DNA of 64,000 nucleotides from Thermoanaerobaculia bacterium. Its GTDB lineage: Bacteria > Acidobacteriota > Thermoanaerobaculia > Multivoradales > J023. Positions 1-64,000 of the stretch are shown piece by piece. Below the pieces are notes generated by a model. It did not search any database, had not been told where the DNA came from, and saw only the letters and a list, made by a program, of their open reading frames with translations. How positions within the stretch are numbered: the first letter of the stretch is position 1; each line of letters starts with the position of its first letter. Made by a program: the position numbers and the translations under genes. Where the stretch lies: positions 1 through 64,000 of the forward strand of contig JALCBJ010000028.1 of assembly GCA_028066595.1 (NCBI GenBank). The letters are read 5' to 3'.

Positions 1-84
1 CCCCAGCGGATGCGCGGCAAGCGCAACATCGCTCGCGTCCTCACCGACTACCTAGAACATCACCTCGACGACGGGCCGACCTGA
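1..84 (+). CDS. C-terminal fragment of an unidentified protein
   Basis: The frame beginning at base 1 is open for 27 codons and stops with TGA at 82-84. The visible tail includes RGKRNIARVLTDYLEHHL and is probably helical. It ends 41 bases before the agmatinase start on the same strand, so the two may share a transcript. A polyamine gene such as an arginine decarboxylase would be a natural partner there, but the fragment is too short to recognise and I assign no function. The start lies outside the window. Confidence 0.5.
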   Translation, partial: PQRMRGKRNIARVLTDYLEHHLDDGPT

Positions 85-125
85 ACTCGGACCCGCGTCT
101 GTCCGCCCTGAAGAGAACCTCCCAG

Positions 126-1031
126 ATGCGCCGTGACCTTCCCAGCTTTTTGAGCCTCGACAAGACCGATCTCGTATCGTGGCAGGATGCCCGCACCGTC
201 ATCCTGCCGCTACCCTTCGAACGCACCGTCGTCTGGGGAAAAGGCACCTCGCGCGGGCCTGAAGCATTGCTGGAGGCATCGGCATTCATCGAGCTCTACG
301 ATGAGGAGCTCGACTGCGAGCCTTGCCGGCATGGCATCCACACAGCGCCGGCTTTCCTCCCGCAGTCGGAGGATCTGGGGGAGTGCATGGATCAGATGGA
401 GGCGGAGGCTCGCCGCCATCTCGATGCCGGCAAGTTCCTGATCAGCCTGGGTGGCGAGCACAGCATGACCCTGGCCCCGGTGCGCGCGACACAGAAAGCG
501 GTACGCGAGCTCCACGGTACGGACCTCGGCATTGTGCAATTCGACGCTCATACCGATCTGCGCGACAGCTATCACGGGACGCCCTATAGCCACGCCTCGG
601 TCATGCGCCGAGTCCTGGAGCTGGGGGTGCCGTCGCTGCCGGTGGGGATCCGCTCCAGCGCACCGGAAGAGATGCCGGTGATCCGCGAACACGACATCCC
701 CGTCATCTGGAGTCACGACGTGCACCGGGATACACGCACCGGCTCCACTCAGCGTTTCCTGGACGCGCTCGAGCGGCTGCCCGACAAGATCTACCTGACA
801 TTCGACATCGACTTCTTCGATCCGTCGGTCGTGCCGTCCACGGGAACCCCGGAGCCGGGAGGAGGCTTCTGGCACCCGACGATCGAGTGGTTGCGCCTGC
901 TCTTCGAATCCAAAGATGTCGTCGCCATGGACGTGGTGGAGTTGGCGCCGGTGGATGGGCATCCCGCGAGCGACTTCGTCGCCGCCAAGCTGGTGCACAA
1001 ATGCATCGGCTACAAGTTCGATCTGGCCTGA
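126..1031 (+). CDS. speB: agmatinase / ureohydrolase family
   Basis: A 301-aa member of the ureohydrolase (arginase/agmatinase) family, of normal length. The dinuclear-metal motifs are all present: GGEHS at residues 109-113, DAHTD at 140-144 and DIDFFDP at 227-233. The surrounding DAHTDLRD and SHASVMRR segments are typical of agmatinases rather than arginases. The family hydrolyses agmatine to putrescine and urea in the cytoplasm, part of polyamine synthesis from arginine. Guanidinobutyrase or another guanidino substrate cannot be excluded from motifs alone. The ATG at 126 lies after a weak purine-rich stretch (GAAGAGAA). A stem-loop about 70 bases after the stop could end the transcript. Confidence 0.9.
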   Translation: MRRDLPSFLSLDKTDLVSWQDARTVILPLPFERTVVWGKGTSRGPEALLEASAFIELYDEELDCEPCRHGIHTAPAFLPQSEDLGECMDQMEAEARRHLDAGKFLISLGGEHSMTLAPVRATQKAVRELHGTDLGIVQFDAHTDLRDSYHGTPYSHASVMRRVLELGVPSLPVGIRSSAPEEMPVIREHDIPVIWSHDVHRDTRTGSTQRFLDALERLPDKIYLTFDIDFFDPSVVPSTGTPEPGGGFWHPTIEWLRLLFESKDVVAMDVVELAPVDGHPASDFVAAKLVHKCIGYKFDLA

Positions 1032-1100
1032 GCCCGGAAGGGCGGCAGGCCGTGAGCGCAGGTACCGTCCTCCAGCTGCCTGCACGAGCGTCACGCATAC

Positions 1101-1132
1101 AGCTACGAGCGGTCGGCAGACGGCTCGTAGCT
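1101..1132 (+). terminator. perfect 10-bp stem, 12-nt loop, after agmatinase
   Basis: AGCTACGAGC at 1101-1110 pairs exactly with GCTCGTAGCT at 1123-1132 across a 12-base loop. It lies between the agmatinase stop and the kinase start. No T-run follows, so it is either a terminator without a U-tract or an mRNA-end or processing structure. Its inner core CTACGAG/CTCGTAG recurs in the hairpin after purK at 51939-51972. Confidence 0.45.
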
Positions 1133-1232
1133 AGCAGCCCGAAGTGGCAGTCGCGTGCGGCCGTACGACGGGCACCACGGGCTGCTAAACTGCCTTCCTA
1201 CTGTTTCTTCTGGGGATCTTCCGGCCTGCACC

Positions 1233-2888
1233 ATGGATAGCATCGGTAAATACGAAGTACTCGAGAAGATCGGCTCGGGGGGATTCGCGATTGTCTACAA
1301 GGGCTTCGACCCTTTCTTGAAACGGGCAGTGGCGATCAAGGTCTGTTATTCGCGCGACGAGGAAACGCGCCAACGGTTCTTCCGCGAGGCGGAGATCGCC
1401 GGGAACCTGGTGCACAAGAACATCACCACGATCTTCGACTTCGGCCTTCACGATCAGATGCCGTACCTGATCGAGGAGTATCTGCCCGGAGAAGATCTGG
1501 CGCACATGATCCGGAGACAGGAACCGCAGCACCTGGAACAGAAGCTCGACTTTCTGATGCAGATCGCCAGCGGCCTGGAATATGCACATCAGCAAGGCGT
1601 CATCCATCGAGACATCAAGCCGTCCAACGTGCGCGTGGTGGACGGCACGGTTCTGAAGATCATGGACTTCGGCACGGCCAAGCTGGCAAACGTCGAGAGT
1701 CATCTCACGCAGACAGGCATGACCCTGGGGACGGTGGCGTACCTTTCGCCGGAGCGTTTGCTCGGCAAGCCGTCCGGCACGAACTCCGACATCTTCTCCT
1801 TCGGAGTCCTGGCTTTCGAGTTGCTGAGCTTTCGCCGCCCATTCTCCGGACGCAATATCCCTCACCTCATCGACCAAGTCCTCAATGCCGCCCCCGTGGC
1901 GCTAGGGGACGTGTGGGAGGACTGCCCGCCTCGCCTCGATGCGCTGGTCCAGCGCAGCCTGGCCAAAGATCCCGCCGAGCGCTATGCCGACTGCAGCGAA
2001 GTGCTGCGCGACCTCGACGAAGTGGTCATCGAGCTCACCGGTTCCTCGGCGCCGTCACGGGAGAGCCTCAGCGGTACGCAAAAAGTCGGAGTTCCTCCCG
2101 TCAATCTCCAGCTCACAGGCTTGCTCGACCGCGCCCGCCAGTTGCACGCCAGGGGAAAGTTTCAACGCGCACTGCTGATCCTCGAAGAAGTCCTCGAGAT
2201 GGATCCCGGCAATCAGGACGCCAAACAGCTCCAGATCACCTGTACTGAGGCCGAGCAAGGCAACGAGACGCCGAAGATGCGTACCGAGGCGCGAACCGGG
2301 CTGGCCTGGGAAGGCCCCGACGAACGACGTACCCGCAAAGTCGGCGAAGCCGTGGCGTCCATCGAGGACTACATCGAGAACCGCCAAGTCGTACAGGCTG
2401 CCGATGCGCTCCGCTTCGCCCTACAGCTCTTCGGCTCGGTCGAGGACGCGCCGGCGCTTCGCCGAAAGATCGTCTCCGCTTCCCGCAAGCAACTATCCCG
2501 GGTCAAGGGTGAAGCACTGAAGGCAGCCCGCCGCCTGATCGACCAGATGATCATGTTACGTCGGGAGGGCCAGCTCGATCTGGAGCTCGCCGAGCTCCTC
2601 GTATTTCACATCACCCAGCTCGACCCAGACGACGTGGTATCCCGAGATCTGCTGGAGCTGGTGCGGCAGGAGACAGCCAAGGCGGCGTCCGAGGTTCAGC
2701 TGCCACCCGGCGAGAAAGATCAAAGGCGCGACGACGCAGTCCGCTCCATAGAACGGTTCCTGGCCGACGGTAACGCATCCATGGCCCGTGATGCGCTGAG
2801 CTTCGCCATTCAGATGCTCGGCGAGTTCGACGAGGCTGCGACGTTGCGCGCCCGGATCGACGACGCTCTCCGCACCCAGGCCAGCTAG
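1233..2888 (+). CDS. cytoplasmic PknB-type Ser/Thr protein kinase with duplicated helical tail
   Basis: A 551-aa Hanks-type kinase; the catalytic domain spans about residues 8-275. Visible motifs are the glycine loop GSGGFAIVYKG (15-24), AIKV with the ATP lysine, HRDIKPSN (125-132), DFG (145-147) and the activation segment TGMTLGTVAYLSPE (161-174). No membrane segment is present, unlike the next gene. The tail has a TPR-like unit (about 310-345) and two copies of a roughly 45-aa helical repeat (about 370-418 and 500-545), recognisable by ADALRFALQLFG versus RDALSFAIQMLG. I chose ATG 1233 because the kinase domain begins right after it; 26 in-frame codons upstream look non-coding. It is followed 19 bases later by a paralogous kinase. 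Substrates are unknown. Confidence 0.88.
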   Translation: MDSIGKYEVLEKIGSGGFAIVYKGFDPFLKRAVAIKVCYSRDEETRQRFFREAEIAGNLVHKNITTIFDFGLHDQMPYLIEEYLPGEDLAHMIRRQEPQHLEQKLDFLMQIASGLEYAHQQGVIHRDIKPSNVRVVDGTVLKIMDFGTAKLANVESHLTQTGMTLGTVAYLSPERLLGKPSGTNSDIFSFGVLAFELLSFRRPFSGRNIPHLIDQVLNAAPVALGDVWEDCPPRLDALVQRSLAKDPAERYADCSEVLRDLDEVVIELTGSSAPSRESLSGTQKVGVPPVNLQLTGLLDRARQLHARGKFQRALLILEEVLEMDPGNQDAKQLQITCTEAEQGNETPKMRTEARTGLAWEGPDERRTRKVGEAVASIEDYIENRQVVQAADALRFALQLFGSVEDAPALRRKIVSASRKQLSRVKGEALKAARRLIDQMIMLRREGQLDLELAELLVFHITQLDPDDVVSRDLLELVRQETAKAASEVQLPPGEKDQRRDDAVRSIERFLADGNASMARDALSFAIQMLGEFDEAATLRARIDDALRTQAS

Positions 2889-2907
2889 GAACTCGAACCG
2901 GAAGAGC

Positions 2908-4746
2908 ATGCGCAGCCTGGGCAAATATCAGCTGATCGAGCAGATAGGTATCGGCGGATTCGGCGAGGTGTGGAAGGGCTTCGATCCTTATATCAAGCGG
3001 CACGTGGCCGTGAAGACCTGCTCCTCGGACAGCGAGGACATGCGCACCCGCTTCTTTCAGGAGGCCGAAATTGCCGGCAACCTGCATCACAAGAACATCA
3101 CCACGGTCTACGACTTTGGTGTCCAAGAGAGCCTTCCCTACCTGATCCAGGAGTACCTCACCGGGGAAGATCTCGACCGCAAGGTAAAGCGCCGGGACTT
3201 TCTGCCCTATCCCGAGAAGCTCTACTACCTGCTCCAGATCGCCCGCGGGCTCGCCTATGCTCACTCGCGAGGTGTCATTCACCGCGACGTCAAGCCGGCC
3301 AACATCCGCATTCTGGAAGATGGCACGGCGAAGATTATGGACTTCGGAATCGCGAAGCTCCAACAGCAGGAAACCGTCCTCACTCAGACGGGTATGACCT
3401 TGGGTACAGCGGCCTACCTGGCACCGGAGCAGATCATGGGCGAGTCGGTCTCCACCGCGACCGACGTGTTCTCGTTCGGTGTGTTGGCATATGAGCTACT
3501 CACCTACCACCGGCCGTTCCCGGGCGAGCAGATTTCGGCGGTGCTCTATGCGCTGCTCCATACCGCTCCCAAGCCTATGCACGAGCACTGGCCCGCGGCT
3601 CCCGAGGACATCGTCGAGCTCATCGATCGATGCCTGACGAAAGACAGCGCCGGGAGGTTCGCCAGCGGCGGCGAGCTACAGCGAGCGCTCGAGCTGATCC
3701 AGAAGCAAGGTGCCATCGAGCGCTCGGGCGGAATCGTCGCGCCGGGACCGGCGGCCGACACCCAGCGTCCTTTGGTCACGCAGCCGCCACCCAGTACCGA
3801 CCCCACTCCTACCCCGACGCCCACACGCCTCGACGAGATGGAGATCACGGTCGTGGGTTCCGGCGCGGTTCCCACTCCGACTCTCCAACCCGCTATAGCC
3901 TCGGACGCCTCAGAGCTGCATCGAGAGCCAACACCCGGCGACGGCGGCACACCGATCGAGGTCGCTGCGACCAAGCTCTTGCCACGACAACCTCCTCCGA
4001 AGCCCAACTCCCGCGTGCCCTGGATCATCGTCGCTGTTCTCGCCGTCTTCGCCGGGGTCGGGGGCTGGTGGCTGGGAAGCCGGGCCGACGACACTCAAGG
4101 CGACTCGGCGGCGGCCAGAAGCAGGCAGACCACGCCCGACCCTGTCCCCGCCGACCAGGTATCCGCTACGCAGGATCAAGACCAGACGTCGGACCCGGAG
4201 TCGACTTCAGGTGCTCTGCCGAGCGACCTGGATGGTCCGGAAACCGCCGTACAGGAACCGATTCGCGCTCGGCTCGTCGTAGGCGCACCGTCCTGGACCG
4301 ACGACATGACTCTCCGAGTGGACAGCGGCATCGTGCGGGCGTTGGTGAGCCGCCAAGAGATTCCCCTGGACGCCGGACGCCACGTCCTGGAGTTCGCGAT
4401 CGATGCGAACGGCTTCACCGCCCAGAGCCGACAGGTCGTGCAGCTGGCCGAGGGCGAACGATTGGTGGTGACTCCCGAGATCCGTGAGCCTGCGACACTC
4501 TCGGTTCGAGCGATGCCGAGTACACCGCAGGGCTTTGTGTCAGTAGACGGTGGTGTGCCCGTTCAGACTCCGGTGAGCGGCTTGTTTCTATCGCCCGGTT
4601 CCCGGACGATAGAGATCACGGCTCGTTCGGCGGCGGCCGACGGAACCACCGCGACGCTCCGCCAGACCCTCGACTTCACGTCGGGAGAACGGATGGCGAT
4701 CACTTTCGACCTGGTCGCGGGAGAGCTGAATATCGCCGGCAGGTAA
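2908..4746 (+). CDS. transmembrane PknB-type Ser/Thr kinase with PEGA-like extracytoplasmic region
   Basis: A 612-aa kinase. Catalytic domain is about residues 7-270: GIGGFGEVWKG loop, AVK lysine, HRDVKPAN (125-132), DFG (145-147) and TGMTLGTAAYLAPE in the activation loop. A Pro/Thr-rich linker (about 285-365) leads to one membrane helix (about 370-391, WIIVAVLAVFAGVGGWWLG). An acidic spacer and a beta-rich C-terminal part (about 440-612) resembling PEGA-type domains follow. The kinase therefore faces the cytoplasm and the tail faces the periplasm, as in many bacterial receptor kinases. The activation loop is almost identical to that of the preceding kinase, so the pair arose by duplication. 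GGAAG just before ATG 2908 supports the start. Confidence 0.88.
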   Translation: MRSLGKYQLIEQIGIGGFGEVWKGFDPYIKRHVAVKTCSSDSEDMRTRFFQEAEIAGNLHHKNITTVYDFGVQESLPYLIQEYLTGEDLDRKVKRRDFLPYPEKLYYLLQIARGLAYAHSRGVIHRDVKPANIRILEDGTAKIMDFGIAKLQQQETVLTQTGMTLGTAAYLAPEQIMGESVSTATDVFSFGVLAYELLTYHRPFPGEQISAVLYALLHTAPKPMHEHWPAAPEDIVELIDRCLTKDSAGRFASGGELQRALELIQKQGAIERSGGIVAPGPAADTQRPLVTQPPPSTDPTPTPTPTRLDEMEITVVGSGAVPTPTLQPAIASDASELHREPTPGDGGTPIEVAATKLLPRQPPPKPNSRVPWIIVAVLAVFAGVGGWWLGSRADDTQGDSAAARSRQTTPDPVPADQVSATQDQDQTSDPESTSGALPSDLDGPETAVQEPIRARLVVGAPSWTDDMTLRVDSGIVRALVSRQEIPLDAGRHVLEFAIDANGFTAQSRQVVQLAEGERLVVTPEIREPATLSVRAMPSTPQGFVSVDGGVPVQTPVSGLFLSPGSRTIEITARSAAADGTTATLRQTLDFTSGERMAITFDLVAGELNIAGR

Positions 4747-4785
4747 CGCGAGGAACGGGTCTTCGTCGCGGGTTACAATCCCGAC

Positions 4786-6582
4786 ATGGAGCTGATTTCG
4801 GGTCACGTTCGTCGCTTCCTTCGGGTGTACGGCACCGTGGTCCTCGGACCGCTTCTTCTGGCACCTTCCAGCGTTTTCTCCCAGAGCGTCACACTCGCCG
4901 AGTTGACGGAGCTGGAAGACGCCGCGACGCAGAGCTATATCGAGGACGATCTCGAGACCGCGGCAGCGCTCTATCGGCAGCTGGCCAGGCTGCATTCCGA
5001 CGTCGGCGAGAAGACGCGAATCTTGATGACGGTCGCGTCGATCGAACACGATCAGGGCAGCATCGCCCGCGCGGTGGCCACACTCGCCGAAGTGCTGACC
5101 CTCGACCCCGACTATCAACTTCGTCCGGAGCTCTACGGAGAGACGTTCGTTCCCCTCTTCTACGAGGCGAAGGAAGAGGCCGAAGCTCGGCGCAAGTCCA
5201 TGGCGACACAGCAGGTGTCCGAGGGCCTGACGCGCCTCAACGCCGGCGACGAGTCAGGCGCCAGACGGCTCCTGGAAGAAGCGATCCAGCTGCGCGGCGA
5301 CCACCCCGAGGCGATCTACAACCTGGCATTGCTGAACCTGCGCCAGGGGCGCGACGACGAGGCGATGGCGGGATTTCAGAAAGTCATCGCCTTGGCCGAT
5401 GCCCAGGCTGGTCGTGTAGAAGACGACACGCTGTCGCGGGCCCTGACCAACGCCGGGCTGCTCTTTCTGCGGACGGGCAGCGAGACGGACGCCGCCGACG
5501 CGCTACAGCGCGCGGTGGACCTCGACGGCAGCAACGCCGCCGCCTGGTCGAACCTCGGCACTGTACTCCGCTCCCTGGGACGCCGGTCCGAAGCGGCACG
5601 AGCCTTCACCCGAGCCTACGAACGCGAGCCCGACGAGCCCAGTCATCTGTCCAATCTCGCGGTGTCGTATCTAGACGCCGGAGACGTCGAGGGTGCGGCT
5701 CGTCTGCTGAGCGAGGGCACGGGTCGTTTTCCTCGCCATGCCGAGCTGTGGCTTCACCTGGGCACCGCCTACCGCAAGCTCCAACGGAATCAGCAGGCGG
5801 TAGATGCCCTCGAAGCTGCGCTTCACAACGACCCCAGCAACCAGTCTCGTGTAGCCGAGCGGGCAGCCCTGGAGCTGGCCGTGGTGCAATATCGTCTGCG
5901 CGACCTGCGAGCGACGCTACGAGCCGCCGATCGGGCACTGGAACTTCGCTCCGACTCCGTTGACGCGCTGATCTACCGTGCGTTGGCGTTGGAAGCGTTG
6001 GGCGACCTCGAACCGGCACAAGAAGCTCTCGAAACAGCGCGTACCCTGGCTCCCACCCGCGGCATGATCTTCTTGAACCTCGGCAACGTGCTGTTCCGCC
6101 TCGGTGATTGGGACGGCGCCGAGACAGCATTCGAACGTGCCTTGGAGCTCGACCCCGACGAGCCCACGGCGCGGCAAAACCTGGACCAGCTGCGCGACGC
6201 AAGACGCCGTGGTGCGGTGCCACAACGTCAGAGTGGCCGATCGGCCTCACGGCAGACCCAGGGCCGCCAAAGCCCACCCCCTAGCCAGGGTCGCGCAGCC
6301 GTGAGCTCGATCCGACACGTCGACCTCGGCATCGAGTTCTCCGATGTCGACTACTCCTCGCTCGGCCTCCAAGGGGCAATGATCGAACGGGTCCGAGCCG
6401 GCTCGGTGGCAGGTCGCGCCGGCCTGCGGGACGGCGATCTCATGCTCCGACTCGATGGCGAAGCTGTGTCCGGCGAAGATGACTTCTCCCGACGACTCGG
6501 TCGCAAGCCGGCAGGCAGCCGAGTCGAAGTGACCTTGTTGCGTGACAACCGACCGTTGACCCTGACCTTGGTGGTGCCATGA
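4786..6582 (+). CDS. exported TPR-repeat protein with C-terminal PDZ domain
   Basis: A 598-aa protein with a probable signal peptide (residues about 1-33: basic start, VLGPLLLAPSSVFSQ). A long array of tetratricopeptide repeats follows (about 35-475), with typical units such as AIYNLALLNLRQGRDDEAM and AAWSNLGTVLRSLGRRSEAA. A Gln/Ser/Arg-rich linker leads to a PDZ domain (about 510-598, with AGLRDGDLMLRLDGEAVSG). TPR plus PDZ points to a periplasmic scaffold or adaptor rather than an enzyme; no protease triad is visible. It is 39 bases after the receptor kinase and overlaps the next gene by 4 bases (ATGA), so the set is probably co-transcribed. The partner protein is unknown. Confidence 0.82.
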   Translation: MELISGHVRRFLRVYGTVVLGPLLLAPSSVFSQSVTLAELTELEDAATQSYIEDDLETAAALYRQLARLHSDVGEKTRILMTVASIEHDQGSIARAVATLAEVLTLDPDYQLRPELYGETFVPLFYEAKEEAEARRKSMATQQVSEGLTRLNAGDESGARRLLEEAIQLRGDHPEAIYNLALLNLRQGRDDEAMAGFQKVIALADAQAGRVEDDTLSRALTNAGLLFLRTGSETDAADALQRAVDLDGSNAAAWSNLGTVLRSLGRRSEAARAFTRAYEREPDEPSHLSNLAVSYLDAGDVEGAARLLSEGTGRFPRHAELWLHLGTAYRKLQRNQQAVDALEAALHNDPSNQSRVAERAALELAVVQYRLRDLRATLRAADRALELRSDSVDALIYRALALEALGDLEPAQEALETARTLAPTRGMIFLNLGNVLFRLGDWDGAETAFERALELDPDEPTARQNLDQLRDARRRGAVPQRQSGRSASRQTQGRQSPPPSQGRAAVSSIRHVDLGIEFSDVDYSSLGLQGAMIERVRAGSVAGRAGLRDGDLMLRLDGEAVSGEDDFSRRLGRKPAGSRVEVTLLRDNRPLTLTLVVP

Positions 6583-7502
6583 AATATTCCGACACAGCCG
6601 ATCAACGCCAAAATCGCACCCACGTCTCGCGCCCTACGTTCCTGGCGATCTGCCTCGCGACCGGACTCCCGATCTACCTGTCGACCGCGGTCTTCGGTCA
6701 AGCCCCGGGGACGCAAGGTGAGGCAGCAGAAAAACCCGGATGGGCTAACGAGGCGCAGCTATCCTTCGTCGCGACCGACGGCAACGCCGAGACCTCGAGC
6801 CTGGGAATCGGCGCCAAATTCGAGCGCAAGGCGCCCTCTAACCGATTCGAGGCCAGCTTTAACGGCGTGCGCGCGGAATCGACGATCACCACGCGGACAG
6901 CGATTCTCGCCGACGATATCGTCTCGATCGACGAGCGTTCCGACAGCCAGCTCACCGCCGAGAACTACCACGCGAAAGCTCGGTTCGACCGCGATTTCGA
7001 TCAGGACTGGTTCTGGCACATCGGTGGTAGCTGGGAGAGGGACGAGTTCGCTGGTATCGATCACAGGTTCCAGGGAGTCGGCGGAATCGGCCACGAGATT
7101 CTCGACACCGAGGACCACACCTGGCGGGTCGACGCCGGCGTCACGTGGACCAACGAGCGGCCGACCGCGGGTGATACCGAGGAGTTCTTCGGCATTCGTC
7201 TTCTCTCGGATTGGTCGAAGCAGGCCACGGCATCGACCCATCTAGCGCACTCCATCACGGTGGACGGAAACTTCGAGGAGTCTGAGGACTACCGCGTCGA
7301 CACCACGTTCTCGGTCAAGGTCTCCATCTCCAAGCTGCTGTCGCTCCAGACGGCGCTGCAAGTCAAATACGACAGTCAGCCGGCCTTCGAGGAGATCGGC
7401 GTCGTGGACCCGGACGGCACCCCGGTCGATGGCCTGACCGCTCAGGTGGAGCTCGAGGAAACCGACGTCAAAGCGACGGTGTCGCTCGTGATCGACTTCT
7501 GA
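6579..7502 (+). CDS. DUF481 (YdiY-type) outer-membrane beta-barrel protein
   Basis: A 307-aa protein, translationally coupled to the TPR-PDZ gene by an ATGA overlap. A signal-like segment (about 17-40, FLAICLATGLPIYLSTAVFGQ) is followed by alternating amphipathic strands with many D/N/T/R residues: EAQLSFVATDGNAETSSLG, then FEASFNGVRAES, WFWHIGGSWERDEF and the final TVSLVIDF ending in phenylalanine, as in outer-membrane barrels. This matches DUF481, whose E. coli member YdiY is called salt-induced; a function is not established. Its linkage to a kinase and a periplasmic scaffold suggests an envelope-surveillance or transport set, which is inference. Confidence 0.75.
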   Translation: MKYSDTADQRQNRTHVSRPTFLAICLATGLPIYLSTAVFGQAPGTQGEAAEKPGWANEAQLSFVATDGNAETSSLGIGAKFERKAPSNRFEASFNGVRAESTITTRTAILADDIVSIDERSDSQLTAENYHAKARFDRDFDQDWFWHIGGSWERDEFAGIDHRFQGVGGIGHEILDTEDHTWRVDAGVTWTNERPTAGDTEEFFGIRLLSDWSKQATASTHLAHSITVDGNFEESEDYRVDTTFSVKVSISKLLSLQTALQVKYDSQPAFEEIGVVDPDGTPVDGLTAQVELEETDVKATVSLVIDF

Positions 7503-7542
7503 CGCCGGTTGCTCCCAAGCTCTCGAATCCTAGCTTCCAGAA

Positions 7543-9303
7543 CTAACGACTCGACACCACGAACATCCGGCCGGATCGTGGCCCGGAGACAGGACTCCAG
7601 CCTGACGTGAGCAGGAGGTCGATCGCTCCATCGCCATCGACATCGCCGATCCCGGTCGCGTCGAAGCCGAAGGTCTCGCCCATCACCTGAGAGGTCCAGG
7701 AACGGATCAGGGCTCCGTCCTGGCCCGAGTAGAGATAGACCTTGCCGCCACCGGGCGCTGCCGAGCCATGCTGCCAGGCTCCGACGATCAGATCTGCGTG
7801 TCCGTCACCGTTCACGTCCCCGGCATCTGCAGGGCCGATGCCGAAACCGTCGCCGGCTGCCTCGCCCTCGAGCACCAGGAGTTCCCGTCCATCGGTCCCG
7901 GACACCACGTGGATCTTGCCGGTCTGCGGTCCCTTGGCGCCATGTGACCAATCCGATGCATAGAGATCAGGTGTGCCGTCGGCATCGAGATCGCCGAGTA
8001 CGGAAACGAACATACCGCCAAAAGAGCTGGCACCAGCGTCCGACTCCATGACGAAGGCGGGTTCCTGGCTCAGCCCCTTCCAAACGTAGACCCGACCGCC
8101 GTCGTCGTCCCCGGCGTTGGGAGCTCCGGCGAGAACGAAGACCTGATCTCCGATCACCGCACCTGCGCCGGAGGAGCCCATGGCATCTCCGGCCGCCTCG
8201 CCGAGCCACTCGACGAGGACGGTGCCGTCCTTGCCCGAGTAGACGGCGGCTCTTCCGGCGCCCTCACCGGCCCGGCCGTTCTGAGGTGCGCCAACGAAAA
8301 CATCGGCGTGGCCGTCCTGGTCGACGTCTCCTACGTCCGATACCTTGCGCCCGAATTGCTCACCTTCCTCGCCCCGGATCTCCAGCACGACGTCCCCGGT
8401 ACGCCCATCGTAGATCCGTACCAGATCTGCACCCGTCGCTCCGACGACCACGTCCGGTACGCCGTTTCCGTCCACGTCGCCGGCAGCTTCGATGCCCCGT
8501 CCCAGCTGCCAGCCAGCCTCTCCCACTGCCGACCAGAGCAGGTCGCCACTCTTGCCGGAGTAGGTGTAGACCTTGCCCTCGGTCCCGGGATCGTTTTCAG
8601 GCTCAGGAGGGGCCGTACGGAAACCGGGTGCTGAGGTGGTCAGGTCGCGGATACCGTCTCCGTCCACGTCGCCGATCTCCCGGGCGATCCAACCATATTC
8701 ATCACCCGCCGATTCACCCCACCATTCGTGAATCACCCGCGTGTCTTCGAGGAATGGCTCATCGATCTCCTCGGCCGTCGGGCCCAGAGCAGCGAAGCGT
8801 GGTCCAAGCTCCTCGTGGTCCCGGACAGAGGCCAGCTGGGGATCGATGGCCACCTGAGACAGGTCGTACTTCCCCCCCGCGCGGAGCTCCTCCAGCGTCA
8901 CCAGGGCTTTCTCCAGCTCGCCCTGGCGCGCGGCTACTCGCGCCAGCTCGTACTGGGCGCGACGCTGCGTCGGATCCGCTTCCACGGCGCGTCGAAAGGA
9001 CTCCGCGGCCTCGTCCCATTTTTCCTGCGAGCGTTCAGCATAGCCCAGCAGAAAGAGCGCCCTACCGTTTTCCGAGTCAGCTGCCACCACCTGCTCGAGA
9101 ATCTCCTCGGCGCCCGCGGCATCGCCGGCACGCAGCTTCGCGAGACCGTTCTCGACCGTCGGTCCGGCTGCCGCGATCTCTGTGTCGGGTTCCGACGAAG
9201 TCGGCTCGGAATCCGCCGTCTCCGGAGAGGCACAAGCCACCAGTTGAAGAAGGAGGAACAGACAGGTGATCGACGACAACACGAGGCGAGCGACGCGGGA
9301 CAT
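7543..9303 (-). CDS. lipoprotein with TPR region and FG-GAP (integrin-type) beta-propeller
   Basis: A 586-aa protein. The ATG at 9303 (minus strand) is preceded by GGAG at good spacing and opens a lipoprotein signal, hydrophobic residues 7-22 ending LVAC with the lipidated Cys at 24. An acidic linker and about three TPR units follow (about 45-155, for example ALFLLGYAERSQEKWDEAA). Then comes a seven-bladed-type FG-GAP propeller (about 190-586) built on calcium-binding repeats like DVDGDGIRD, DVDGNGVPD, DVDQDGHAD and DVNGDGHAD. It is an outer-surface or periplasmic binding protein of unknown ligand. It is divergent from padR with 191 bases between start codons. Confidence 0.85.
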   Translation of the reverse strand: MSRVARLVLSSITCLFLLLQLVACASPETADSEPTSSEPDTEIAAAGPTVENGLAKLRAGDAAGAEEILEQVVAADSENGRALFLLGYAERSQEKWDEAAESFRRAVEADPTQRRAQYELARVAARQGELEKALVTLEELRAGGKYDLSQVAIDPQLASVRDHEELGPRFAALGPTAEEIDEPFLEDTRVIHEWWGESAGDEYGWIAREIGDVDGDGIRDLTTSAPGFRTAPPEPENDPGTEGKVYTYSGKSGDLLWSAVGEAGWQLGRGIEAAGDVDGNGVPDVVVGATGADLVRIYDGRTGDVVLEIRGEEGEQFGRKVSDVGDVDQDGHADVFVGAPQNGRAGEGAGRAAVYSGKDGTVLVEWLGEAAGDAMGSSGAGAVIGDQVFVLAGAPNAGDDDGGRVYVWKGLSQEPAFVMESDAGASSFGGMFVSVLGDLDADGTPDLYASDWSHGAKGPQTGKIHVVSGTDGRELLVLEGEAAGDGFGIGPADAGDVNGDGHADLIVGAWQHGSAAPGGGKVYLYSGQDGALIRSWTSQVMGETFGFDATGIGDVDGDGAIDLLLTSGWSPVSGPRSGRMFVVSSR

Positions 9304-9450
9304 GGCTATCTCCAGGTTATGAGTTGTCCTGGATACGACATCGCCGAAGCCAGGTTGGACGGCCCGAGGTCGACCGGCTCGGATTCGGTTCGCGACGCCC
9401 TCATGCGGTGGCGAAACGCGGATTGAAACCCAGCGGCTCATGGCTCGTAT

Positions 9451-9478
9451 ATGTAAAACAACTATAGTTGAAGAACAT
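9451..9478. promoter_or_regulatory. 28-bp symmetric operator, probable PadR binding site
   Basis: The sequence reads ATGT-N4-CAACTATAGTTG-N4-ACAT, symmetric about 9464/9465: a perfect 12-bp palindrome with a second matched pair of 4-mers at the ends. ATGT/ACAT half-sites are characteristic of PadR-family operators. The centre contains TATAGT (9463-9468), a good -10 element, so a bound regulator would block transcription of padR-ADOP starting about 17 bases before the ATG at 9495. The site may also affect the divergent lipoprotein gene. Assignment to the adjacent PadR is inference. Confidence 0.65.
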
Positions 9479-9494
9479 CTATCGAGGTTCCCAT

Positions 9495-9857
9495 ATGCCT
9501 AGCTCTACATCCCGGACTGACGTGTCCTTCCACCTGCCCCTACATCCGTCGGACTACCTGATTCTGCTGTCCCTGGTCCGGGAAGATCTTCATGGCTATG
9601 GCATCCTGAAGGCCATCTCGATGGACGGCGCGCGCGAGGCCTCGATCGACCCAGGCAATCTCTACCGGCGTCTCCACAAGATGCTGAACGCGGCCTGGGT
9701 GGAGCGAAACCAGACGAAGGACTCGAAGGACGACCGTCGGCGCAGCTATCGGCTGACCGAGCTGGGACGCCGTGTGGCTCATGCCGAGACCGCGCGGCTG
9801 CGCCGTTTGGTCGAGTCTCAGGCGGCGCGCTCGCTCTCCGCGGAGATGATGTCTTGA
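9495..9857 (+). CDS. PadR-family transcriptional regulator (acidobacterial type)
   Basis: A 120-aa winged-helix regulator. The core PLHPSDYLILLSLVREDLHGYGI is the standard PadR N-terminus; the wing region RRSYRLTELGRRV follows, and a short C-terminal helix replaces the longer dimerisation domain. I use ATG 9495 rather than an in-frame ATG at 9468, because the latter falls inside the operator and the former has GAGG upstream. The gene overlaps the following permease by three bases. In Acidobacteria such PadR genes are repeatedly paired with ADOP permeases, which supports a role as the local repressor. The inducer is unknown. Confidence 0.85.
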   Translation: MPSSTSRTDVSFHLPLHPSDYLILLSLVREDLHGYGILKAISMDGAREASIDPGNLYRRLHKMLNAAWVERNQTKDSKDDRRRSYRLTELGRRVAHAETARLRRLVESQAARSLSAEMMS

Positions 9858-12550
9858 AATTCCTCGAATCTGTGTATCGCCTTGCACTTTGGCTGTACCC
9901 GCGGAGCTTCCGAGCTCAGTTCGCCGACGAGCTCGTCGAGCTCCATCGTTCGCGGCTGCGAGATACGCAGCGCAGCCGAGGAGTGGTCTGGCTCGAGGCT
10001 TTTGCGTCCGCTCTCCGACATGGTCCTGCGGAGCGCTGGTCGGCGCTTCGGGGACACGATCTCCCCGAACCCCGACCGCCCGAGACACCTCCTCGCGGCA
10101 ACCGCTCCTTCCAGCTGGTGCCACTGGTGTTTTCCATTCTTCAAGACGTTCGGATCGCCTGGAGGGCGCTGCTTCGCCGGCCCCTGGTCGGCGCAGTCAT
10201 GATCGTCACGCTCGCTGTAGGCCTAGGAGCCAATGCGTTTCTTTTCGGAGTGGTCGACGCGGTCTTGCTCAGGCCTCTTCCGTACGAAGAACCGGATCGG
10301 CTGGTCCTCATCGACAATCGATACGACGAGAACATCACCTCGTCCTCACCCCCGGACTTCGTGGACCGTCGAGATCTTGCAGAGTCTCTGGGCGAGGTTG
10401 CCGCTTTCCACCGGACCGAGATGGCGATGCTCCCGATTGTCGAATCCGGTGCGCAGGCGCGACAGGTTCAGGCCGCCTTCGTGACGGGCCAATTCTTCGA
10501 GCTCCTCGGCGTCTCGCCCCGCCTGGGACACATCGACTTCCCATCAGCCGAGGGTCAGCCATCGAGTCAGATCGTCATTTCGTACGGCACCTGGCGAACC
10601 GTCTACGGAGGAGATTCTGCCGTCGTCGGTCACGACGTCCTGCTCGACGGCGTCAGCCACACGATCAGTGCCGTGCTCCCGCCCGGTGTCGACCTGCCGA
10701 GACACACTGACATCTGGCTGCCTCTGACCTTCACCCCGGAACAGCTCGCCGACAGCTACCGACCCAACGAGTTCCTCACCACGCTCGGTCGGCTGGCGGA
10801 CGATTTCACGGTAGAGCATGCTGCCGCGGAGATGGACGCGCTGGCCCAGCGTACCCTGGAGTTGCAGCCGAGCCGCGCTGACTTTCTACGCCAACACGGT
10901 TTTGGCGCCCACGTCGAAGCCCTGGGAGATTCGTTGGTCGGCGACGTGCGTCCGGCCCTGTTTCTCTTCTCTTTCGCCGTCGGCGCGATCCTGCTTCTGG
11001 CCTGCGCCAACGTGGCGCACCTCCTGCTGGCACAGGCAACGGCCCGAAGCCATGAGATGTCGGTCCGCCGTGCTCTAGGCGCTGGCAAGCTCCGTCTGGT
11101 CCGGCAGGTCTTGACCGAGAGTCTTCTGCTGTCGTTCCTAGGCGCCGGTCTAGGCATCGGCCTGGCGGCATTCGGATTGCGGTTCCTGGAGGTCCTGGTT
11201 CCAAGAGACGTTCCGCGAATCGAACAAGCCACCCTAGATCCTTCCCTGATCGCCTTCGCGTTGGCTCTCTCCATGGTCTCGGCTGTGGTGTTCGGAATTC
11301 CGGCGGCGGTCAGGAATACCGGTGCCCAGGGCCTCAGAGCCGGGCGTACTACCGCCGGAACCAAGAATGCGCGCACTGTGCGGCGCGCGCTCGTCGTCGT
11401 AGAAGTCGCCCTGGCACTACTGCTGGTCGCCAGCGCGAGCCTGCTACTCCGCAGCTTCCAAGCTCTGACGACTCTCGACGTCGGTTTCGAGACGGGTGGA
11501 CGTACGGCCTTTCGGATCAATCTCCCGAGCGAGAGCTCAGCGGAACAGATTCTGAGTTTCCACGCGGCTCTCCAGGAGAGGTTCGAGGCCATACCAGGCA
11601 TTCATGGCGCCGCGACCGCCGATCATCTGCCGCTCTCGGGTCGTCGGTGGACCGCCACCTTCCGGCCGGAGGGCAGCCCGACGGATGTCGTGCCCAGCGC
11701 CGACATCAAGATCGTCGGTACCAGGTTCTTCGAGGTGCTGGGAGTTCCTCTACTCGCCGGCCGACACTTCGATACCAACGACGTCCGCGACGGCACGAGG
11801 GTCGTCATCGTCGACGAGTGGACTGCCCGGCGCCACTTCGTGGGCACCGACGGGCAGCTGGCCGAAGCCCTGGGTCGCCGGATCAACGTCGGCGATCTCG
11901 AAGATCCCAGATTCCGCGAGATCGTCGGCATCGTCGGACATGTACGCACCCGGGCCTTCGACGAGGAGGGATTGCCTCAGCTCTACTTCTCCGCGACCCA
12001 GGTACCGCTTCAGACATTCGATGTCGTCCTGAGCTCGGCCGGCGATCCGTCCCGACTGGCGCCGCAGCTCAGATCGATGCTCCAGGAGTTGAACCCGAAC
12101 CTGCCGCTCCACGCGGTGGTCGGTCTGGACGAGTTGGTGGGTCGATCGGTGGCTCTCGAACGCTTTCAAACGCGCGTTCTCGGGGCACTGGCGAGCCTGG
12201 CCCTCTTTCTCGCCAGCGTCGGGCTGTACGGTGTACTAGCCTTCGCCGTCAGTCGCCGTGGCCGGGAATTCGGACTGCGGATCGCGCTCGGAGCGTCGGC
12301 TCGGCAGATCGCATCGTCCGTGATTCGTGAGGCGCTGGTGCTGACTCTGCTCGGTCTGTCACTCGGCGCAGGGCTGGCGCTGGTCGCCGTCCGATGGCTG
12401 CACCAGCTGACCTGGAAAGTCACGACGGCGGACCCCGCGTCCTGGTTGGTCGCCGCGATGGTCCTCTTGGCAGTCGCCGTACTCGCCGCATCGGCTCCGG
12501 CACTACGCGCCACACGTATCAGTCCCAGTCGCGCACTGCAGGCGGACTAG
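9854..12550 (+). CDS. ADOP-type duplicated FtsX/MacB-like permease
   Basis: An 898-aa membrane protein starting at TTG 9854, which overlaps the padR stop codon (TTGA). Residues 1-80 form the short cytoplasmic prefix seen in this family (LALWLYPRSFRAQFADEL). A membrane helix and a MacB-like periplasmic domain follow (about 110-370), then a three-helix FtsX domain (about 370-520), and the whole unit repeats: helix near 525, periplasmic domain (about 540-770), FtsX domain (about 780-898). The order helix-periplasmic-FtsX twice is the definition of the acidobacterial duplicated orphan permease. No ATPase gene is adjacent, as usual for these 'orphans'. MacB relatives act as mechanotransmission exporters; the cargo here is unknown. 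Confidence 0.85.
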   Translation: MKFLESVYRLALWLYPRSFRAQFADELVELHRSRLRDTQRSRGVVWLEAFASALRHGPAERWSALRGHDLPEPRPPETPPRGNRSFQLVPLVFSILQDVRIAWRALLRRPLVGAVMIVTLAVGLGANAFLFGVVDAVLLRPLPYEEPDRLVLIDNRYDENITSSSPPDFVDRRDLAESLGEVAAFHRTEMAMLPIVESGAQARQVQAAFVTGQFFELLGVSPRLGHIDFPSAEGQPSSQIVISYGTWRTVYGGDSAVVGHDVLLDGVSHTISAVLPPGVDLPRHTDIWLPLTFTPEQLADSYRPNEFLTTLGRLADDFTVEHAAAEMDALAQRTLELQPSRADFLRQHGFGAHVEALGDSLVGDVRPALFLFSFAVGAILLLACANVAHLLLAQATARSHEMSVRRALGAGKLRLVRQVLTESLLLSFLGAGLGIGLAAFGLRFLEVLVPRDVPRIEQATLDPSLIAFALALSMVSAVVFGIPAAVRNTGAQGLRAGRTTAGTKNARTVRRALVVVEVALALLLVASASLLLRSFQALTTLDVGFETGGRTAFRINLPSESSAEQILSFHAALQERFEAIPGIHGAATADHLPLSGRRWTATFRPEGSPTDVVPSADIKIVGTRFFEVLGVPLLAGRHFDTNDVRDGTRVVIVDEWTARRHFVGTDGQLAEALGRRINVGDLEDPRFREIVGIVGHVRTRAFDEEGLPQLYFSATQVPLQTFDVVLSSAGDPSRLAPQLRSMLQELNPNLPLHAVVGLDELVGRSVALERFQTRVLGALASLALFLASVGLYGVLAFAVSRRGREFGLRIALGASARQIASSVIREALVLTLLGLSLGAGLALVAVRWLHQLTWKVTTADPASWLVAAMVLLAVAVLAASAPALRATRISPSRALQAD

Positions 12551-12618
12551 GGTCCGAGCGGTGCAGCGATCAGATCTCGAACATCCGACCTCGGCGGCCA
12601 TTCGTGGTCCCTGGTACG

Positions 12619-12990
12619 TCAGCTCGGCTGAGTCACGGACACGCCCAGCCGCACCGCGCCCAGACCGACGAGCACGTTGAGCATCACATTCGCTACGGCG
12701 AGACCCGGAGAGCCTTCGCGCAACAGATCGAAGGTCTCGTAGCCGAACGTCGAGAACGTGGTCAGGGCCCCGAGCAGGCCTGCTCCGAGCGGTACCCTGG
12801 CCTGGTCTGGCAGCTCGCCCTGGTCGACCCGGGTCATCAACACGCCGATGAAGAAGCAACCGATGACGTTGACCACGAACGTACCGATGGGAAAGGGTCC
12901 AGCGACCAGACGGTGAGTCCAGAGCGAGATCTGGTATCGCAGGATCGCCCCGACGAAACCGCCCAGCCCAACCCAGAACAGCTCGATCAT
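12619..12990 (-). CDS. crcB: fluoride ion channel CrcB/FluC
   Basis: A 123-aa protein with four membrane helices and the family hallmarks GGFVGAILRY near the N-terminus, GTFVVNVIGCFFIG in helix 2 and the GLLGALTTFSTF break in helix 3. CrcB/FluC proteins are dual-topology dimeric channels that let toxic fluoride leave the cell. I start at ATG 12990 because residues upstream in frame are Arg/His-rich and lie inside the preceding gene. It begins 14 bases after the PLP enzyme stop, so it is probably the second gene of that transcript. I see no fluoride riboswitch in the 111 bases before the pair. Confidence 0.9.
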   Translation of the reverse strand: MIELFWVGLGGFVGAILRYQISLWTHRLVAGPFPIGTFVVNVIGCFFIGVLMTRVDQGELPDQARVPLGAGLLGALTTFSTFGYETFDLLREGSPGLAVANVMLNVLVGLGAVRLGVSVTQPS

Positions 12991-13004
12991 GCCACTGAGC
13001 GGGT

Positions 13005-13961
13005 CTAGTCCGTGGCGAACCCGTGCTCTTCCATCCACGGATCGCTGACGAACTTCGTCAGGTAGTTGCGGATGGAATCGGGCAGGATGACGCATACCTT
13101 GTTCGCCTCGGGATGACGTCGTATCGCCTCGAGGGTACCCACAAGAGCGGAGCCCGAGCTGCCTCCGACGAGCAGCCCTTCCTCGCGGATCAGGCGGCGC
13201 GCCATTAGGAAGCTCTCCTCGTCGTTGACGTAGATCCAGTCATCGACCAGATCACGATCGAGGACACCCGGGATGAAGTCATAGCCGATGCCTTCCACCT
13301 GGTATGTCTTGACCTCGTCGCGACCTCCTAGCACCGACCCCTCGGGATCGACACCCACCACCAAGATGTCGGGCTTTCTTTCCTTCAGGTATCTCGCGAC
13401 CCCCGTGATCGTACCGCCGGTTCCTGCGGTGATCACCACCATGTCGAGCTCGCTGCCGAATTCTTCCCAGATCTCCTTCCCGGTGCCGTGGTAGTGAGCA
13501 TCGGGATTGTCCGGATTGTCGTACTGATTCGGGATCTTGGCGCGGTCTAGCTCGCCCTCGAGCCGCTGCGCGACACCGAAGAGGCTGTCCGGATCGTCGT
13601 GACCCGCTTCGGTGGGTGTACGGATGATCTCCGCCCCCAAGGCCTCCATGACGACCTGCTTCTCCTGGCTCATCTTCTCCGGCATCGTGATGATCAAGCG
13701 ATACCCTTTGACCGCGCTGGTCATCGCCAAGCCCGTGCCGGTGTTTCCCGAGGTCGGCTCGATCAGTATGGTACCCGGACCGATGGTGCCGTCCTGCTCT
13801 AGTCCGTCCACCATGCGGACAGCGATGCGATCCTTTACCGAGCCTCCGGGATTCAGGAACTCACACTTGGCGTAGATCTCTTGAGGCAGGTCTGCGCCGA
13901 TGCGTTGGATACGGACGACGGGCGTGTTGCCGACGTACTGCAGAATGTTGTCGTAGATCAT
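13005..13961 (-). CDS. cystathionine beta-synthase / cysteine synthase family PLP enzyme
   Basis: A 318-aa fold-type II PLP enzyme. The PLP lysine is K43 in GGSVKDR; PTSGNTG (69-75) and GTGGTITG bind the substrate and phosphate. Stretches such as YQVEGIGYDFIP, NDEE, LLVGGSSGSA and KFVSDPWMEEHGF match the catalytic core of cystathionine beta-synthase more closely than CysK. The haem-binding N-terminus and the C-terminal CBS (Bateman) pair of the eukaryotic enzyme are absent. Likely reaction: serine (or O-acetylserine) plus homocysteine or sulfide to cystathionine or cysteine. The specificity call is inference. A GAGG lies upstream of ATG 13961. Confidence 0.85.
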   Translation of the reverse strand: MIYDNILQYVGNTPVVRIQRIGADLPQEIYAKCEFLNPGGSVKDRIAVRMVDGLEQDGTIGPGTILIEPTSGNTGTGLAMTSAVKGYRLIITMPEKMSQEKQVVMEALGAEIIRTPTEAGHDDPDSLFGVAQRLEGELDRAKIPNQYDNPDNPDAHYHGTGKEIWEEFGSELDMVVITAGTGGTITGVARYLKERKPDILVVGVDPEGSVLGGRDEVKTYQVEGIGYDFIPGVLDRDLVDDWIYVNDEESFLMARRLIREEGLLVGGSSGSALVGTLEAIRRHPEANKVCVILPDSIRNYLTKFVSDPWMEEHGFATD

Positions 13962-14007
13962 GAGGGCCTCGCTACGAACCGCCGGAGCGGCTCCACGCAG
14001 GATGGGA

Positions 14008-14042
14008 TGTCAAACCGAGGTGAGGTGTCAACCGAGGTGAGG
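14008..14042. repeat. two-copy tandem repeat upstream of the PLP enzyme
   Basis: TGTCAAACCGAGGTGAGG (14008-14025) is followed directly by TGTCAACCGAGGTGAGG (14026-14042), identical except for one A. On the minus strand, which faces the PLP enzyme gene, each copy supplies a TTGACA that would serve as a -35 element. The sites lie about 50-70 bases before that gene's start. No convincing -10 follows either one. Confidence 0.6.
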
Positions 14043-14072
14043 CGGAAGGAGGTGGCCGAACGGCAGCCCCTC

Positions 14073-16913
14073 TCAGGCGCCACGTCGCCGCGAGACCGTC
14101 GCCATCGTGCGCTTGGCATTCGAGCGCACCACCGGGCTGGCCGACGGATTGGTCGCGATCTTGTCGAGCGCTTGCCGGCCCTGGCGGGTGCGGGCCAAGC
14201 CGGGGATATAGCGCGCGGCGAACTCCTGGGTACATTTGGGGTGATTGAGGGCCGAGATCAGCGCCTGCTGGCGAGTGAACAACTCGTGGCGCCGCAGGAT
14301 GGCATGCAGCACCGTCGTATTGATCTCGCGCAGGCGCAAGACTCGCTCGACGTGCATGAGACCGATATGACGCAGCGTCTCGCACGCGATGCGCTGGTCG
14401 GGATGAGTGACGAACCAGTAGATGTAGCGTGCCTCTCCAGCCAGGCGGCGCTGGATCGGCAGAGGTAGGCTCTTGATTCCCGCAGGCGGCTTCGACGGCC
14501 CTTTGTCGCCCGCCTCTTGGCGCGCCGCCTCCAAAGTACGGCGTAGCCGCTCGAAATACTCCACTTTGAGGCCGCGTGCCTGGGCGTTGTTGAGAAACTT
14601 GCGCAGGATGTCGTCGAAGCGCTCGAAGTAGCCTGTCTCCACCAGGAAGCCGAACCCCAGGAGCATCATGATCAATTTCGTGATCTGCTCGAGCTCTTCC
14701 TTGGTGCGGAAATTCTCCACCACCTGCTCGATGCGCGAGCGGGTGCAGTCAAAGAAGATCTTCTTGGCGTCCTCACCTTCTTTTTTGTCCATGCGCTCAC
14801 CGAGAGCGTAGATGGTTTGCACCGAGGCGTTGGGATGCGAAACCACCATCCACATCGAGTGGGCGTTGAGCTGCATGGCTGCGAAGGTCCGGACCTCCTC
14901 CGACTCGTGGCCGATGACCGCACATCGCCACACGACCTGAAGATCCGGCTTGGTAACACGCAGACCTTCCCGTTCGAACCGCTTCGCTACGATGGCCTCC
15001 TCCGGCTTGGCAGGTGAGGCCAACAGACTCTGAACGATCCGGAACCTAGGATCCTTGACCCGGGTATGGGTCAGTGACTCGAAAATCGACAGGTCGGAAG
15101 CCCGCTTGTGGCCCCGGATCGAGTACAGGTCGTCGAGCAACGCCAGGTCGGCGGTCTCCCACATCTTGTCCAGTAGGGCCGTGTGGCGTTCTTCGCCGTC
15201 GTGGGTCCGTACGTAATCCATGAACGCCGGCTTGTGATGCAGCAACAGCTCGGTGAGCGCCGTCTCGTTGTCGAGATCGTCGGCACCGATCAGCTTGTCG
15301 ATCGACCGCAGCAGCTCCTCGTCGGCCTCTGACTTCTTCAGTGCGGGCTCGGCTCCCGACGCGGCAAGGCTGCGGCATCGCTGCTCGAGCTTCTCGAGGA
15401 TGACCACCGGTCGCGATCTACGCCGAGCGGCTGCCTGTACCATCGCCTCGATGCGGCGGGCCACCGAGCGGTTCAGCGACGAGTCCGATACCTTCTCGCG
15501 CAGCTCGGTCCAGATCAAGCTCTCCTCGTCCCGCAGCTGCACCGACGCTTCGGCCAGCTGGCCCAGGAATTCCGACGGCCAGTCGTAGTTGATCGAGGCG
15601 AAGGAGGCGCAGAACTTGTTGAGCTGAGAATAGGCCTCGTCGACCGCCGTCGCGAGAGCGTCGATGACCTCGGCGTCGAATCCTTCTCGTTCCAGAAAGC
15701 TGCGTACCAGAGACGACTGTTCTCGTACCTGACTGACGAAATCACCGACGTCGACCTGGCGCTTCTCCCGGCGGCTGGACGGTAGCTGGCAGGAATAGAC
15801 CGGCTCTCGTTCCCACCGGCCCTTGAACTTGAAGTGGGGCTTTAGCCGGTCGTCGATTCGTTCCAGCATACGGCGGGTGAGTGTCAGCTCCCCGGCGTGG
15901 GTGTAGTCCTTCTGCAGACCGACGACGAACTGAATGTCGGCCGACGAGATGTCGTCGATCGGTAGCTGGAACACGATCACCGCATCGTGTGCCGAGGCTC
16001 GCAGGTCGATCGGCGTACCCAACGGGTTCTGCTCCGGATCGAGATTGAAGACCGGAAGGTTGTGCAGGATCTTCAGGCTGCTCATGATGGCGTGGTCGTA
16101 GTTCCGCTTCGCCCAGAACATCACCAAGCCGCCTGGAAGGCCCCATGTGAAGATCTCGCCACCATAGGTGGACGCGGTCTGCTTCACCTGATCGAGAAGG
16201 GCCTTCGACAGTATCGCCAGCTTGCCCTCGTCTTCCTGCTCGAGTCGTTCCCAGTCCTGGATCGCCAGGCTGAGAAACGTGACCTCGTAGGCCTTGCCCG
16301 GCTTCATCTTCTGTTCGAATTGGGTCTCGCCGCGCAGATCCGCTTTCGGAGCTACTTGATGGGCCACTTCGCCGAGCTTCGCCGCCTCGGCTCCTTGTAG
16401 AGCCAACTCGCTCAGCTCGTCGCGCAATCGGTTCTCGAGGTCCTCGGCTGCGGAATACTCCTGGTATACGAAGGGGTTTTTCTCCGGATCGGAGAATCGC
16501 TGGTAGAAGAGACCGACCCGGTCGAACTGTCGGCTGTCGATCTGCGCCAGGCTGGTGGGTACCTGCATACTGCGAAAGAAGAAACACCGCGGACGCCGCT
16601 GGGTCTTCCAATAGTTGTAGCCCAGCTCTAGATCTCGCTCGGTGCAGACCGTCCCACCGTCGGTGCGATCTTCCGACGTATCGAAGGCGAGCCAGGTCAG
16701 GCCGACGAATACATCCTGTTCGGTGATGTCGAGCTGCTGAAACGCGACGCTCTCGGGCATCTTGACCAGCGGCTCGGCAACCCTGTTCCAGTCGACGACC
16801 TCGATCTGCCGGTCCTCGTCGACGATCACTCGGTCGTTGATCTCGGCGACCACTTGCAGGACCGTCTGTCGTGCGTCGGCGAGATCACTCGGTGCAGCGA
16901 GAAAAAGGCGCAT
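14073..16913 (-). CDS. DUF4062 - degenerate class III cyclase domain - helical repeat protein
   Basis: A 946-aa protein if started at ATG 16913; the longer frame reaches into the divergent gene and its first 94 codons look non-coding. Residues 1-170 are DUF4062 (MRLFLAAPSDLADAR start, VDWNRV, ITEQDVFVGLTW). Residues about 208-395 follow the class III nucleotidyl cyclase fold: VTFLSLAIQDWERL, TYGGEIFTWGLPGGLVMFW, DHAIMSSLKILHNL, and a closing FKFKGRWEREPVYSCQ like the usual end of that domain. Both metal aspartates are missing (SLAI where FADI is expected, GLPGG where GDG is expected), so catalysis is unlikely. Residues about 420-946 are all helical, with HEAT-like units. DUF4062 occurs in NLR/STAND-type signalling proteins; function here is unknown. 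Confidence 0.78.
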   Translation of the reverse strand: MRLFLAAPSDLADARQTVLQVVAEINDRVIVDEDRQIEVVDWNRVAEPLVKMPESVAFQQLDITEQDVFVGLTWLAFDTSEDRTDGGTVCTERDLELGYNYWKTQRRPRCFFFRSMQVPTSLAQIDSRQFDRVGLFYQRFSDPEKNPFVYQEYSAAEDLENRLRDELSELALQGAEAAKLGEVAHQVAPKADLRGETQFEQKMKPGKAYEVTFLSLAIQDWERLEQEDEGKLAILSKALLDQVKQTASTYGGEIFTWGLPGGLVMFWAKRNYDHAIMSSLKILHNLPVFNLDPEQNPLGTPIDLRASAHDAVIVFQLPIDDISSADIQFVVGLQKDYTHAGELTLTRRMLERIDDRLKPHFKFKGRWEREPVYSCQLPSSRREKRQVDVGDFVSQVREQSSLVRSFLEREGFDAEVIDALATAVDEAYSQLNKFCASFASINYDWPSEFLGQLAEASVQLRDEESLIWTELREKVSDSSLNRSVARRIEAMVQAAARRRSRPVVILEKLEQRCRSLAASGAEPALKKSEADEELLRSIDKLIGADDLDNETALTELLLHHKPAFMDYVRTHDGEERHTALLDKMWETADLALLDDLYSIRGHKRASDLSIFESLTHTRVKDPRFRIVQSLLASPAKPEEAIVAKRFEREGLRVTKPDLQVVWRCAVIGHESEEVRTFAAMQLNAHSMWMVVSHPNASVQTIYALGERMDKKEGEDAKKIFFDCTRSRIEQVVENFRTKEELEQITKLIMMLLGFGFLVETGYFERFDDILRKFLNNAQARGLKVEYFERLRRTLEAARQEAGDKGPSKPPAGIKSLPLPIQRRLAGEARYIYWFVTHPDQRIACETLRHIGLMHVERVLRLREINTTVLHAILRRHELFTRQQALISALNHPKCTQEFAARYIPGLARTRQGRQALDKIATNPSASPVVRSNAKRTMATVSRRRGA

Positions 16914-17049
16914 ATAGGGTAAAAGAGTCTGGAATCGGGTGAAAACCGGACGCACGACACGCGGGCGCGGGCGAAAATGGTAGCACGCCGTCCTCCGAAG
17001 CCAGCAGTTTCGGGTACGGTCGGCCACCGGCGATATAGTCTCGTTTCCG

Positions 17050-18882
17050 ATGCCGATTCCGTTCTTGCAACGTGCCCGAAGGCCTTGGTCTCGCCGCGAC
17101 ACTCCTCGACTTCGAGGTCTCGCGATCCTGGCGAGCCTTTGCCTCTTGCCAGCACCCGCGCCGGGCTCCGAGCCCTGGCTCGAAGACGTCGCCAAGGACG
17201 TAGGCCTCGATTTTGTCCAATGGTCGGGAGCCGCAGGACGACTCGACTTCCTGGAAATGATGGGCGGTGGCTGCGCGCTGTTCGACGCCGACGGTGACGG
17301 AGATCTCGACGTCTACCTCGCACAGGGTGCCCTGCTGCGGCCGAGCGACGACGGTAAGACTCTGGTACCTCTTCCCAAGGGCGAGAAGGGCGGGCTGCCC
17401 ATGGATCGCTTCTACCGGAACGAATCGACGGACGGCACGCTACGTTTCGTCGACGCGACCGGGGCTTCCGGGCTGGTCGCAACAGGATACGGCCAGGGTG
17501 TGGCGACCGGCGATGTCGACGGCGACGGTCTCCTCGACGTCTTCGTGGCGAACTACGGTCCGGACCAGCTCTGGCGCTCCCGCGGCGATGGCACCTTCGA
17601 AGACCTGACCACCTCATCGGCAATAGCGGGCGATGACCGAGGCTGGAGCGCTGGCGGTACGTTCTTCGATGCCGAAGGCGATGGAGACCTCGACTTGTTC
17701 GTGATCTCTTACGTGGAGTGGACGTCTCGGGACGACCGTCGTTGCTACGACGCGTCCAGCCGGTTGAATTTCTGCGGACCCGAAGGGTATCAAGGCGCGG
17801 TCAACCGCTTCTACCGGAACCGTGGCAACGGCACGTTCGAAGATGCCACAACGGCTGCCGGCATGCTACTCGACGGGCTGCCTTCTCTGGGTGTCGTCGC
17901 CTTCGATGCCAACGAAGACCATCGTCTCGATCTGTACGTGGCCAACGACGGACAAGTCAATCGGCTGTGGCTTCAGCAGCCCAGCGGCACCTTCCGCGAC
18001 GAGGCGCTTCTGGCCGGTCTCGCGGTGAACGGTCGCGGGATGGCAGAGGCAGGAATGGGCTTGGCCGCGGGAGATGCAGACGACGACGGAGATCTGGATC
18101 TCTTCGTCTCCCACCTGGAAACCGAGACCAACACCCTCTACGCCGACCTCGGAGGAGGTCTGTTCGAAGACAGGACCTTGGCGTACGGTCTCTCTGCCGA
18201 CAGCCTGGCGTTCACGTCGTTCGGCACGGTCTTCGCCGACCTGGACCTCGATGGCCGTCTCGATCTGCCGGTGGTGAGCGGCGCCGTGCGGCTACCTGTC
18301 GAGCGCACACCGGATCTGGTGCCCGGACCCCGGTCTCTGGGGCAGGCCAATCAGCTCTTCGTCCATCTGGCTGACGGTCCGCGGGGCCCGCGCTTCGAAG
18401 ACCGATCCGAGCTCGGCGGGAAGGATTTCCTGCGGTTGGAAACGAGCCGAGGTCTGGCGTTGGGCGACATCGACGGCGACGGAGACGAAGATCTACTGGT
18501 CACCCAGATCGATGCTCCCGTTCGTCTCTTCAGAAACCGAATCGGAGATGGCAAGCCGTGGCTCGGAGTACGGGTCCTGGAACCCGCTGGTCGGCCCGAT
18601 GCCCTCCGAGATGCCCTCGGTGCCGTGGTAAGCCTCCAGCGCGAGGGCGGTGCACCCCGAGTACGCAGAGCTGCCACCGACGGCAGCTTCGCCTGTGCCT
18701 CCGATCCGCGGATCCGATTCGCCCTCGAAGGCTTCGGCGAAGTGACCGGTGTCTCCGTACGTTGGACCGATGGCCGCGAGGAGACCTTCGCGGCTCCCCA
18801 ACCCGGAGGCTACACCTCCCTCGTACGGGGCCGGGGTCTGGATGAGCCGCGCCCCGCAGGATCCGTTTCCCCACAGCAATGA
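17050..18882 (+). CDS. exported FG-GAP/VCBS-repeat protein with ASPIC/UnbV C-terminus
   Basis: A 610-aa protein with an N-terminal signal (about 1-39; GLAILASLCLLPAPAPGS after a basic start). Calcium-binding repeats fill most of the chain: DADGDGDLDV, DVDGDGLLDV, DAEGDGDLDL, DADDDGDLDL and DIDGDGDEDL. The C-terminal segment (about 515-595) with VTGVSVRWTDGREETF is the ASPIC/UnbV domain of CRTAC1-like proteins. Extracellular or outer-surface adhesion or binding is the usual proposal; the ligand is unknown. It is divergent from the DUF4062 gene (136 bases apart) and heads a run with the TPR gene 57 bases on. Confidence 0.87.
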   Translation: MPIPFLQRARRPWSRRDTPRLRGLAILASLCLLPAPAPGSEPWLEDVAKDVGLDFVQWSGAAGRLDFLEMMGGGCALFDADGDGDLDVYLAQGALLRPSDDGKTLVPLPKGEKGGLPMDRFYRNESTDGTLRFVDATGASGLVATGYGQGVATGDVDGDGLLDVFVANYGPDQLWRSRGDGTFEDLTTSSAIAGDDRGWSAGGTFFDAEGDGDLDLFVISYVEWTSRDDRRCYDASSRLNFCGPEGYQGAVNRFYRNRGNGTFEDATTAAGMLLDGLPSLGVVAFDANEDHRLDLYVANDGQVNRLWLQQPSGTFRDEALLAGLAVNGRGMAEAGMGLAAGDADDDGDLDLFVSHLETETNTLYADLGGGLFEDRTLAYGLSADSLAFTSFGTVFADLDLDGRLDLPVVSGAVRLPVERTPDLVPGPRSLGQANQLFVHLADGPRGPRFEDRSELGGKDFLRLETSRGLALGDIDGDGDEDLLVTQIDAPVRLFRNRIGDGKPWLGVRVLEPAGRPDALRDALGAVVSLQREGGAPRVRRAATDGSFACASDPRIRFALEGFGEVTGVSVRWTDGREETFAAPQPGGYTSLVRGRGLDEPRPAGSVSPQQ

Positions 18883-18939
18883 GAGAGTCCCCCGGGCTAC
18901 CATGATCACGAACCACGATGACGGGCGGCGAGAAATTCC

Positions 18940-20616
18940 ATGAACCGACCTACGTCTAGTTGCCTTTCGTTCGTCTGCGGGCTGGCACTTCTGTGCAGCC
19001 TGGCGGGGTTCACGACGCCATCGGCGGCCGAGTCCGAGCCCGTCGCGGAGGCTCCTGTCGCGCCTGAACCTCTACCCGATCCGGATCTCACGGGTATGGA
19101 GCCGGCGGTGCAAGAGCTGTTGACCGGCGAACGCCAGTCCCTACAACGCTTGACGGAGCGCGACGACGCGGACCGGCTGCTGCTGGCCGACGCTTGGGGC
19201 GAGATGGGCTTCGTCTACCACGCCCATGGACTGCTCGATTCGGCAGCCTCGTGCTACCGCAACGCGGAGTCTCTAGCGCCCGCGGACTTCCGCTGGCCTC
19301 ACAGCCTCGGCGCTCTCGAAAGGGAGCGTAGCCGATTGGAGGAGGCGCGCGAAGCACTGGACCGCACCCTCACGCTGGTTCCGAACGATCTGCCAGCGAT
19401 CCTCTACCTCGGTGACGTGCAGCTCTCCCTAGGAGACATCGAAGCCGCTGCGGAAGCATCACGGAAAGCGCTTCAGATCAGTGACTCGAGCCCTGCGGTG
19501 TTGAATCTCGCCGGCCGCGTTGCGATGCATCAAGGCAGACCCGCGGACGCAGTGAAACACTTCGATTTCGCCATGAGGCAGGTGCCCGGGGCCGACCGGC
19601 TGCAATACGAGCTCGGCATGGCCTATCGAGCTCTCGGTGACCTAGACAAGGCCCGGGAACATCTGGCGAAGGCCGGAAAGATCGGTGTCAAGCCACCCGA
19701 CAGGCTGCTCGACATGATCGACTCCCAAAAAACCGGCGAACGGCTGCTGCTACTGGAGGGACGCCGCGCCTTCAACGCGGGCGACTATGCCGCCGCGGCC
19801 GAGGCGTTTCAGACAGCTGTGGATGCCGAGCCGGAAAGCCTCCGAGCTCGCGTCAACCTCGCGTCGGCACTTGCGTACAGCGGTTCGGCAGTGGAGGCCG
19901 CCGACGAGCTCATCTACGTCCTCGAGCGCGATCCAGAGCACCACTCCGCTCTTTACAACCTGGGAGCGATCCATCGATCTGCGGGGAACCACGACAAGGC
20001 CATCGCACTGCTGTCGTCGGCGCTGAAGCAAGACGAAGAGGATGACGGCGTCCGCTACGAGCTCGGATTGGCATACCGCGGAGCGGGAGATCTGGATGCC
20101 GCGGCGAAACATCTCGAGCGAGTCGCCGACGGCCGGGCTCTCGACGCACCCGCACAGCACACCTACGGCGACACCCTGGCGCGGCTCGGAAGGTACCAGG
20201 AAGCATTCGAAGTGCTCCGCGATGCCTATCAGCTCCAGCCCGAGGACGGGCTGCTGGCCCACGGCCTGGCGCGGCTCCTGGCCGCCTGTCCCGATCCTTC
20301 GATTCGCAACGGACCCGTCGCCGTGGACCTCGCCACCCGAGTCGTCGAGGCCTCACCTTCGATCGGGCACCTCGAGACACTGGCACTGGCACTGGCGGAA
20401 TCCGGACGGTGCGCCGAGGCCGCCGAGGTCCAGCGTCAGATCGTTGCAATGCCTGGGATGAAGCCCGCCGGCATCGCGAAGTACTCCGTCGTCGCCCAGC
20501 GCTACGCCGAGGGACCGCCCTGCCGTCCTGAGGTGGATCCGTCCTTGGCGGCTGCTGCCGAACCAGACACCGAAGACGAAACCCAAGAATCTGCCGAGGG
20601 GAATGGAGACCGATGA
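18940..20616 (+). CDS. exported TPR-repeat protein
   Basis: A 558-aa protein with a signal peptide (about 1-30, SFVCGLALLCSLAGFTTPSAA) and an almost unbroken set of TPR units from about 60 to 500, for example GEMGFVYHAHGLLDSAASC, HSALYNLGAIHRSAGNHDKA and LQYELGMAYRALGDLDKA. The last 50 residues are Glu/Asp-rich and unstructured. TPR arrays mediate protein contacts; in this neighbourhood the likely partner is the preceding FG-GAP/ASPIC protein, a pairing seen often in such genomes (inference). The stop overlaps the HD-domain gene (ATGA). Confidence 0.83.
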   Translation: MNRPTSSCLSFVCGLALLCSLAGFTTPSAAESEPVAEAPVAPEPLPDPDLTGMEPAVQELLTGERQSLQRLTERDDADRLLLADAWGEMGFVYHAHGLLDSAASCYRNAESLAPADFRWPHSLGALERERSRLEEAREALDRTLTLVPNDLPAILYLGDVQLSLGDIEAAAEASRKALQISDSSPAVLNLAGRVAMHQGRPADAVKHFDFAMRQVPGADRLQYELGMAYRALGDLDKAREHLAKAGKIGVKPPDRLLDMIDSQKTGERLLLLEGRRAFNAGDYAAAAEAFQTAVDAEPESLRARVNLASALAYSGSAVEAADELIYVLERDPEHHSALYNLGAIHRSAGNHDKAIALLSSALKQDEEDDGVRYELGLAYRGAGDLDAAAKHLERVADGRALDAPAQHTYGDTLARLGRYQEAFEVLRDAYQLQPEDGLLAHGLARLLAACPDPSIRNGPVAVDLATRVVEASPSIGHLETLALALAESGRCAEAAEVQRQIVAMPGMKPAGIAKYSVVAQRYAEGPPCRPEVDPSLAAAAEPDTEDETQESAEGNGDR

Positions 20617-21212
20617 TCGACCGGGAAACCGCTTGGGGCATTCTCACGGAGCACGTTCAGGACCGAGGCCTTCGACGCCACATGTTGGCCACCGAGGCCG
20701 CGATGCGGTTCTACGCTGATCGACTCGACGGGGACCCGGAGCGCTGGGGACTCGCAGGCCTTCTCCACGATTTCGATTGGGAGATTCACCCGACCTCTGA
20801 GCAGCACCCGATGGACGGCGCCCCGATCCTGCGTGAACGAGGCGTGCCGAAAGACGTGGTGCAAGCGATTCTCGCCCACAATCCCGAGGGGTCCGGTGTC
20901 GACGCGGAGCAGCCCATGGACTGGGCACTGCGGGCATGCGACGAGATCACGGGATTGATCATCGCCGCGACGCTCGTACGGCCGGCCAAGGACGTCCGCC
21001 AGCTCAAGGTCAAGTCTGTGAAGCGCAACTGGAAAGACAAGCTCTTCTGCGCCGCCGTGTCGCGCGACGAGGTCCGTGAAATGACAGAAGACTTCTCACG
21101 GGAGTGCTGGGATGGCGGGCTCGAGCTCTGGCAGCACGTCGGCAACGTGCTGGAGGCCATGAAAGGTGCCGCAGAGAGCCTCGACCTCGACGGCCGCTTG
21201 GTCCAGAGCTGA
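20613..21212 (+). CDS. HD-domain metal-dependent phosphohydrolase-like protein
   Basis: A 199-aa protein. The HD signature is complete: HMLATE (first His, residue 23), GLLHDFDWE (HD pair), HPMDGAPIL and AILAHNPEG. This matches the stand-alone HDIG-type hydrolases that act on nucleotides or phosphates. The C-terminal 80 residues are helical and conserved in appearance but without motif. It overlaps the TPR gene by 4 bases and precedes dihydrofolate reductase by 24. A nucleotide-pool role would fit the latter, but the substrate cannot be read from sequence. Confidence 0.8.
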   Translation: MIDRETAWGILTEHVQDRGLRRHMLATEAAMRFYADRLDGDPERWGLAGLLHDFDWEIHPTSEQHPMDGAPILRERGVPKDVVQAILAHNPEGSGVDAEQPMDWALRACDEITGLIIAATLVRPAKDVRQLKVKSVKRNWKDKLFCAAVSRDEVREMTEDFSRECWDGGLELWQHVGNVLEAMKGAAESLDLDGRLVQS

Positions 21213-21236
21213 CAGCGGGTTCGAGAGGGGCAGCCG

Positions 21237-21716
21237 GTGGAGCTGATCGTGATCGCTGCCGTCGGCTGTGGGAATCGGGTGATCGGTCGAGACGGTGGTC
21301 TACCTTGGAACATTCCGGACGAATACCAACAGTTCCTCGAGCACATCCGCGGTCACACGGTGATCATGGGTCGCATCTCTTGGGAAATCTTCGGCGAGGA
21401 TCTCACTTCGGCTCGCCACATCGTCCTGACGCGAAATCCTCGCAAGGTGAGAAACGCCATCACGGTACCGAGCTTCGAACAGGCGTTGGAACGAGCCGAG
21501 GCCATAGGTAGCCGCCGTACCTTCGTCGCCGGAGGCGCCAGCGTGTACGAAGAGGCCCTGTCAGAGGCCGACGCGCTCTACCTCAGCTACGTCAAGGGCG
21601 AATACTCGGGCGACACGTTTTTCCCCGACTTCGACCCGGCCGATTGGTCGGTCGAATGGACTCGGGAACACCCCGCCTTCGAGTTCGTCGCCTACGGTCG
21701 ACGCGCCGTCGCCTAG
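21237..21716 (+). CDS. folA: dihydrofolate reductase
   Basis: A 159-aa enzyme of normal length, reducing dihydrofolate to tetrahydrofolate with NADPH. Visible motifs: IAAVGCGNRVIGRDGGLPWNIP (split over residues 6-27), GHTVIMGRISWEIF, HIVLTRNP, and FVAGGASVYEEAL near the NADPH phosphate. The catalytic acid position after LPWNIP reads D28-E29, so the residue aligned with E. coli Asp27 is Glu29, as in vertebrate enzymes. The start is GTG 21237, well supported by GAGAGGGG about 6 bases upstream. It ends 12 bases from the convergent lipoprotein gene. No thymidylate synthase gene lies in the window. Confidence 0.9.
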   Translation: MELIVIAAVGCGNRVIGRDGGLPWNIPDEYQQFLEHIRGHTVIMGRISWEIFGEDLTSARHIVLTRNPRKVRNAITVPSFEQALERAEAIGSRRTFVAGGASVYEEALSEADALYLSYVKGEYSGDTFFPDFDPADWSVEWTREHPAFEFVAYGRRAVA

Positions 21717-21728
21717 CAGCTAAACCTG

Positions 21729-23159
21729 TTACGGCGAAGAGGCGAGCTCGAGAGACATGATCTTGGGTGGCTCCAGCTGTGCCACGTCCGGCTCTCCTCC
21801 GTCCGGAAACAGCGCCCATTGACTCGCGGCGACGTAGACGAACCTCGACAAGGTTCCGTCCCGGACCACGGTGCCGAGCGTGGGTTCGCGCCACTCCGGC
21901 AAGGCTCGTGCGGCGACCGACCAGCTCGTCACCCGACGACGATCGGCGTCGAGCTGCAGGCGGAGGATACGGTGGGGCGGATAGCGACCGTTCTGGATCG
22001 CCACCAGCTCGCCATCACCGAAGGCAACCAGCCCGTCGAGGGCCTGCAGCCAGAGATCCGCCGACGGCTCGACGAACCAGCTCTCCCCTGTGGCGAGATC
22101 GAGCGCCACGAGGCCGAGGCTGTAGTCAGCGACGACGAGGATCGAATCACCGTCGAGCAGAGCGATGCCCTGGGGACTGTTGAGCAGCATCGACTCGCCG
22201 ACCCGCTCCAGGCCTCCACTACCCGGCACGAGTCGATAAATACCACCGGGCGGTCTGAGGTCCGTGGTGTATACCGTACCGTCCTGGGCGACCACGAGAT
22301 CATTGAGCTGGCGGCCGGCTGGCGGAGCATCCGCCGAAGGTTCGCTGGCGGCAGAGGCGGCCGGCGGTAGCTCATAGCGACCGACGATCTCCGCCTTCTC
22401 GAGATCCAATTCCAGCAGGGCCGTCTGCATCCCCGCTTCGGCGTCGAACCCTCGCATCTGAGGCATCGCTGCGGTTGCCGCCCAGAGCCTGCGCCGCTCC
22501 CCATCGACCGCCAGGCCGAATACGCCCCAGAGATCCTCACGGTCGGCGAGCCAGTCCGAGATCGTGCCATCCGGCCCGATCTGCACGATCTTGCGCCCAT
22601 GGACCGCTGACACATACCAGGTGTCCCTCTGCGCATCGTAGGCGATACCCTCTGTGAGCAGGTCGTTCTCGGTCAGGGTGAAGAGCACGTCCGACGCGCC
22701 TTCGGGTGTGCGGTATTGATCGAGCTTGGCGAGCAGATCAGACCATCTGGGGTCGGCGTGTAGCGGTTGCAAGGGAGCGAAGACGTCGACCGGAGGGCGG
22801 ACGCCGAGCCCGCTCACCTGCTCCAAGTGCCCGAAGGCGCCATCGAGATCACCCTGGCGCAGACGCACCGATGCCAGGAGCAGCCATCCGTCGATCATCG
22901 TCGGTGCCAGAGAGGTCGCCTGTCGCAAGGCCGCCTCGGCCTGCGCGGCGTCCTCGATCTGCATGGACTGCACCGCGAGGGTGCGGGCCATCGCCGGGTC
23001 GTAGCCCTGACGGCTTTCGGACTGCTCCGGCTGCGCCGTCGGTGACGATGTTTGGGGCGCGGGATCGCTACAAGCCGCGACGACCAGCATCGCGACGAGG
23101 ATCAGGGAAAGGTGATACGACTGGAGGAATCTGGGCACCGACGATTGATTCTTCAGCAT
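21729..23159 (-). CDS. lipoprotein with TPR segment and SMP-30/NHL-like beta-propeller
   Basis: A 476-aa protein starting at ATG 23159: hydrophobic LSLILVAMLVVAAC with the lipidated Cys at residue 30. A short TPR part (about 50-140, with AEAALRQATSLAPTMIDGWLLLASVRLRQGD in pieces) and a linker ending LHADPRWSDLLAKLDQYR follow. Residues about 160-476 form a six-bladed-type propeller: TEGIAYDAQRDTWYVSAVHG, GLAVDGERRRLWAAT, LNDLVVAQDGTVYTTDLRPPGG, GIALLDGDSILVVADYSLGL. This resembles SMP-30/gluconolactonase-like repeat proteins. The same TPR-linker-propeller plan occurs in the lipoprotein at 7543-9303. Role unknown; likely ligand binding at the envelope. Confidence 0.8.
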   Translation of the reverse strand: MLKNQSSVPRFLQSYHLSLILVAMLVVAACSDPAPQTSSPTAQPEQSESRQGYDPAMARTLAVQSMQIEDAAQAEAALRQATSLAPTMIDGWLLLASVRLRQGDLDGAFGHLEQVSGLGVRPPVDVFAPLQPLHADPRWSDLLAKLDQYRTPEGASDVLFTLTENDLLTEGIAYDAQRDTWYVSAVHGRKIVQIGPDGTISDWLADREDLWGVFGLAVDGERRRLWAATAAMPQMRGFDAEAGMQTALLELDLEKAEIVGRYELPPAASAASEPSADAPPAGRQLNDLVVAQDGTVYTTDLRPPGGIYRLVPGSGGLERVGESMLLNSPQGIALLDGDSILVVADYSLGLVALDLATGESWFVEPSADLWLQALDGLVAFGDGELVAIQNGRYPPHRILRLQLDADRRRVTSWSVAARALPEWREPTLGTVVRDGTLSRFVYVAASQWALFPDGGEPDVAQLEPPKIMSLELASSP

Positions 23160-23250
23160 AGTGATCGATTGGAGTTTGATCCAGAGGAGGTAATAGGGGT
23201 GGGACACGGGGACGGAGTTTACCGCCTGCTGGGCTCTGCCGCACGGCGCA

Positions 23251-23276
23251 GCCACCAGAGACCGCGAGTTGGTGGC
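23251..23276 (-). terminator. 7-bp stem, 12-nt loop between GNAT and lipoprotein genes
   Basis: GCCACCA (23251-23257) pairs with TGGTGGC (23270-23276). It sits about 45 bases downstream of the GNAT stop, in the 159-base spacer before the lipoprotein start. No T-run follows on the minus strand, so termination activity is uncertain. Confidence 0.3.
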
Positions 23277-23318
23277 CGCTCGCGAGGCTGCCGTAGTCCT
23301 CGGACGTCCTGTCGATGT

Positions 23319-23807
23319 TCAGGACCCGCGCGGCGTCCATTCCAACAGCCAGTAGACACCTTGCTCCTCGAGTTTCTCGAACCCGAGGCGTTGGTAGAGC
23401 CGCATCGCTGGGTTGTTGTGCTCGACGTGAATGCGCACCCTCAGGCCTTTGGACTCGCCCTCCGCCAGGACTTCCGCCATCAGCTCGCCACCCAATCCCC
23501 GGCCCCGATACTCGGGAAGGAGAGCGATGTCGATCAGTCGGATCTCATCATCGCGTCGGTCGACGTAGAGGCGACCGATGGCCTTCCCCTCCAGCTCGAC
23601 TACATCGAAGCTCGCTTCGGGAAACTGGGCTGCGTAGTAGGTCGATTGCGCCCGGAACTGCTGCTCCAGGAAAACGTCTTTCTCTTGTTCGGACCAGTGG
23701 GGTAGCAGCGCCATCTCGGATTGGCGCGTCGAAGTGTAGAGCCGGCGCAGAAACGGCCGGTCGGCTTCAATTTCGGGACGTAGACGGGTTCGTCGGCTGA
23801 ACATCAT
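23319..23807 (-). CDS. GNAT-family N-acetyltransferase
   Basis: A 162-aa protein from ATG 23807 (a second ATG follows immediately). It opens with RLRPEIEADRPFLRRLYTSTR and has the acetyl-CoA binding motif A, LLPEYRGRGLGGELMAEVL, then motif B-like HVEHNNPAMRLYQRLGFEKL. This is a complete GNAT fold, which transfers an acetyl group from acetyl-CoA to an amine. The substrate is not predictable. Its start lies inside the end of the C25 peptidase gene (41-base overlap), so the two are likely co-translated. In-frame sequence further upstream is antisense-like noise. Confidence 0.87.
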   Translation of the reverse strand: MMFSRRTRLRPEIEADRPFLRRLYTSTRQSEMALLPHWSEQEKDVFLEQQFRAQSTYYAAQFPEASFDVVELEGKAIGRLYVDRRDDEIRLIDIALLPEYRGRGLGGELMAEVLAEGESKGLRVRIHVEHNNPAMRLYQRLGFEKLEEQGVYWLLEWTPRGS

Positions 23808-26253
23808 AGTCAGGAGCCGGATCCATGCCGGATACCCCGGCCACCGGCAGGGCAGGGTCCCCCAGCAGGTTGTAGGTGTTGATGAAGAGATGATGGCGCA
23901 CCTCTCCTTTGGCGGCGAGCAACGCCTCGCCGACCGTTGCACCGGGAGCGGTGAGGTGACGCAAGATCGCCCCTCCCCAGGAAGCACGCGGACCGTTGCG
24001 CCACGAAGCCGCGATGACGGCCACGGCGCCGCGGTCTGGAAGTCGCAGGAACTTCTCGCCGATCGAATCGGCCGTAGGATGATCGAAAGGCGCCGAGTAG
24101 CAGGTCATGCTGAGAACGACGGGCAGGTGCGGGCTGGGTGTCAGGCGTTCCAGATCATCGAGGGTCAGCAGATCGTGTCGGTTTTCCAGATCCGGCGGCC
24201 CTGTGCGCCAGATGTAGCGACCACCGTGGCCATAAAAATGCACCGCCAGGGCTCCCTCGTCGAGGGTCTCGAGCAGACGCGCTGTATGTCGCTCGTTGGA
24301 AGGCTCCGACGAGTCCGTGTAGATCTCGACGGCTCGCAGTCCGCGTGCCTCCACGGATCTCGCCACTTTCTCGCTGCGCGCTCGAAACGCCGGCTCTTCG
24401 GTGGTGATGAAGATCGCGCGCCGACTCCATGGACCTGGCTTTGCTTCTTCCATATAGCGTCGCGTCTTGCGAACGATCGCCGCCACCTCTCGGGGCTCGG
24501 TCACAGGCAACCGCCCGATGGCCATCGAGGCCCTACCCCGTGGGTCGTCGGTAGCGGTGACGAATGCGTGATCGCTGGCCGCCGCTCCTTGGTTGGTGCG
24601 ATAGGACAAGGTGGGCACCAGATTACGCGATCTCTGCGATTCGTACGGCGTGCTCCGATTCTTGGTGAACCGCGCGATTTCCCAGGATCGCGCGGTCCAG
24701 TCGGCGTAGTTGGCGTCGACTGCCTCCTCGTTGGCCACATCCCAGCTAGCGTCGCCTACAAGCAATGCGAAACGGGGCGCCGGCGGCGACCAGTGGTCCC
24801 GCGCATGGGCGAGAAAGCTGCGAATCGCCTGGGGATCTCGCAGGCCGTGGCTGAATTCGTCGAATACGTCCTCCACGTCGACGACGCGCACGCTCAAGCC
24901 GCGATTCCGATGAAGCGCCGCCAGCTCTTCGGTCGAGGTCAGCAGGTCACGATGGGCGATCATCACGTAGTCGGTTTGGCGAGCGTCGTCCTGCAGATCC
25001 GATGGCCGATCGACGACGATCGAAGGCGGCGCCACGAGCTCGGTCGCGGCCACTACCGAGGGCTCGGACGGCGGTGGTTTGAACGACACGACATCGCGCG
25101 CAGACAACCGCCAGCCGGAGACGCCATAGACTCGAATCGCTCGCCCTGTGTCGGCGCGCACGGTAACGGCATCGCTGCCTTCGACCAGCCGCCAGTGTGC
25201 TTGTGGGTCAGCGAGGTGACCCGTGCTCGGGGCGATGACTTCGATCCAGTTGAGCAGCATCACATCGATCAGCTGCTCGCCATCGGCCTGACTTCGCCTG
25301 GGGGAAGAGAGCTCGAGTACGTTGGGTCCGTCGACGAACAACGTCGCTGATAGATCCGGAACGGTCACCTCATGGGGCTCCGAGCCGTCCCAGCCGGCCT
25401 CGGCCACGACCTCGCCGTTGAGCACCAGATCTACTCGATGATCCGGCAGCGCTGCGTCGCCCTTGAACATCGGAGAAGACCAACCCCTCAGCTGCACCCG
25501 TAGCTCTACCGACCCGCCGGCTCGCCGATCCAAATCGGGCAAAAAGAGCTCGTGGGAAACCGGCGGATATCCGCCGATGATTCGGGTCCAATACCAGAGC
25601 TCGTCTCGTTTGCGACGATCGGCACGGTCCACCGGAAGGCGGATTCGCAGGACATCCTTCTCGACGTGTTCCGCCCTGACCAGGCGGGAGCTCACATCTC
25701 GATCCGCGACCGCCGTGGGCGCCAGCTCGAACATCCGCCCCTTATCGCGCTGCGCCACGACGTCGGGCGCTGCCTCCTCCCGTCCGGTGGCCTCATGGCT
25801 CAGCTTCAGGCGGTAGACGTTGAAACGGATTTCCTCGCGGCGGTACGAGACGTCGCCCGCCAGATGCTGCCCGAGGAACTCCAGATGATCGCCTGGGCCG
25901 AACTGCCCATCCCCACCATCTTCCAGCCACACGGCTTCGGGCTGACCCAAATGGCTCATCGCGACCCCTCGGGACGGCACGGGTTTCAGTCCGGGAGAAA
26001 GGGCGGCCAATTCGTCGAATCCCACACGATACGCCGCCGATTCGTCGACGTAAATCTTGAAGGCCACGATCGCGGTGTCTCGCCCCGCCCCCGCATGTCG
26101 CCCCTCTGGCTCGGCAGTCGCCACGGCCGTTGCGCCCGTGGCAACCAGAGCCCCCATGACGCTGCAGCGCAGAACGAGACCCAGGCGTCCCGAGCCACTT
26201 CGCACTAGTGACCGGTGGTCGTCGGCTACGACAGCAAGGCTCTCCTCGCTCAC
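23767..26253 (-). CDS. gingipain-type cysteine peptidase, family C25
   Basis: An 828-aa exported protein. The GTG at 26253 overlaps the preceding methyltransferase stop (GTGA), so I prefer it to a GTG eight codons earlier. A signal-like stretch (about 20-45, LGLVLRCSVMGALVATGATAVATA) precedes a beta-rich pro- or jelly-roll region (about 60-440). The C25 catalytic domain (about 445-810) has the FALLVGDASWD strand, the catalytic His in HFYGHGG (H676) and the catalytic Cys in SMTCYSAPFD (C718), followed by NTYNLLGDPALPV. In Bacteroidetes and others C25 peptidases are secreted and sometimes part of sorting systems; no C-terminal sorting domain is obvious here. Confidence 0.85.
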   Translation of the reverse strand: MSEESLAVVADDHRSLVRSGSGRLGLVLRCSVMGALVATGATAVATAEPEGRHAGAGRDTAIVAFKIYVDESAAYRVGFDELAALSPGLKPVPSRGVAMSHLGQPEAVWLEDGGDGQFGPGDHLEFLGQHLAGDVSYRREEIRFNVYRLKLSHEATGREEAAPDVVAQRDKGRMFELAPTAVADRDVSSRLVRAEHVEKDVLRIRLPVDRADRRKRDELWYWTRIIGGYPPVSHELFLPDLDRRAGGSVELRVQLRGWSSPMFKGDAALPDHRVDLVLNGEVVAEAGWDGSEPHEVTVPDLSATLFVDGPNVLELSSPRRSQADGEQLIDVMLLNWIEVIAPSTGHLADPQAHWRLVEGSDAVTVRADTGRAIRVYGVSGWRLSARDVVSFKPPPSEPSVVAATELVAPPSIVVDRPSDLQDDARQTDYVMIAHRDLLTSTEELAALHRNRGLSVRVVDVEDVFDEFSHGLRDPQAIRSFLAHARDHWSPPAPRFALLVGDASWDVANEEAVDANYADWTARSWEIARFTKNRSTPYESQRSRNLVPTLSYRTNQGAAASDHAFVTATDDPRGRASMAIGRLPVTEPREVAAIVRKTRRYMEEAKPGPWSRRAIFITTEEPAFRARSEKVARSVEARGLRAVEIYTDSSEPSNERHTARLLETLDEGALAVHFYGHGGRYIWRTGPPDLENRHDLLTLDDLERLTPSPHLPVVLSMTCYSAPFDHPTADSIGEKFLRLPDRGAVAVIAASWRNGPRASWGGAILRHLTAPGATVGEALLAAKGEVRHHLFINTYNLLGDPALPVAGVSGMDPAPDYDVQPTNPSTSRN

Positions 26254-27104
26254 GTTTCGTCGACCCGCTCGATCCACAGGCTACCCCCACCCAAAACTCG
26301 CCCATCGGCAAGGGCTTCCGCCACCAGATCCGGGAACCGATGCGCGGCATAGGAACAACCGAAGACGACGCGGAAGGCTCGGGAGTACATCAACAGAGCG
26401 CGCACCATGTACTGCTCGTTCCAACTCCGATTTTCCTCCAATACCCATGACGCTGGGTAGTCGTGGGGCAGGAAAATGTCGTGGACATGGATCTTCACAC
26501 CCGGTGCCAGGCGCGGCAGGATCTCGAAAATCAGGAAGTTCACATCGCTGCCTGTCTTCGCCACGTGCGAGGAGTCGATGAACAATACGTCGCCGCTCTC
26601 GAGGCGTTCGAAGACTTTCGTAGGCACATCCTCGACGCGCTCTTCCAGCAGCTCGCCTCCGTCGAGGCCACGTTGCAAGAACGTCGGTGGATACGGTTCG
26701 ATCGTGGTGATTGCCAACGATCCGGAAAGGAATCGCTGGTTGACGTCGGCGATCAAGAGCGAGGAATATCCGCCACCCACTTCGATCAGGCGCCGAGGCT
26801 GCCAGTGCCGCAACAGAACAAAGAGGGCCCGCGAGTCGAGCCAGCCGAACGCAGAGTTGCCGCTGAAGAATCCGGTCGTTTCTCCGTCGCCTGCTGGGGC
26901 CTCGTCGGGATAGTCGTAGTCTCCGATGAACCGGGGAAAGATCTCGGTCAGGACGCGACGGTGGCTCGTCTCGCCGAAGTCGATGCCATGGACCGTAGGC
27001 GACTCGGGCCAGATCCGGTGCCGACGCCTCTCCACATCCGCCGGATTCACGACAGGAGAATAGAAGTGGCCTGCTGGGAACGCAGACTCGGTTTCAGTCG
27101 GCAC
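26250..27104 (-). CDS. class I SAM-dependent methyltransferase (Methyltransf_24-like)
   Basis: A 284-aa protein if started at GTG 27104. The frame stays open upstream to 27269, but only from about 27104 does the sequence look like the family (FPAGHFYSP). SAM-site motif I is LIEVGGGYSSLLIADV; ITTIEPYPP is motif II; DVLFIDSSHVAKTGSDVNF and IHVHDIFLPHDYP complete the fold. Such enzymes often sit in glycan or natural-product loci and modify sugars. The start is uncertain because no clear ribosome site precedes it. It is translationally coupled to the C25 peptidase gene. Confidence 0.8.
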   Translation of the reverse strand: MPTETESAFPAGHFYSPVVNPADVERRRHRIWPESPTVHGIDFGETSHRRVLTEIFPRFIGDYDYPDEAPAGDGETTGFFSGNSAFGWLDSRALFVLLRHWQPRRLIEVGGGYSSLLIADVNQRFLSGSLAITTIEPYPPTFLQRGLDGGELLEERVEDVPTKVFERLESGDVLFIDSSHVAKTGSDVNFLIFEILPRLAPGVKIHVHDIFLPHDYPASWVLEENRSWNEQYMVRALLMYSRAFRVVFGCSYAAHRFPDLVAEALADGRVLGGGSLWIERVDET

Positions 27105-27336
27105 TTCGTCACCCAAGAATCTCGTCTCCGATACCGAGTGAGGGTTCTGCCAGCCACCGCGCTTCGAATCCCGGACAGCCGCCACGGGTGATCGAAACGA
27201 GTTGATGCCAGCACTCTCTTGTTCGCTGATTCTACGAGGAATTGGACATGTCGTCGCCCTCAGGCCCACGGTCTCCCGGTTGTGGCGAGAATCTGGTGAC
27301 GAGGCGAGCTAGAGAGACGCGGCGGCAGACTGCTTT

Positions 27337-27681
27337 GTGCGCACGCTATCCGGTGCGGACACCTCGTCGGCAGAGACTCCGTCGCGGCCGACGAATGGGC
27401 GTTCCGGTATCGCGTTCAGAGCTGAGCCCAATCCGATTCGCGTTTGCGATGGGTCTCGATTCGGCCGGACCACGATCACCTGGCACGCCCACGACCCCGT
27501 CGACGTTCGCGTCGGTGACATCAAGGGCAAGCTCTTCGCCCGCGGTCTTGCGCGGGGCCGCGCTGATACGGGACTGTGGGTCACCGACGGGATGCAGTTT
27601 CTCTTGATCGACGCTGTTTCCGGCGAATTGCTGGATCTGACCGTCGTACGCCTGACCGCCGAAGGCTGCGACCTCGACTGA
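27337..27681 (+). CDS. small stand-alone beta domain shared with the nearby sulfatase C-terminus
   Basis: A 114-aa protein from GTG 27337 without signal peptide. Residues about 30-112 (AEPNPIRVCDGSRFGRTTITW, GKLFARGLARG, TGLWVTDGMQFLLIDAVSG) match the last 85 residues of the sulfatase-like protein at 32507-34264 (AEPNPVPICDGSGLGVTTLRW, GKLFVHGG, TGKWVRDGMRFVLVDRDSG). I recognise this as a small repeat-type beta domain that is often appended to glycosyltransferases, methyltransferases and sulfatases; its function is not known to me. It may be a true small gene or the surviving end of a larger one. It precedes the sulfotransferase fusion by 35 bases. Confidence 0.6.
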   Translation: MRTLSGADTSSAETPSRPTNGRSGIAFRAEPNPIRVCDGSRFGRTTITWHAHDPVDVRVGDIKGKLFARGLARGRADTGLWVTDGMQFLLIDAVSGELLDLTVVRLTAEGCDLD

Positions 27682-27716
27682 GACCACCCGCACACCGCGT
27701 GCTAGGGTCTCACGCC

Positions 27717-29561
27717 ATGAGACCGGTCCTGGTCGTAGGTCCTCACCGGACGGGCACATCGATCGTCACTCGAATCGTGTCGCTTCTGGGACCGCGGCTG
27801 TGCGTCGAAGGCGATCGGATGGTGTCGGACGATCCGGCCAAGATCTCGCCGGACAACCCCACAGGCCATTGGGAAAGTCGGTCACTGACCGATTTCAACG
27901 ATGAGCTTCTCGCTCATCTCGGCGGCACATGGCACGCACCACCCGAACCGATGCCTCCGGCCGACCTGCTGGTGCGCCTGGAAAGCCACAGCTCCGACGC
28001 CGGCGAGCGGTTTCACCGCGTGCATCCCTCGGCTGGCTGGGTATGGAAAGACCCCAGGTTGTGCCTGCTCCTACCCTTTTGGATCCGGGCTCTGGGAGCG
28101 GATCCCATAGTCGTACTTACCGTTCGTGGGCCACGTGACGTCGCGCGTTCCCTAGCTCGTCGCAACGGTTTCGGACCCGCCCACGCGACAGCGCTCTGGC
28201 AGCGCTACACCTCCGCCGCTCTCCGTCACTGCGCCGGCCTGCGCACCGTGATCGTACGATATGACCGGTTGGTCGACGACCCAGCGGCGCAGATCTACCA
28301 ACTGCGGGAAGCTCTGGATCACCACGGAGCGCCGGTCCAAGCCAACGACGCCGGTCTCGAAGAGGCCATAGCAACCGTCGATCCGGAGCTACGGCACTAT
28401 CGGTGTGAGGATCTGGCTACGGAGCCTGCCACTACGGGCCACGTTGTACGACTGCTACGAAGTCTGGGTGACGACTACGAGTCGTTCCCACGTCTCGAGC
28501 CTCTCGAAATGGACAGCGCCAGCACCGAGCTGCTCGCGAGTCAGCGGCAGCTGGCTCGAACGGAAAGCACGGCTAGGTGGATGAACGCTCGACTGCGGAA
28601 CCTCGAGACCGAGGAGTGTTGCCGCACCGAGGCCGTCGTTCCGGACCGGCACCTTCCCACGATTCGCTGCTGTACCCGTGCGGAGTTCTTCGACGTGCAG
28701 CGAAGCGAGCTCTTCGCCGACCGCTACAAGATGGAGCTACTGATCGCTCGACGCCACCAGACAGAGGAGCGGTTTACTCTTCCGGGATTCTGCCTACCCT
28801 GCCGCCTGCCGGTGGAATTCGAGCTCGATTGGCAGTACGCCCATCCTCCGATCGATGCGACCTGGCTGAGCGACGACGGATCACCCCTCGAGCTGAAGAT
28901 TCCGAACTGGCGGGAGCGCATTCTTTGCCCCCACTGCGGAATGAACAACCGGCAGCGGGCCATCGCCGCCGAGATCCGAGAGGCCGTCCGCCGGCAGCAG
29001 GCGCGACGTGGAGTCACACCACGGATCTACCTGACCGAGCAGGTCACTCCCATGTTCAGCTATTTCGCCGACCGGTCGGCAGAAGCCGAATGTGTAGGAA
29101 GCGAATACCTCGGCCCGCGTCACCGGGGCGGCTCGATCCGAGATGGCATACGCCACGAAAACGTAGAGGCCCTCAGCTTCGGAGACGCCAGCTTCGACAT
29201 GGTGGTGTCGTGCTCGGTTTTGGAACACGTCAACGAGCCGCTGGCTGCGATCGGCCAGCTAGCTAGGATCCTGCGCCCAGGTGGTGAGCTCTTTCTCGAA
29301 GTACCCTTCGACATCAGCAAAGAGCACAACACCCGTCGCGCCCATCACCTCGGCGACAACGTTCAGCACCTACTGCCTGCCGAGTACCACGGCGACCCCA
29401 TGTCCGAGGCCGGCTCCTTGGTCTTCTTCGACTTCGGCTGGGAGTTCTTCGACCAGCTCCGCGAACAGACCGATCTGAGCTGGAGCCTGGTCACGTACTG
29501 GAGCTTGGAACTGGGACATCTGGGAGGAGCTCAGTTCTTCTTTCACGGGCTCCGCGACTAG
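27717..29561 (+). CDS. sulfotransferase - zinc-cysteine - methyltransferase fusion
   Basis: A 614-aa protein from ATG 27717. The first 280 residues are a sulfotransferase-family domain: the PAPS phosphate loop GPHRTGTSIVTR (8-19), WVWKDPRLCLLLPFW and VVLTVRGPRDVARSLARR. A middle part carries three Cys pairs (CC near 318, CLPC near 359-362, CPHC near 404-407) that could bind zinc, then NNRQRA. Residues about 460-614 are a class I methyltransferase (VEALSFGDASFDMVVSCSVLEHV, ILRPGGELFLEVPF). Sulfation plus methylation of one glycan is a plausible joint task. In-frame sequence before 27717 belongs to the preceding gene region. This is a glycan-decoration cluster by context. Confidence 0.82.
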   Translation: MRPVLVVGPHRTGTSIVTRIVSLLGPRLCVEGDRMVSDDPAKISPDNPTGHWESRSLTDFNDELLAHLGGTWHAPPEPMPPADLLVRLESHSSDAGERFHRVHPSAGWVWKDPRLCLLLPFWIRALGADPIVVLTVRGPRDVARSLARRNGFGPAHATALWQRYTSAALRHCAGLRTVIVRYDRLVDDPAAQIYQLREALDHHGAPVQANDAGLEEAIATVDPELRHYRCEDLATEPATTGHVVRLLRSLGDDYESFPRLEPLEMDSASTELLASQRQLARTESTARWMNARLRNLETEECCRTEAVVPDRHLPTIRCCTRAEFFDVQRSELFADRYKMELLIARRHQTEERFTLPGFCLPCRLPVEFELDWQYAHPPIDATWLSDDGSPLELKIPNWRERILCPHCGMNNRQRAIAAEIREAVRRQQARRGVTPRIYLTEQVTPMFSYFADRSAEAECVGSEYLGPRHRGGSIRDGIRHENVEALSFGDASFDMVVSCSVLEHVNEPLAAIGQLARILRPGGELFLEVPFDISKEHNTRRAHHLGDNVQHLLPAEYHGDPMSEAGSLVFFDFGWEFFDQLREQTDLSWSLVTYWSLELGHLGGAQFFFHGLRD

Positions 29562-29755
29562 CTCGACTGCATCCAGAAACGGGCCCGTGGCAGCCTTCAC
29601 TCCCGTCTGCGCGCTGCCATCGCGACTCGCTCGAGCCTGGAGATGACCCTACAACTTCCTTGGTACGGCAGTTTACGAGGCACCGTCACTTCTTCGGCTT
29701 GGAAGTCTCTTTCGTGCTCAGTCCGCATGACTCTGGAAACGGTTCTCTGATAAGA

Positions 29756-29778
29756 GCCAACTCAGCGCTGTCGTTGGC
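29756..29778. terminator. weak stem-loop between convergent genes
   Basis: GCCAAC (29756-29761) pairs with GTTGGC (29773-29778) over an 11-base loop, 6 bases beyond the end of the minus-strand methyltransferase. The 222-base convergent spacer (29562-29783) holds no gene that I can support and is slightly less GC-rich than its surroundings. The stem is short and lacks a T-run. Confidence 0.25.
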
Positions 29779-29783
29779 AGCAC

Positions 29784-30809
29784 TCAGTCCGGAATTCGCA
29801 GACAGAATTTTGGAGACCAGTGTCGATAGACGATGGGGTTCGCGATCTCGCGCGCGCGGGCAGCCGCAATCAGATGAGTCGGTTTTACCTGCCCGGCGTC
29901 GATGAGACGCTCGTCGAACTCCGCCACATAGTCGATCCACGCCAGATCTCGTGGATGTTTCGGATCGAAGTTGCGTCCAAAGCAGCGGTCGACGAAGACG
30001 TCGATCACGTTCCCGAACGCCACGAATACTTCGAACTGAAAGCTATCGACGAGGAGCGGCAAGATGTCCTGAGCTCGAACTCCCTCATTGCCAGATACCG
30101 AGCAATCCCAGTTGACGAACTGGTCCTCCCAGCGCTGCAACAGGTGATTGAACTTGTACTCGCGAGGCATGCGTCGCCAGATGTCCTCCAAGGGTGCGAG
30201 AGCTTCCGGCCAGCGCTGGTGACCGTTTCGGCCGATCATGTCGTTGACGAGGAAGACACCGTCGTCGCCTAGGGCCTCTCGGACCGCCGCGAACACGGCC
30301 TCCAGGTCGACCAGGTGATGCAGGGAATGGACAGCCAGGCAGGCCGCGTAGGCGCGATCGGGCCGCCACGACTCCACGTCGGTCACTTGGCAGAGAACGT
30401 GTGAAGCCACCTGTTGTTCGGCAGCGAGCTGCAGCCCTCGCTCCACCATCGCAGGATTGAGCTCGAGGCAGTGAAACACGAAGTTCTCGACCCCTCGACC
30501 GCGGAGTGCTTTTGCCAGACCCACCTCGAGATCACAGTTACCCGATCCGAGAGCAGCGAAGTACTGCATCTCGGAGGGATCCGAACAGCAAGCTTGTTCC
30601 AGAAAGTAGAGGTTGAACTCCTCGAGGCTCGAAAACCCGCACGCCTGGAGCTTCGGCAGCACGTAGGTACGACTCCAATAGTGGAAGATCTCAGGAAGCT
30701 CGTGGACATCGACACAGTCGCGGTAGTTGGCCAGCTCCTGCTCTAGATGCCGGTCTAGATCGAGTCGCTTTCGTGCTGGATTGGTTCCGGGCGAAGAGTT
30801 CTTCGTGAT
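29784..30809 (-). CDS. class I SAM methyltransferase with apparent AUC start codon
   Basis: A 341-aa protein if initiated at ATC 30809. An ideal Shine-Dalgarno sequence, AAAGGAGG, ends 6 bases before that ATC, and an in-frame stop lies two codons upstream. No ATG, GTG or TTG occurs in frame until GTG 30662. Starting at 30662 would discard 49 residues that look genuinely coding (RHLEQELANYRDC, LPEIFHYWSRTYVLPKL). The body has AALGSGNCDLEVGLA (SAM loop), HCLELNPAMVERG and AAYAACLAVHSLHHLVDLE. It is the last gene of the 37871-to-29784 glycan set. A sequencing error ATG to ATC is the main alternative. Target unknown. Confidence 0.78.
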   Translation of the reverse strand: MTKNSSPGTNPARKRLDLDRHLEQELANYRDCVDVHELPEIFHYWSRTYVLPKLQACGFSSLEEFNLYFLEQACCSDPSEMQYFAALGSGNCDLEVGLAKALRGRGVENFVFHCLELNPAMVERGLQLAAEQQVASHVLCQVTDVESWRPDRAYAACLAVHSLHHLVDLEAVFAAVREALGDDGVFLVNDMIGRNGHQRWPEALAPLEDIWRRMPREYKFNHLLQRWEDQFVNWDCSVSGNEGVRAQDILPLLVDSFQFEVFVAFGNVIDVFVDRCFGRNFDPKHPRDLAWIDYVAEFDERLIDAGQVKPTHLIAAARAREIANPIVYRHWSPKFCLRIPD

Positions 30810-30815
30810 GCCCTA

Positions 30816-30824
30816 CCTCCTTTC
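30816..30824 (-). promoter_or_regulatory. strong ribosome binding site before the AUC codon
   Basis: On the minus strand GAAAGGAGG is complementary to the 16S rRNA 3' end and is separated by 6 bases from ATC at 30809-30807. This is the best ribosome site in the surrounding region and decides the start of the methyltransferase gene. Confidence 0.7.
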
Positions 30825-30872
30825 ACTCATAGGACCTCGATGCTCTGAGCCGGTCGGTAGATCCATGAACCG

Positions 30873-32528
30873 CTATCGACCATCCGCGACCAAACGGGCG
30901 ATGCCTCCTTCGGTCGGCCCGTCCTCCGTCACGATCTCCCAGCTGTAGCCCTCCGGGGGTGGAGACATCTCCGCAACCATACGGACATCCACCGCGTGCA
31001 TCAACGCCCACACCGAGCGCCCCTCGCCGAGCGCCTTGGATACGAGCTGTCGACGTTCCGGAACTCCGAAGACGAAGACCTCTGGGTTGAAACGGAACAG
31101 GTGTTCGTCGGTGAGCGGCGCCACCCAAGTATCCGGGGGCATGAGCGCGTGAACGTAGGGTGGAGGTGCATCGGTCAGCACGAGGCGTAGGCCCGGGTCC
31201 TGTATGCGGTCCAGCTGACGGGTCACGCGGTAGGCGGCCGATGAGCCGGGGGGGGATTCCGCTCCGAACCGGAGCGTCTCAAAGGTCGTGTTACCAGGCG
31301 CAGGCCAGCCGAGAACGGCCGCCGCCACCAAGCCCGTCGTAAGGCTCGCGACCAGCCTCGGCATCGTCCTACGTCGCGACTCCTGCCGCCGAGTCCGAGC
31401 ACGGCGCCAGAGCCCGAGCCAACCCGTCGAAGATGCCGGAGCGGCGAGGACCAACAGCGGGAAGAGCAGCCGGGCGTCTGGGAAGAAATACGCGGTCATC
31501 GTCGCGAAGTAGCAGCCGGCCGCTAGGGCGAACCAAACGAGGCGGCCACTGAGGCGAAGGCCGAATACGGCGCCGACCGTCAGGAGAGCCCAGGCCGGCC
31601 CCACGTAGGAGCCGTGTCCGTAGAGGTTGGCCGTGGTGAACAGGACCTCGCTCTGCACCAGCTCGCGGGCGTAGTACCCAAGATTGGGTGTCACGAATTT
31701 GAGATCGAAGGCTCGAGCCCAATTCCAATACGGCGCCCAATATTCATAGCCCGAAGTCAGGGGATGACCCAACGTTCGCCAGTTCTGCAGCCACAACGGA
31801 GCCAGGACCAGAATCCCTGCGCCGCTCAACCACGCCAGATCGACCAGCTTCTCCTTGTGATCGGCCTGGGTGAGATCTCGCCAGGAGCTGCCATGCCGGG
31901 CGATGACCGCAACGATCCCAAACAGCACGAGCAGCAGCAGGTTCGACGTGCGAAACCACAGGCTCCCAGCCAGGAGAACGACACCCCTTGCGCCCTGTAC
32001 ACGCGAACCTCCGCCAGCCCATGCGTATAGCCACCAGATACCGGCCACTGCCAATGTAGTACCCCAGATCTCACTCAGCGGACTGCGGCACAAGATGATG
32101 AAGGCAGGCAGGCTTGCGAGCAGCAGCGCTGCCAAGCCCGCCGCCACCGGGCCGATGCGACGCCACCAGAAGGCCACGGTCCACAACAGCAACGCCAGGC
32201 CACCAAGCTGGTTCGCTCGGTGCAATGCCCAGGCAGGTTCCACGTTCAGCTGGATGAGCGCAGCTCCGATCAGACTGAAGCCGATCGGGTATCGGGAAGG
32301 GTGCGTCGTACCGGCCACGTGGATACCGTGTTCGCCGGAGCGAGCCAAAAGGACCGCTCCATCCAAGTATTCCGCTCCGTCGGTCCAGGGAGCTGCGGCC
32401 CGGCCCACGGTCCAGTTCTCGGGAACCGACACCACCGTCGCCCAGAAAAGGAGCAGTGAGAGGACCGCGAGCAGGGTGCCGACCAGCCGACTACGACGTG
32501 TCACGTTCACTCGGGCTCTTCGCGGCAT
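30873..32528 (-). CDS. GT-C type polytopic membrane glycosyltransferase-like protein
   Basis: A 551-aa membrane protein with about ten helices. The N-terminal loop after helix 1 holds WTDGAEYLDGAVLLARSGE, with acidic residues where GT-C enzymes (ArnT/PMT class) place their catalytic Asp, and THPSRYPIGFSLIGAALI. Helices run through LALLLWTVAFWWRR, AAGLAALLLASLPAFIILC and others to about 420. A soluble C-terminal domain follows (about 430-551). Such enzymes move a sugar from a lipid-phosphate donor across the membrane. It overlaps the sulfatase gene by 22 bases. Specificity is unknown, and a non-catalytic relative cannot be excluded. Confidence 0.75.
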   Translation of the reverse strand: MPRRARVNVTRRSRLVGTLLAVLSLLLFWATVVSVPENWTVGRAAAPWTDGAEYLDGAVLLARSGEHGIHVAGTTHPSRYPIGFSLIGAALIQLNVEPAWALHRANQLGGLALLLWTVAFWWRRIGPVAAGLAALLLASLPAFIILCRSPLSEIWGTTLAVAGIWWLYAWAGGGSRVQGARGVVLLAGSLWFRTSNLLLLVLFGIVAVIARHGSSWRDLTQADHKEKLVDLAWLSGAGILVLAPLWLQNWRTLGHPLTSGYEYWAPYWNWARAFDLKFVTPNLGYYARELVQSEVLFTTANLYGHGSYVGPAWALLTVGAVFGLRLSGRLVWFALAAGCYFATMTAYFFPDARLLFPLLVLAAPASSTGWLGLWRRARTRRQESRRRTMPRLVASLTTGLVAAAVLGWPAPGNTTFETLRFGAESPPGSSAAYRVTRQLDRIQDPGLRLVLTDAPPPYVHALMPPDTWVAPLTDEHLFRFNPEVFVFGVPERRQLVSKALGEGRSVWALMHAVDVRMVAEMSPPPEGYSWEIVTEDGPTEGGIARLVADGR

Positions 32529-34264
32529 CCCACGCCCGTGCTACGGACGACCGTGCTGGCCAGAGTGCGACCCGAATCGCGGTCGACCAGTACGAAACGC
32601 ATGCCGTCGCGAACCCACTTGCCGGTTACTGCTCGGCCCTCGCTACCGCCGTGAACGAACAGCTTCCCGGTCGCTGACTCCACCCGGACTTCCACTTGAC
32701 CGATCTCAGATCGCCGCCATCGCAACGTGGTGACACCCAGCCCGGATCCGTCACAGATCGGCACGGGATTGGGTTCGGCCCACAGGATCTGTTGTTCCGA
32801 ACCGACGGGTTCGAGGTAGCCCAAGCTTTCGAGCTGAGCTCGCAGGTCGTCGGGAAGCTGCTCCTCACCGTGCGACACCTCCTGCCTCGGGTGAAGGGTA
32901 CGCAGCCGTTGGAGCTCCGCCAGCTCTTCCTCCACGGCGGCGATCGCGGTGTGCAACAAGTCGGGCGCGGTATCCAAGAGGTTGACACGTTCCCCAGGAT
33001 CCTTCGTCAGATCCCACAGGCCGACCGGAGCTCCAGACGCGGGCCGCAGCACGATCTTCCATTCCGCCGTTCGGAGAGCGAGCAGAGACTGTCCACTTGC
33101 TGGATCTTCGACCAGCTCTGCGACTGCAGGAGGCCGGTTGGTGACATGCGCCTCTGTCTCTTCTGCAGACAGTGACGGGATCAGAGATCTGCCCATCACA
33201 GACGGTAGCGGTTCTGCTCCAGCGAGCTCGATCAGCGTGGGTGCCACGTCGATGATGCGGACGGGCTGACGTAGGCGCCGCCCAGCTGCGACGCGCCCCG
33301 GTCCCCAGACGATCAACGGAATGCGGATCGATTCGTCGAACAGTTGCCGCTTGTGGCCGAACAAGCCGTGCTCGAAAAGCTCCTCCCCATGATCCGAGGT
33401 CACGACCACGACCGCATCCTCCAGCGCTCCCACTCCTCGCAAGAGCTCGAGAATGCGCCCGATCTGTTGATCGGTCCACGCTACCTCTCCATCGTAGAGA
33501 GCTGAAAGATGTTGCAGATCCTCCTCAGAGAAATCCGCTGGCCCTCGGCGAATCAAGTCCACCAAACCGCGCCCCGAGACCGACCCGGAGTAGCTCGGAT
33601 CTGTGAACCGAGAGTCGAAGGGTGCCGGAGGGATGTAGTCGTAGTGCACGTCCCAGAGATGCACGAAAAGAAAGAAGGGGCCCTGCGACAGGAACGGAAG
33701 TAAGGCTTCGACCTGCTCCACGGTCTGAGGTCCGGTGACCACCCGATGAGAAAGGTCCACGGCTTCCTCCCAGTCCTCAGGCTCCGGCACGTGAGCGCGG
33801 TAGTGGTCAAAGCCCTGACCGAATCCGAATCGCGGACTGAGCAGAGGTCCGCTCCAAACACCTGCGGTCCGGTACCCAGCGGAGCGCAACGCTTCCGCCA
33901 ACGTGCGCCGAGCTGCCTCGAGCTGCCGTGAGCCACGATCCACTCCATGCACGGAATCCGGCAAGCCGGTGAACAGAGCCGCGTGGGCCGGCAGGGTCCA
34001 GGAGCTGCTGCTGGTCGCGACCTCGAACAGGGTACCGTCCGCGGCCAAACCGTCGAGGATCGGCGTGGTGTTCCGCTCGTAGCCGTAGCAGGAGAGACGG
34101 TCGGCGCGCAGGCTGTCGACCGAGATCAACACGAGATTGGGCTGCGTCGCGGCAGGTCTCTGCGGCCGCTCGGCACAGCTGCTGATCCCGATACCCAGGA
34201 CGAGCCAACCAGCCAGTAGCCCGGGAAGGAGCTGTACGACGGTTGGCTCGCGAGTCGCCGGCAT
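32507..34264 (-). CDS. sulfatase-superfamily lipoprotein (Thr nucleophile) with appended beta domain
   Basis: A 585-aa lipoprotein: ATG 34264, hydrophobic LLAGWLVLGIGISSC, lipidated Cys 30. The alkaline-phosphatase-superfamily hydrolase domain spans about 40-440, with NLVLISVDSLRADRLSCYG (metal Asp50) and VVVVTSDHGEELFEHG. At the nucleophile position it reads S-W-T-L-P-A-H (88-94). The Cys/Ser-x-Pro-x-Arg needed for formylglycine is missing and Thr90 is the likely nucleophile, so a phospho- or phosphoethanolamine transferase activity is as likely as sulfatase. The C-terminal 85 residues are the PNPx-CDGS domain also found alone at 27337. It starts 5 bases after the GT fusion gene ends. Confidence 0.82.
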   Translation of the reverse strand: MPATREPTVVQLLPGLLAGWLVLGIGISSCAERPQRPAATQPNLVLISVDSLRADRLSCYGYERNTTPILDGLAADGTLFEVATSSSSWTLPAHAALFTGLPDSVHGVDRGSRQLEAARRTLAEALRSAGYRTAGVWSGPLLSPRFGFGQGFDHYRAHVPEPEDWEEAVDLSHRVVTGPQTVEQVEALLPFLSQGPFFLFVHLWDVHYDYIPPAPFDSRFTDPSYSGSVSGRGLVDLIRRGPADFSEEDLQHLSALYDGEVAWTDQQIGRILELLRGVGALEDAVVVVTSDHGEELFEHGLFGHKRQLFDESIRIPLIVWGPGRVAAGRRLRQPVRIIDVAPTLIELAGAEPLPSVMGRSLIPSLSAEETEAHVTNRPPAVAELVEDPASGQSLLALRTAEWKIVLRPASGAPVGLWDLTKDPGERVNLLDTAPDLLHTAIAAVEEELAELQRLRTLHPRQEVSHGEEQLPDDLRAQLESLGYLEPVGSEQQILWAEPNPVPICDGSGLGVTTLRWRRSEIGQVEVRVESATGKLFVHGGSEGRAVTGKWVRDGMRFVLVDRDSGRTLASTVVRSTGVGCREEPE

Positions 34265-34269
34265 TCCGC

Positions 34270-36225
34270 TCAGGTGATCTCGGATCGGACGTGATGCGAG
34301 AACCAGTGGACGAAACGCCGATGAACCTGTTCCTGTTCGTCCCAAGCGATCTGAGCCGCGGTTCGGGTCGATCGAGCCGCTTCGGCCCAGGCTCGATCGG
34401 AGGTCATCAACTGGACGACCTGAGCCGCGATCTGCTCCGGTTCGTCGGCGATCCACAGGGCCTCGAAGAGATCGGCCGGCATGCTTTCCGCACCGACGTT
34501 CGTGGTGAGCGTCGGCACGCCGTAGCGCATTGCCATCGAGATCTTGTCCTTGGTTCCGGCGCCGTAGCGGAGAGGCACGAGCATCGCACGCGCGGAGCAC
34601 AGCTCGTCGCCGAGATCCTCTACCCACCCCGCGATCTCGACGGCCGGATGGTCTCCGGATATCTCGTCCACCAGCTCGGACGAGGCACCGATGATCCGCA
34701 ACGGCAAGTGTCGGCCGACCATTGCAGCCACTCGCGGATGGATCTCTCCCAGCCACCACATGACGGCGTCCAGGTTGGGTGGATGAACGAAGCTGCCCAG
34801 GAAGACCAGCGCACCGTCGGCCTGCGCTTCCAGGTCTGATGGTAAGGGTTCGTAGGCGCCGACATCGAAGTCGAAGACATCCAGCTGGGGCAGCTCGTGC
34901 CGAAGCATCGCGGCATCGTTCGACGAGGAAGCGATCACGGCATCGGCCGATCCGTAGACTTCGAGCTCCCAGGCCTTTTCGGTGACGATGTCCTCCATGC
35001 GCGCGGCTCCGACACCCAGACCCAGCTCACTCTGGCGGTACAGAAGGACCGCACTATCGACCACCCAAGGTGTCTCGGGCAGCATCTGGCGCACCAGAGG
35101 TCCGAACCGATGGCCCACGTCTGCCGACCAGGCCACGACGGCATCCCAGATGTCGTACTCCAGCAGCTCGTGCAGCGGCGCGAACCTCGTCTGATTCCGA
35201 TCGTTCAGCAGCCAACGTGACGGCTCCTGGTAGCCACACCAGCGAATCCCCAAACGCTCCAGAAATGGAGCGTACCGGCCATGATCACCCAGGTGTTCGG
35301 ACCAGGCCACGATGGCGAAACCCGCATCGGAGAGGATCTGCATCTCCTTGTAGACGCGGGCGTGGCCACCCGACTGGTCAGGCTTCAGAAAGTCCGGCAG
35401 CAGCCATAGCAGCAGAGGGCGATCGTCGGGCGAGAGAGCGTGATGCAGAGCGGTGGCCGGTCCCATCGGCTCAGAGTTCTTCAGGCGCGTCGACCAGCGC
35501 GCGGCGAAGCGGCCTCGATTCCGGAGCTGGTGGCGTTTCGCACCGCAATTCTCGTCCCTGCCGGCGCTGCCGCCCTCCAGGTGGTAGACGACAGCGCGGG
35601 GCTCGACCATCACGCGGCCGCCATCTGCCGTCAGACGCAGGCAGAGATCCGTGTCTTCGTAGTACGCCGGTACGAAGGCGTCGTCGAATCCGCCGACGGC
35701 CACGAAGCTTTCGCGACGTACCAGGAGGCTGGCAGCGGAGCCGTAGTGCGCTTCGAACGGTTGGCGGCAAAGCGATCGTGGCGGTCGTTCGCCGCGCAGC
35801 AGTTGCCAGGCCTCGCCCGCATCCGACACGTAGCTGCCCAGCTCGAGCACCCTACCGTCGAAGGTTCGAAATTGCGGTGTGACGGCGACCGTACGCTCGT
35901 CTGCCAACAGACAATCCACCATCCGCCCGAGGCTCTGCGGAGCCGGCACCGTGTCGTTGTTGAGCAGCCACAGCAGCTCGCCCTCCGCGCGCTCTGCCAG
36001 TCCGTTGTTCGCGGGTCCGAAGCCGACATTGGTCGCCGAGGTCACCAGAGTCAGGTCATCTAGCCGCGAGACCAGCCCTGGGCCGTCGGGCGAATCGTTG
36101 TCCCACACGAGCACCTCGATCCAACCCTCGTAGCGGACACGGCGTACCGCGTCGACCGCTCTCTGGGTCAGATCGGTGGCGCCCCACTGGGGAATGAGCA
36201 CACTGACCGAAGGACGACTCACCAT
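34270..36225 (-). CDS. two-domain glycosyltransferase, GT2 fused to GT4
   Basis: A 651-aa protein from ATG 36225, overlapping the previous gene by 7 bases. Residues 1-250 are a GT2 (GT-A fold) transferase: SVSVLIPQWGATDLTQRAV, VLVWDNDS, TSATNVGFGPANNGL, the nucleotide-binding acidic motif LLNND (87-91), and YYEDTDLCLRLTADGGRV. Residues about 268-651 are a GT4 (GT-B) transferase: WLLPDFLKPDQSGGHARVYKEM, ALVFLGSFVHPPNLDAVMWW and the donor-site loop VPLRYGAGTKDKISMAMRYGVPTL. Two consecutive sugar additions to a surface glycan by one polypeptide is the usual reading of this architecture. Sugars are unknown. Confidence 0.87.
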   Translation of the reverse strand: MVSRPSVSVLIPQWGATDLTQRAVDAVRRVRYEGWIEVLVWDNDSPDGPGLVSRLDDLTLVTSATNVGFGPANNGLAERAEGELLWLLNNDTVPAPQSLGRMVDCLLADERTVAVTPQFRTFDGRVLELGSYVSDAGEAWQLLRGERPPRSLCRQPFEAHYGSAASLLVRRESFVAVGGFDDAFVPAYYEDTDLCLRLTADGGRVMVEPRAVVYHLEGGSAGRDENCGAKRHQLRNRGRFAARWSTRLKNSEPMGPATALHHALSPDDRPLLLWLLPDFLKPDQSGGHARVYKEMQILSDAGFAIVAWSEHLGDHGRYAPFLERLGIRWCGYQEPSRWLLNDRNQTRFAPLHELLEYDIWDAVVAWSADVGHRFGPLVRQMLPETPWVVDSAVLLYRQSELGLGVGAARMEDIVTEKAWELEVYGSADAVIASSSNDAAMLRHELPQLDVFDFDVGAYEPLPSDLEAQADGALVFLGSFVHPPNLDAVMWWLGEIHPRVAAMVGRHLPLRIIGASSELVDEISGDHPAVEIAGWVEDLGDELCSARAMLVPLRYGAGTKDKISMAMRYGVPTLTTNVGAESMPADLFEALWIADEPEQIAAQVVQLMTSDRAWAEAARSTRTAAQIAWDEQEQVHRRFVHWFSHHVRSEIT

Positions 36226-37871
36226 TGATGCTTCATCGCGCGCTCGAGGAGGCCCCAGCGCCAAGGTAAGGCTGCACGCAATCGATACCACCATGTCGTC
36301 CGCCGCAGCCAGCCAGCCAGACTCGTGCGCGGAGCCTCGGGAGGCTGCGGCACGAAGCGCCGTCTCGGAAGCACCACTGGCTCCACCGGTGAGGCAGGCG
36401 GCGCTTCCGCCGCTGAAGCAGGCAGCCAGCGAGGCGCCGGCAGCAAGCCACAGCGCAGCGTACAGACCGCATGAATATGATCGACATCACGGATCTCCCA
36501 GCATTCTGTGCCGGCCTTGGCAGGCATGACCAGGAGGCGGAGCCGATCGATCCACTCCGGAGAGACGAGCCAGCAGACGAGGTCCCAGATCGACTCGGCC
36601 TCGGGCACGGCACGGGCGACGGCACCGGCCAATGCTCCGCGGACTGCGAAGGCGAGTGGATACAGTCGGTTCGGATCGGGGGTCCCCAGGACGTGGTCGC
36701 TCTGACCCCAAACCACCACGTCGGTTCGACCCAGATCGTCCATTTCGAAAAGCCCGACCGCGGGACCGGCCCGCCCCGCAGCATGAAGCAACAGGAAGTC
36801 GTCCGGGTCGATCTCCTCCGCCAATAGTTCCAGGGCATCCGCCAGTCGCTGGGGTGGGTCCTGCCACGACAAGACTTGGATCTCACCGGCGCGACGGACG
36901 ATGGGAGGAGGTCCGGAGAACGCCACCGCGGCATCCGACGAAGACGGTGCCTGATCGAGCAAGACCCAGCCGTTCGCCCGAGCGGCGTCCGCGACACCGG
37001 GAATCGACAGCTCCGCCATGGAGGCCACCGCGACGACATCGGCGGCATGCAGGAACTCGGCGGCCGCACCGTCGTCTCCGGTCGGAACGATGACGATCTG
37101 CCGACGCAGCGACTCGGTGCAGTCGGCGAGTACCAAAACCGCTGCATCCCGCCCCACTGCGGTCGGCGTACGCGTAATCACCACATAGGTGATGCCCTCG
37201 GCGGGCGGCCAGAGGTCGACGACCCGCGGCATCAAACCTTCCAGGTCGCGCCCGCCCAAAGACGTAGCCACCACCGCGATCCAGCGCGACTCTGCCGAAG
37301 GGGTCCCGGGCTCCGGTAAGTCTTCTCGGAGGGCATAGTGCGGAGGGAGCAACTCCCCATTTCGTAGATCAAACGCCGCTGCGGGTACGTCGGACAAGAG
37401 GAAATCCGCGGAAGCCAAGAGCCCCGTCTGGCTCCAACTCCTACGCCCCAAACGGGTGAACTGCTGGCGATCTTGCCACACGGTCCGCAGATCATGGGCT
37501 GGGCCTGCTCCGAGACCGACGCCGCGTGGAACGGCACGCAACGCGGGCTCGAACCAGGCATAGTCGACGCTCACGTCGCTGCCGTAGAGAATCGCATCAA
37601 AAGGCTCTTCCTCGTGGCTGCGCAGTGCCTGACGCGCCTGCAACGCATCGGAGGAGTCGCGTGAGCCGTCGGTACCGATGACGGACCGTTTGAGCGCCAC
37701 GAATACCGGCACTCCGGTTCGCCGAACCGTTTCCGAGGCCTCTGAAGACTGATCGACGAACAGCTCGAATCGATGCTCGGACATCGACTTCAACAACCAC
37801 TCGGCGTCGATCGGACCGGCTTGCATCGCAGAGCGATGATGAAGTGTCGTCAGGACGATTGCGATGCGCAT
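36219..37871 (-). CDS. unidentified GT-B-like protein of the glycan cluster
   Basis: A 550-aa soluble protein starting MRIAIVLTTLHH, the beta-strand opening typical of GT-B glycosyltransferases. It contains PFDAILYGSDVSVDYAWFEPAL, ADFLLSDVPAAAFDLRNG (as for a lookup of a sugar receptor), and EFLHAADVVAVASMAELSIPG, which resembles the GT4 donor-site helix with its glutamate. The match is weak: the conserved Lys/Arg and E-x7-E pattern are not clear. The C-terminal 70 residues are Pro/Arg/Trp-rich. It heads a five-gene run on the minus strand. I would call it a divergent glycosyltransferase at best. Confidence 0.6.
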   Translation of the reverse strand: MRIAIVLTTLHHRSAMQAGPIDAEWLLKSMSEHRFELFVDQSSEASETVRRTGVPVFVALKRSVIGTDGSRDSSDALQARQALRSHEEEPFDAILYGSDVSVDYAWFEPALRAVPRGVGLGAGPAHDLRTVWQDRQQFTRLGRRSWSQTGLLASADFLLSDVPAAAFDLRNGELLPPHYALREDLPEPGTPSAESRWIAVVATSLGGRDLEGLMPRVVDLWPPAEGITYVVITRTPTAVGRDAAVLVLADCTESLRRQIVIVPTGDDGAAAEFLHAADVVAVASMAELSIPGVADAARANGWVLLDQAPSSSDAAVAFSGPPPIVRRAGEIQVLSWQDPPQRLADALELLAEEIDPDDFLLLHAAGRAGPAVGLFEMDDLGRTDVVVWGQSDHVLGTPDPNRLYPLAFAVRGALAGAVARAVPEAESIWDLVCWLVSPEWIDRLRLLVMPAKAGTECWEIRDVDHIHAVCTLRCGLLPAPRWLPASAAEAPPASPVEPVVLPRRRFVPQPPEAPRTSLAGWLRRTTWWYRLRAALPWRWGLLERAMKHQW

Positions 37872-37921
37872 CGGATCTGCACGCCGGATCGGTCGGACCG
37901 GCCCTGGGGCTGAGGGAGACT

Positions 37922-37984
37922 AAAAAAAACGTTCATTGGTTGGGATGGTACCGAGATCCGGCCTGACCGGTCCATTGCCGGATC
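37922..37984 (-). terminator. stem-loop and T-run in the 37872-38102 spacer
   Basis: GATCCGGC (37955-37962) pairs with GCCGGATC (37977-37984). Reading on the minus strand, an eight-T run follows at 37929-37922, about 25 bases after the stem. It lies downstream of the minus-strand Tat-type gene (stop 38103) and upstream of the glycan set (start 37871). The distance between stem and T-run is longer than in a classical terminator. The 231-base spacer holds no gene. Confidence 0.35.
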
Positions 37985-38102
37985 GGGCAAACGACCGCCA
38001 AACTGAACGGTCCTCATCGGGACGCCGCCTGGGGGACGGCGCTCTGCCACACAGCCTGCGACTCTCCTATGCTTCTTCGGCCTTCCGTCGAGGAAATTTA
38101 GA

Positions 38103-38771
38103 CTACAGAGCCGCGGGGTGAACGGAGAGGATCAGCCACGGATCGTCTCCGAGCTGTAATACCGACGGGGACCATGACGGACCATCCTGCTGCCTCAGAG
38201 GAATACCGTACGTGCCGGTGCGGAGTTTGGCAGCGCTCGGCTCCGAGTCCACTCGGAGGAGGCTCGACCGATGCACCGCGGCCCCTGAAAGGCGACCGAA
38301 CAGACCGTGTACCGGCCCGACCTCGAGGGAGATCTGCAGGCCTGGCGCCTCGACTGGGACGTCGAACTCGCAGGCTCCGGCGACCCGACAGAACGGACCC
38401 GCGCTGAAGCTCCATGGCGTGAAGGAGTGACCCGTCGGAAAGGTGACGTGCAGCGCCGCATGACGGACGCCATCTTCGGCCAGCCGCTCGGCGTCCCCGC
38501 ACAACCCGTGAACGACCACATGGACACCGTGCGTGGAAAGCTGCTGGTCGCCGGACGCGAGCCGCTGCGCAGGCAGTAAGCGCGCCGGCAGCTCCTCCGG
38601 CACGAGGCTGGCGGTCGTGTCGGAACACCAGCCCAGAACGAGCTCCCGGTCGACCGAAGTCGAACTCAGTCCGTACGTGGACTCCGCCAAGGCGGAAACG
38701 CCCAGCGCTCCAGCCGAGGACATGAGCAGAAAACGACGTCGATCGAGAGTACACGCGATCTCGCTAGCCAT
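38103..38771 (-). CDS. Tat-type exported protein of unknown function
   Basis: A 222-aa protein from ATG 38771, with AGGAGAG just upstream. The N-terminus DRRRFLLMSSAGALGVSALAES is a twin-arginine-like signal (residues 10-31; RRRFL). The mature part is Gly/His/Leu-rich with predicted strands (GVHVVVHGLCGDAERLAEDGVRHAALHVTF, in pieces) and ends DDPWLILSVHPAAL. No catalytic motif or known family is recognisable. Tat export suggests folding or cofactor binding before export. The gene is divergent from the sulfatase-TPR gene. Confidence 0.65.
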   Translation of the reverse strand: MASEIACTLDRRRFLLMSSAGALGVSALAESTYGLSSTSVDRELVLGWCSDTTASLVPEELPARLLPAQRLASGDQQLSTHGVHVVVHGLCGDAERLAEDGVRHAALHVTFPTGHSFTPWSFSAGPFCRVAGACEFDVPVEAPGLQISLEVGPVHGLFGRLSGAAVHRSSLLRVDSEPSAAKLRTGTYGIPLRQQDGPSWSPSVLQLGDDPWLILSVHPAAL

Positions 38772-38930
38772 TCGCTCTCCTATCTGCGCCTTTCGGTCGC
38801 TATTCGTGGATTCTATAGCCACTTTATGCCAAATCGCGGCACCGGCCAATCATTCGAGCACGATCTTGGAGAGCTCGTCTGGCCTCCGATAAACTCAGCC
38901 GCCTATTTCATACCTTCGAACGGCGTCCTG

Positions 38931-41144
38931 ATGCGATTTCTCAGACAGTGGTTTCGTACTCCATGTCCAGCAGCGGGGCGCGCCGCGAAGTTGCTGTTGC
39001 TGACATCTCCGATTCTTGTGGCGTCAGCGTGCGGGCCTCAGCGACCCTGGAACGTGATCCTGGTCACTCTCGACACCACCCGTGCCGACTTTCTCGGCTG
39101 CTATGGACGGTCCAGCGCCCGGACGCCGACTCTGGACGCCCTCGCAGCCAACGGTACGCTGTTCGAAAATGCCTACGCCAGTAACCCGGTCACCCAACCC
39201 TCCCACTCCACGATCCTGACCGGCACCTACCCGATGGTCCATGGCGTGCGCGACAACGGCATGTTCCGATTGCCCGAGGCTCGTGCAACACTGGCAGAAA
39301 TCCTCTTGGAGCACGGCTATGCCACCGGTGCCGCCGTAGGCGGCTTTCCCTTGACGAGGGAGTTCGGTACCGACCAGGGGTTCGAGTTCTACGACGACGA
39401 TCTGACCGCCGGCCGACTCGATCAGCGTGGCCAGCCCGGCCGTCGGCAGTTCGCGACCTGGTACGACGAACGTCCCGCCGGACACGTCAACGACGCCATC
39501 CTGCCCTGGTTGCGACGCCAGGTCGCCGAGACACCTCAGCAGCCGTTCTTCGTCTGGCTGCACTATTGGGATCCCCACGAGCCCCACATCGCTCCCCCAC
39601 CCTTCGGCCAGCTCTTCGCCCATGACCCTTACCAGGGCGAGATCGCCTACGCCGATGCCAGTCTGGGCACTTTCCTCGACGCCGTACGGGATCTGGGCGA
39701 GCTCGAACGTACCTTGGTCGTCGTCACCGCGGACCACGGAGAAGGCCGTTTCGAGCACGAAGAGGTGACCCACGCGTTTCTCGCTTACGACACGACGTTG
39801 CACGTTCCGTTCATCGTGCAGCCGCCACCGTCCGAGGAGACCGGACAGAACCCCCGGGGGCAGCGCATCGCAGAACGCGTCGGCACGGTGGATCTCGTCC
39901 CCACGGTGCTCGATCTCCTGGGCTTCGGCGTCCCTACCGACGTACAAGGACGGTCGCTGGCCTCGTGGATACGGGGCGAGGAGTCACCCCGCCAGCGCGA
40001 TGCTCGCCCCTACTACGCCGAGAGCATGTCGCCGCGGCTGTCCCACGGCTTCGGTGAGCTGCGGGTGTTGTTCCAAGGTCCCTACAAGTTCATCCACGGC
40101 CCTCGTTCCGAGCTGTTCCGACTCGATCAGGACTCGGACGAGTTGCATGACCTCTCGGAGGAGCGGCCTGACGAGCGGGCCGCCCTCGAAGCCAAGCTGC
40201 GCGGGTTCCTCGACGAGCATGCGTCGGACGAGGCGGCGGAGGCGGTGCACGAAGTGGACGACGAGACCCGCAGGCAGCTCGCGGCCTTGGGCTATCTCTC
40301 GACCACCGGTGAATCGTCCCAGACCGTGACCGAGGTCCTGCGCACCGACGGCATCGCGCCCCAGGACCGCGTCGGCGACATCAATCTGCTGAGCCGGCTG
40401 CGCCAGGCTCTGTCCCGCGGCGCCTTTCTCGTCGCGCAACGCACCGCTGCAACACTGGTGGAGCGATCACCCGACAACGCGTTCTACCGCGCCAAGCTGG
40501 CAGCAGCTCACCTCGGGCTGGAGCAACTGGAGGAAGCGGCCACTGTGGTGGACGAGACCGTCAGTTTCTCGGCCGCCAACGTACCCGACTTCCTGGCCGT
40601 GAGCCGAGCTTTGGCCGACGCTGGCCAGACCGCACGCGCGCTGCAGATGGCGAAGCGGCTCGTAGATGCGGAAGAGACCGTCGGGGGACAGCTCATGCTC
40701 GGCAGCATCCTGCGCCAGCAGGGAGACTCCGCAGCCTTCGAAGCGGTGATGGCACGAGCGCTCGAGCTCGAACCCGAGCATCCCGCACCCCATCTCGAGC
40801 TTGCCGAGTTTCGACTGGACAACGGCGCGATCGCCGGTGCGCGACAGCAACTGGAGCAGGTACTCGCACGATACCCGGCACACACGGGCGCGCTATTGCT
40901 CTTGGCACGTACCGAGCTCGCCGAGGGCGAACCCGAGGCCGCCCTGGCCCATCTGGGTCGCGTCGTCTCGCTCGCTCCATACGCCTGCGAGCCTCGATTG
41001 GAACAGATGGCGATCCTCAGTGACCTGGGGCGCGCTACCGAGGCGGAGCAGGCCGCCGAGTTCGTGGACACCTGGTGTGACCAAGAAACTGGACGACGCG
41101 CTTCGAACGAGTCACAGGAATCTCGAAGAGAAGGGGCCCGATGA
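38931..41144 (+). CDS. sulfatase-superfamily lipoprotein with C-terminal TPR region
   Basis: A 737-aa protein from ATG 38931: lipoprotein signal LLLLTSPILVASAC, lipidated Cys 34. The hydrolase domain (about 40-480) has NVILVTLDTTRADFLGCYG (metal Asp48), VVVTADHGEGRFEHEE, and the nucleophile segment S-N-P-V-T-Q-P-S-H (84-92) with Thr88 where formylglycine sulfatases have Cys or Ser followed by Pro-x-Arg. The enzyme is therefore likely a Thr-nucleophile member of the alkaline phosphatase superfamily. Residues about 500-710 are TPR repeats (AFYRAKLAAAHLGLEQLEEAA, APHLELAEFRLDNGAIAGAR). It overlaps the isomerase gene by 4 bases. Distinct from, but related to, the sulfatase at 32507. Confidence 0.85.
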   Translation: MRFLRQWFRTPCPAAGRAAKLLLLTSPILVASACGPQRPWNVILVTLDTTRADFLGCYGRSSARTPTLDALAANGTLFENAYASNPVTQPSHSTILTGTYPMVHGVRDNGMFRLPEARATLAEILLEHGYATGAAVGGFPLTREFGTDQGFEFYDDDLTAGRLDQRGQPGRRQFATWYDERPAGHVNDAILPWLRRQVAETPQQPFFVWLHYWDPHEPHIAPPPFGQLFAHDPYQGEIAYADASLGTFLDAVRDLGELERTLVVVTADHGEGRFEHEEVTHAFLAYDTTLHVPFIVQPPPSEETGQNPRGQRIAERVGTVDLVPTVLDLLGFGVPTDVQGRSLASWIRGEESPRQRDARPYYAESMSPRLSHGFGELRVLFQGPYKFIHGPRSELFRLDQDSDELHDLSEERPDERAALEAKLRGFLDEHASDEAAEAVHEVDDETRRQLAALGYLSTTGESSQTVTEVLRTDGIAPQDRVGDINLLSRLRQALSRGAFLVAQRTAATLVERSPDNAFYRAKLAAAHLGLEQLEEAATVVDETVSFSAANVPDFLAVSRALADAGQTARALQMAKRLVDAEETVGGQLMLGSILRQQGDSAAFEAVMARALELEPEHPAPHLELAEFRLDNGAIAGARQQLEQVLARYPAHTGALLLLARTELAEGEPEAALAHLGRVVSLAPYACEPRLEQMAILSDLGRATEAEQAAEFVDTWCDQETGRRASNESQESRREGAR

Positions 41145-42922
41145 CACTCTGTTGGACCAACGCGCGAAGGCGGTGCTACCCGGTTCTCATTCCCACACTC
41201 ACGGTCTCCGCGTTGCTGCTGGGCGCCTGCTCTCGAGAGCCAGGACATCAGGAACCGAGCGCCGACACCATCGCGACATTCGACGGTGGCACCATCGGCC
41301 TAGCCGCGGTGGAGGCTCGCATGGCGACCACCACCACCAAGGAATGCCGCGCGGTCCGCCGTGCCCAAGGCAGCGCCTCGATCGACCTCCTGGTGCCGTG
41401 CTACCAGAACATCGGGCGCGCGCTGGCTCTCGAGCGACTCATCGCGGCAGAAACCGAAGACTTGGGCCGGTCCCTGAAAGACCTGGGGGCTGCATATTGG
41501 GCGGTTCACAATCAGGCCTATTTGGCGCCTCTTCGGGCCGAGTTGCGACGTGCCATCGACGTCACCGACGAAGAGATCGAGCAGTGGTTCGCCAGCCACC
41601 ACAGCGACTATGACCAACCTGCCCGGTTGACGTTGTGGAACATCTTCCGCCTCCACACGGCACCGGATCGTACGCAAGACACTCTCGACTTCCTCGCCGG
41701 GCTGAAAGCGGAGTACGAAGCGGGGCGGCCGTTCGACCACCTGGCGCGGGAGCACTCTCAGTCCGAGACCCGGCTACGAGGGGGCCTGGTCAGGACGGTC
41801 GCCGAAACCGATCTACCGGACCGTCTCGCGAAGGTGGCGTTTGCCCTCGAAGAAGGTGAACTCAGTGATCCGATCCTCGTCCGCGACGGCGCTGTACTGC
41901 TGCTCGCCCGCAACCGGATTCCCGGCCTGGAGGCGACCTTGGAGTCGGCCCGGACCCAGATTCGCCGCGACTTGACCGTGCAGAAACTCGACAAGCTACT
42001 CGACGAGCGGGCGTCTCATTACCAACCGTCCGCCGAAGACCTGATCCTCGACGAGGCTGCCTTGCTCGCCGAGCTGGACGCAGCGAGCGCGGAAGACGAC
42101 GGCGACAGGGTCGTGCTGACCATCGGAAAACAGAGCCTGTCTGCCTCTGATCTCCGCTCTGCGGCGGGACTGACCGCGGACCAGCGAGTCGACGAGCTCG
42201 ATGCGGCAGGCAAAGAACACCTGCTGTCGATGTATGGCGAGCACCGCCGCACCATGGCTCTGGTCGCCGCCCTGATGTCCTCGGCAGACGACCAAGCGCG
42301 CACCAGAGCTGAAGAGACGATACGAGATCGCGCCCTGCCGCTGCTGGTGGATCGGATCTTGCGCGAGGAAATGGAGGCCGCAGTAGACAGGGATCCTGCC
42401 GTCCTCCGGCAGTATTTCGAAGACAATCGCGCCCACTACCAAAGCACCCTGCGATTCGATCTCGAAATATGGGAGCTGCCCTTCGGGGCAGACCCGCCCG
42501 GACAACTGCGCTCCATGGAGGAGCTCCAGCGCACACTCGTCGCCGGTGATCTAGACCTATCAGAGGCTGTCGATTCGCTCGGTGGCTCGATCCGTGACCT
42601 GGGCTGGCGCTCCTTCGACGATCTCAGCTCTGAGATGCCCGGCAAGGCACGGGAGTATCTCCTCGTCGGAGCTTCCGCCTATTCGGTGCCCTACCAGCAG
42701 GACCAAGCGCTCCACGTGATCCACGTACGGAACCGACAGGAGCCCGGGCCGGTGCAATACGACGAGGTCGCCGAGATCGTTCGCGACGACTATGTCGAGC
42801 GCTTCGAGCAGCGACTGTTTACCCAGGTCGCCGACGTTCGGCTCGAGGCTGCTGGGTATTCTTTCTCCGAGGACACGCTACGCGCCTTGCTCACCAGGGG
42901 CAGCACCGGCAAAAACGAGTGA
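41141..42922 (+). CDS. lipoprotein peptidyl-prolyl isomerase, parvulin/SurA type
   Basis: A 593-aa protein coupled to the preceding gene by ATGA. Lipoprotein signal: PTLTVSALLLGAC, lipidated Cys 30. A SurA/PrsA-like N-terminal helical part is followed by a parvulin domain (about 155-265: LTLWNIFRLH, FDHLAREHSQSETRLRGGLVRTV, FALEEGELSDPILVRDGAVLLLARN). A second, poorly conserved parvulin-like stretch (about 430-560) ends QDQALHVIHVRNRQEPGPV. These proteins assist folding of exported or outer-membrane proteins. Co-translation with the sulfatase-TPR lipoprotein suggests it may serve that protein, which is inference. Confidence 0.82.
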   Translation: MTLCWTNARRRCYPVLIPTLTVSALLLGACSREPGHQEPSADTIATFDGGTIGLAAVEARMATTTTKECRAVRRAQGSASIDLLVPCYQNIGRALALERLIAAETEDLGRSLKDLGAAYWAVHNQAYLAPLRAELRRAIDVTDEEIEQWFASHHSDYDQPARLTLWNIFRLHTAPDRTQDTLDFLAGLKAEYEAGRPFDHLAREHSQSETRLRGGLVRTVAETDLPDRLAKVAFALEEGELSDPILVRDGAVLLLARNRIPGLEATLESARTQIRRDLTVQKLDKLLDERASHYQPSAEDLILDEAALLAELDAASAEDDGDRVVLTIGKQSLSASDLRSAAGLTADQRVDELDAAGKEHLLSMYGEHRRTMALVAALMSSADDQARTRAEETIRDRALPLLVDRILREEMEAAVDRDPAVLRQYFEDNRAHYQSTLRFDLEIWELPFGADPPGQLRSMEELQRTLVAGDLDLSEAVDSLGGSIRDLGWRSFDDLSSEMPGKAREYLLVGASAYSVPYQQDQALHVIHVRNRQEPGPVQYDEVAEIVRDDYVERFEQRLFTQVADVRLEAAGYSFSEDTLRALLTRGSTGKNE

Positions 42923-42937
42923 GTCAGAAGAACGCGT

Positions 42938-43309
42938 TCACTCGACCGCGAAATCCATCAGTTCCACCGGCAGACCATCCGAGCTGTCGATGGTGACATG
43001 CGGGGGCGCGCCGGTACCACAAGCACAAGACCACGCGCAGGATGGATTGACCGTACCCATGTTGCTCGCGAGAAGAAAGTTGGTGGTCATCGCTGCGGTC
43101 GGGGAGCAGAAAAACGCGTTCATCATCGTCGTCTGACAGAGAGCAGGTGCCGTCAGAATCTTGTAGACCGCGGTCGTGCCACCGAACATCATCGTGACCG
43201 TCGTACTCACGCTGCACTGAGACTCCACGGCGGTGGGCTGGGCCAACAAGCAGGCCAGGAGCAAGATCAGGACGAGATAGACTTTCGGTTTACCTTGCGA
43301 CATGTTCAC
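42938..43309 (-). CDS. small secreted cysteine-rich protein
   Basis: A 123-aa protein. GTG 43309 is 5 bases after GGAGG, better placed than the ATG two codons later, so I use GTG. The signal peptide VYLVLILLLACLLAQPTAVES (about 10-30) leaves a mature protein of about 93 residues with six cysteines (32, 58, 68, 91, 95, 97), the last three in a CAWSCACGTG cluster, consistent with three disulfides. No family is recognisable. It is convergent with the isomerase gene (15-base gap) and divergent from the tail-collar genes. Confidence 0.65.
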   Translation of the reverse strand: MNMSQGKPKVYLVLILLLACLLAQPTAVESQCSVSTTVTMMFGGTTAVYKILTAPALCQTTMMNAFFCSPTAAMTTNFLLASNMGTVNPSCAWSCACGTGAPPHVTIDSSDGLPVELMDFAVE

Positions 43310-43583
43310 ATCTACCTCCGGTTCTCGGCTGGCCGATTCCGCTACCTTTGATCCCTCGGAACGGCGGTCTTAGGAGGGACGGTAGCACCACAGTTTGCTC
43401 CCGTCAATCGACCGCGACGGCGTCAATTTCCAGAGGCTCAGCTTCGCCTGCGGCCATGACGCCGACAGAACCAAAACCGGGAGTCAGGCGACACCAGCGA
43501 GATTCCAATCCAACCTACGACGATCGGACAGAAAGATGATATGATTCGAGTGATTTCTCGACATCGACGACAAGGAGGCACAG

Positions 43584-44096
43584 ATGTCTGAGCCGTTTCT
43601 GGCCGAAATGCGGATTGTCGGCTTCAACTTCGCACCAAGAGGCTGGGCGTTCTGCGATGGGCAGATCCTGCCGATCAACCAGAATCAGTCGCTGTACTCG
43701 CTTCTCGGGACGACCTACGGCGGCGACGGCAGAACCAGCTTTGCCCTGCCCGACCTGCGAAGCCGGACGCCGCTCCACAGGGGTGATGGATTCCAGTTGG
43801 GCCAGAAGGGCGGCGCCGAAACGGTCACCCTGACCGCCGCCCAGATCGCGGCCCACACCCATGCCGCCAAGGCTTCGTCGACGGCCGCCAACAGTGGAAA
43901 CCCTTCGGGTCACGTTCTTGCAGCCGCAGATCCTGGCAACGACATCTACCGAGACCCAGAAGCCGCCAGCACAACCGCACTGCGATCCGGAACCGTCACC
44001 AACGCCGGAGGGGGGCAAGCACACAACAACATGCAGCCCTTCATCACGCTGTCGTTCTGTATTGCGCTGCGAGGCCTCTTCCCATCCCGGAACTAG
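43584..44096 (+). CDS. tail-collar domain protein, MdpB type (copy 1)
   Basis: A 170-aa protein beginning SEPFLAEMRIVGFNFAPRGW, then AFCDGQILPINQNQSLYSLLGTTYGGDGRT and ALPDLRSRTPLH: the phage tail-collar (gp12-like) fold as found in bacterial 'microcystin-dependent protein' MdpB relatives. It ends with ITLSFCIALRGLFPSR, which is shared by all three neighbours. No signal peptide. AAGGAGG lies 7 bases before ATG 43584. The biological role of chromosomal MdpB-type proteins is not established. First of three tandem paralogues. Confidence 0.87.
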   Translation: MSEPFLAEMRIVGFNFAPRGWAFCDGQILPINQNQSLYSLLGTTYGGDGRTSFALPDLRSRTPLHRGDGFQLGQKGGAETVTLTAAQIAAHTHAAKASSTAANSGNPSGHVLAAADPGNDIYRDPEAASTTALRSGTVTNAGGGQAHNNMQPFITLSFCIALRGLFPSRN

Positions 44097-44126
44097 TCAT
44101 CGCACAGACTCAGAAGGAGACCGACC

Positions 44127-44645
44127 TTGTCTGAACCCTTTGTCGGCGAAATCCGAATGTTCGCTGGGAACTTCGCTCCGAGAGGCTGGGCCTTCTGCGA
44201 TGGCCAGCTACTCGCCGTATCGCAGAACGACGCGCTCTTCAGCCTTCTCGGCACCATCTATGGTGGCGATGGCCGTACAACCTTCGGCCTGCCTGACGTC
44301 CGCGGCCGAATCCCACTTCACCAAGGAACCGGGCCCGGCCTCTCTCCTCGCCGGCTGGGGTCAAAAGGTGGGGCAGAGAACGAGACCCTCACGACCAACC
44401 AATTGGCGAGCCACACCCATGACTGGAATGCCAACACCGCACCCGCCACGGGCGCGGCTCCACAAGGCAAGGTCGTGGCCCAAACCGCTCCGGTTCGTCT
44501 CTACAATCCGACCAACCAAGGGACCGATCTGGCTTCCACGACCATCGCCAACACCGGCGGATCTCAGCCGCACACCAATCTGATGCCGACACTGTGTATC
44601 AACTTCATCATCGCGCTCGTCGGGATTTATCCGTCGCGGCAGTGA
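44127..44645 (+). CDS. tail-collar domain protein, MdpB type (copy 2)
   Basis: A 172-aa paralogue of its neighbours: SEPFVGEIRMFAGNFAPRGW, FCDGQLLAVSQNDALFSLLGTIYGGDGRTTFGLPD and the closing NFIIALVGIYPSR. The start is TTG 44127 (the annotated first residue replaces a family Met-Ser-Glu-Pro), supported by AGAAGGAGA upstream. It is 30 bases after copy 1 and 10 before copy 3, so the three form one transcript. An extra PGLSPRRLGSKGG loop is shared with copy 3 but not copy 1, so copies 2 and 3 are closer relatives. Confidence 0.86.
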   Translation: MSEPFVGEIRMFAGNFAPRGWAFCDGQLLAVSQNDALFSLLGTIYGGDGRTTFGLPDVRGRIPLHQGTGPGLSPRRLGSKGGAENETLTTNQLASHTHDWNANTAPATGAAPQGKVVAQTAPVRLYNPTNQGTDLASTTIANTGGSQPHTNLMPTLCINFIIALVGIYPSRQ

Positions 44646-44655
44646 GGAGATCGGA

Positions 44656-45183
44656 ATGTCAGAACCATTCATCGCGGAGATCAGAATCTTCGCTGGAAAC
44701 TTCGCACCCCGCAGTTGGGCGTTCTGCGACGGCCAGCTTTTGCCGATTTCCAACAACACGGCTCTCTTCTCTCTGATCGGAACCACCTATGGAGGCGACG
44801 GGCGCACGACGACAGCGTTGCCGAATCTCCAGGGTCGAGCGCCGATGCATCCGGGACGAGGGCCAGGACTGACAGCCCGCCGGCTGGGCGAGAAAGTCGG
44901 TGTGGAGACCGTGACCCTCGTGGAGGCCCAGATCCCCTCCCATAGCCATACCGCGCGAGCAGCGACCAGCGTAGCTCCTACGGGTACCCCTTCCAACACC
45001 ACCGCTCTCGCCCGTTCGGGTGGCGGTCAAGGGTACCAAACCAACACATCGGCCAACCTCGTCGACCTGGCCAGTGAAACGCTGGCCACCACAGGCGGCG
45101 GCCAGGCCCACGACAACATACAGCCCTACCTGACGCTGAATTTCATCATCGCGTTGCAAGGACTGTTTCCTTCCCGCAGCTGA
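44656..45183 (+). CDS. tail-collar domain protein, MdpB type (copy 3)
   Basis: A 175-aa paralogue: SEPFIAEIRIFAGNFAPRSW, FCDGQLLPISNNTALFSLIGTTYGGDGRTTTALPN, PGLTARRLGEKVG and NFIIALQGLFPSR. GAGGAGATCGGA precedes ATG 44656. The variable central part (about 90-140, Ala/Thr/Ser/Gly-rich) differs most between copies, as in receptor-facing tips of phage collar or fibre proteins, so divergence of binding specificity after duplication is plausible (inference). No other tail, baseplate or sheath gene is present in the window. Confidence 0.86.
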   Translation: MSEPFIAEIRIFAGNFAPRSWAFCDGQLLPISNNTALFSLIGTTYGGDGRTTTALPNLQGRAPMHPGRGPGLTARRLGEKVGVETVTLVEAQIPSHSHTARAATSVAPTGTPSNTTALARSGGGQGYQTNTSANLVDLASETLATTGGGQAHDNIQPYLTLNFIIALQGLFPSRS

Positions 45184-45253
45184 CTTCGACAGACCGTTCG
45201 GTCGTACCGGAACCGGATACAGGGCCCGGGGTCCGTTAGGATTCCGGCCCTGG

Positions 45254-46957
45254 ATGCGCCTGCCCTCATCGTTCCTACTGGTCTCCGGCTGCTTCTTCCT
45301 TTCGGGTCTGGCCGGACTGATCTACGAAACCGCCTGGACTCAGCAATTCGCGGCCGTCTTCGGTACCGCTGAGCTGGCCCTCGCCGCTGTGCTGGCGGCT
45401 TATATGACTGGATTGGCGCTCGGCGCTGTGTTGGCCGGGCACCTTGTCGACCGGATACGCCGTCCGGTATGGCTCTACGCACTCCTCGAGTTGGGGATCG
45501 GCGCGTCCGCTCTGGCCGTGCCCCACGCGATTCGTCTCGCAGGAGTAGTTCAGGCAATGGTGCTGGGTCAGCACGAGTTGCCGAGCACCGACGGATCGAC
45601 AGCCATTCTCGTCGTCTACGTGACGAGCTCGTTCGCCATCCTCCTGGTGCCGACGGCGATGATGGGCGCAACCCTACCCCTCCTCGCGCGCCACCTCGTA
45701 CACCGCGAGCACCAGATCGCGAGTCGCGTGGGAGCGCTGTACGCCATCAACACCATCGGTGCCGCCGCTGGCACGTTGCTCGCGGCGTTCGTCCTGCTGC
45801 CCCACCTCGGCCTCGGCGCAACGGTGTGGACGGGGGCTGGAATCAACGCCGCTGTCTTCCTTCTGGCCGCGGGACTGGATCGCTCTAGCGCGAGCGGAAG
45901 GTCGCTCGGCGGCCGGGAGACGCCGTTCGGCGAGCCTGACATCGGCATCGCGAACGTACCGGAAGGACGGTGGATCCTACCGATGATCTTCCTCTCGGGC
46001 GCAGTATCGTTCACCCTCGAGATCCTGTGGACGCGGCTGCTGACGTTGCTCCTGGGAGGCAGTGTCTACGCATTTGCCACGATGCTGGCGTCCTTCCTGG
46101 CCGGAATCGCGCTCGGTGCGTCGTGGGGCGCCCGTATTGCCTCGGACGCCCGCCGCGCTGCCTGGGGCTTCGCATCCGCTCAGCTTGCTGCAGCGGTTCT
46201 GACGCTGGCCGCTTTTCTTTCCGTCGACCGCCTACCCGGCCTCGCGAGAGCAGTCGTCGAGTCCAGTGGCGCTGGAAACACCGCCATATCGTGGCTTCTC
46301 TGCGGGCTCACGTTGCTGCCGGGAGCCATTGCCTTCGGTGCCACGTTTCCCTGCGCCGTACGGATACTGACCCGGCACCCTGCCATGGCCGCTTCGGCAA
46401 GCGGCCGTGTGTTCGCCTGGAATACGGCGGGGGCGATCGTGGGCTCCTTGGCGGCGGGCTATGTCGTCCTACCACGGCTCGGCTTCGCTGACACCATGGT
46501 CACGGCGACGAGCGTCTGTCTTCTACTCGCTTTGTTCGCGTGCCTCGGCACTGGCACGCGTCGCCACCGACTCGCGTTCGTACTCGTCACCGGGCTCGGT
46601 ATCGCGACGCTCGTCGCGATACCGAGCCCGAACCGGAGACTTTGTTTCGCCACAATGTGCTCGCAGCCCGAAACGATTCCTGGGCGGAGTCCGAGCAGCA
46701 CAGCGTGTCGCCGGCCTTTTCGTTCTCAGGCCCCATCGTTTTCCAGGGGATCGGGCGTAGCGCCACGGTCCTGCTCTTCGAGCAGCCCCAGTATTGGCGC
46801 TTGGTGTCCAACGGGCTGCCCGAGTCGTCCATTCAGCCACCCTGGACGCGGCCGGGCCAGGGTGTGGTGGCACGCTGGCTGTCTCTGCTACCCATCGCCG
46901 CCCACCCCGACGCCCGGTCCATGCTCGTCATCGGCCTCGGAGCGGGTCTTACCGTAG
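45254..46957 (+). CDS. membrane half of a frameshifted fused spermidine-synthase-like protein
   Basis: The frame encodes 567 residues, but only the first ~458 look real. They form a polytopic membrane domain (about ten helices: FFLSGLAGLIYETAWTQQF, AAYMTGLALGAVLAGHLVDR, GALYAINTIGAAAGTLLAAFVLLP) typical of the MFS-like half of 'fused MFS/spermidine synthase' proteins. From about 46630 this frame turns into Ser/Pro/Arg-rich noise, while the true continuation is one base back in the other frame (EPETLFRHN onwards, next entry). A perfect 19-bp inverted repeat covers the junction. The natural product would be about 1050 aa. Either the gene is broken, or the sequence has an error here. Confidence 0.72.
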   Translation: MRLPSSFLLVSGCFFLSGLAGLIYETAWTQQFAAVFGTAELALAAVLAAYMTGLALGAVLAGHLVDRIRRPVWLYALLELGIGASALAVPHAIRLAGVVQAMVLGQHELPSTDGSTAILVVYVTSSFAILLVPTAMMGATLPLLARHLVHREHQIASRVGALYAINTIGAAAGTLLAAFVLLPHLGLGATVWTGAGINAAVFLLAAGLDRSSASGRSLGGRETPFGEPDIGIANVPEGRWILPMIFLSGAVSFTLEILWTRLLTLLLGGSVYAFATMLASFLAGIALGASWGARIASDARRAAWGFASAQLAAAVLTLAAFLSVDRLPGLARAVVESSGAGNTAISWLLCGLTLLPGAIAFGATFPCAVRILTRHPAMAASASGRVFAWNTAGAIVGSLAAGYVVLPRLGFADTMVTATSVCLLLALFACLGTGTRRHRLAFVLVTGLGIATLVAIPSPNRRLCFATMCSQPETIPGRSPSSTACRRPFRSQAPSFSRGSGVAPRSCSSSSPSIGAWCPTGCPSRPFSHPGRGRARVWWHAGCLCYPSPPTPTPGPCSSSASERVLP

Positions 46958-48429
46958 AAGACGTACCGTCGTCGGTGGACGAGATCTACGTCGTGGAGTT
47001 GGAGCCCGAGGTGATCCACGCCAATCGCCACCTGTCTCCGCTTCGCCGCAAGGATCCTCTGGCCGACCCACGTCTGCGCTTGCATCAGGGTGACGCTCGA
47101 GGCTCGCTGGCACGCACACACCGTCGCTTCGATGTCATCGTGTCGCAACCCTCACATCCCTGGACGACGGGAGCTTCCCATCTGTTCACCCGAGAGTTCT
47201 TCTCCCAGGCCCGAGATCGGCTGCAGCCAGATGGGGTCTTCGTGCAATGGATGGGATTGCGATTCTTGGATCAGGACCTGCTGCGATCGCTCCTGGCGAC
47301 GTTGCATCGAGTATTTCCTCACATCGAGGTGTACCAGCCCCGGCCCGGAGCACTGCTCTTTCTGGGTTCGGCCAGGCCCTTGAACCTCGACCGTGACGCA
47401 CCCATCGCTCTCGATCGCGACCTCCATCCCTGGTCCCTGGTCGGCGTGACACGACCCGAGGAGGTGACCGTCGCACGGGTGCTCGCCACCGACGGCGCCC
47501 GAGGACTGGCTGCACACGCCCCGGTGTCGACCGATGGGCGCAACCAGCTGCGCATTCGCTCTCCCCGTGTCTCGAGTGGTCGCTCGCTCGCCAAGTACGG
47601 CGTCGACGCCCTGTTCGCGCCCTACGATCCGCTGCGTACCGGTCTGTTTGCGGCCGAGCGCGCGTCACGCCTTCGTCGACTACGGCGGATGGTGGCTACA
47701 GGGCAGGCCGAACGTGCTCTGCGCCTGGCGGCCGAGTTCGGTGATCGGTTGGAGCACCAGATCGTTCTCGGCCTGGCTCATTTGACGGCCGGTCGGCCGA
47801 GAGCTGCTACCGAATCCCTACGTCGAGCCTTGCAGCTGGACAACACGGCGCCGGAAGCTCGCTCCGCGTGGCTTCGACTACACCGTTCCACCATCGAGCA
47901 GGGACGCGATCTGAGAGCTACGACAGGGCTCTCTTTCAGCCCCACCGAGGCTGAGTCCTGGGTGACTACAGGATGGCTCCTGGCGGCCGCCGAGGACTGG
48001 GCCGCGGTGGAGACCCTCGATGGACAGCTTGCCGATATCGATCCGCTGCACCCTCTCTTTCCCGAGGCAACGCGGCTGCGGGCCCGCTGGCGAATCGATG
48101 ACGATTCCCACCACCGAGAGGCGTCGATCCTGGCCGGAGTCACCCTCGTCGACTCTCTCTTGTCCCCCGTACCTTCGGCCGAGGATCTGCTGCTTCGAGC
48201 CAGGGCGGGACTGCGCCTGGGCGAACCTCGTATGGCCCTCGCCGCAGTCGACGAAAGCACGCCGCGTCTGAGGGGTCCAGGACAACGGACTGCCGCGCGG
48301 TCGATCCTGAAGAGCCTCGCTACGATAGTCCATGATCCGACCGTCGCCGCCAGGGCGCTCGAGCTCGGAGAACGGCTGAAGCAACGTACGGATCGCCCTG
48401 CTGCCACAGATACACTCGGGGACCGATGA
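46540..48429 (+). CDS. cytoplasmic half of the frameshifted spermidine-synthase-like protein
   Basis: The frame is open from 46540, but real coding seems to begin near 46630 (PETLFRHNVLAARNDSW). Residues include the aminopropyltransferase/Rossmann motifs SMLVIGLGAGLTVEDV, EIYVVELEPEVIHAN, RLHQGDARGSL, FDVIVSQPSHPWTTGASHLFT and LQPDGVFVQWMG; the acidic proton-acceptor region is altered, so classical spermidine synthesis is doubtful. A helical TPR-like extension fills the last 270 residues (LEHQIVLGLAHLTAGRPRAATESLRRAL). It continues the membrane half at 45254 after a -1 change of frame. The stop overlaps the next start (ATGA). Confidence 0.7.
   Translation: MPRHWHASPPTRVRTRHRARYRDARRDTEPEPETLFRHNVLAARNDSWAESEQHSVSPAFSFSGPIVFQGIGRSATVLLFEQPQYWRLVSNGLPESSIQPPWTRPGQGVVARWLSLLPIAAHPDARSMLVIGLGAGLTVEDVPSSVDEIYVVELEPEVIHANRHLSPLRRKDPLADPRLRLHQGDARGSLARTHRRFDVIVSQPSHPWTTGASHLFTREFFSQARDRLQPDGVFVQWMGLRFLDQDLLRSLLATLHRVFPHIEVYQPRPGALLFLGSARPLNLDRDAPIALDRDLHPWSLVGVTRPEEVTVARVLATDGARGLAAHAPVSTDGRNQLRIRSPRVSSGRSLAKYGVDALFAPYDPLRTGLFAAERASRLRRLRRMVATGQAERALRLAAEFGDRLEHQIVLGLAHLTAGRPRAATESLRRALQLDNTAPEARSAWLRLHRSTIEQGRDLRATTGLSFSPTEAESWVTTGWLLAAAEDWAAVETLDGQLADIDPLHPLFPEATRLRARWRIDDDSHHREASILAGVTLVDSLLSPVPSAEDLLLRARAGLRLGEPRMALAAVDESTPRLRGPGQRTAARSILKSLATIVHDPTVAARALELGERLKQRTDRPAATDTLGDR
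46591..46630. repeat. perfect 19-bp inverted repeat with 2-nt loop at the frameshift
   Basis: CGGGCTCGGTATCGCGACG (46591-46609) is followed by CT and then its exact reverse complement (46612-46630). The coding frame changes at the right end of the right arm. Perfect near-loopless palindromes in coding DNA are rare. Conversion of an imperfect to a perfect palindrome by template switching, or a fold-back sequencing artefact, would both create a frameshift here. Confidence 0.85.
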
Positions 48430-49871
48430 TCTCCGACGTTTCTACGAAACAGTACCGAAGAAATCGAAGTGCACCCCTGACGGCACTGCTGGCATTGGGT
48501 CTGTCGATCGTCACGGGAACCGTAGTGCCAGCTGTTGCGCAGTCCGCCGGTGCGGTCGAGATTCCCTTGACGTTCGCCGAGGTGCGCTTGGAGTTCTACG
48601 ATGCGACCCTTCACGTCCTGCTGGACGCCTCGGCTCTACCCTTTGTTCGTGCTTTCGCCGAACAACCCGGCGAACAACGACGCCCGGCAGCGATTCTGAT
48701 CTCTGGTGGCTCGAACGGTATCCCGACGATCCGTACGACCGCACCTGATCGGCCGGGAGAAGACGGAGCCAGGCATATCGAAGTCACGATAGGCGCCGAG
48801 CAGTTGGTCACCGTTTACGGCAGTGGGCTGCAGATCACGGCCCACGAGATCGAGACACCGCATGTCACAGCCCCACGCGGTGTCCACTACGACATCGAGG
48901 GGTCACAGTTGTCATCGCACGGTGGACGCGACACTCGAGTGGAGGCGCGGCGCTCGACGGTGTGGATGGAGAACTCCCGAGGACAGCTCTATCTCTCGGT
49001 AGCCGACAGTGCGGCGGAGCTCGCCGGCCACGAAGGCGAAGCGGAGATCGTCGCGGCGACGACGGAGTTCACGCTCACGGCGTCTGGCCGGAAGCTCGAC
49101 GTGAATCTCGATGGCGGCAGCCTCTTTCTCGGAGGCGGTGAAGGTGAGCTGAACCTGGAGGCCCGCGAAGCCGTCGTGGTGGTCGAACGTTGGCCAGGCG
49201 TACTGAACGTAGCCGGCGCGGACAGCACACTGGAGATCCGCCAGTCGCATACAGCGGTGAGGACCCAATGGTCGCTCGGCGGTAGCCGGCAGAACATCTC
49301 GCTGGACGAAGTGACGGCTCAGGTGACGGCGAACCTGGACGGCGGGCGCCTCGACGGCCGAAACCTTGCCGGCGTGGTCCAGGTCGAGGCCCGGGACCTT
49401 GCCGTTGTCGAACTTTCCGACTTGGCGAACAAGGCGACGCTGTCCCTTTCCGGCAACAGCGAGGCGACGGTGAGCCGGGCCCAAGGCGTCGATCTGACGG
49501 TGGGAGATTCCAGCGTCCGCATCGAGGACGTCCATAGCCTGTCGGTCCAGGGTACAGGCGCCGACTTCTACGGCAGTGGCGTCGGACGGCTCGGTTCGTT
49601 CGAGCTCACGGCTTCACAGATCGAGCTAGATCTGAGCGCAACGAGCCACCCTGCTTCGATCCGTTTGACGGGTCCGACAGACGCTCGCCTCGACATGACC
49701 TCGCCATGCATGGTTCGGGTGACGGCAGCGACCGATGCGCCGTCCGACCCCGTGAACGTCACCGGCTGCGAGCTGAGCATGCCGGGCCAACCCGTCGGCC
49801 GGATGAGGGCGCACATCGTGACCTTAGAATTGCACGGCGACGTGCAAGTGAACGCGACCGGCCGGCCATGA
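48426..49871 (+). CDS. exported beta-rich protein of unknown function
   Basis: A 481-aa protein coupled to the previous gene (ATGA). Signal peptide about 1-39 (LTALLALGLSIVTGTVVPAVAQS). The rest is strongly beta, with short repeating strands: LDVNLDGGSLFLGGGEGELNLEA, GVLNVAGADSTLEIRQS, VTANLDGGRLDGRNLAGVVQV, KATLSLSGNSEATVSRA. This regular strand pattern suggests a right-handed beta-helix or a GIN-like (DUF2807) putative auto-transporter adhesin fold. No catalytic motif is visible. Only two cysteines (near the C-terminus) occur in the mature part. Probably envelope-located. Confidence 0.68.
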   Translation: MISDVSTKQYRRNRSAPLTALLALGLSIVTGTVVPAVAQSAGAVEIPLTFAEVRLEFYDATLHVLLDASALPFVRAFAEQPGEQRRPAAILISGGSNGIPTIRTTAPDRPGEDGARHIEVTIGAEQLVTVYGSGLQITAHEIETPHVTAPRGVHYDIEGSQLSSHGGRDTRVEARRSTVWMENSRGQLYLSVADSAAELAGHEGEAEIVAATTEFTLTASGRKLDVNLDGGSLFLGGGEGELNLEAREAVVVVERWPGVLNVAGADSTLEIRQSHTAVRTQWSLGGSRQNISLDEVTAQVTANLDGGRLDGRNLAGVVQVEARDLAVVELSDLANKATLSLSGNSEATVSRAQGVDLTVGDSSVRIEDVHSLSVQGTGADFYGSGVGRLGSFELTASQIELDLSATSHPASIRLTGPTDARLDMTSPCMVRVTAATDAPSDPVNVTGCELSMPGQPVGRMRAHIVTLELHGDVQVNATGRP

Positions 49872-49920
49872 GCCGGCTGTCTCTCAACAAACCATCGAGT
49901 ACCGATCGGGAGGATCCGAC

Positions 49921-50205
49921 GTGGCCATGCTCACCCTCGAAGATTTCGCCGACAAGGTAGGTGATCGCTTCCAGCTCGCGCAGGACGACGGAACTGTGGA
50001 CATCGAGCTGATCGAAGCCATCGAGTCCGGTGATCAGGTATTCGATCGTAAGCCGTTCTCGCTGCTGTTCCGCGCCCCCAGTGGTGCAGTGCCCCAGCAG
50101 CAGATCTACCGTCTCGAGCACGACGACCTCGGGGAGCTGGACCTGTTCTTGGTTCCGATCTCCGCCGATCAGGACAGCGTCGACTGCGAAGCCGTCTTCA
50201 GCTGA
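49921..50205 (+). CDS. DUF6916-type small protein
   Basis: A 94-aa soluble protein: [16 protein letters not shown], then [37 protein letters not shown]. This is the pattern of DUF6916, a small domain that I recall being encoded close to MdpB-type tail-collar genes. Function is unknown. GTG 49921 is 7 bases after GGGAGG, better than ATG 49927. It follows the beta-rich protein by 49 bases and precedes purE by 41. Linkage to the three collar genes about 5 kb upstream on the same strand may be functional. Confidence 0.75.
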
Positions 50206-50246
50206 TCGCACCGTCCGACGGCATCGCTGTAGTACCCTTCGGCGGC

Positions 50247-50753
50247 ATGACGACCCAAGGCCATCCGCTGGTCAGCGTGATCATGGGCAGCACCTCCGAC
50301 TGGGAGACCATGCGCCACGCCGACGAGATCTTGACCGAGTTCGGCGTGCCCCACGAATGCCACGTCGTCTCGGCCCACCGCACGCCCGTCTGGATGAACG
50401 AGTTCGCCGAAACGGCCGCCGATCGCGGGATCGAAGTGATCATCGCCGGCGCCGGCGGAGCAGCGCACCTACCAGGCATGGTGGCGTCGCAAACCCTGCT
50501 CCCCGTACTGGGTGTGCCGGTGAAGAGCCGCACACTGGCGGGTGTCGACTCCTTGTTGTCCATCGTCCAGATGCCCGGTGGCGTCCCGGTCGGGACTCTG
50601 GCCATCGGTGCAGCGGGAGCCAAGAACGCCGGCCTCCTGGCGATCCGTATTCTGAGCACCACGCGACCCGAGCTGCGCGACAAGATGCGCTCGTTCGTCG
50701 CGGCACAGACACAGCGGGTCCGCGAAGAAACACCACCCTGGGCTGCCGGTTGA
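50247..50753 (+). CDS. purE: N5-carboxyaminoimidazole ribonucleotide mutase, class I PurE
   Basis: A 168-aa enzyme of standard size. Motifs: [13 protein letters not shown] (substrate phosphate loop), VVSAHRTP with the catalytic His, [33 protein letters not shown] and [18 protein letters not shown]. It isomerises N5-CAIR to 4-carboxy-AIR in purine synthesis. Presence of purK immediately downstream (7-base gap) confirms the bacterial two-step PurK-PurE route rather than the one-step vertebrate type. Confidence 0.95.
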
Positions 50754-50760
50754 CGACCTG

Positions 50761-51924
50761 ATGCCGTCGATCCTTCCCGGTGCCACCCTGGGCGTTCTCG
50801 GCAGCGGCCAGCTCGGTCGTATGTTGGCTATCGCCGGACGGCGCATGGGCTATCGCATCCACACCCTGTCGCCAGACACTGGGACGCCGACCGGGCAGGT
50901 GGCAGATCGCGAATTCTGCGCGGACTACGAAGACGTCGACGCGGTCGCCGAGTTCGCACGCAGCGTGTCGGTGGTGACGTTCGAGTTCGAGAACGTCTCG
51001 TCGTTGGCTGCAGCGGCCGCCGAACGACATGCGCCCGTACGACCCGCCGGCAAGGTCCTTCACACCACCCAGAATCGCGTGCGCGAGAAGGCATTCCTGA
51101 CCAACGCCGGGCTCCCGGTCGCTCCGTATCGTGTGGTCCGCTCGGCCGACGAGCTGCGGGCGGCGATCGACGACCTGGGTACGCCGGCGATTCTGAAGAC
51201 CGCGGGCTGGGGATACGACGGCAAGGGACAAAGTAGGATCGAAGACGAGACGAAGGCCGACGAGGCCTGGCGCGACTTGGACACCACGGAGGCCGTGCTC
51301 GAAGCGTTCGTCGACTTCGAGCTCGAGCTATCCGTGGTGGCGGCGCGAGGCACGCTGGAGTCGGGTAGTCCGTTCGCCGCGTTCGACGTCGCGGAGAACC
51401 GGCATCACAACCACATTCTCGACGTGTCCATCGCACCTGCTCTGTCGCCGACGGTGAGCCCCACGGTGTCACGCCGAGCAGGCGAGATCGCCCGAGCCGT
51501 GCTCGAGCAACTCGACGTCGTGGGCTTGCTTTGCGTCGAGATGTTCCTGACGGGGAGCGGCGAGTTGCTGGTCAACGAGCTGGCACCGCGGCCTCACAAC
51601 TCGGGCCATCTGACCTTCGACGCCTGCGTTACCAGCCAGTTCGAGCAGCAGTTGCGAGCGGTGTGTGGACTTCCGCTGGGCTCCGTCCAGCGTCTGCGCC
51701 CGACTGCGATGGCGAACCTGTTGGGTGACCTCTGGTTCCGCGACGGCCATCGGTTCGAGCCGAACTGGGCAGCCGCTTGCGCTCATCGAGACGTGAAGCT
51801 GCACCTCTACGGCAAGTCCGATCCTCGGCCGGGACGCAAAATGGGTCATCTCACGGCTTTCGGTTCAGACGCAGCGTCCGCACTCCGTAGTGCTCTCGAG
51901 GCGCGCGACGCTCTGAGCACATGA
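50761..51924 (+). CDS. purK: N5-carboxyaminoimidazole ribonucleotide synthase PurK
   Basis: A 387-aa ATP-grasp enzyme converting AIR, bicarbonate and ATP to N5-CAIR. The N-terminal GVLGSGQLGRMLAIAGRRMG loop is characteristic of PurK; FEFENVSS, the ATP-grasp segment LKTAGWGYDGKGQ and VNELAPRPHNSGHLTFDACVTSQFEQ follow. Length and order are normal. ATG 50761 lies 7 bases after purE. A strong stem-loop 14 bases past the stop probably ends the purEK transcript. Confidence 0.95.
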   Translation: MPSILPGATLGVLGSGQLGRMLAIAGRRMGYRIHTLSPDTGTPTGQVADREFCADYEDVDAVAEFARSVSVVTFEFENVSSLAAAAAERHAPVRPAGKVLHTTQNRVREKAFLTNAGLPVAPYRVVRSADELRAAIDDLGTPAILKTAGWGYDGKGQSRIEDETKADEAWRDLDTTEAVLEAFVDFELELSVVAARGTLESGSPFAAFDVAENRHHNHILDVSIAPALSPTVSPTVSRRAGEIARAVLEQLDVVGLLCVEMFLTGSGELLVNELAPRPHNSGHLTFDACVTSQFEQQLRAVCGLPLGSVQRLRPTAMANLLGDLWFRDGHRFEPNWAAACAHRDVKLHLYGKSDPRPGRKMGHLTAFGSDAASALRSALEARDALST

Positions 51925-51938
51925 CCTCCTCCGAGGCT

Positions 51939-51972
51939 TCCCCTACGAGAATCTGACGATCCTCGTAGGGGA
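51939..51972 (+). terminator. perfect 11-bp stem, 12-nt loop after purK
   Basis: TCCCCTACGAG (51939-51949) pairs exactly with CTCGTAGGGGA (51962-51972) across 12 bases. No T-run follows. It lies 15 bases after the purK stop and 28 before the next start, so it may be a purK terminator or a 5'-leader structure of the solute-binding gene. It shares the core CTACGAG/CTCGTAG with the hairpin at 1101-1132. Confidence 0.5.
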
Positions 51973-52000
51973 GCTGGGGGCCGCGTACGGTATCGTACGA

Positions 52001-53509
52001 ATGCGAGAATCGTCTTTCCTTTGGATTGCCGTACTCTCGTTTCGCATGATTCTCTTCGGAGGTGCCCAGTTGTTTGCACTTGCTTTGCCGACCGAAGGCG
52101 GTCGGATGCTTCGGGTCGGGATCTTGACCCCTGTCGTGGGCTTGCAGCCTTGGGATGCGGGAGATCTGGTGTCGTTCCTCGCCACGGCTCAGATCTTCGA
52201 GCCGCCGTTTCGACTGGCCGGTGAGGGCGAACCCGAGCCGATTCTTTTCGACGGTCCGCTACGTCGAAGCGATGCAGGAGACGGTGAAGAGTACCGGGCG
52301 CGGATCCGACCGGGGGTGAAGTTCTCCGACGGCACCGATCTCCGCGCCGAGCACGTGGCGAAGTCGTTGCAACATGTCGAGCTGATCCGAGCTCAGGCCC
52401 GCATCGACGCCGAGGGAGACGAGGTGATCTTTCACCTCGATCGTCCAAACCCCCGTTTCGCCGTCCATCTCACCATTGTCCACTGCGGCGTCGCGTTGCA
52501 GCGAGAGGGTGAGCTTCTCGGGACAGGTCCTTTTCGACGCTCCGCCGGGTGCTCCCTCGACCAGCTGGTGCTCGAGCCCAATCCTTTCTATCGGGGGCAC
52601 CTGTCGCTGCCGGGACTCGAATTCGTCGTCCATCCAGTGGATCCGGACGGCTGGCCTACCGCCCTGGTGGAAGCCGTGGTAAACGGCGAGGTGGACTTCA
52701 CGAACATGCTCTCGCGCACCGATGTCGCCGAGATCCAGGGCTGCAAGAAGAACTTCCAGCCGTCGATCTCCACGGGGATGCTTTTCCTCAACACCGAACG
52801 GCCACTTCTTCGTGACGTGGAGTTGCGACGGGCCATCTGCCACGCAATCGACCGGCGGGCGCTGACCGAGATCACGCATTCCAACGTCATTGCCTTCACC
52901 GCAGCCACACCACTGCCGCCACGCTTCGGCTTGACGGCAGAGCGGCTTCCCTTCGATCCAGAGGCCGCCCTCCGATCGTTGTCGAGTGCGGATCAGAGGC
53001 CCACCGAGCCTCTGCGCATGCTGCAGGCCTGGGCGCCACGCCCCTACCTACCTCACCCGTCCCAGGTGGCGTCTGCGCTGAGGGATCAACTGGCCGCGGT
53101 CGGAATTCCCGTACACATCGACGTACCGGCCGATGCCGAGGAGTTTTTCGGACGGCAGAAGGACGGTGACTACGACCTCCTCCTGGGGGGTTGGATCGCC
53201 GACCTACCCGATCCCGCCGAGTTCCTGACCGCCGTTTTGCACTCTCAGCGGGTGCCACGCGACGTGTGCGGTGGTATCTACGGAAACCTGGCCCGTCTGG
53301 TGGACGACGACCTCGACCAGGCTCTCGAGTCCTACCAGCTAGAGGATAGCGACGCGGCCAGGGACCGAGTCCTGGATCGCGCCGCCGAGCTGGCGCCGGT
53401 CGTTCCGATCATGTATGGCGCGACCGCGATGATCCATTGCTGGCATCTGCGCCGGCTCGAGATGTCGCCCTATGGCGTGCCGAACTTCGGCAGCGCCCGC
53501 ATCGCCTGA
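52001..53509 (+). CDS. family 5 (OppA/DppA-type) extracellular solute-binding protein
   Basis: A 502-aa protein. A hydrophobic start (FLWIAVLSFRMILFGGAQLFALA) can serve as a signal peptide; a shorter start at ATG 52106 would lack it. The family 5 core is clear: YRARIRPGVKFSDGTDLRAEHVAKSL, GTGPFRR, FYRGHLSLPGLEFVVHP, ALVEAVVNGEVDFTN, MLFLNTERPLLRDVELRRAICHAIDRRAL and YDLLLGGWIADLPDPAEFLTAV. Such proteins deliver peptides or similar solutes to ABC permeases. No permease or ATPase gene is adjacent, so this one is an orphan in the window. Ligand unknown. Confidence 0.87.
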   Translation: MRESSFLWIAVLSFRMILFGGAQLFALALPTEGGRMLRVGILTPVVGLQPWDAGDLVSFLATAQIFEPPFRLAGEGEPEPILFDGPLRRSDAGDGEEYRARIRPGVKFSDGTDLRAEHVAKSLQHVELIRAQARIDAEGDEVIFHLDRPNPRFAVHLTIVHCGVALQREGELLGTGPFRRSAGCSLDQLVLEPNPFYRGHLSLPGLEFVVHPVDPDGWPTALVEAVVNGEVDFTNMLSRTDVAEIQGCKKNFQPSISTGMLFLNTERPLLRDVELRRAICHAIDRRALTEITHSNVIAFTAATPLPPRFGLTAERLPFDPEAALRSLSSADQRPTEPLRMLQAWAPRPYLPHPSQVASALRDQLAAVGIPVHIDVPADAEEFFGRQKDGDYDLLLGGWIADLPDPAEFLTAVLHSQRVPRDVCGGIYGNLARLVDDDLDQALESYQLEDSDAARDRVLDRAAELAPVVPIMYGATAMIHCWHLRRLEMSPYGVPNFGSARIA

Positions 53510-53539
53510 TCTCGGGAGTGGTCGCAGCGAGAACGGCCC

Positions 53540-55816
53540 TCAGACCAGGCTACCGGCAAACTCTCCCGCATTCTTGAGGAAGATCGTCGTCGGAAGTCCT
53601 TCTGCCAGCTCGAAGAGTCGATCGGCATACTGGGCCTCGGCACCAGGCGACGGCGTCGTCAATCCCAGAATTACGAGATGCGCCCCAGCGCTGTGCCGAT
53701 GCAAGATGTCCGCGAAGAGCTCTCCTTCGGCGCGCAGGATGATCTCGGTTTCGGCACGGATACGGATCTCGGGGATGAGCGTCGCGAGGGAAGCCGCCAT
53801 GCGTTCCCCTTCTTCCTCGGTCGACACCACCGAGCGCACCACGATGCGCGCCTCGTCCCACTCCGGATTCAAGCTGAGCAGGTAGGCGAACAGCAGCATC
53901 ATGTCGCCGTTGTTCTCCAGTCCGCCCCACCAGAGGTCGATGCGCTTCTTCCGCCCGGGCTCGATGTTCCAGCGCAGGCGAGCGATCAGAGTCGACTTGC
54001 CGACGCGGGCTACCGAGCGCAGCACACGCAGCTGCGCGGCCAAGCCGCCCTTGTCGCGCGGCCAACCGAAGAAAATGATGTTCGACTGGAGGCCGGCGAT
54101 GCCGTTGGCCTGGGTGACGTCGATGGCTCCGCCGACCAGGTCCGAGACGACGTTGACTTCACAAAATGCGCTCAGCCCGGAATCGTCGATCGACCGCTCC
54201 AACTCTTGCAACGGCGTCTCGACGTCGACGTCGACGTCCTGCAAGCTACCTTCGATCAAGCGGCAAGCGGTCACCACCCCGCGACTCTGATTGAACCAGC
54301 TGGCCAGGCGTACCAAACCGATGTGACGCTTGGGATCGCCCACGAAGACCAAGATGTGGGGACGCCAGTTGCGCGGATCGGCCTTGTGACGACGGAGGCG
54401 CAACAGCGCCGCACGGGCCACCGCCAGCCACAAACCGGCTCGGACGTCGCCCCATCGCTTCTCTATCGACCGCCGCCGCAAGAAGATCCAGATCGCCGTT
54501 TCCAACACCGCCGCCACCAGACAGGCCCAGGGACTGATCAAGAACATCACGAGAAGGGAACCCAGCGCCCCCAGGAACGACGCTTGCCACGGCACCTTGA
54601 TGGTGGGTCGGTAGGACGGGTCGCCGGTGACCTCTTCGATGCCCGCTGCCAGGTTGATCATGAGGTATAGCGTCAGGAAGAGAACCGTCACCAAGGTCGC
54701 GACTTCGTTGAGTCCGCCGAGAGCCACCGCCGCCAGCGCGATGGCACCGCTCGTCCAGGTCGCCACCGTCGGCTGTCCTGTCTTCGATACCCGGCTGAGG
54801 AATCGTGGCGCCAGACCGTCCTGCGCCAGAGCTTGCAGCACGCGAGGTCCTCCGAGGGCGGAGCCGAATGCCGAGGAGAGCACCGCGCCCCAGACGCCGG
54901 GAAAGACGAGGAGCGAGCCGAGCAGTGCCATCTCCAACCAGACCCCGAGCCCGGGCTGCGACAGCTGTTCCGGGCTCACGTCCGCGATGGCCAGGAGTGT
55001 CGGCACCAACAGGTAGACCGCAGTCCCGGTCACCACCGACCAGAGGGTGCCCCGCGGAATCGAGCGTCTGGGATCTCGCAGGTCGCCACTCATGCCGATG
55101 CCAGCAGCGAATCCGGTAACCGCTGGGAAAAAAACGGCGAACACCGCCCAGAAACCGTCGGCACTTTGGAAGCTTGGATCCCAACGGGGTGCTTGACGCT
55201 CGCCACCGAGCACCCCGATCGCCAGAGCGGCCAGCGACAGCCCGACCAACACCAGGATCGGGACCTGCGCTTTCAGGGTGAGGCTGGCGCTTCGCCCTGC
55301 CACCGCGGTCACGAAAATCACCGAAACCCCGGCCACAGCCTGAACGGCCCACCCCGGGGCCGCTCCCCACTCGGCGGGCCAGAACAGCATCAGGCTCTCC
55401 GCCAAGCCGAAGCAGTAGAAGGTGATCGACAGCGTGCGGCAGAGAAAGAGAGGGATGCCGATGGCACCGCCCAGCTCCAAGCCCAGGCTGTGGGAGATCA
55501 TGTAGTACTCGCCGCCCACACCGACCCGCATGTTGGTCGCCACCGCCGAAGCCGACAACGCCGTGATAAACGCGATGGCGCTCGACAGCAGCACGATCAC
55601 GAGAGTCAGGCCCAGACCCGCGTTGCCCACGACCCAACCGAACCGCAAGTACATGATGAGGCCCAGAATGGTCAGCACACTGGGCGTGTAGACGCCGAGA
55701 AAGGTGCCGAATCGTTCCGGCTCTGGAGCTGCGCCCGTGGTTCCGGCAGGCGTCAACGCTCCGGCGGGCGCGCCGTCGGCCACCTCCACCGGAGTCACGA
55801 TGGGTCTTGCCGTCAT
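53540..55816 (-). CDS. APC-superfamily permease of the cation-chloride cotransporter (SLC12-like) type
   Basis: A 758-aa protein from ATG 55816. Twelve helices fill about residues 35-475: FGTFLGVYTPSVLTILGLIMYLRFGWVVGNAG opens exactly like SLC12/NKCC carriers, with VGGEYYMISHSLGLELGGAIG, FAVFFPAVTGFAAGIGMSGDLRDPRRSIPRGT and DGLAPRFLSR following. A large soluble C-terminal domain (about 500-758: PHILVFVGDPKRHIGLVRLASWFN, IDLWWGGLENNGDMMLLFAYLL) is also of cotransporter type. Family members move K+ and/or Na+ with Cl-; bacterial ones are poorly studied. It begins 22 bases after the DAC-fusion gene ends, so the two are almost certainly co-transcribed. Confidence 0.87.
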   Translation of the reverse strand: MTARPIVTPVEVADGAPAGALTPAGTTGAAPEPERFGTFLGVYTPSVLTILGLIMYLRFGWVVGNAGLGLTLVIVLLSSAIAFITALSASAVATNMRVGVGGEYYMISHSLGLELGGAIGIPLFLCRTLSITFYCFGLAESLMLFWPAEWGAAPGWAVQAVAGVSVIFVTAVAGRSASLTLKAQVPILVLVGLSLAALAIGVLGGERQAPRWDPSFQSADGFWAVFAVFFPAVTGFAAGIGMSGDLRDPRRSIPRGTLWSVVTGTAVYLLVPTLLAIADVSPEQLSQPGLGVWLEMALLGSLLVFPGVWGAVLSSAFGSALGGPRVLQALAQDGLAPRFLSRVSKTGQPTVATWTSGAIALAAVALGGLNEVATLVTVLFLTLYLMINLAAGIEEVTGDPSYRPTIKVPWQASFLGALGSLLVMFLISPWACLVAAVLETAIWIFLRRRSIEKRWGDVRAGLWLAVARAALLRLRRHKADPRNWRPHILVFVGDPKRHIGLVRLASWFNQSRGVVTACRLIEGSLQDVDVDVETPLQELERSIDDSGLSAFCEVNVVSDLVGGAIDVTQANGIAGLQSNIIFFGWPRDKGGLAAQLRVLRSVARVGKSTLIARLRWNIEPGRKKRIDLWWGGLENNGDMMLLFAYLLSLNPEWDEARIVVRSVVSTEEEGERMAASLATLIPEIRIRAETEIILRAEGELFADILHRHSAGAHLVILGLTTPSPGAEAQYADRLFELAEGLPTTIFLKNAGEFAGSLV

Positions 55817-55838
55817 GGAATCTGGAGCCCGGGAAACG

Positions 55839-58800
55839 TCACAGAGAGAGAATCCGGCGGCCTTCGTCGTACAAGGTGATAGGACCGTCCTGGGACACGG
55901 TGATCGCCAGGGCACCGGTTTCCGTGCTGATCTTCGCGGCACTGGAATGGCGAGCGCCCTTTCCGGGCCCTACCTGCGCCTCGGTACCCGCGTCTGGGCG
56001 CAGCAGCACCATGCAGGCGCGGAAACGTCCGCTCCGGCTGTCGATGACGGTGGCGCCATCCTGCTGGGCGAAGTTGATCAGCTCGTCGTCGGAGAGGGAA
56101 GCTACCGCCGCGCTGACCAGCAGCGCGAAATGGGAGATCTCGGGCGCATCGGACTTGGCCAGGATGGCGTCCGCATCGCCGAGCAGGAAAATCGCGCCGA
56201 GGTTCTCCTCCGACATCCGAAACGCACAACGAAGCAGGCGCCGGAGCAAGGTGGCGTCGTAGCCCCTTTCGGCGGTGAGAGATTCCAGGATCGCGTCCAG
56301 CTGCCCGGTCACTTCCGGGGCCCAATCGCCATTGGAATAGCGGCCCACCAGCGCGCCCTGGGCGAAAACGCGCACCTGCCGTCCGCCCTTGGGTACGAAG
56401 AAGACCACCGCGTTGCACCGCTTCGACACGTCGGAATGCAGCCTGAACTGTGGGCCCAGCACCGCTGCGGGTGCTGCCGGCAGCTCCAGGTCCAGTCGGC
56501 AGATGCCCCGGACGTAGCCATGGCGATCCACGACGTAGGCCAAGACCAGACCATCTACCAGCTTGGCCAGGTCCACGAGTCGGTTGCGCATACGCCGGAT
56601 GTGGTCGTGGCGGCGAAGCTGGATGAGGCTCGGAGACAAGACGCGATGGATGCGCATGGGGTCGCCGACGATCAGTGCCGTCGACAGTGGTTTTTCTTCC
56701 GCCTCCATCTGCGCGACACTGGCCGCTGTGTCGCAGATGTGGACCACCGAGGGCGCGTCGATACGCTGAGCGCGAGCCAAGTCGAAGAGGAAGCCGATCC
56801 CGGCATCGCCGGTCCACGCATCGAGGATCGACTCTTTCTCCAACAGCTCCCGCAGTCGCTCCGGCCCCACTTCGACCTGCGTGATCTCCCTTTCTGGACG
56901 CACAGATCCCCGCGGATACATGGCCTGAATCGCATCGGACCAACGCTGTGCCAACTGGGTGCGATCGTGCGCGCGATCATCTGCCAGCTGCCTCGCTTCG
57001 CCGGCCGTTTCTTGGCCGAGCAGCGAGTAGCTGCCGATCCGCTCCCACTCGTCCACCGAAGCATTGACCTTGCTCACCAGCGCGTCGAACAGTGCTTTGA
57101 CCCTCGCGTGGGCGTGCGTGGTCAACGAGATCCCGGTCTCGTCGGGCGAAGACCAGATCCAGCGCAGGGTCGACGCCGGCCCCGTACCGGCCTCCACCGG
57201 CTCGACCATCTGGTTCACCACGTGATCGAGGCCGTCGTCCTCGCCGGCTTCGACATCGTCCGCTGAAACAGCCTGTGCACCGACGCCGGATTCCTCCCCC
57301 AGCTGCTCCGTCAAATGTGCGGCGATCGCCTCCAAGTCAGGCACGATGAACGCTGAAACGTAGGGCCGGCTCTCGCCAAACACCGCCGCTTGGTGGACGA
57401 AGGGACTGGTCATCAACTTGGCTTCGATCTCCGCGGGCCAGACCTTGCGACCGGTGGACAGGATGAGTGTGTCACCCTTGCGACCCGTGACGAAGAGGAC
57501 ACCGTGTTCGTCCAGCCGTCCGTAGTCACCCGTGCGAAGCCAGCCGTTCTCGTCGAAGCTGCTGCGGTCGAACTCCGGCTGCTGCCAGTAGCCCCGCATC
57601 ACTGTCTCCCCGCGCACCAGCAGCTCGCCGTCACCGGCGATGCGCAGCTCGAAGCCCTCCGCCGCAGGTCCGCAAGCGTCGATCGGCGTCGGGTTCTGTC
57701 CGGCGGTCGGCAGATTGACCGCCGGGAAACCACCAGCCTCTGACTCGCTGTAGACGTTCACCGGCTCCATACCGATGGCTCGCAACGACTCGGCGAGCTG
57801 CCGGGGCAACGAAGCACCCGTGCAGTAGAAGCGTCGAAAGCGCCCTCCGAAATCTCCGCGGATCGACGAGAAGAACGTCATGTCGGCTCGGGCGTAGCGC
57901 TCGCGCAACTCGCGTGACGCGTGGTCGCCCGCTGCCTGGAGCTGACGACCCGTCGCCAGCGCCCAGTCGAACATCGCCTGACTCGACTCCGGCAGCTTCC
58001 GGATGCGTTTTTGAATGACCTCGTCGTAGGCCCGTTCCAGGGCGTTCGGTATCGTCAACGCCACCGTGGGACTGACCTGCTGAATCTCCTCGAAGATCAG
58101 CTCGCGACTCTGCGCCAGCGCGTTGGGAACGCCGTGGATCAGCCAGTACAACGAGCTATCGAGGCTGGGCATGTAGCTCCAGGGCATCGCTGTGAAGGCC
58201 AGGTCATCCTCGTCGACTTCGAGCCAAGCACCGATATGGCGCATCGAGGCGTGACGCTGACCTTGGTCGAACACCGCGCCCAGCGGCACGTCACCCCGGG
58301 ACGAGGCGTAGTAGATGCAAGCCAACGAATCGCTCGGCACCGACCGCGCCTGCTCCTCCACCTCCGCCTCCGCCGTTTCGTCCAGACGCTCGGAAACCAA
58401 GCTCGCCAGGTCGAGCACGCGCTCGGTGTCGTCGTCTGCACCGGAGTCTTCCAGGTCGAGTATCAGTTCCAGCTCACCGAAACCCTCTCCCGCCAACGTC
58501 AGGCTCTCCACCAGCGCCGCAACCCGTTCGCTGCCGCCCACCGCCACCACGCGGGCGGCGCAGTCGGCAACGATCTTTCGCACGGTATCTGCCGGCATGG
58601 AGTGGCGAATCGGCACCACGGCAGCACCTGCCAAGATCGCCGCGAGGTGCGTCTGCATCCACTCCGGGGAGTTGCCGGCCCAGATCGCGATGCGCCGACC
58701 ATGCAGCCCCCGATCGAGAAAGAAGCGAGTCAAACGCAAGGTCTGACGTCGCAATACGCGATACGAGACGTCGCGCCACCTCCCGGCCCGCTCGATACGA

Positions 58801-58931
58801 AAACACGTCTCGGCAGCAAAGCCGTCGAAGGCCTGGAGGATCAGCTCATTCAGCGTTCCGGTGTCCGAGGCCAGTCGCTGTCGATCGGCCGCCGATTCGG
58901 CCGACGGATCGGATTCCGTAGTGACCGTCAT
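55839..58931 (-). CDS. acyl-CoA-synthetase-like / diadenylate cyclase (DAC) fusion protein
   Basis: A 1030-aa cytoplasmic protein from ATG 58931. Residues about 25-620 form an adenylate-forming (AMP-binding) domain: RIAIWAGNSPEWMQTHLAAILAGAAVVP, FYCTGASLPRQLAESLRAIGM, WLRTGDYGRLDEHGVLFVTGRKGDTLILSTGRKVWP. Its ATP loop is degraded (YYASSRGDVPLG, 207-218; Leu217 replaces the conserved Lys) and the late catalytic-lysine segment is missing. Residues about 690-860 resemble a decayed DAC domain (DGL at 793). Residues about 880-1030 are a DAC (DisA_N) domain with QQDGATVID (D958) and GARHSSAAKISTETGALAITVSQDG (G992-H995), where DisA/CdaA have GTRHR. It therefore probably makes c-di-AMP from two ATP. 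Co-transcribed with the cotransporter gene. Confidence 0.85.
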   Translation of the reverse strand: MTVTTESDPSAESAADRQRLASDTGTLNELILQAFDGFAAETCFRIERAGRWRDVSYRVLRRQTLRLTRFFLDRGLHGRRIAIWAGNSPEWMQTHLAAILAGAAVVPIRHSMPADTVRKIVADCAARVVAVGGSERVAALVESLTLAGEGFGELELILDLEDSGADDDTERVLDLASLVSERLDETAEAEVEEQARSVPSDSLACIYYASSRGDVPLGAVFDQGQRHASMRHIGAWLEVDEDDLAFTAMPWSYMPSLDSSLYWLIHGVPNALAQSRELIFEEIQQVSPTVALTIPNALERAYDEVIQKRIRKLPESSQAMFDWALATGRQLQAAGDHASRELRERYARADMTFFSSIRGDFGGRFRRFYCTGASLPRQLAESLRAIGMEPVNVYSESEAGGFPAVNLPTAGQNPTPIDACGPAAEGFELRIAGDGELLVRGETVMRGYWQQPEFDRSSFDENGWLRTGDYGRLDEHGVLFVTGRKGDTLILSTGRKVWPAEIEAKLMTSPFVHQAAVFGESRPYVSAFIVPDLEAIAAHLTEQLGEESGVGAQAVSADDVEAGEDDGLDHVVNQMVEPVEAGTGPASTLRWIWSSPDETGISLTTHAHARVKALFDALVSKVNASVDEWERIGSYSLLGQETAGEARQLADDRAHDRTQLAQRWSDAIQAMYPRGSVRPEREITQVEVGPERLRELLEKESILDAWTGDAGIGFLFDLARAQRIDAPSVVHICDTAASVAQMEAEEKPLSTALIVGDPMRIHRVLSPSLIQLRRHDHIRRMRNRLVDLAKLVDGLVLAYVVDRHGYVRGICRLDLELPAAPAAVLGPQFRLHSDVSKRCNAVVFFVPKGGRQVRVFAQGALVGRYSNGDWAPEVTGQLDAILESLTAERGYDATLLRRLLRCAFRMSEENLGAIFLLGDADAILAKSDAPEISHFALLVSAAVASLSDDELINFAQQDGATVIDSRSGRFRACMVLLRPDAGTEAQVGPGKGARHSSAAKISTETGALAITVSQDGPITLYDEGRRILSL

Positions 58932-59025
58932 GTCGCGAGGATTCTAGCGTCCGCACCTGAGGAGCCTTCGGGAGGCGACGGCGGATCACTCGGGATCGAC
59001 GTGTCGCGGCGACGTCTCGAGTCGC

Positions 59026-61380
59026 TTACCGACCCACCGACTCCTCGGTACTCGGCTTCGTTTCGCCGGATGTCTCCAGAGCGACGAGGTGCCCGAGGGT
59101 GCGGACGTAGAGCACGTCGTCCGAGACGGCGGGCGACGCCATCACGACCTCGCCCACCGAGTTGACCGCGACGCGCTCGAAGCTGCGTCCGTGACGGAAG
59201 ACATAGACGTCTCCATCCTCACTCGCGACGTAGAGATGTCCGCCGGCGGCGACCGGAGAAGCGGTCACTGCAGCGGAGCCCCGTTCGGCGATGCGCTCTT
59301 TGTACAGTTCTTCGCCAGTGACGGCATCGCGAGCGGTGACGATGCCACGCATCTGAACCAAGTAGAGAACATCGCCATAGACGACCGGAGTCGGAATGTA
59401 GACACCGCCTCGAGGATCCCACCAGGCGATGTGCGCGGCCGCCTCGACGGGTCCCGCCTCGGTTTCCTCGGGATCGGGAATCGAGATATCACCGCGACCG
59501 CCCGGGCGCACCGCGTAGATGGGTTGGATCGGGCGGTAGCGAGCCGTAACGAAAATCAGGTTGTCCGGCCCGATCACCGGTGTGGCCACCGTGACCTCGC
59601 CCGTGGGTTTGAGATGCCACAGCTCCTCACCGGAGTCCGGGTCGTAGGCGCGAATGTCACGACTACCGTTGGTCACCAGCTCCATGCCGTCGGGGCCCTG
59701 CACGAGCGTCGGCGTGCCCCAAGACGGAAGATTGTCACGCTCCGTCTTCCAAACCTGTTCCCCGGTCTTCGCATCGTAGGCAGCAAGGAAGGCGTGGCGG
59801 TTGTCGTCCGCCTGCAGGATCACCTTGCCGTCGTGGAGAATCGGCGAACTGGAAAAGCCCCACTCGTAGCTCGGATCGTAGAACCAGCCCACGTCCAGGG
59901 TGCCCAGGTCCTTCTTCCACAGCAGCTTGCCGTCCATGTCCCAGGCGAACAGACCCTCGCTCCCGAGCATGGCGACGACGATCTTGCCGTCGGTAGCAGG
60001 CGTCGAGTTGGCTTGTGTCGCCTTGAAATGATGTGCAGACCGCGGCGCTCCTTTCGCGGCGTCGTGAGTCCATCGGACCTCGCCCGTGCGCTTGTCGAGG
60101 GAGATCATCTTCCACGCGTACTCGCCTTCGATCTCGATCACGTCGACGTCGCCGGACAGGCCCGAGCGAAACTCGCCCTCATCGCGATCGGCGACCGCGG
60201 TGGCGAGAAAGATCTGATCGCCCCAAATCACCGGCGAAGCGTGTCCACGCCCGGGCACGGCGACCTTGAACAACACGTTCTCCCCCGACTCGAGGTTCCA
60301 GTGAACGGGCGTCGCGCCGTGCGCCGTGCCGGCGGCATTGGGACCCCGGAATGCCGGCCAATTGCCCGTGGTCGAAGCCTTCGGTAGCGGGGCGCGGGAG
60401 GCAGTCTCGGTTGCAGCCGTCGTGGAGGCTGACTCGGCCGCCGCGGGAGCTTCGGCTCCTTCGGCAGCGGCCGCCGTCTCTGCATCAGCGACCTCTCCTT
60501 CGACCTTGCGGGCGAAGCGAGCCGGTTCCGGCAGACCCTGCTGGGTGTACATGAATCCAGGTGATGGTCCGCCCTCCTCGAACGTCATCTCGAGTGGGAA
60601 TCCATTGGCGGCACGAAACGTCGCCTCTGCCGTCGCTTCCAAGACGAGTTTGGGCTGCTGCATGAACTGGAAGTACAGCGCACCGTCTTCCATGCCGATC
60701 ACGCCCTCCATGGCGGGCTGTTCCTCGACGAAGTAGGTCCCGACGAAACGCTGTAGTTGCTCCTCGCTCAAGGAGACCTCGGACGGGGCAGGCGGCTTGG
60801 CGCCCGCTTCCTCCAATATCGCCACGACGTCCGCATTGCCCGCCTGCTGGGCCTGGCCATAGATGGCCGCCAGTGTGTCCTCGTCGAGATCTCCGGCTTC
60901 GAGAATGGCCTTGATGACGTCGGTGTGGCCCCGGAACATCGCCATGCCCGCGACCTGTCCGGCACCCGTCGCACCTTTTTCGTAGAGAAAGCGCACGGTT
61001 TCCGCACGACCGTCGTAGGCCGCCCAGCCTGCGGGAGTCGATGAGTAGAACGTATCCGTGGCATCGACATCGGCGCCGCGCTCCACCAGTAGCTTCGCCA
61101 CCTCGAGGTGACCCTTGCTGGCCGCGTAGGTGAGCGCCGTCGCACCGTATTGGTTGGTGCCATCTACCGGCACTCCGGCATCGAGCCGGCGTTTCACCTC
61201 GTCCAGGTCTCCCTGCCGCGCTGCCTCGTGTAGGGCTTCGACCTGCTGCGGATCCACGGCCGCGGCTTCGGTCCCAGTGCTCGCGGCCTCCTCGCCGGAG
61301 TCCTGGCCTAGAGAGGCAGTAGCCAACAGTCCGAAGAAAGCGAACGACGAAAGTACCAAGGCGAGTCGATGGAGTCGCAT
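59026..61380 (-). CDS. exported ankyrin-repeat and PQQ-type beta-propeller protein
   Basis: A 784-aa protein with signal peptide (LALVLSSFAFFGLLATASLGQ). Residues about 45-195 are ankyrin repeats (EALHEAARQGDLDEVKRRLDAGVPVDG, GATALTYAASKGHLEVAKLLVERGADVDA, in pieces). A beta segment (about 200-300) and an Ala/Glu-rich linker follow. Residues about 340-784 are a quinoprotein/BamB-like propeller (NWPAFRGPNAAGTAHGATPVHWNLE, LFAWDMDGKLLWKKDLGTLD, DIRAYDPDSGEELWHLKPTGEVT). No dehydrogenase catalytic motif is evident; the WPAFRGPNAAG-type opening is common in large families of secreted propellers. Periplasmic location likely; role unknown. Divergent from the next gene (52 bases). Confidence 0.82.
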   Translation of the reverse strand: MRLHRLALVLSSFAFFGLLATASLGQDSGEEAASTGTEAAAVDPQQVEALHEAARQGDLDEVKRRLDAGVPVDGTNQYGATALTYAASKGHLEVAKLLVERGADVDATDTFYSSTPAGWAAYDGRAETVRFLYEKGATGAGQVAGMAMFRGHTDVIKAILEAGDLDEDTLAAIYGQAQQAGNADVVAILEEAGAKPPAPSEVSLSEEQLQRFVGTYFVEEQPAMEGVIGMEDGALYFQFMQQPKLVLEATAEATFRAANGFPLEMTFEEGGPSPGFMYTQQGLPEPARFARKVEGEVADAETAAAAEGAEAPAAAESASTTAATETASRAPLPKASTTGNWPAFRGPNAAGTAHGATPVHWNLESGENVLFKVAVPGRGHASPVIWGDQIFLATAVADRDEGEFRSGLSGDVDVIEIEGEYAWKMISLDKRTGEVRWTHDAAKGAPRSAHHFKATQANSTPATDGKIVVAMLGSEGLFAWDMDGKLLWKKDLGTLDVGWFYDPSYEWGFSSSPILHDGKVILQADDNRHAFLAAYDAKTGEQVWKTERDNLPSWGTPTLVQGPDGMELVTNGSRDIRAYDPDSGEELWHLKPTGEVTVATPVIGPDNLIFVTARYRPIQPIYAVRPGGRGDISIPDPEETEAGPVEAAAHIAWWDPRGGVYIPTPVVYGDVLYLVQMRGIVTARDAVTGEELYKERIAERGSAAVTASPVAAGGHLYVASEDGDVYVFRHGRSFERVAVNSVGEVVMASPAVSDDVLYVRTLGHLVALETSGETKPSTEESVGR

Positions 61381-61432
61381 GGGGGATGCTCCAGAAAGTC
61401 GTGACGACCGAGTTGAAGTCGAGGTACGCAGA

Positions 61433-62728
61433 ATGTCCTCCGCAGTTTCGCACGGATCGCGGCTGGACTCACCCGTGCGTTGCGGCAGACTCCTGGGACA
61501 GCTGCGATACGCTCCCGCGGTGTCCGCACCCTCTCGACGTGCCCAGATCCGTTCTTCGAAGGCACCAACCTCCCCATCACGGTCCGGGAGCGCCCGGTAC
61601 TCGTGGATCCTGTCGCTCGCACTCCTCCTGCCCGCCCTCGTGGGGCTGGCCGTAGAGCTGGAACGAGGCGCGATCTACAACTGGGATCTGATGGGCTATG
61701 TCGGCTGTCTCGTGGAGCTGGACACTTCGGACCCCGAAGAGATCCATCGTCGAGTACTGGAGGTCGTGCACACCGAGGTTCCAGCGCCGTTCCGTCCCAG
61801 GCTACTGGCACACGATCGGTTTCGGAACCATCCGGACTTCGCCTGGGGGCGCGAGGTCGCGACGAATCCCCAAGCCTTCGTTTCCCAGCTCGACTGGTAC
61901 CGCCCGCGTGTCGGATTCACCGCGCTCGCGGCCACGGCTCATCAGGTCTTTGGTCAACCGCTGTTGGCTTCGATACGTGCCGCGATCTCCGCGAGCTACG
62001 TGGCGCTGGGGCTGATCTTGTGGGCCTGCCTCGGTCGCCAGCTGGGACCGTGGCTCGGCGCCGCCGTGGCGCTGGCCGTGGTGGCTTCGGAGCCGGTCAC
62101 CAGCGTCACCGCGCTCCATACGGCTGACCTGCCCGCCACGGTCGTGTTGTTGGGTGGCCTGTGGGCACTCCTCCGGTCGCGCAGCCTCACGCCGGCATGG
62201 ATCCTGTTCACGGCTGCGGTGCTGGTGCGTCCCGATCACGCCGTGACTTGCGTCGTAGTCCTCGCGATCGCAGCGTTCTCGGGAGCTGCACCCAAAACGC
62301 CGAGGATCCACTTCGCCGGGGCCATGGCAGGACTGACCGCTCTCTACGTTCTGATCGGAACCCTCGCGCACCACCCAGGCTGGATCCGCCTCTTCTCCTT
62401 CACCTTCGTCGAGCGACGGGTGGACCTGTCCGACGCTCGTTTCGATCCGGGCGAGTACCTCGCGGCCTTCCCCGGTACGTTGTGGGACCTCGGCTCCACT
62501 TCGACACCGATCTTCGCGACATTGGCCCTGCTTCTCTGTATCTTCCTACCTCGGCGGACGCAGGAACAGCAGACGCTGCATTGCTTGACCGTAGGGTTGA
62601 GCACCGCCTTCGCTCTCCGCTTTCTCCTCTTTCCCGTGGCTTGGGACCGGTTCTGGCTGCCGCTCGACCTGTGGGTCGTCGTGACGCTGGTGATCACGCT
62701 CTCCTTCCACCGGCGACGTGTCGGCTAG
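61433..62728 (+). CDS. polytopic membrane protein, possibly GT-C glycosyltransferase-like
   Basis: A 431-aa protein from ATG 61433, which has GAGG 8 bases upstream; an alternative is GTG 61520. After a basic N-terminus there are about nine helices: SWILSLALLLPALVGLAVE, LASIRAAISASYVALGLILWACL, WLGAAVALAVVASEPV, TAAVLVRPDHAVTCVVVLAIAAF and others. The first extracytoplasmic loop carries YNWDLMGYVGCLVELD with an Asp in the position used by GT-C enzymes. Family membership is uncertain; it could be any multi-spanning protein. The end is convergent with, and overlaps by 4 bases, the next gene. Confidence 0.65.
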   Translation: MSSAVSHGSRLDSPVRCGRLLGQLRYAPAVSAPSRRAQIRSSKAPTSPSRSGSARYSWILSLALLLPALVGLAVELERGAIYNWDLMGYVGCLVELDTSDPEEIHRRVLEVVHTEVPAPFRPRLLAHDRFRNHPDFAWGREVATNPQAFVSQLDWYRPRVGFTALAATAHQVFGQPLLASIRAAISASYVALGLILWACLGRQLGPWLGAAVALAVVASEPVTSVTALHTADLPATVVLLGGLWALLRSRSLTPAWILFTAAVLVRPDHAVTCVVVLAIAAFSGAAPKTPRIHFAGAMAGLTALYVLIGTLAHHPGWIRLFSFTFVERRVDLSDARFDPGEYLAAFPGTLWDLGSTSTPIFATLALLLCIFLPRRTQEQQTLHCLTVGLSTAFALRFLLFPVAWDRFWLPLDLWVVVTLVITLSFHRRRVG

Positions 62729-63999
62729 ACGCCCACTGTTTTCCGCAGACGCTGCACCTCGTTGGGAGAGGCCGGGCGCCAAATGTCTTGACGCCGTTTT
62801 CGCTCGATCGACTCCGGCGTGTAGCGAATCGAGGTCACCAGCTTGCCGAGCCCGTTGAACACATGGGCTCGTCCTCGCTCGCCCACGACCACCATGGTGT
62901 CGCGACGCTGATCCACGAAGACCTCGTCGACACCGGCCCGTGCCAGGTCTCGCAAAGCCATGCGCGTGGGCCGGTCTCCGCTGTCGTGACGTTCTTGCGC
63001 ATGGACGGTACGCCGGCGGCGAGCGCGGTGGCGCTGCTCGAGACGGCGAGCGAGGCCGCCGAGAATGCCGCGGATTCTCTCTTCGTTCTTCGTCTCGATA
63101 CCTTCGCGGCGGCCCCCGTCCACCTTCTTCGGATCGCCCTTCTTCCGATCACTGTTCTTCCGACGGCTACGTCTCTGGTTTTCGCCGCGGCCGTGGCCCA
63201 AGGACCGGAGCGCCTTCTGCGCCCAGTCCGTGGCCGCCTTCCAAGGTGGCGCTCCTTCCAGACGTGCTACGACCTCGCTCAGCGGCTCACCGTCAGGGCC
63301 GGTGCCCAGGACGTTGAGATCGTAGCGGCGAGCGGTACGGCCGGGCACTCCCACCGACACCGCCTGTAGCGTCAACGCGAGGACGGCCTCGTTGCCGTCG
63401 GTCCGCGGCACGCGAAACCAGCCAGCCACGGTCTGGCCGTGGATCTCGATCGCTCCGACGGCGGCGGCTGTCTCTCCACCGTCCAGGGTTGGTTCCGACG
63501 ACGCAAACGCTGGCAGTAGCTCGCGGCGAAGGTCTTCGCGATCCTGGTAGAACGTCAGAAGACCGGGTGGTTTCTGATACAGACGATGTTGTTCCTCGTG
63601 CTGTCGTTCCAACAACAGCTGAGCGAAGTCCAGGAACCGCGGCACGCCCGACGGCGACCAACCCGCAAAAACGTATCGCGCGTCGGGCGGCGCGGTGTCC
63701 TCGCCCACCGAACTCCCCTGGCGCAGGCTGATCACATGTCCAGGACGGAAGGCGGTGCGCTCGAGCAGCAGAGCCGCGATCTCCTGTCTAGCCTCGGCAC
63801 GCAAGTCGTCGGCCGACGCTCGCAAGGAGGTACTGTCAACGGTGGCATCTGCCGCGATCGGCACCCGCAGGGAGAGCTCCAACTCCGCTCGCGAGGTCGC
63901 CAACAAATGGCCCTGCGGATGACGTGCGACCTCGCTCCGCACCAACCGACCGAGGTCCGCCAGAACGCTCTCCAGCGTCGGCTCGTCCTTCGGCGCCAT
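62725..63999 (-). CDS. unidentified protein with a highly basic linker
   Basis: A 424-aa protein whose first ATG lies at 63999, at the window edge, so the true start may be further out. The N-terminal half is mixed alpha/beta (LGRLVRSEVARHPQGHLLA, FLDFAQLLLERQHEEQHRLYQ, AVGAIEIHGQTVAGWFRVPR). Residues about 265-345 are rich in Arg/Lys (RRSRRKNSDRKKGDPKK) and probably disordered or nucleic-acid-binding. The C-terminal 80 residues (VDEVFVDQRRDTMVVVGERGRAHVFNGLGKLVTSI, in pieces) look beta-rich. No family recognised; no membrane segment or signal. Confidence 0.6.
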   Translation of the reverse strand: MAPKDEPTLESVLADLGRLVRSEVARHPQGHLLATSRAELELSLRVPIAADATVDSTSLRASADDLRAEARQEIAALLLERTAFRPGHVISLRQGSSVGEDTAPPDARYVFAGWSPSGVPRFLDFAQLLLERQHEEQHRLYQKPPGLLTFYQDREDLRRELLPAFASSEPTLDGGETAAAVGAIEIHGQTVAGWFRVPRTDGNEAVLALTLQAVSVGVPGRTARRYDLNVLGTGPDGEPLSEVVARLEGAPPWKAATDWAQKALRSLGHGRGENQRRSRRKNSDRKKGDPKKVDGGRREGIETKNEERIRGILGGLARRLEQRHRARRRRTVHAQERHDSGDRPTRMALRDLARAGVDEVFVDQRRDTMVVVGERGRAHVFNGLGKLVTSIRYTPESIERKRRQDIWRPASPNEVQRLRKTVGV

Positions 64000-64000
64000 A

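Follow-up and report, generated by a model that had tools for sequence, protein, structure and literature searches.

How does a diadenylate cyclase (DAC) domain come to stand at the end of a protein that begins like an acyl-CoA synthetase, and what would such a protein do? The question is raised by a gene in the window, the whole 64,000-nucleotide stretch of Thermoanaerobaculia (Acidobacteriota) DNA analyzed here, where a 1030-aa open reading frame with an ATG start fills positions 55839-58931 of the reverse strand exactly. Together with this frame, Pfam matches and orthologues delineate three parts: an acyl-CoA-synthetase-like (ANL) domain, a decayed DAC-like unit (pseudo-DAC) and a DAC domain, all features of the window described below being on the same strand. 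The joining of a broken-looking fatty-acid-activating domain to a DAC domain may be an unstudied way to link metabolism with second-messenger signalling. We lean towards reading the protein as an additional, DacZ-related cyclase, whose output would be set by the dead acyl-CoA-synthetase-like part, acting as a sensor, together with the pseudo-DAC.

A Pfam scan of the 1030-aa protein placed PF00501 (AMP-binding) at residues 50-449 (E 1.6e-36), with a short match to AMP-binding_C_3 at residues 487-536. By PF00501 and by the predicted fold, similar to those of FadD13 and benzoate-CoA ligase, the large ANL subdomain extends over residues ∼24-485 (57477-58862); the small C-terminal subdomain, which carries a long insert, occupies residues ∼486-675 (56907-57476; PF23562/PF13193). 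In the full-length model, local pLDDT of the N-terminal half was mostly 70-95, and the ANL part matched both benzoate-CoA ligase and FadD13 with Z 44; the match to the benzoate-CoA ligase structure covered residues 21-647. The first-pass annotation, made from the sequence, had assigned an adenylate-forming fold to the first ∼600 residues: PF00501 and the Z score bear out the fold, and the boundary has to be moved to residue ∼675.

At the other end, the DAC domain (residues 879-1030, 55842-56297) was recognized by PF02457 and by structural match. The PF02457 match (residues 904-1025, E 1.7e-14) scored 53.9 bits, where the gathering cut-off is 27, and was unchanged when the C-terminal 151 residues were searched alone. 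In a model of the C-terminal 386 residues (pLDDT 63.6, built from an 11-sequence alignment), model residues 237-386 matched Mycobacterium tuberculosis DisA (9y9y) with Z 12.2 (123 residues, rmsd 2.9), and the structures of CdaA and DacM matched the same domain with Z ∼10-11. Searching PDB with an alignment of the C-terminal part yielded nothing useful. The models are of moderate confidence (pLDDT 63), with the pseudo-DAC and part of the DAC scoring lower; as predictions they support the ANL fold and the DAC fold each in its own right and lend no support to any relative arrangement of the two. Thus, both the profile match and the fold were found where a C-terminal cyclase had been proposed, and the signatures FAQQDGATVID, GARHSSAA and ITVSQDG were exactly as then quoted. 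The search for DAC-associated sensor domains that had been suggested, run against Pfam with residues 600-1030 and E up to 10, returned PF02457 alone and none of the known sensor domains.

The stretch between these two domains had been described as a second, decayed DAC-like unit, and this description held. Profile–profile comparison (HHalign) of residues 676-878 with four DacZ-like DACs aligned the full domain with score 51.4 (E 9e-8, for a single comparison), whereas 20 control comparisons (ANL slices, column-shuffled and reversed profiles) scored at most 19.5; moreover, the helices and strands predicted for this unit follow one another as they do in the true DAC. Direct comparison with the protein's own DAC was weak (score 26); the assignment was therefore made through the DacZ-like DACs. 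VIA-align showed no DAC among the matches listed for this part, where confidence in the model is low and a single domain took up the whole list. Judged by its sequence, the decayed unit is a pseudo-DAC, located by HHalign and alignment at residues ∼735-870 (56322-56729). Its D793-G794 pair, at the position of the DG of the DGA motif, is invariant; the RH pair is replaced by [Q/R]F, with an invariant F829 in place of the catalytic His, and the SEE position is lost. The retained DG is of interest because, according to PMC6741144, the DGA aspartate contacts ATP bound to the partner DAC; the pseudo-DAC would probably pair with the true DAC.

How widespread is the fusion? A scan of 84 980 species genomes found ten loci, three in Acidobacteriota and seven in Anaerolineae or other Chloroflexi, with the C-terminal 391 residues 57-70% identical. 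Whole-genome searches within the window's order (72 genomes) detected the fusion in 4, all of one family; among 396 Acidobacteriota genomes there was no strong match outside the window's own genome and a second genome from its genus. In the class Anaerolineae it was present in 15 of 396 genomes (as short pieces in two of these), and some genomes (G448, G667 and G646) carry two or three copies. Our alignment comprises 20 full-length copies, of which 16 come from Anaerolineae (Chloroflexota) and 4, with that of the window, from Acidobacteriota (Thermoanaerobaculia). The order ANL, pseudo-DAC, DAC is common to all of them, and an architecture kept whole across two phyla excludes chance. The Acidobacteriota sequences take two separate positions among those of Chloroflexota, which points to horizontal transfer.

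One protein, encoded at L081:6490-7815 (reverse strand) in genome G850, has the pseudo-DAC and the DAC without an ANL domain; it is 51-54% identical to the fusions and sits on a long branch. It indicates that the tandem DAC forms an independent module, to which the sensor is not essential. In another genome (G707; L061:627-2213, reverse strand) the ANL frame is apparently broken upstream of an intact pseudo-DAC and DAC, by a frameshift or an assembly error.

Is the ANL domain still an enzyme? At residues 208-222 (58266-58310) the alignment shows a degenerate A3 phosphate loop, YASSRGDVPLGAVFD replacing YTSGTTGxPKGVxxx. The TSGTTGxPKG motif is missing from all 20 copies; the window's genome encodes five other ANL proteins that retain it. 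The A8 Arg varies among copies, and the A10 lysine, retained in some Chloroflexota copies (TPSMKISR / GELTPSMKISR), is absent from the window's copy, from the other Acidobacteriota copies and from several Chloroflexota ones. The A5 Glu (with one Asp exception) and the A7 Asp remain. Of the features of an active synthetase, the ANL part in the window has the fold and lacks the A3 loop and the A10 lysine. Mean pairwise identity over the 20 copies is 67% in DAC plus pseudo-DAC versus 45% in the ANL domain. The motif losses beside fixed DAC motifs fit a ligand-binding pseudoenzyme kept as a regulatory domain. Hence the sensor role that the first-pass annotation had put forward for this domain, inferential as it is, is strengthened by the loss of the phosphate loop in 20 of 20 copies and of the A10 lysine in most, with the DAC motifs unchanged.

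According to the structural review PMC7288161, the residues that make up the ATP site of a DAC are Leu of GALI, Asp of DGA, Thr, Arg and His of GTRHR, and Ser and Glu of SEE. In the fusion the DGA motif (residues 958-960, 56052-56060) is invariant in 20 of 20 copies, GAI is present, and the D, R, H and S of the active site do not vary at all. The strict GTRHRxA motif is not found; every copy has G[A/S]RHSSA instead (GARHSSA in the window, residues 992-998, 55938-55958), so that RHR has become RHS with loss of the second Arg, and the usual Thr of the motif has become Ala (Ser in one copy), two substitutions that the earlier annotation did not mention. The equivalent of (V/I)SEE is VS[Q/H]DG throughout (VSQDG at residues 1012-1016, 55884-55898), with SQD or SHD at the SEE position. 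With RHS and the Thr-to-Ala change the DAC could be altered or weak. Nearby DacZ-like proteins have RHA, RHF, RHH or RHL with the other motifs intact, and the final Arg of RHR thus varies in this branch. Taken together, the sequence motifs suggest that the DAC domain is likely an active cyclase. A canonical CdaA is encoded separately in the same genome and in all four Chloroflexota genomes tested; therefore the fusion would be an additional, input-specific synthase.

The DAC domain comes nearest to the DacZ-like branch (HHalign score 107, E 5e-18, over ∼115 columns; the score for CdaA was ∼39). The DacZ model of NCBIfam was the best of the DAC models, but at 40 bits against a cut-off of 430. 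Models PF21755, PF19294 and PF02887, for the PK_C-like sensor of DacZ, had no match in the window protein, with L019 and L036 serving as positive controls. A member of the DacZ class, that of Haloferax volcanii, makes c-di-AMP, as stated in PMC6741144.

We saw signal-transduction genes adjoining the fusion in ∼13 of 20 loci (a raw count). Ser/Thr kinases flank L008, L011, L061 and L062; at L012, L063, L065 and L066 there are SpoIIE phosphatases, accompanied in some cases by STAS proteins or HATPase; histidine kinases are near L007, L013 and L014; and universal stress proteins (USP) adjoin L068 and L070. Two loci (L065:1880-7949 and L066:6685-13046, the neighbours in the latter assigned by matching ORF layout and sequence rather than by a scan of its own) have in common an apparent operon of SpoIIE-HATPase, two STAS genes, a pentapeptide protein gene and the fusion, with apparent regulation of the partner-switching type. 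At L070:9066-10427 (reverse strand) a DHH-type gene adjoins the fusion; its product, partly masked (X), matches a solved cyclic-dinucleotide phosphodiesterase with E 1e-4.

In the window, a gene for an SLC12-type cation-chloride (K-Cl) cotransporter (53540-55816; Pfam/NCBIfam and PDB matches, KCC2/KCC1 with E ∼1e-87) starts 22 bp downstream of the fusion. According to PMC4686210 and PMC8214093, potassium transport is under the control of c-di-AMP, which binds KdpD through its USP domain in Firmicutes; the cotransporter and the USP neighbours are therefore plausible targets. In view of this role in potassium control, the cotransporter is an unusual gene to find next to the fusion. As a conserved partner it was rejected: among the loci examined it adjoins the fusion in the window only, not even throughout the genus. 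Directly upstream of the fusion and on the same strand, positions 59026-61380 encode ankyrin repeats joined to a PQQ-type beta-propeller. No c-di-AMP riboswitch was found in the window or its genome, and PADLOC gave no match to an anti-phage system.

From the architecture, conservation, motif losses and predicted folds that we observed, the following scheme can be drawn, in which cyclase activity, ligand class, direction of regulation and targets are what we infer. Two copies of the DAC domain would dimerize face to face and make c-di-AMP from two ATP. The N-terminal domain probably descends from a long-chain acyl-CoA synthetase and, with the ATP-phosphate loop gone and the A10 lysine mostly gone, would no longer activate fatty acids. 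With its fold and two residues of the adenylate pocket (E398 and D469) still in place, it may be the sensor of a ligand, for example a fatty acid, an acyl-adenylate, an acyl-CoA or an adenine nucleotide. The pseudo-DAC, which has kept its DG pair and lacks the phosphate-binding His, would most likely pair with the true DAC within the chain and relay the state of the sensor, either helping or blocking the formation of productive DAC dimers. Counting against the scheme are the altered RHR and Thr positions, the lack of a c-di-AMP riboswitch in the genome, the unconserved cotransporter and the ANL-free protein of G850. One could go further and speculate that this is a new class of diadenylate cyclase, with a former acyl-CoA synthetase as sensor of acyl-adenylate or acyl-CoA and the internal pseudo-DAC as on/off switch, which would tie fatty-acid status directly to c-di-AMP and partner-switching stress signalling; we offer this extended version tentatively, as plausible and short of probable.

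Several other readings were weighed. Both enzyme-like parts could be dead. The protein would then serve as a receptor or scaffold for ATP, AMP or CdaA-made c-di-AMP and hand the signal on to neighbouring kinases, phosphatases or STAS proteins. The altered RHR and Thr positions of the DAC would agree with this, as would the separate CdaA in the window's genome and the four tested Chloroflexota genomes, the signalling genes as neighbours, and the loss of the motif His (GARTTAA) in related Acidobacteriota tandem proteins. However, all 20 copies have the D, R, H and S of the DAC active site unchanged, a conservation stronger than a binding-only role would need, and the third position of RHR varies also in DacZ-like proteins with otherwise intact motifs; we regard such a receptor as unlikely. 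That the protein is instead bifunctional, with the ANL domain activating an unusual acid, the DAC making c-di-AMP and the two coupled via shared ATP, AMP or pyrophosphate, is improbable given the phosphate loop missing from every copy, the variable A8 Arg and the faster evolution of the ANL part compared with the DAC, even though the A5 Glu and A7 Asp remain and several Chloroflexota copies still have the A10 lysine.

The tandem of DAC and pseudo-DAC, the invariant DG of the pseudo unit and the changes in RHR and SEE that the whole family shares would also be in line with a different nucleotide product, or with an asymmetric pair of DAC and pseudo-DAC in place of a symmetric dimer. Yet the GAI and DGA motifs, which contact adenine and ribose, look standard, and we give this reading a small chance of being right. 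As to an artefact of assembly or gene prediction, the window does come from a draft assembly of 228 contigs; still, independent genomes of two phyla, among them a single-contig chromosome (L014, CP070811), supply 20 full-length copies with the same architecture. An assembly artefact was rejected on these grounds, and the probability left to this explanation is negligible.

If the preferred reading, a DacZ-related cyclase controlled by a dead ANL sensor and a pseudo-DAC, is correct, c-di-AMP signalling would be extended in Chloroflexota and Acidobacteriota, which are little covered in the literature searched. It is mostly unknown what c-di-AMP synthases respond to, and we found no class described that has a sensor of lipid or adenylate type; with its conserved, degenerate acyl-CoA-synthetase domain, the fusion defines a candidate class of ligand. 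The DAC and pseudo-DAC in tandem also offer a system for control of DAC pairing inside one chain. In the available sections of PMC6741144, DAC classes (DacA/CdaA, DacB/CdaS, DacC, DacD, DacE, DisA, CdaM and DacV to DacZ) are distinguished by the attached domains, among which those sections do not mention an ANL domain. The literature searched, to which the 2015 survey of nucleotide signalling (NAR, gkv1267) did not belong, yielded no description of an ANL–DAC fusion and, in agreement with the first-pass annotation, no DAC class with such a partner.

Compared with known systems, the ANL part resembles in fold and sequence (E ∼1e-46 to the FadD3 family) long-chain acyl-CoA synthetases (FadD and the FadD11/FadD13/FadD3 type) and the A domains of carboxylate reductases; unlike these, it is devoid of the A3 loop, decayed at A8 and A10, and attached to a DAC. 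Tandem DAC-like proteins of Acidobacteriota (L020, L023 and L026) have an apparent pseudo-DAC followed by a DAC-like unit with DGA; they are 25-29% identical to the G850 protein, have lost the His of RHR (GARTTAA) and differ from the fusion in the N-terminus. With L021 and L024 they make up a separate family of ∼450 aa, with DGA kept and RHR changed to RTT, possibly inactive or a receptor; the two members scanned had no Pfam match. CdaA, CdaS and CdaM share the DAC fold, and the DAC of the fusion keeps DGA and RH; the CdaA and CdaS models did not match the fusion and the CdaM match was marginal. DisA likewise shares the fold (the Z of 12.2 above); in contrast to DisA, the DAC of the fusion is C-terminal, preceded by the ANL domain, and no DNA-binding domain follows it. 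Closest to this DAC are the DacZ/DacY (CdaZ) proteins, archaeal and some bacterial, from which the fusion differs in the absence of a PK_C-like N-terminal sensor and in the insertion of a pseudo-DAC.
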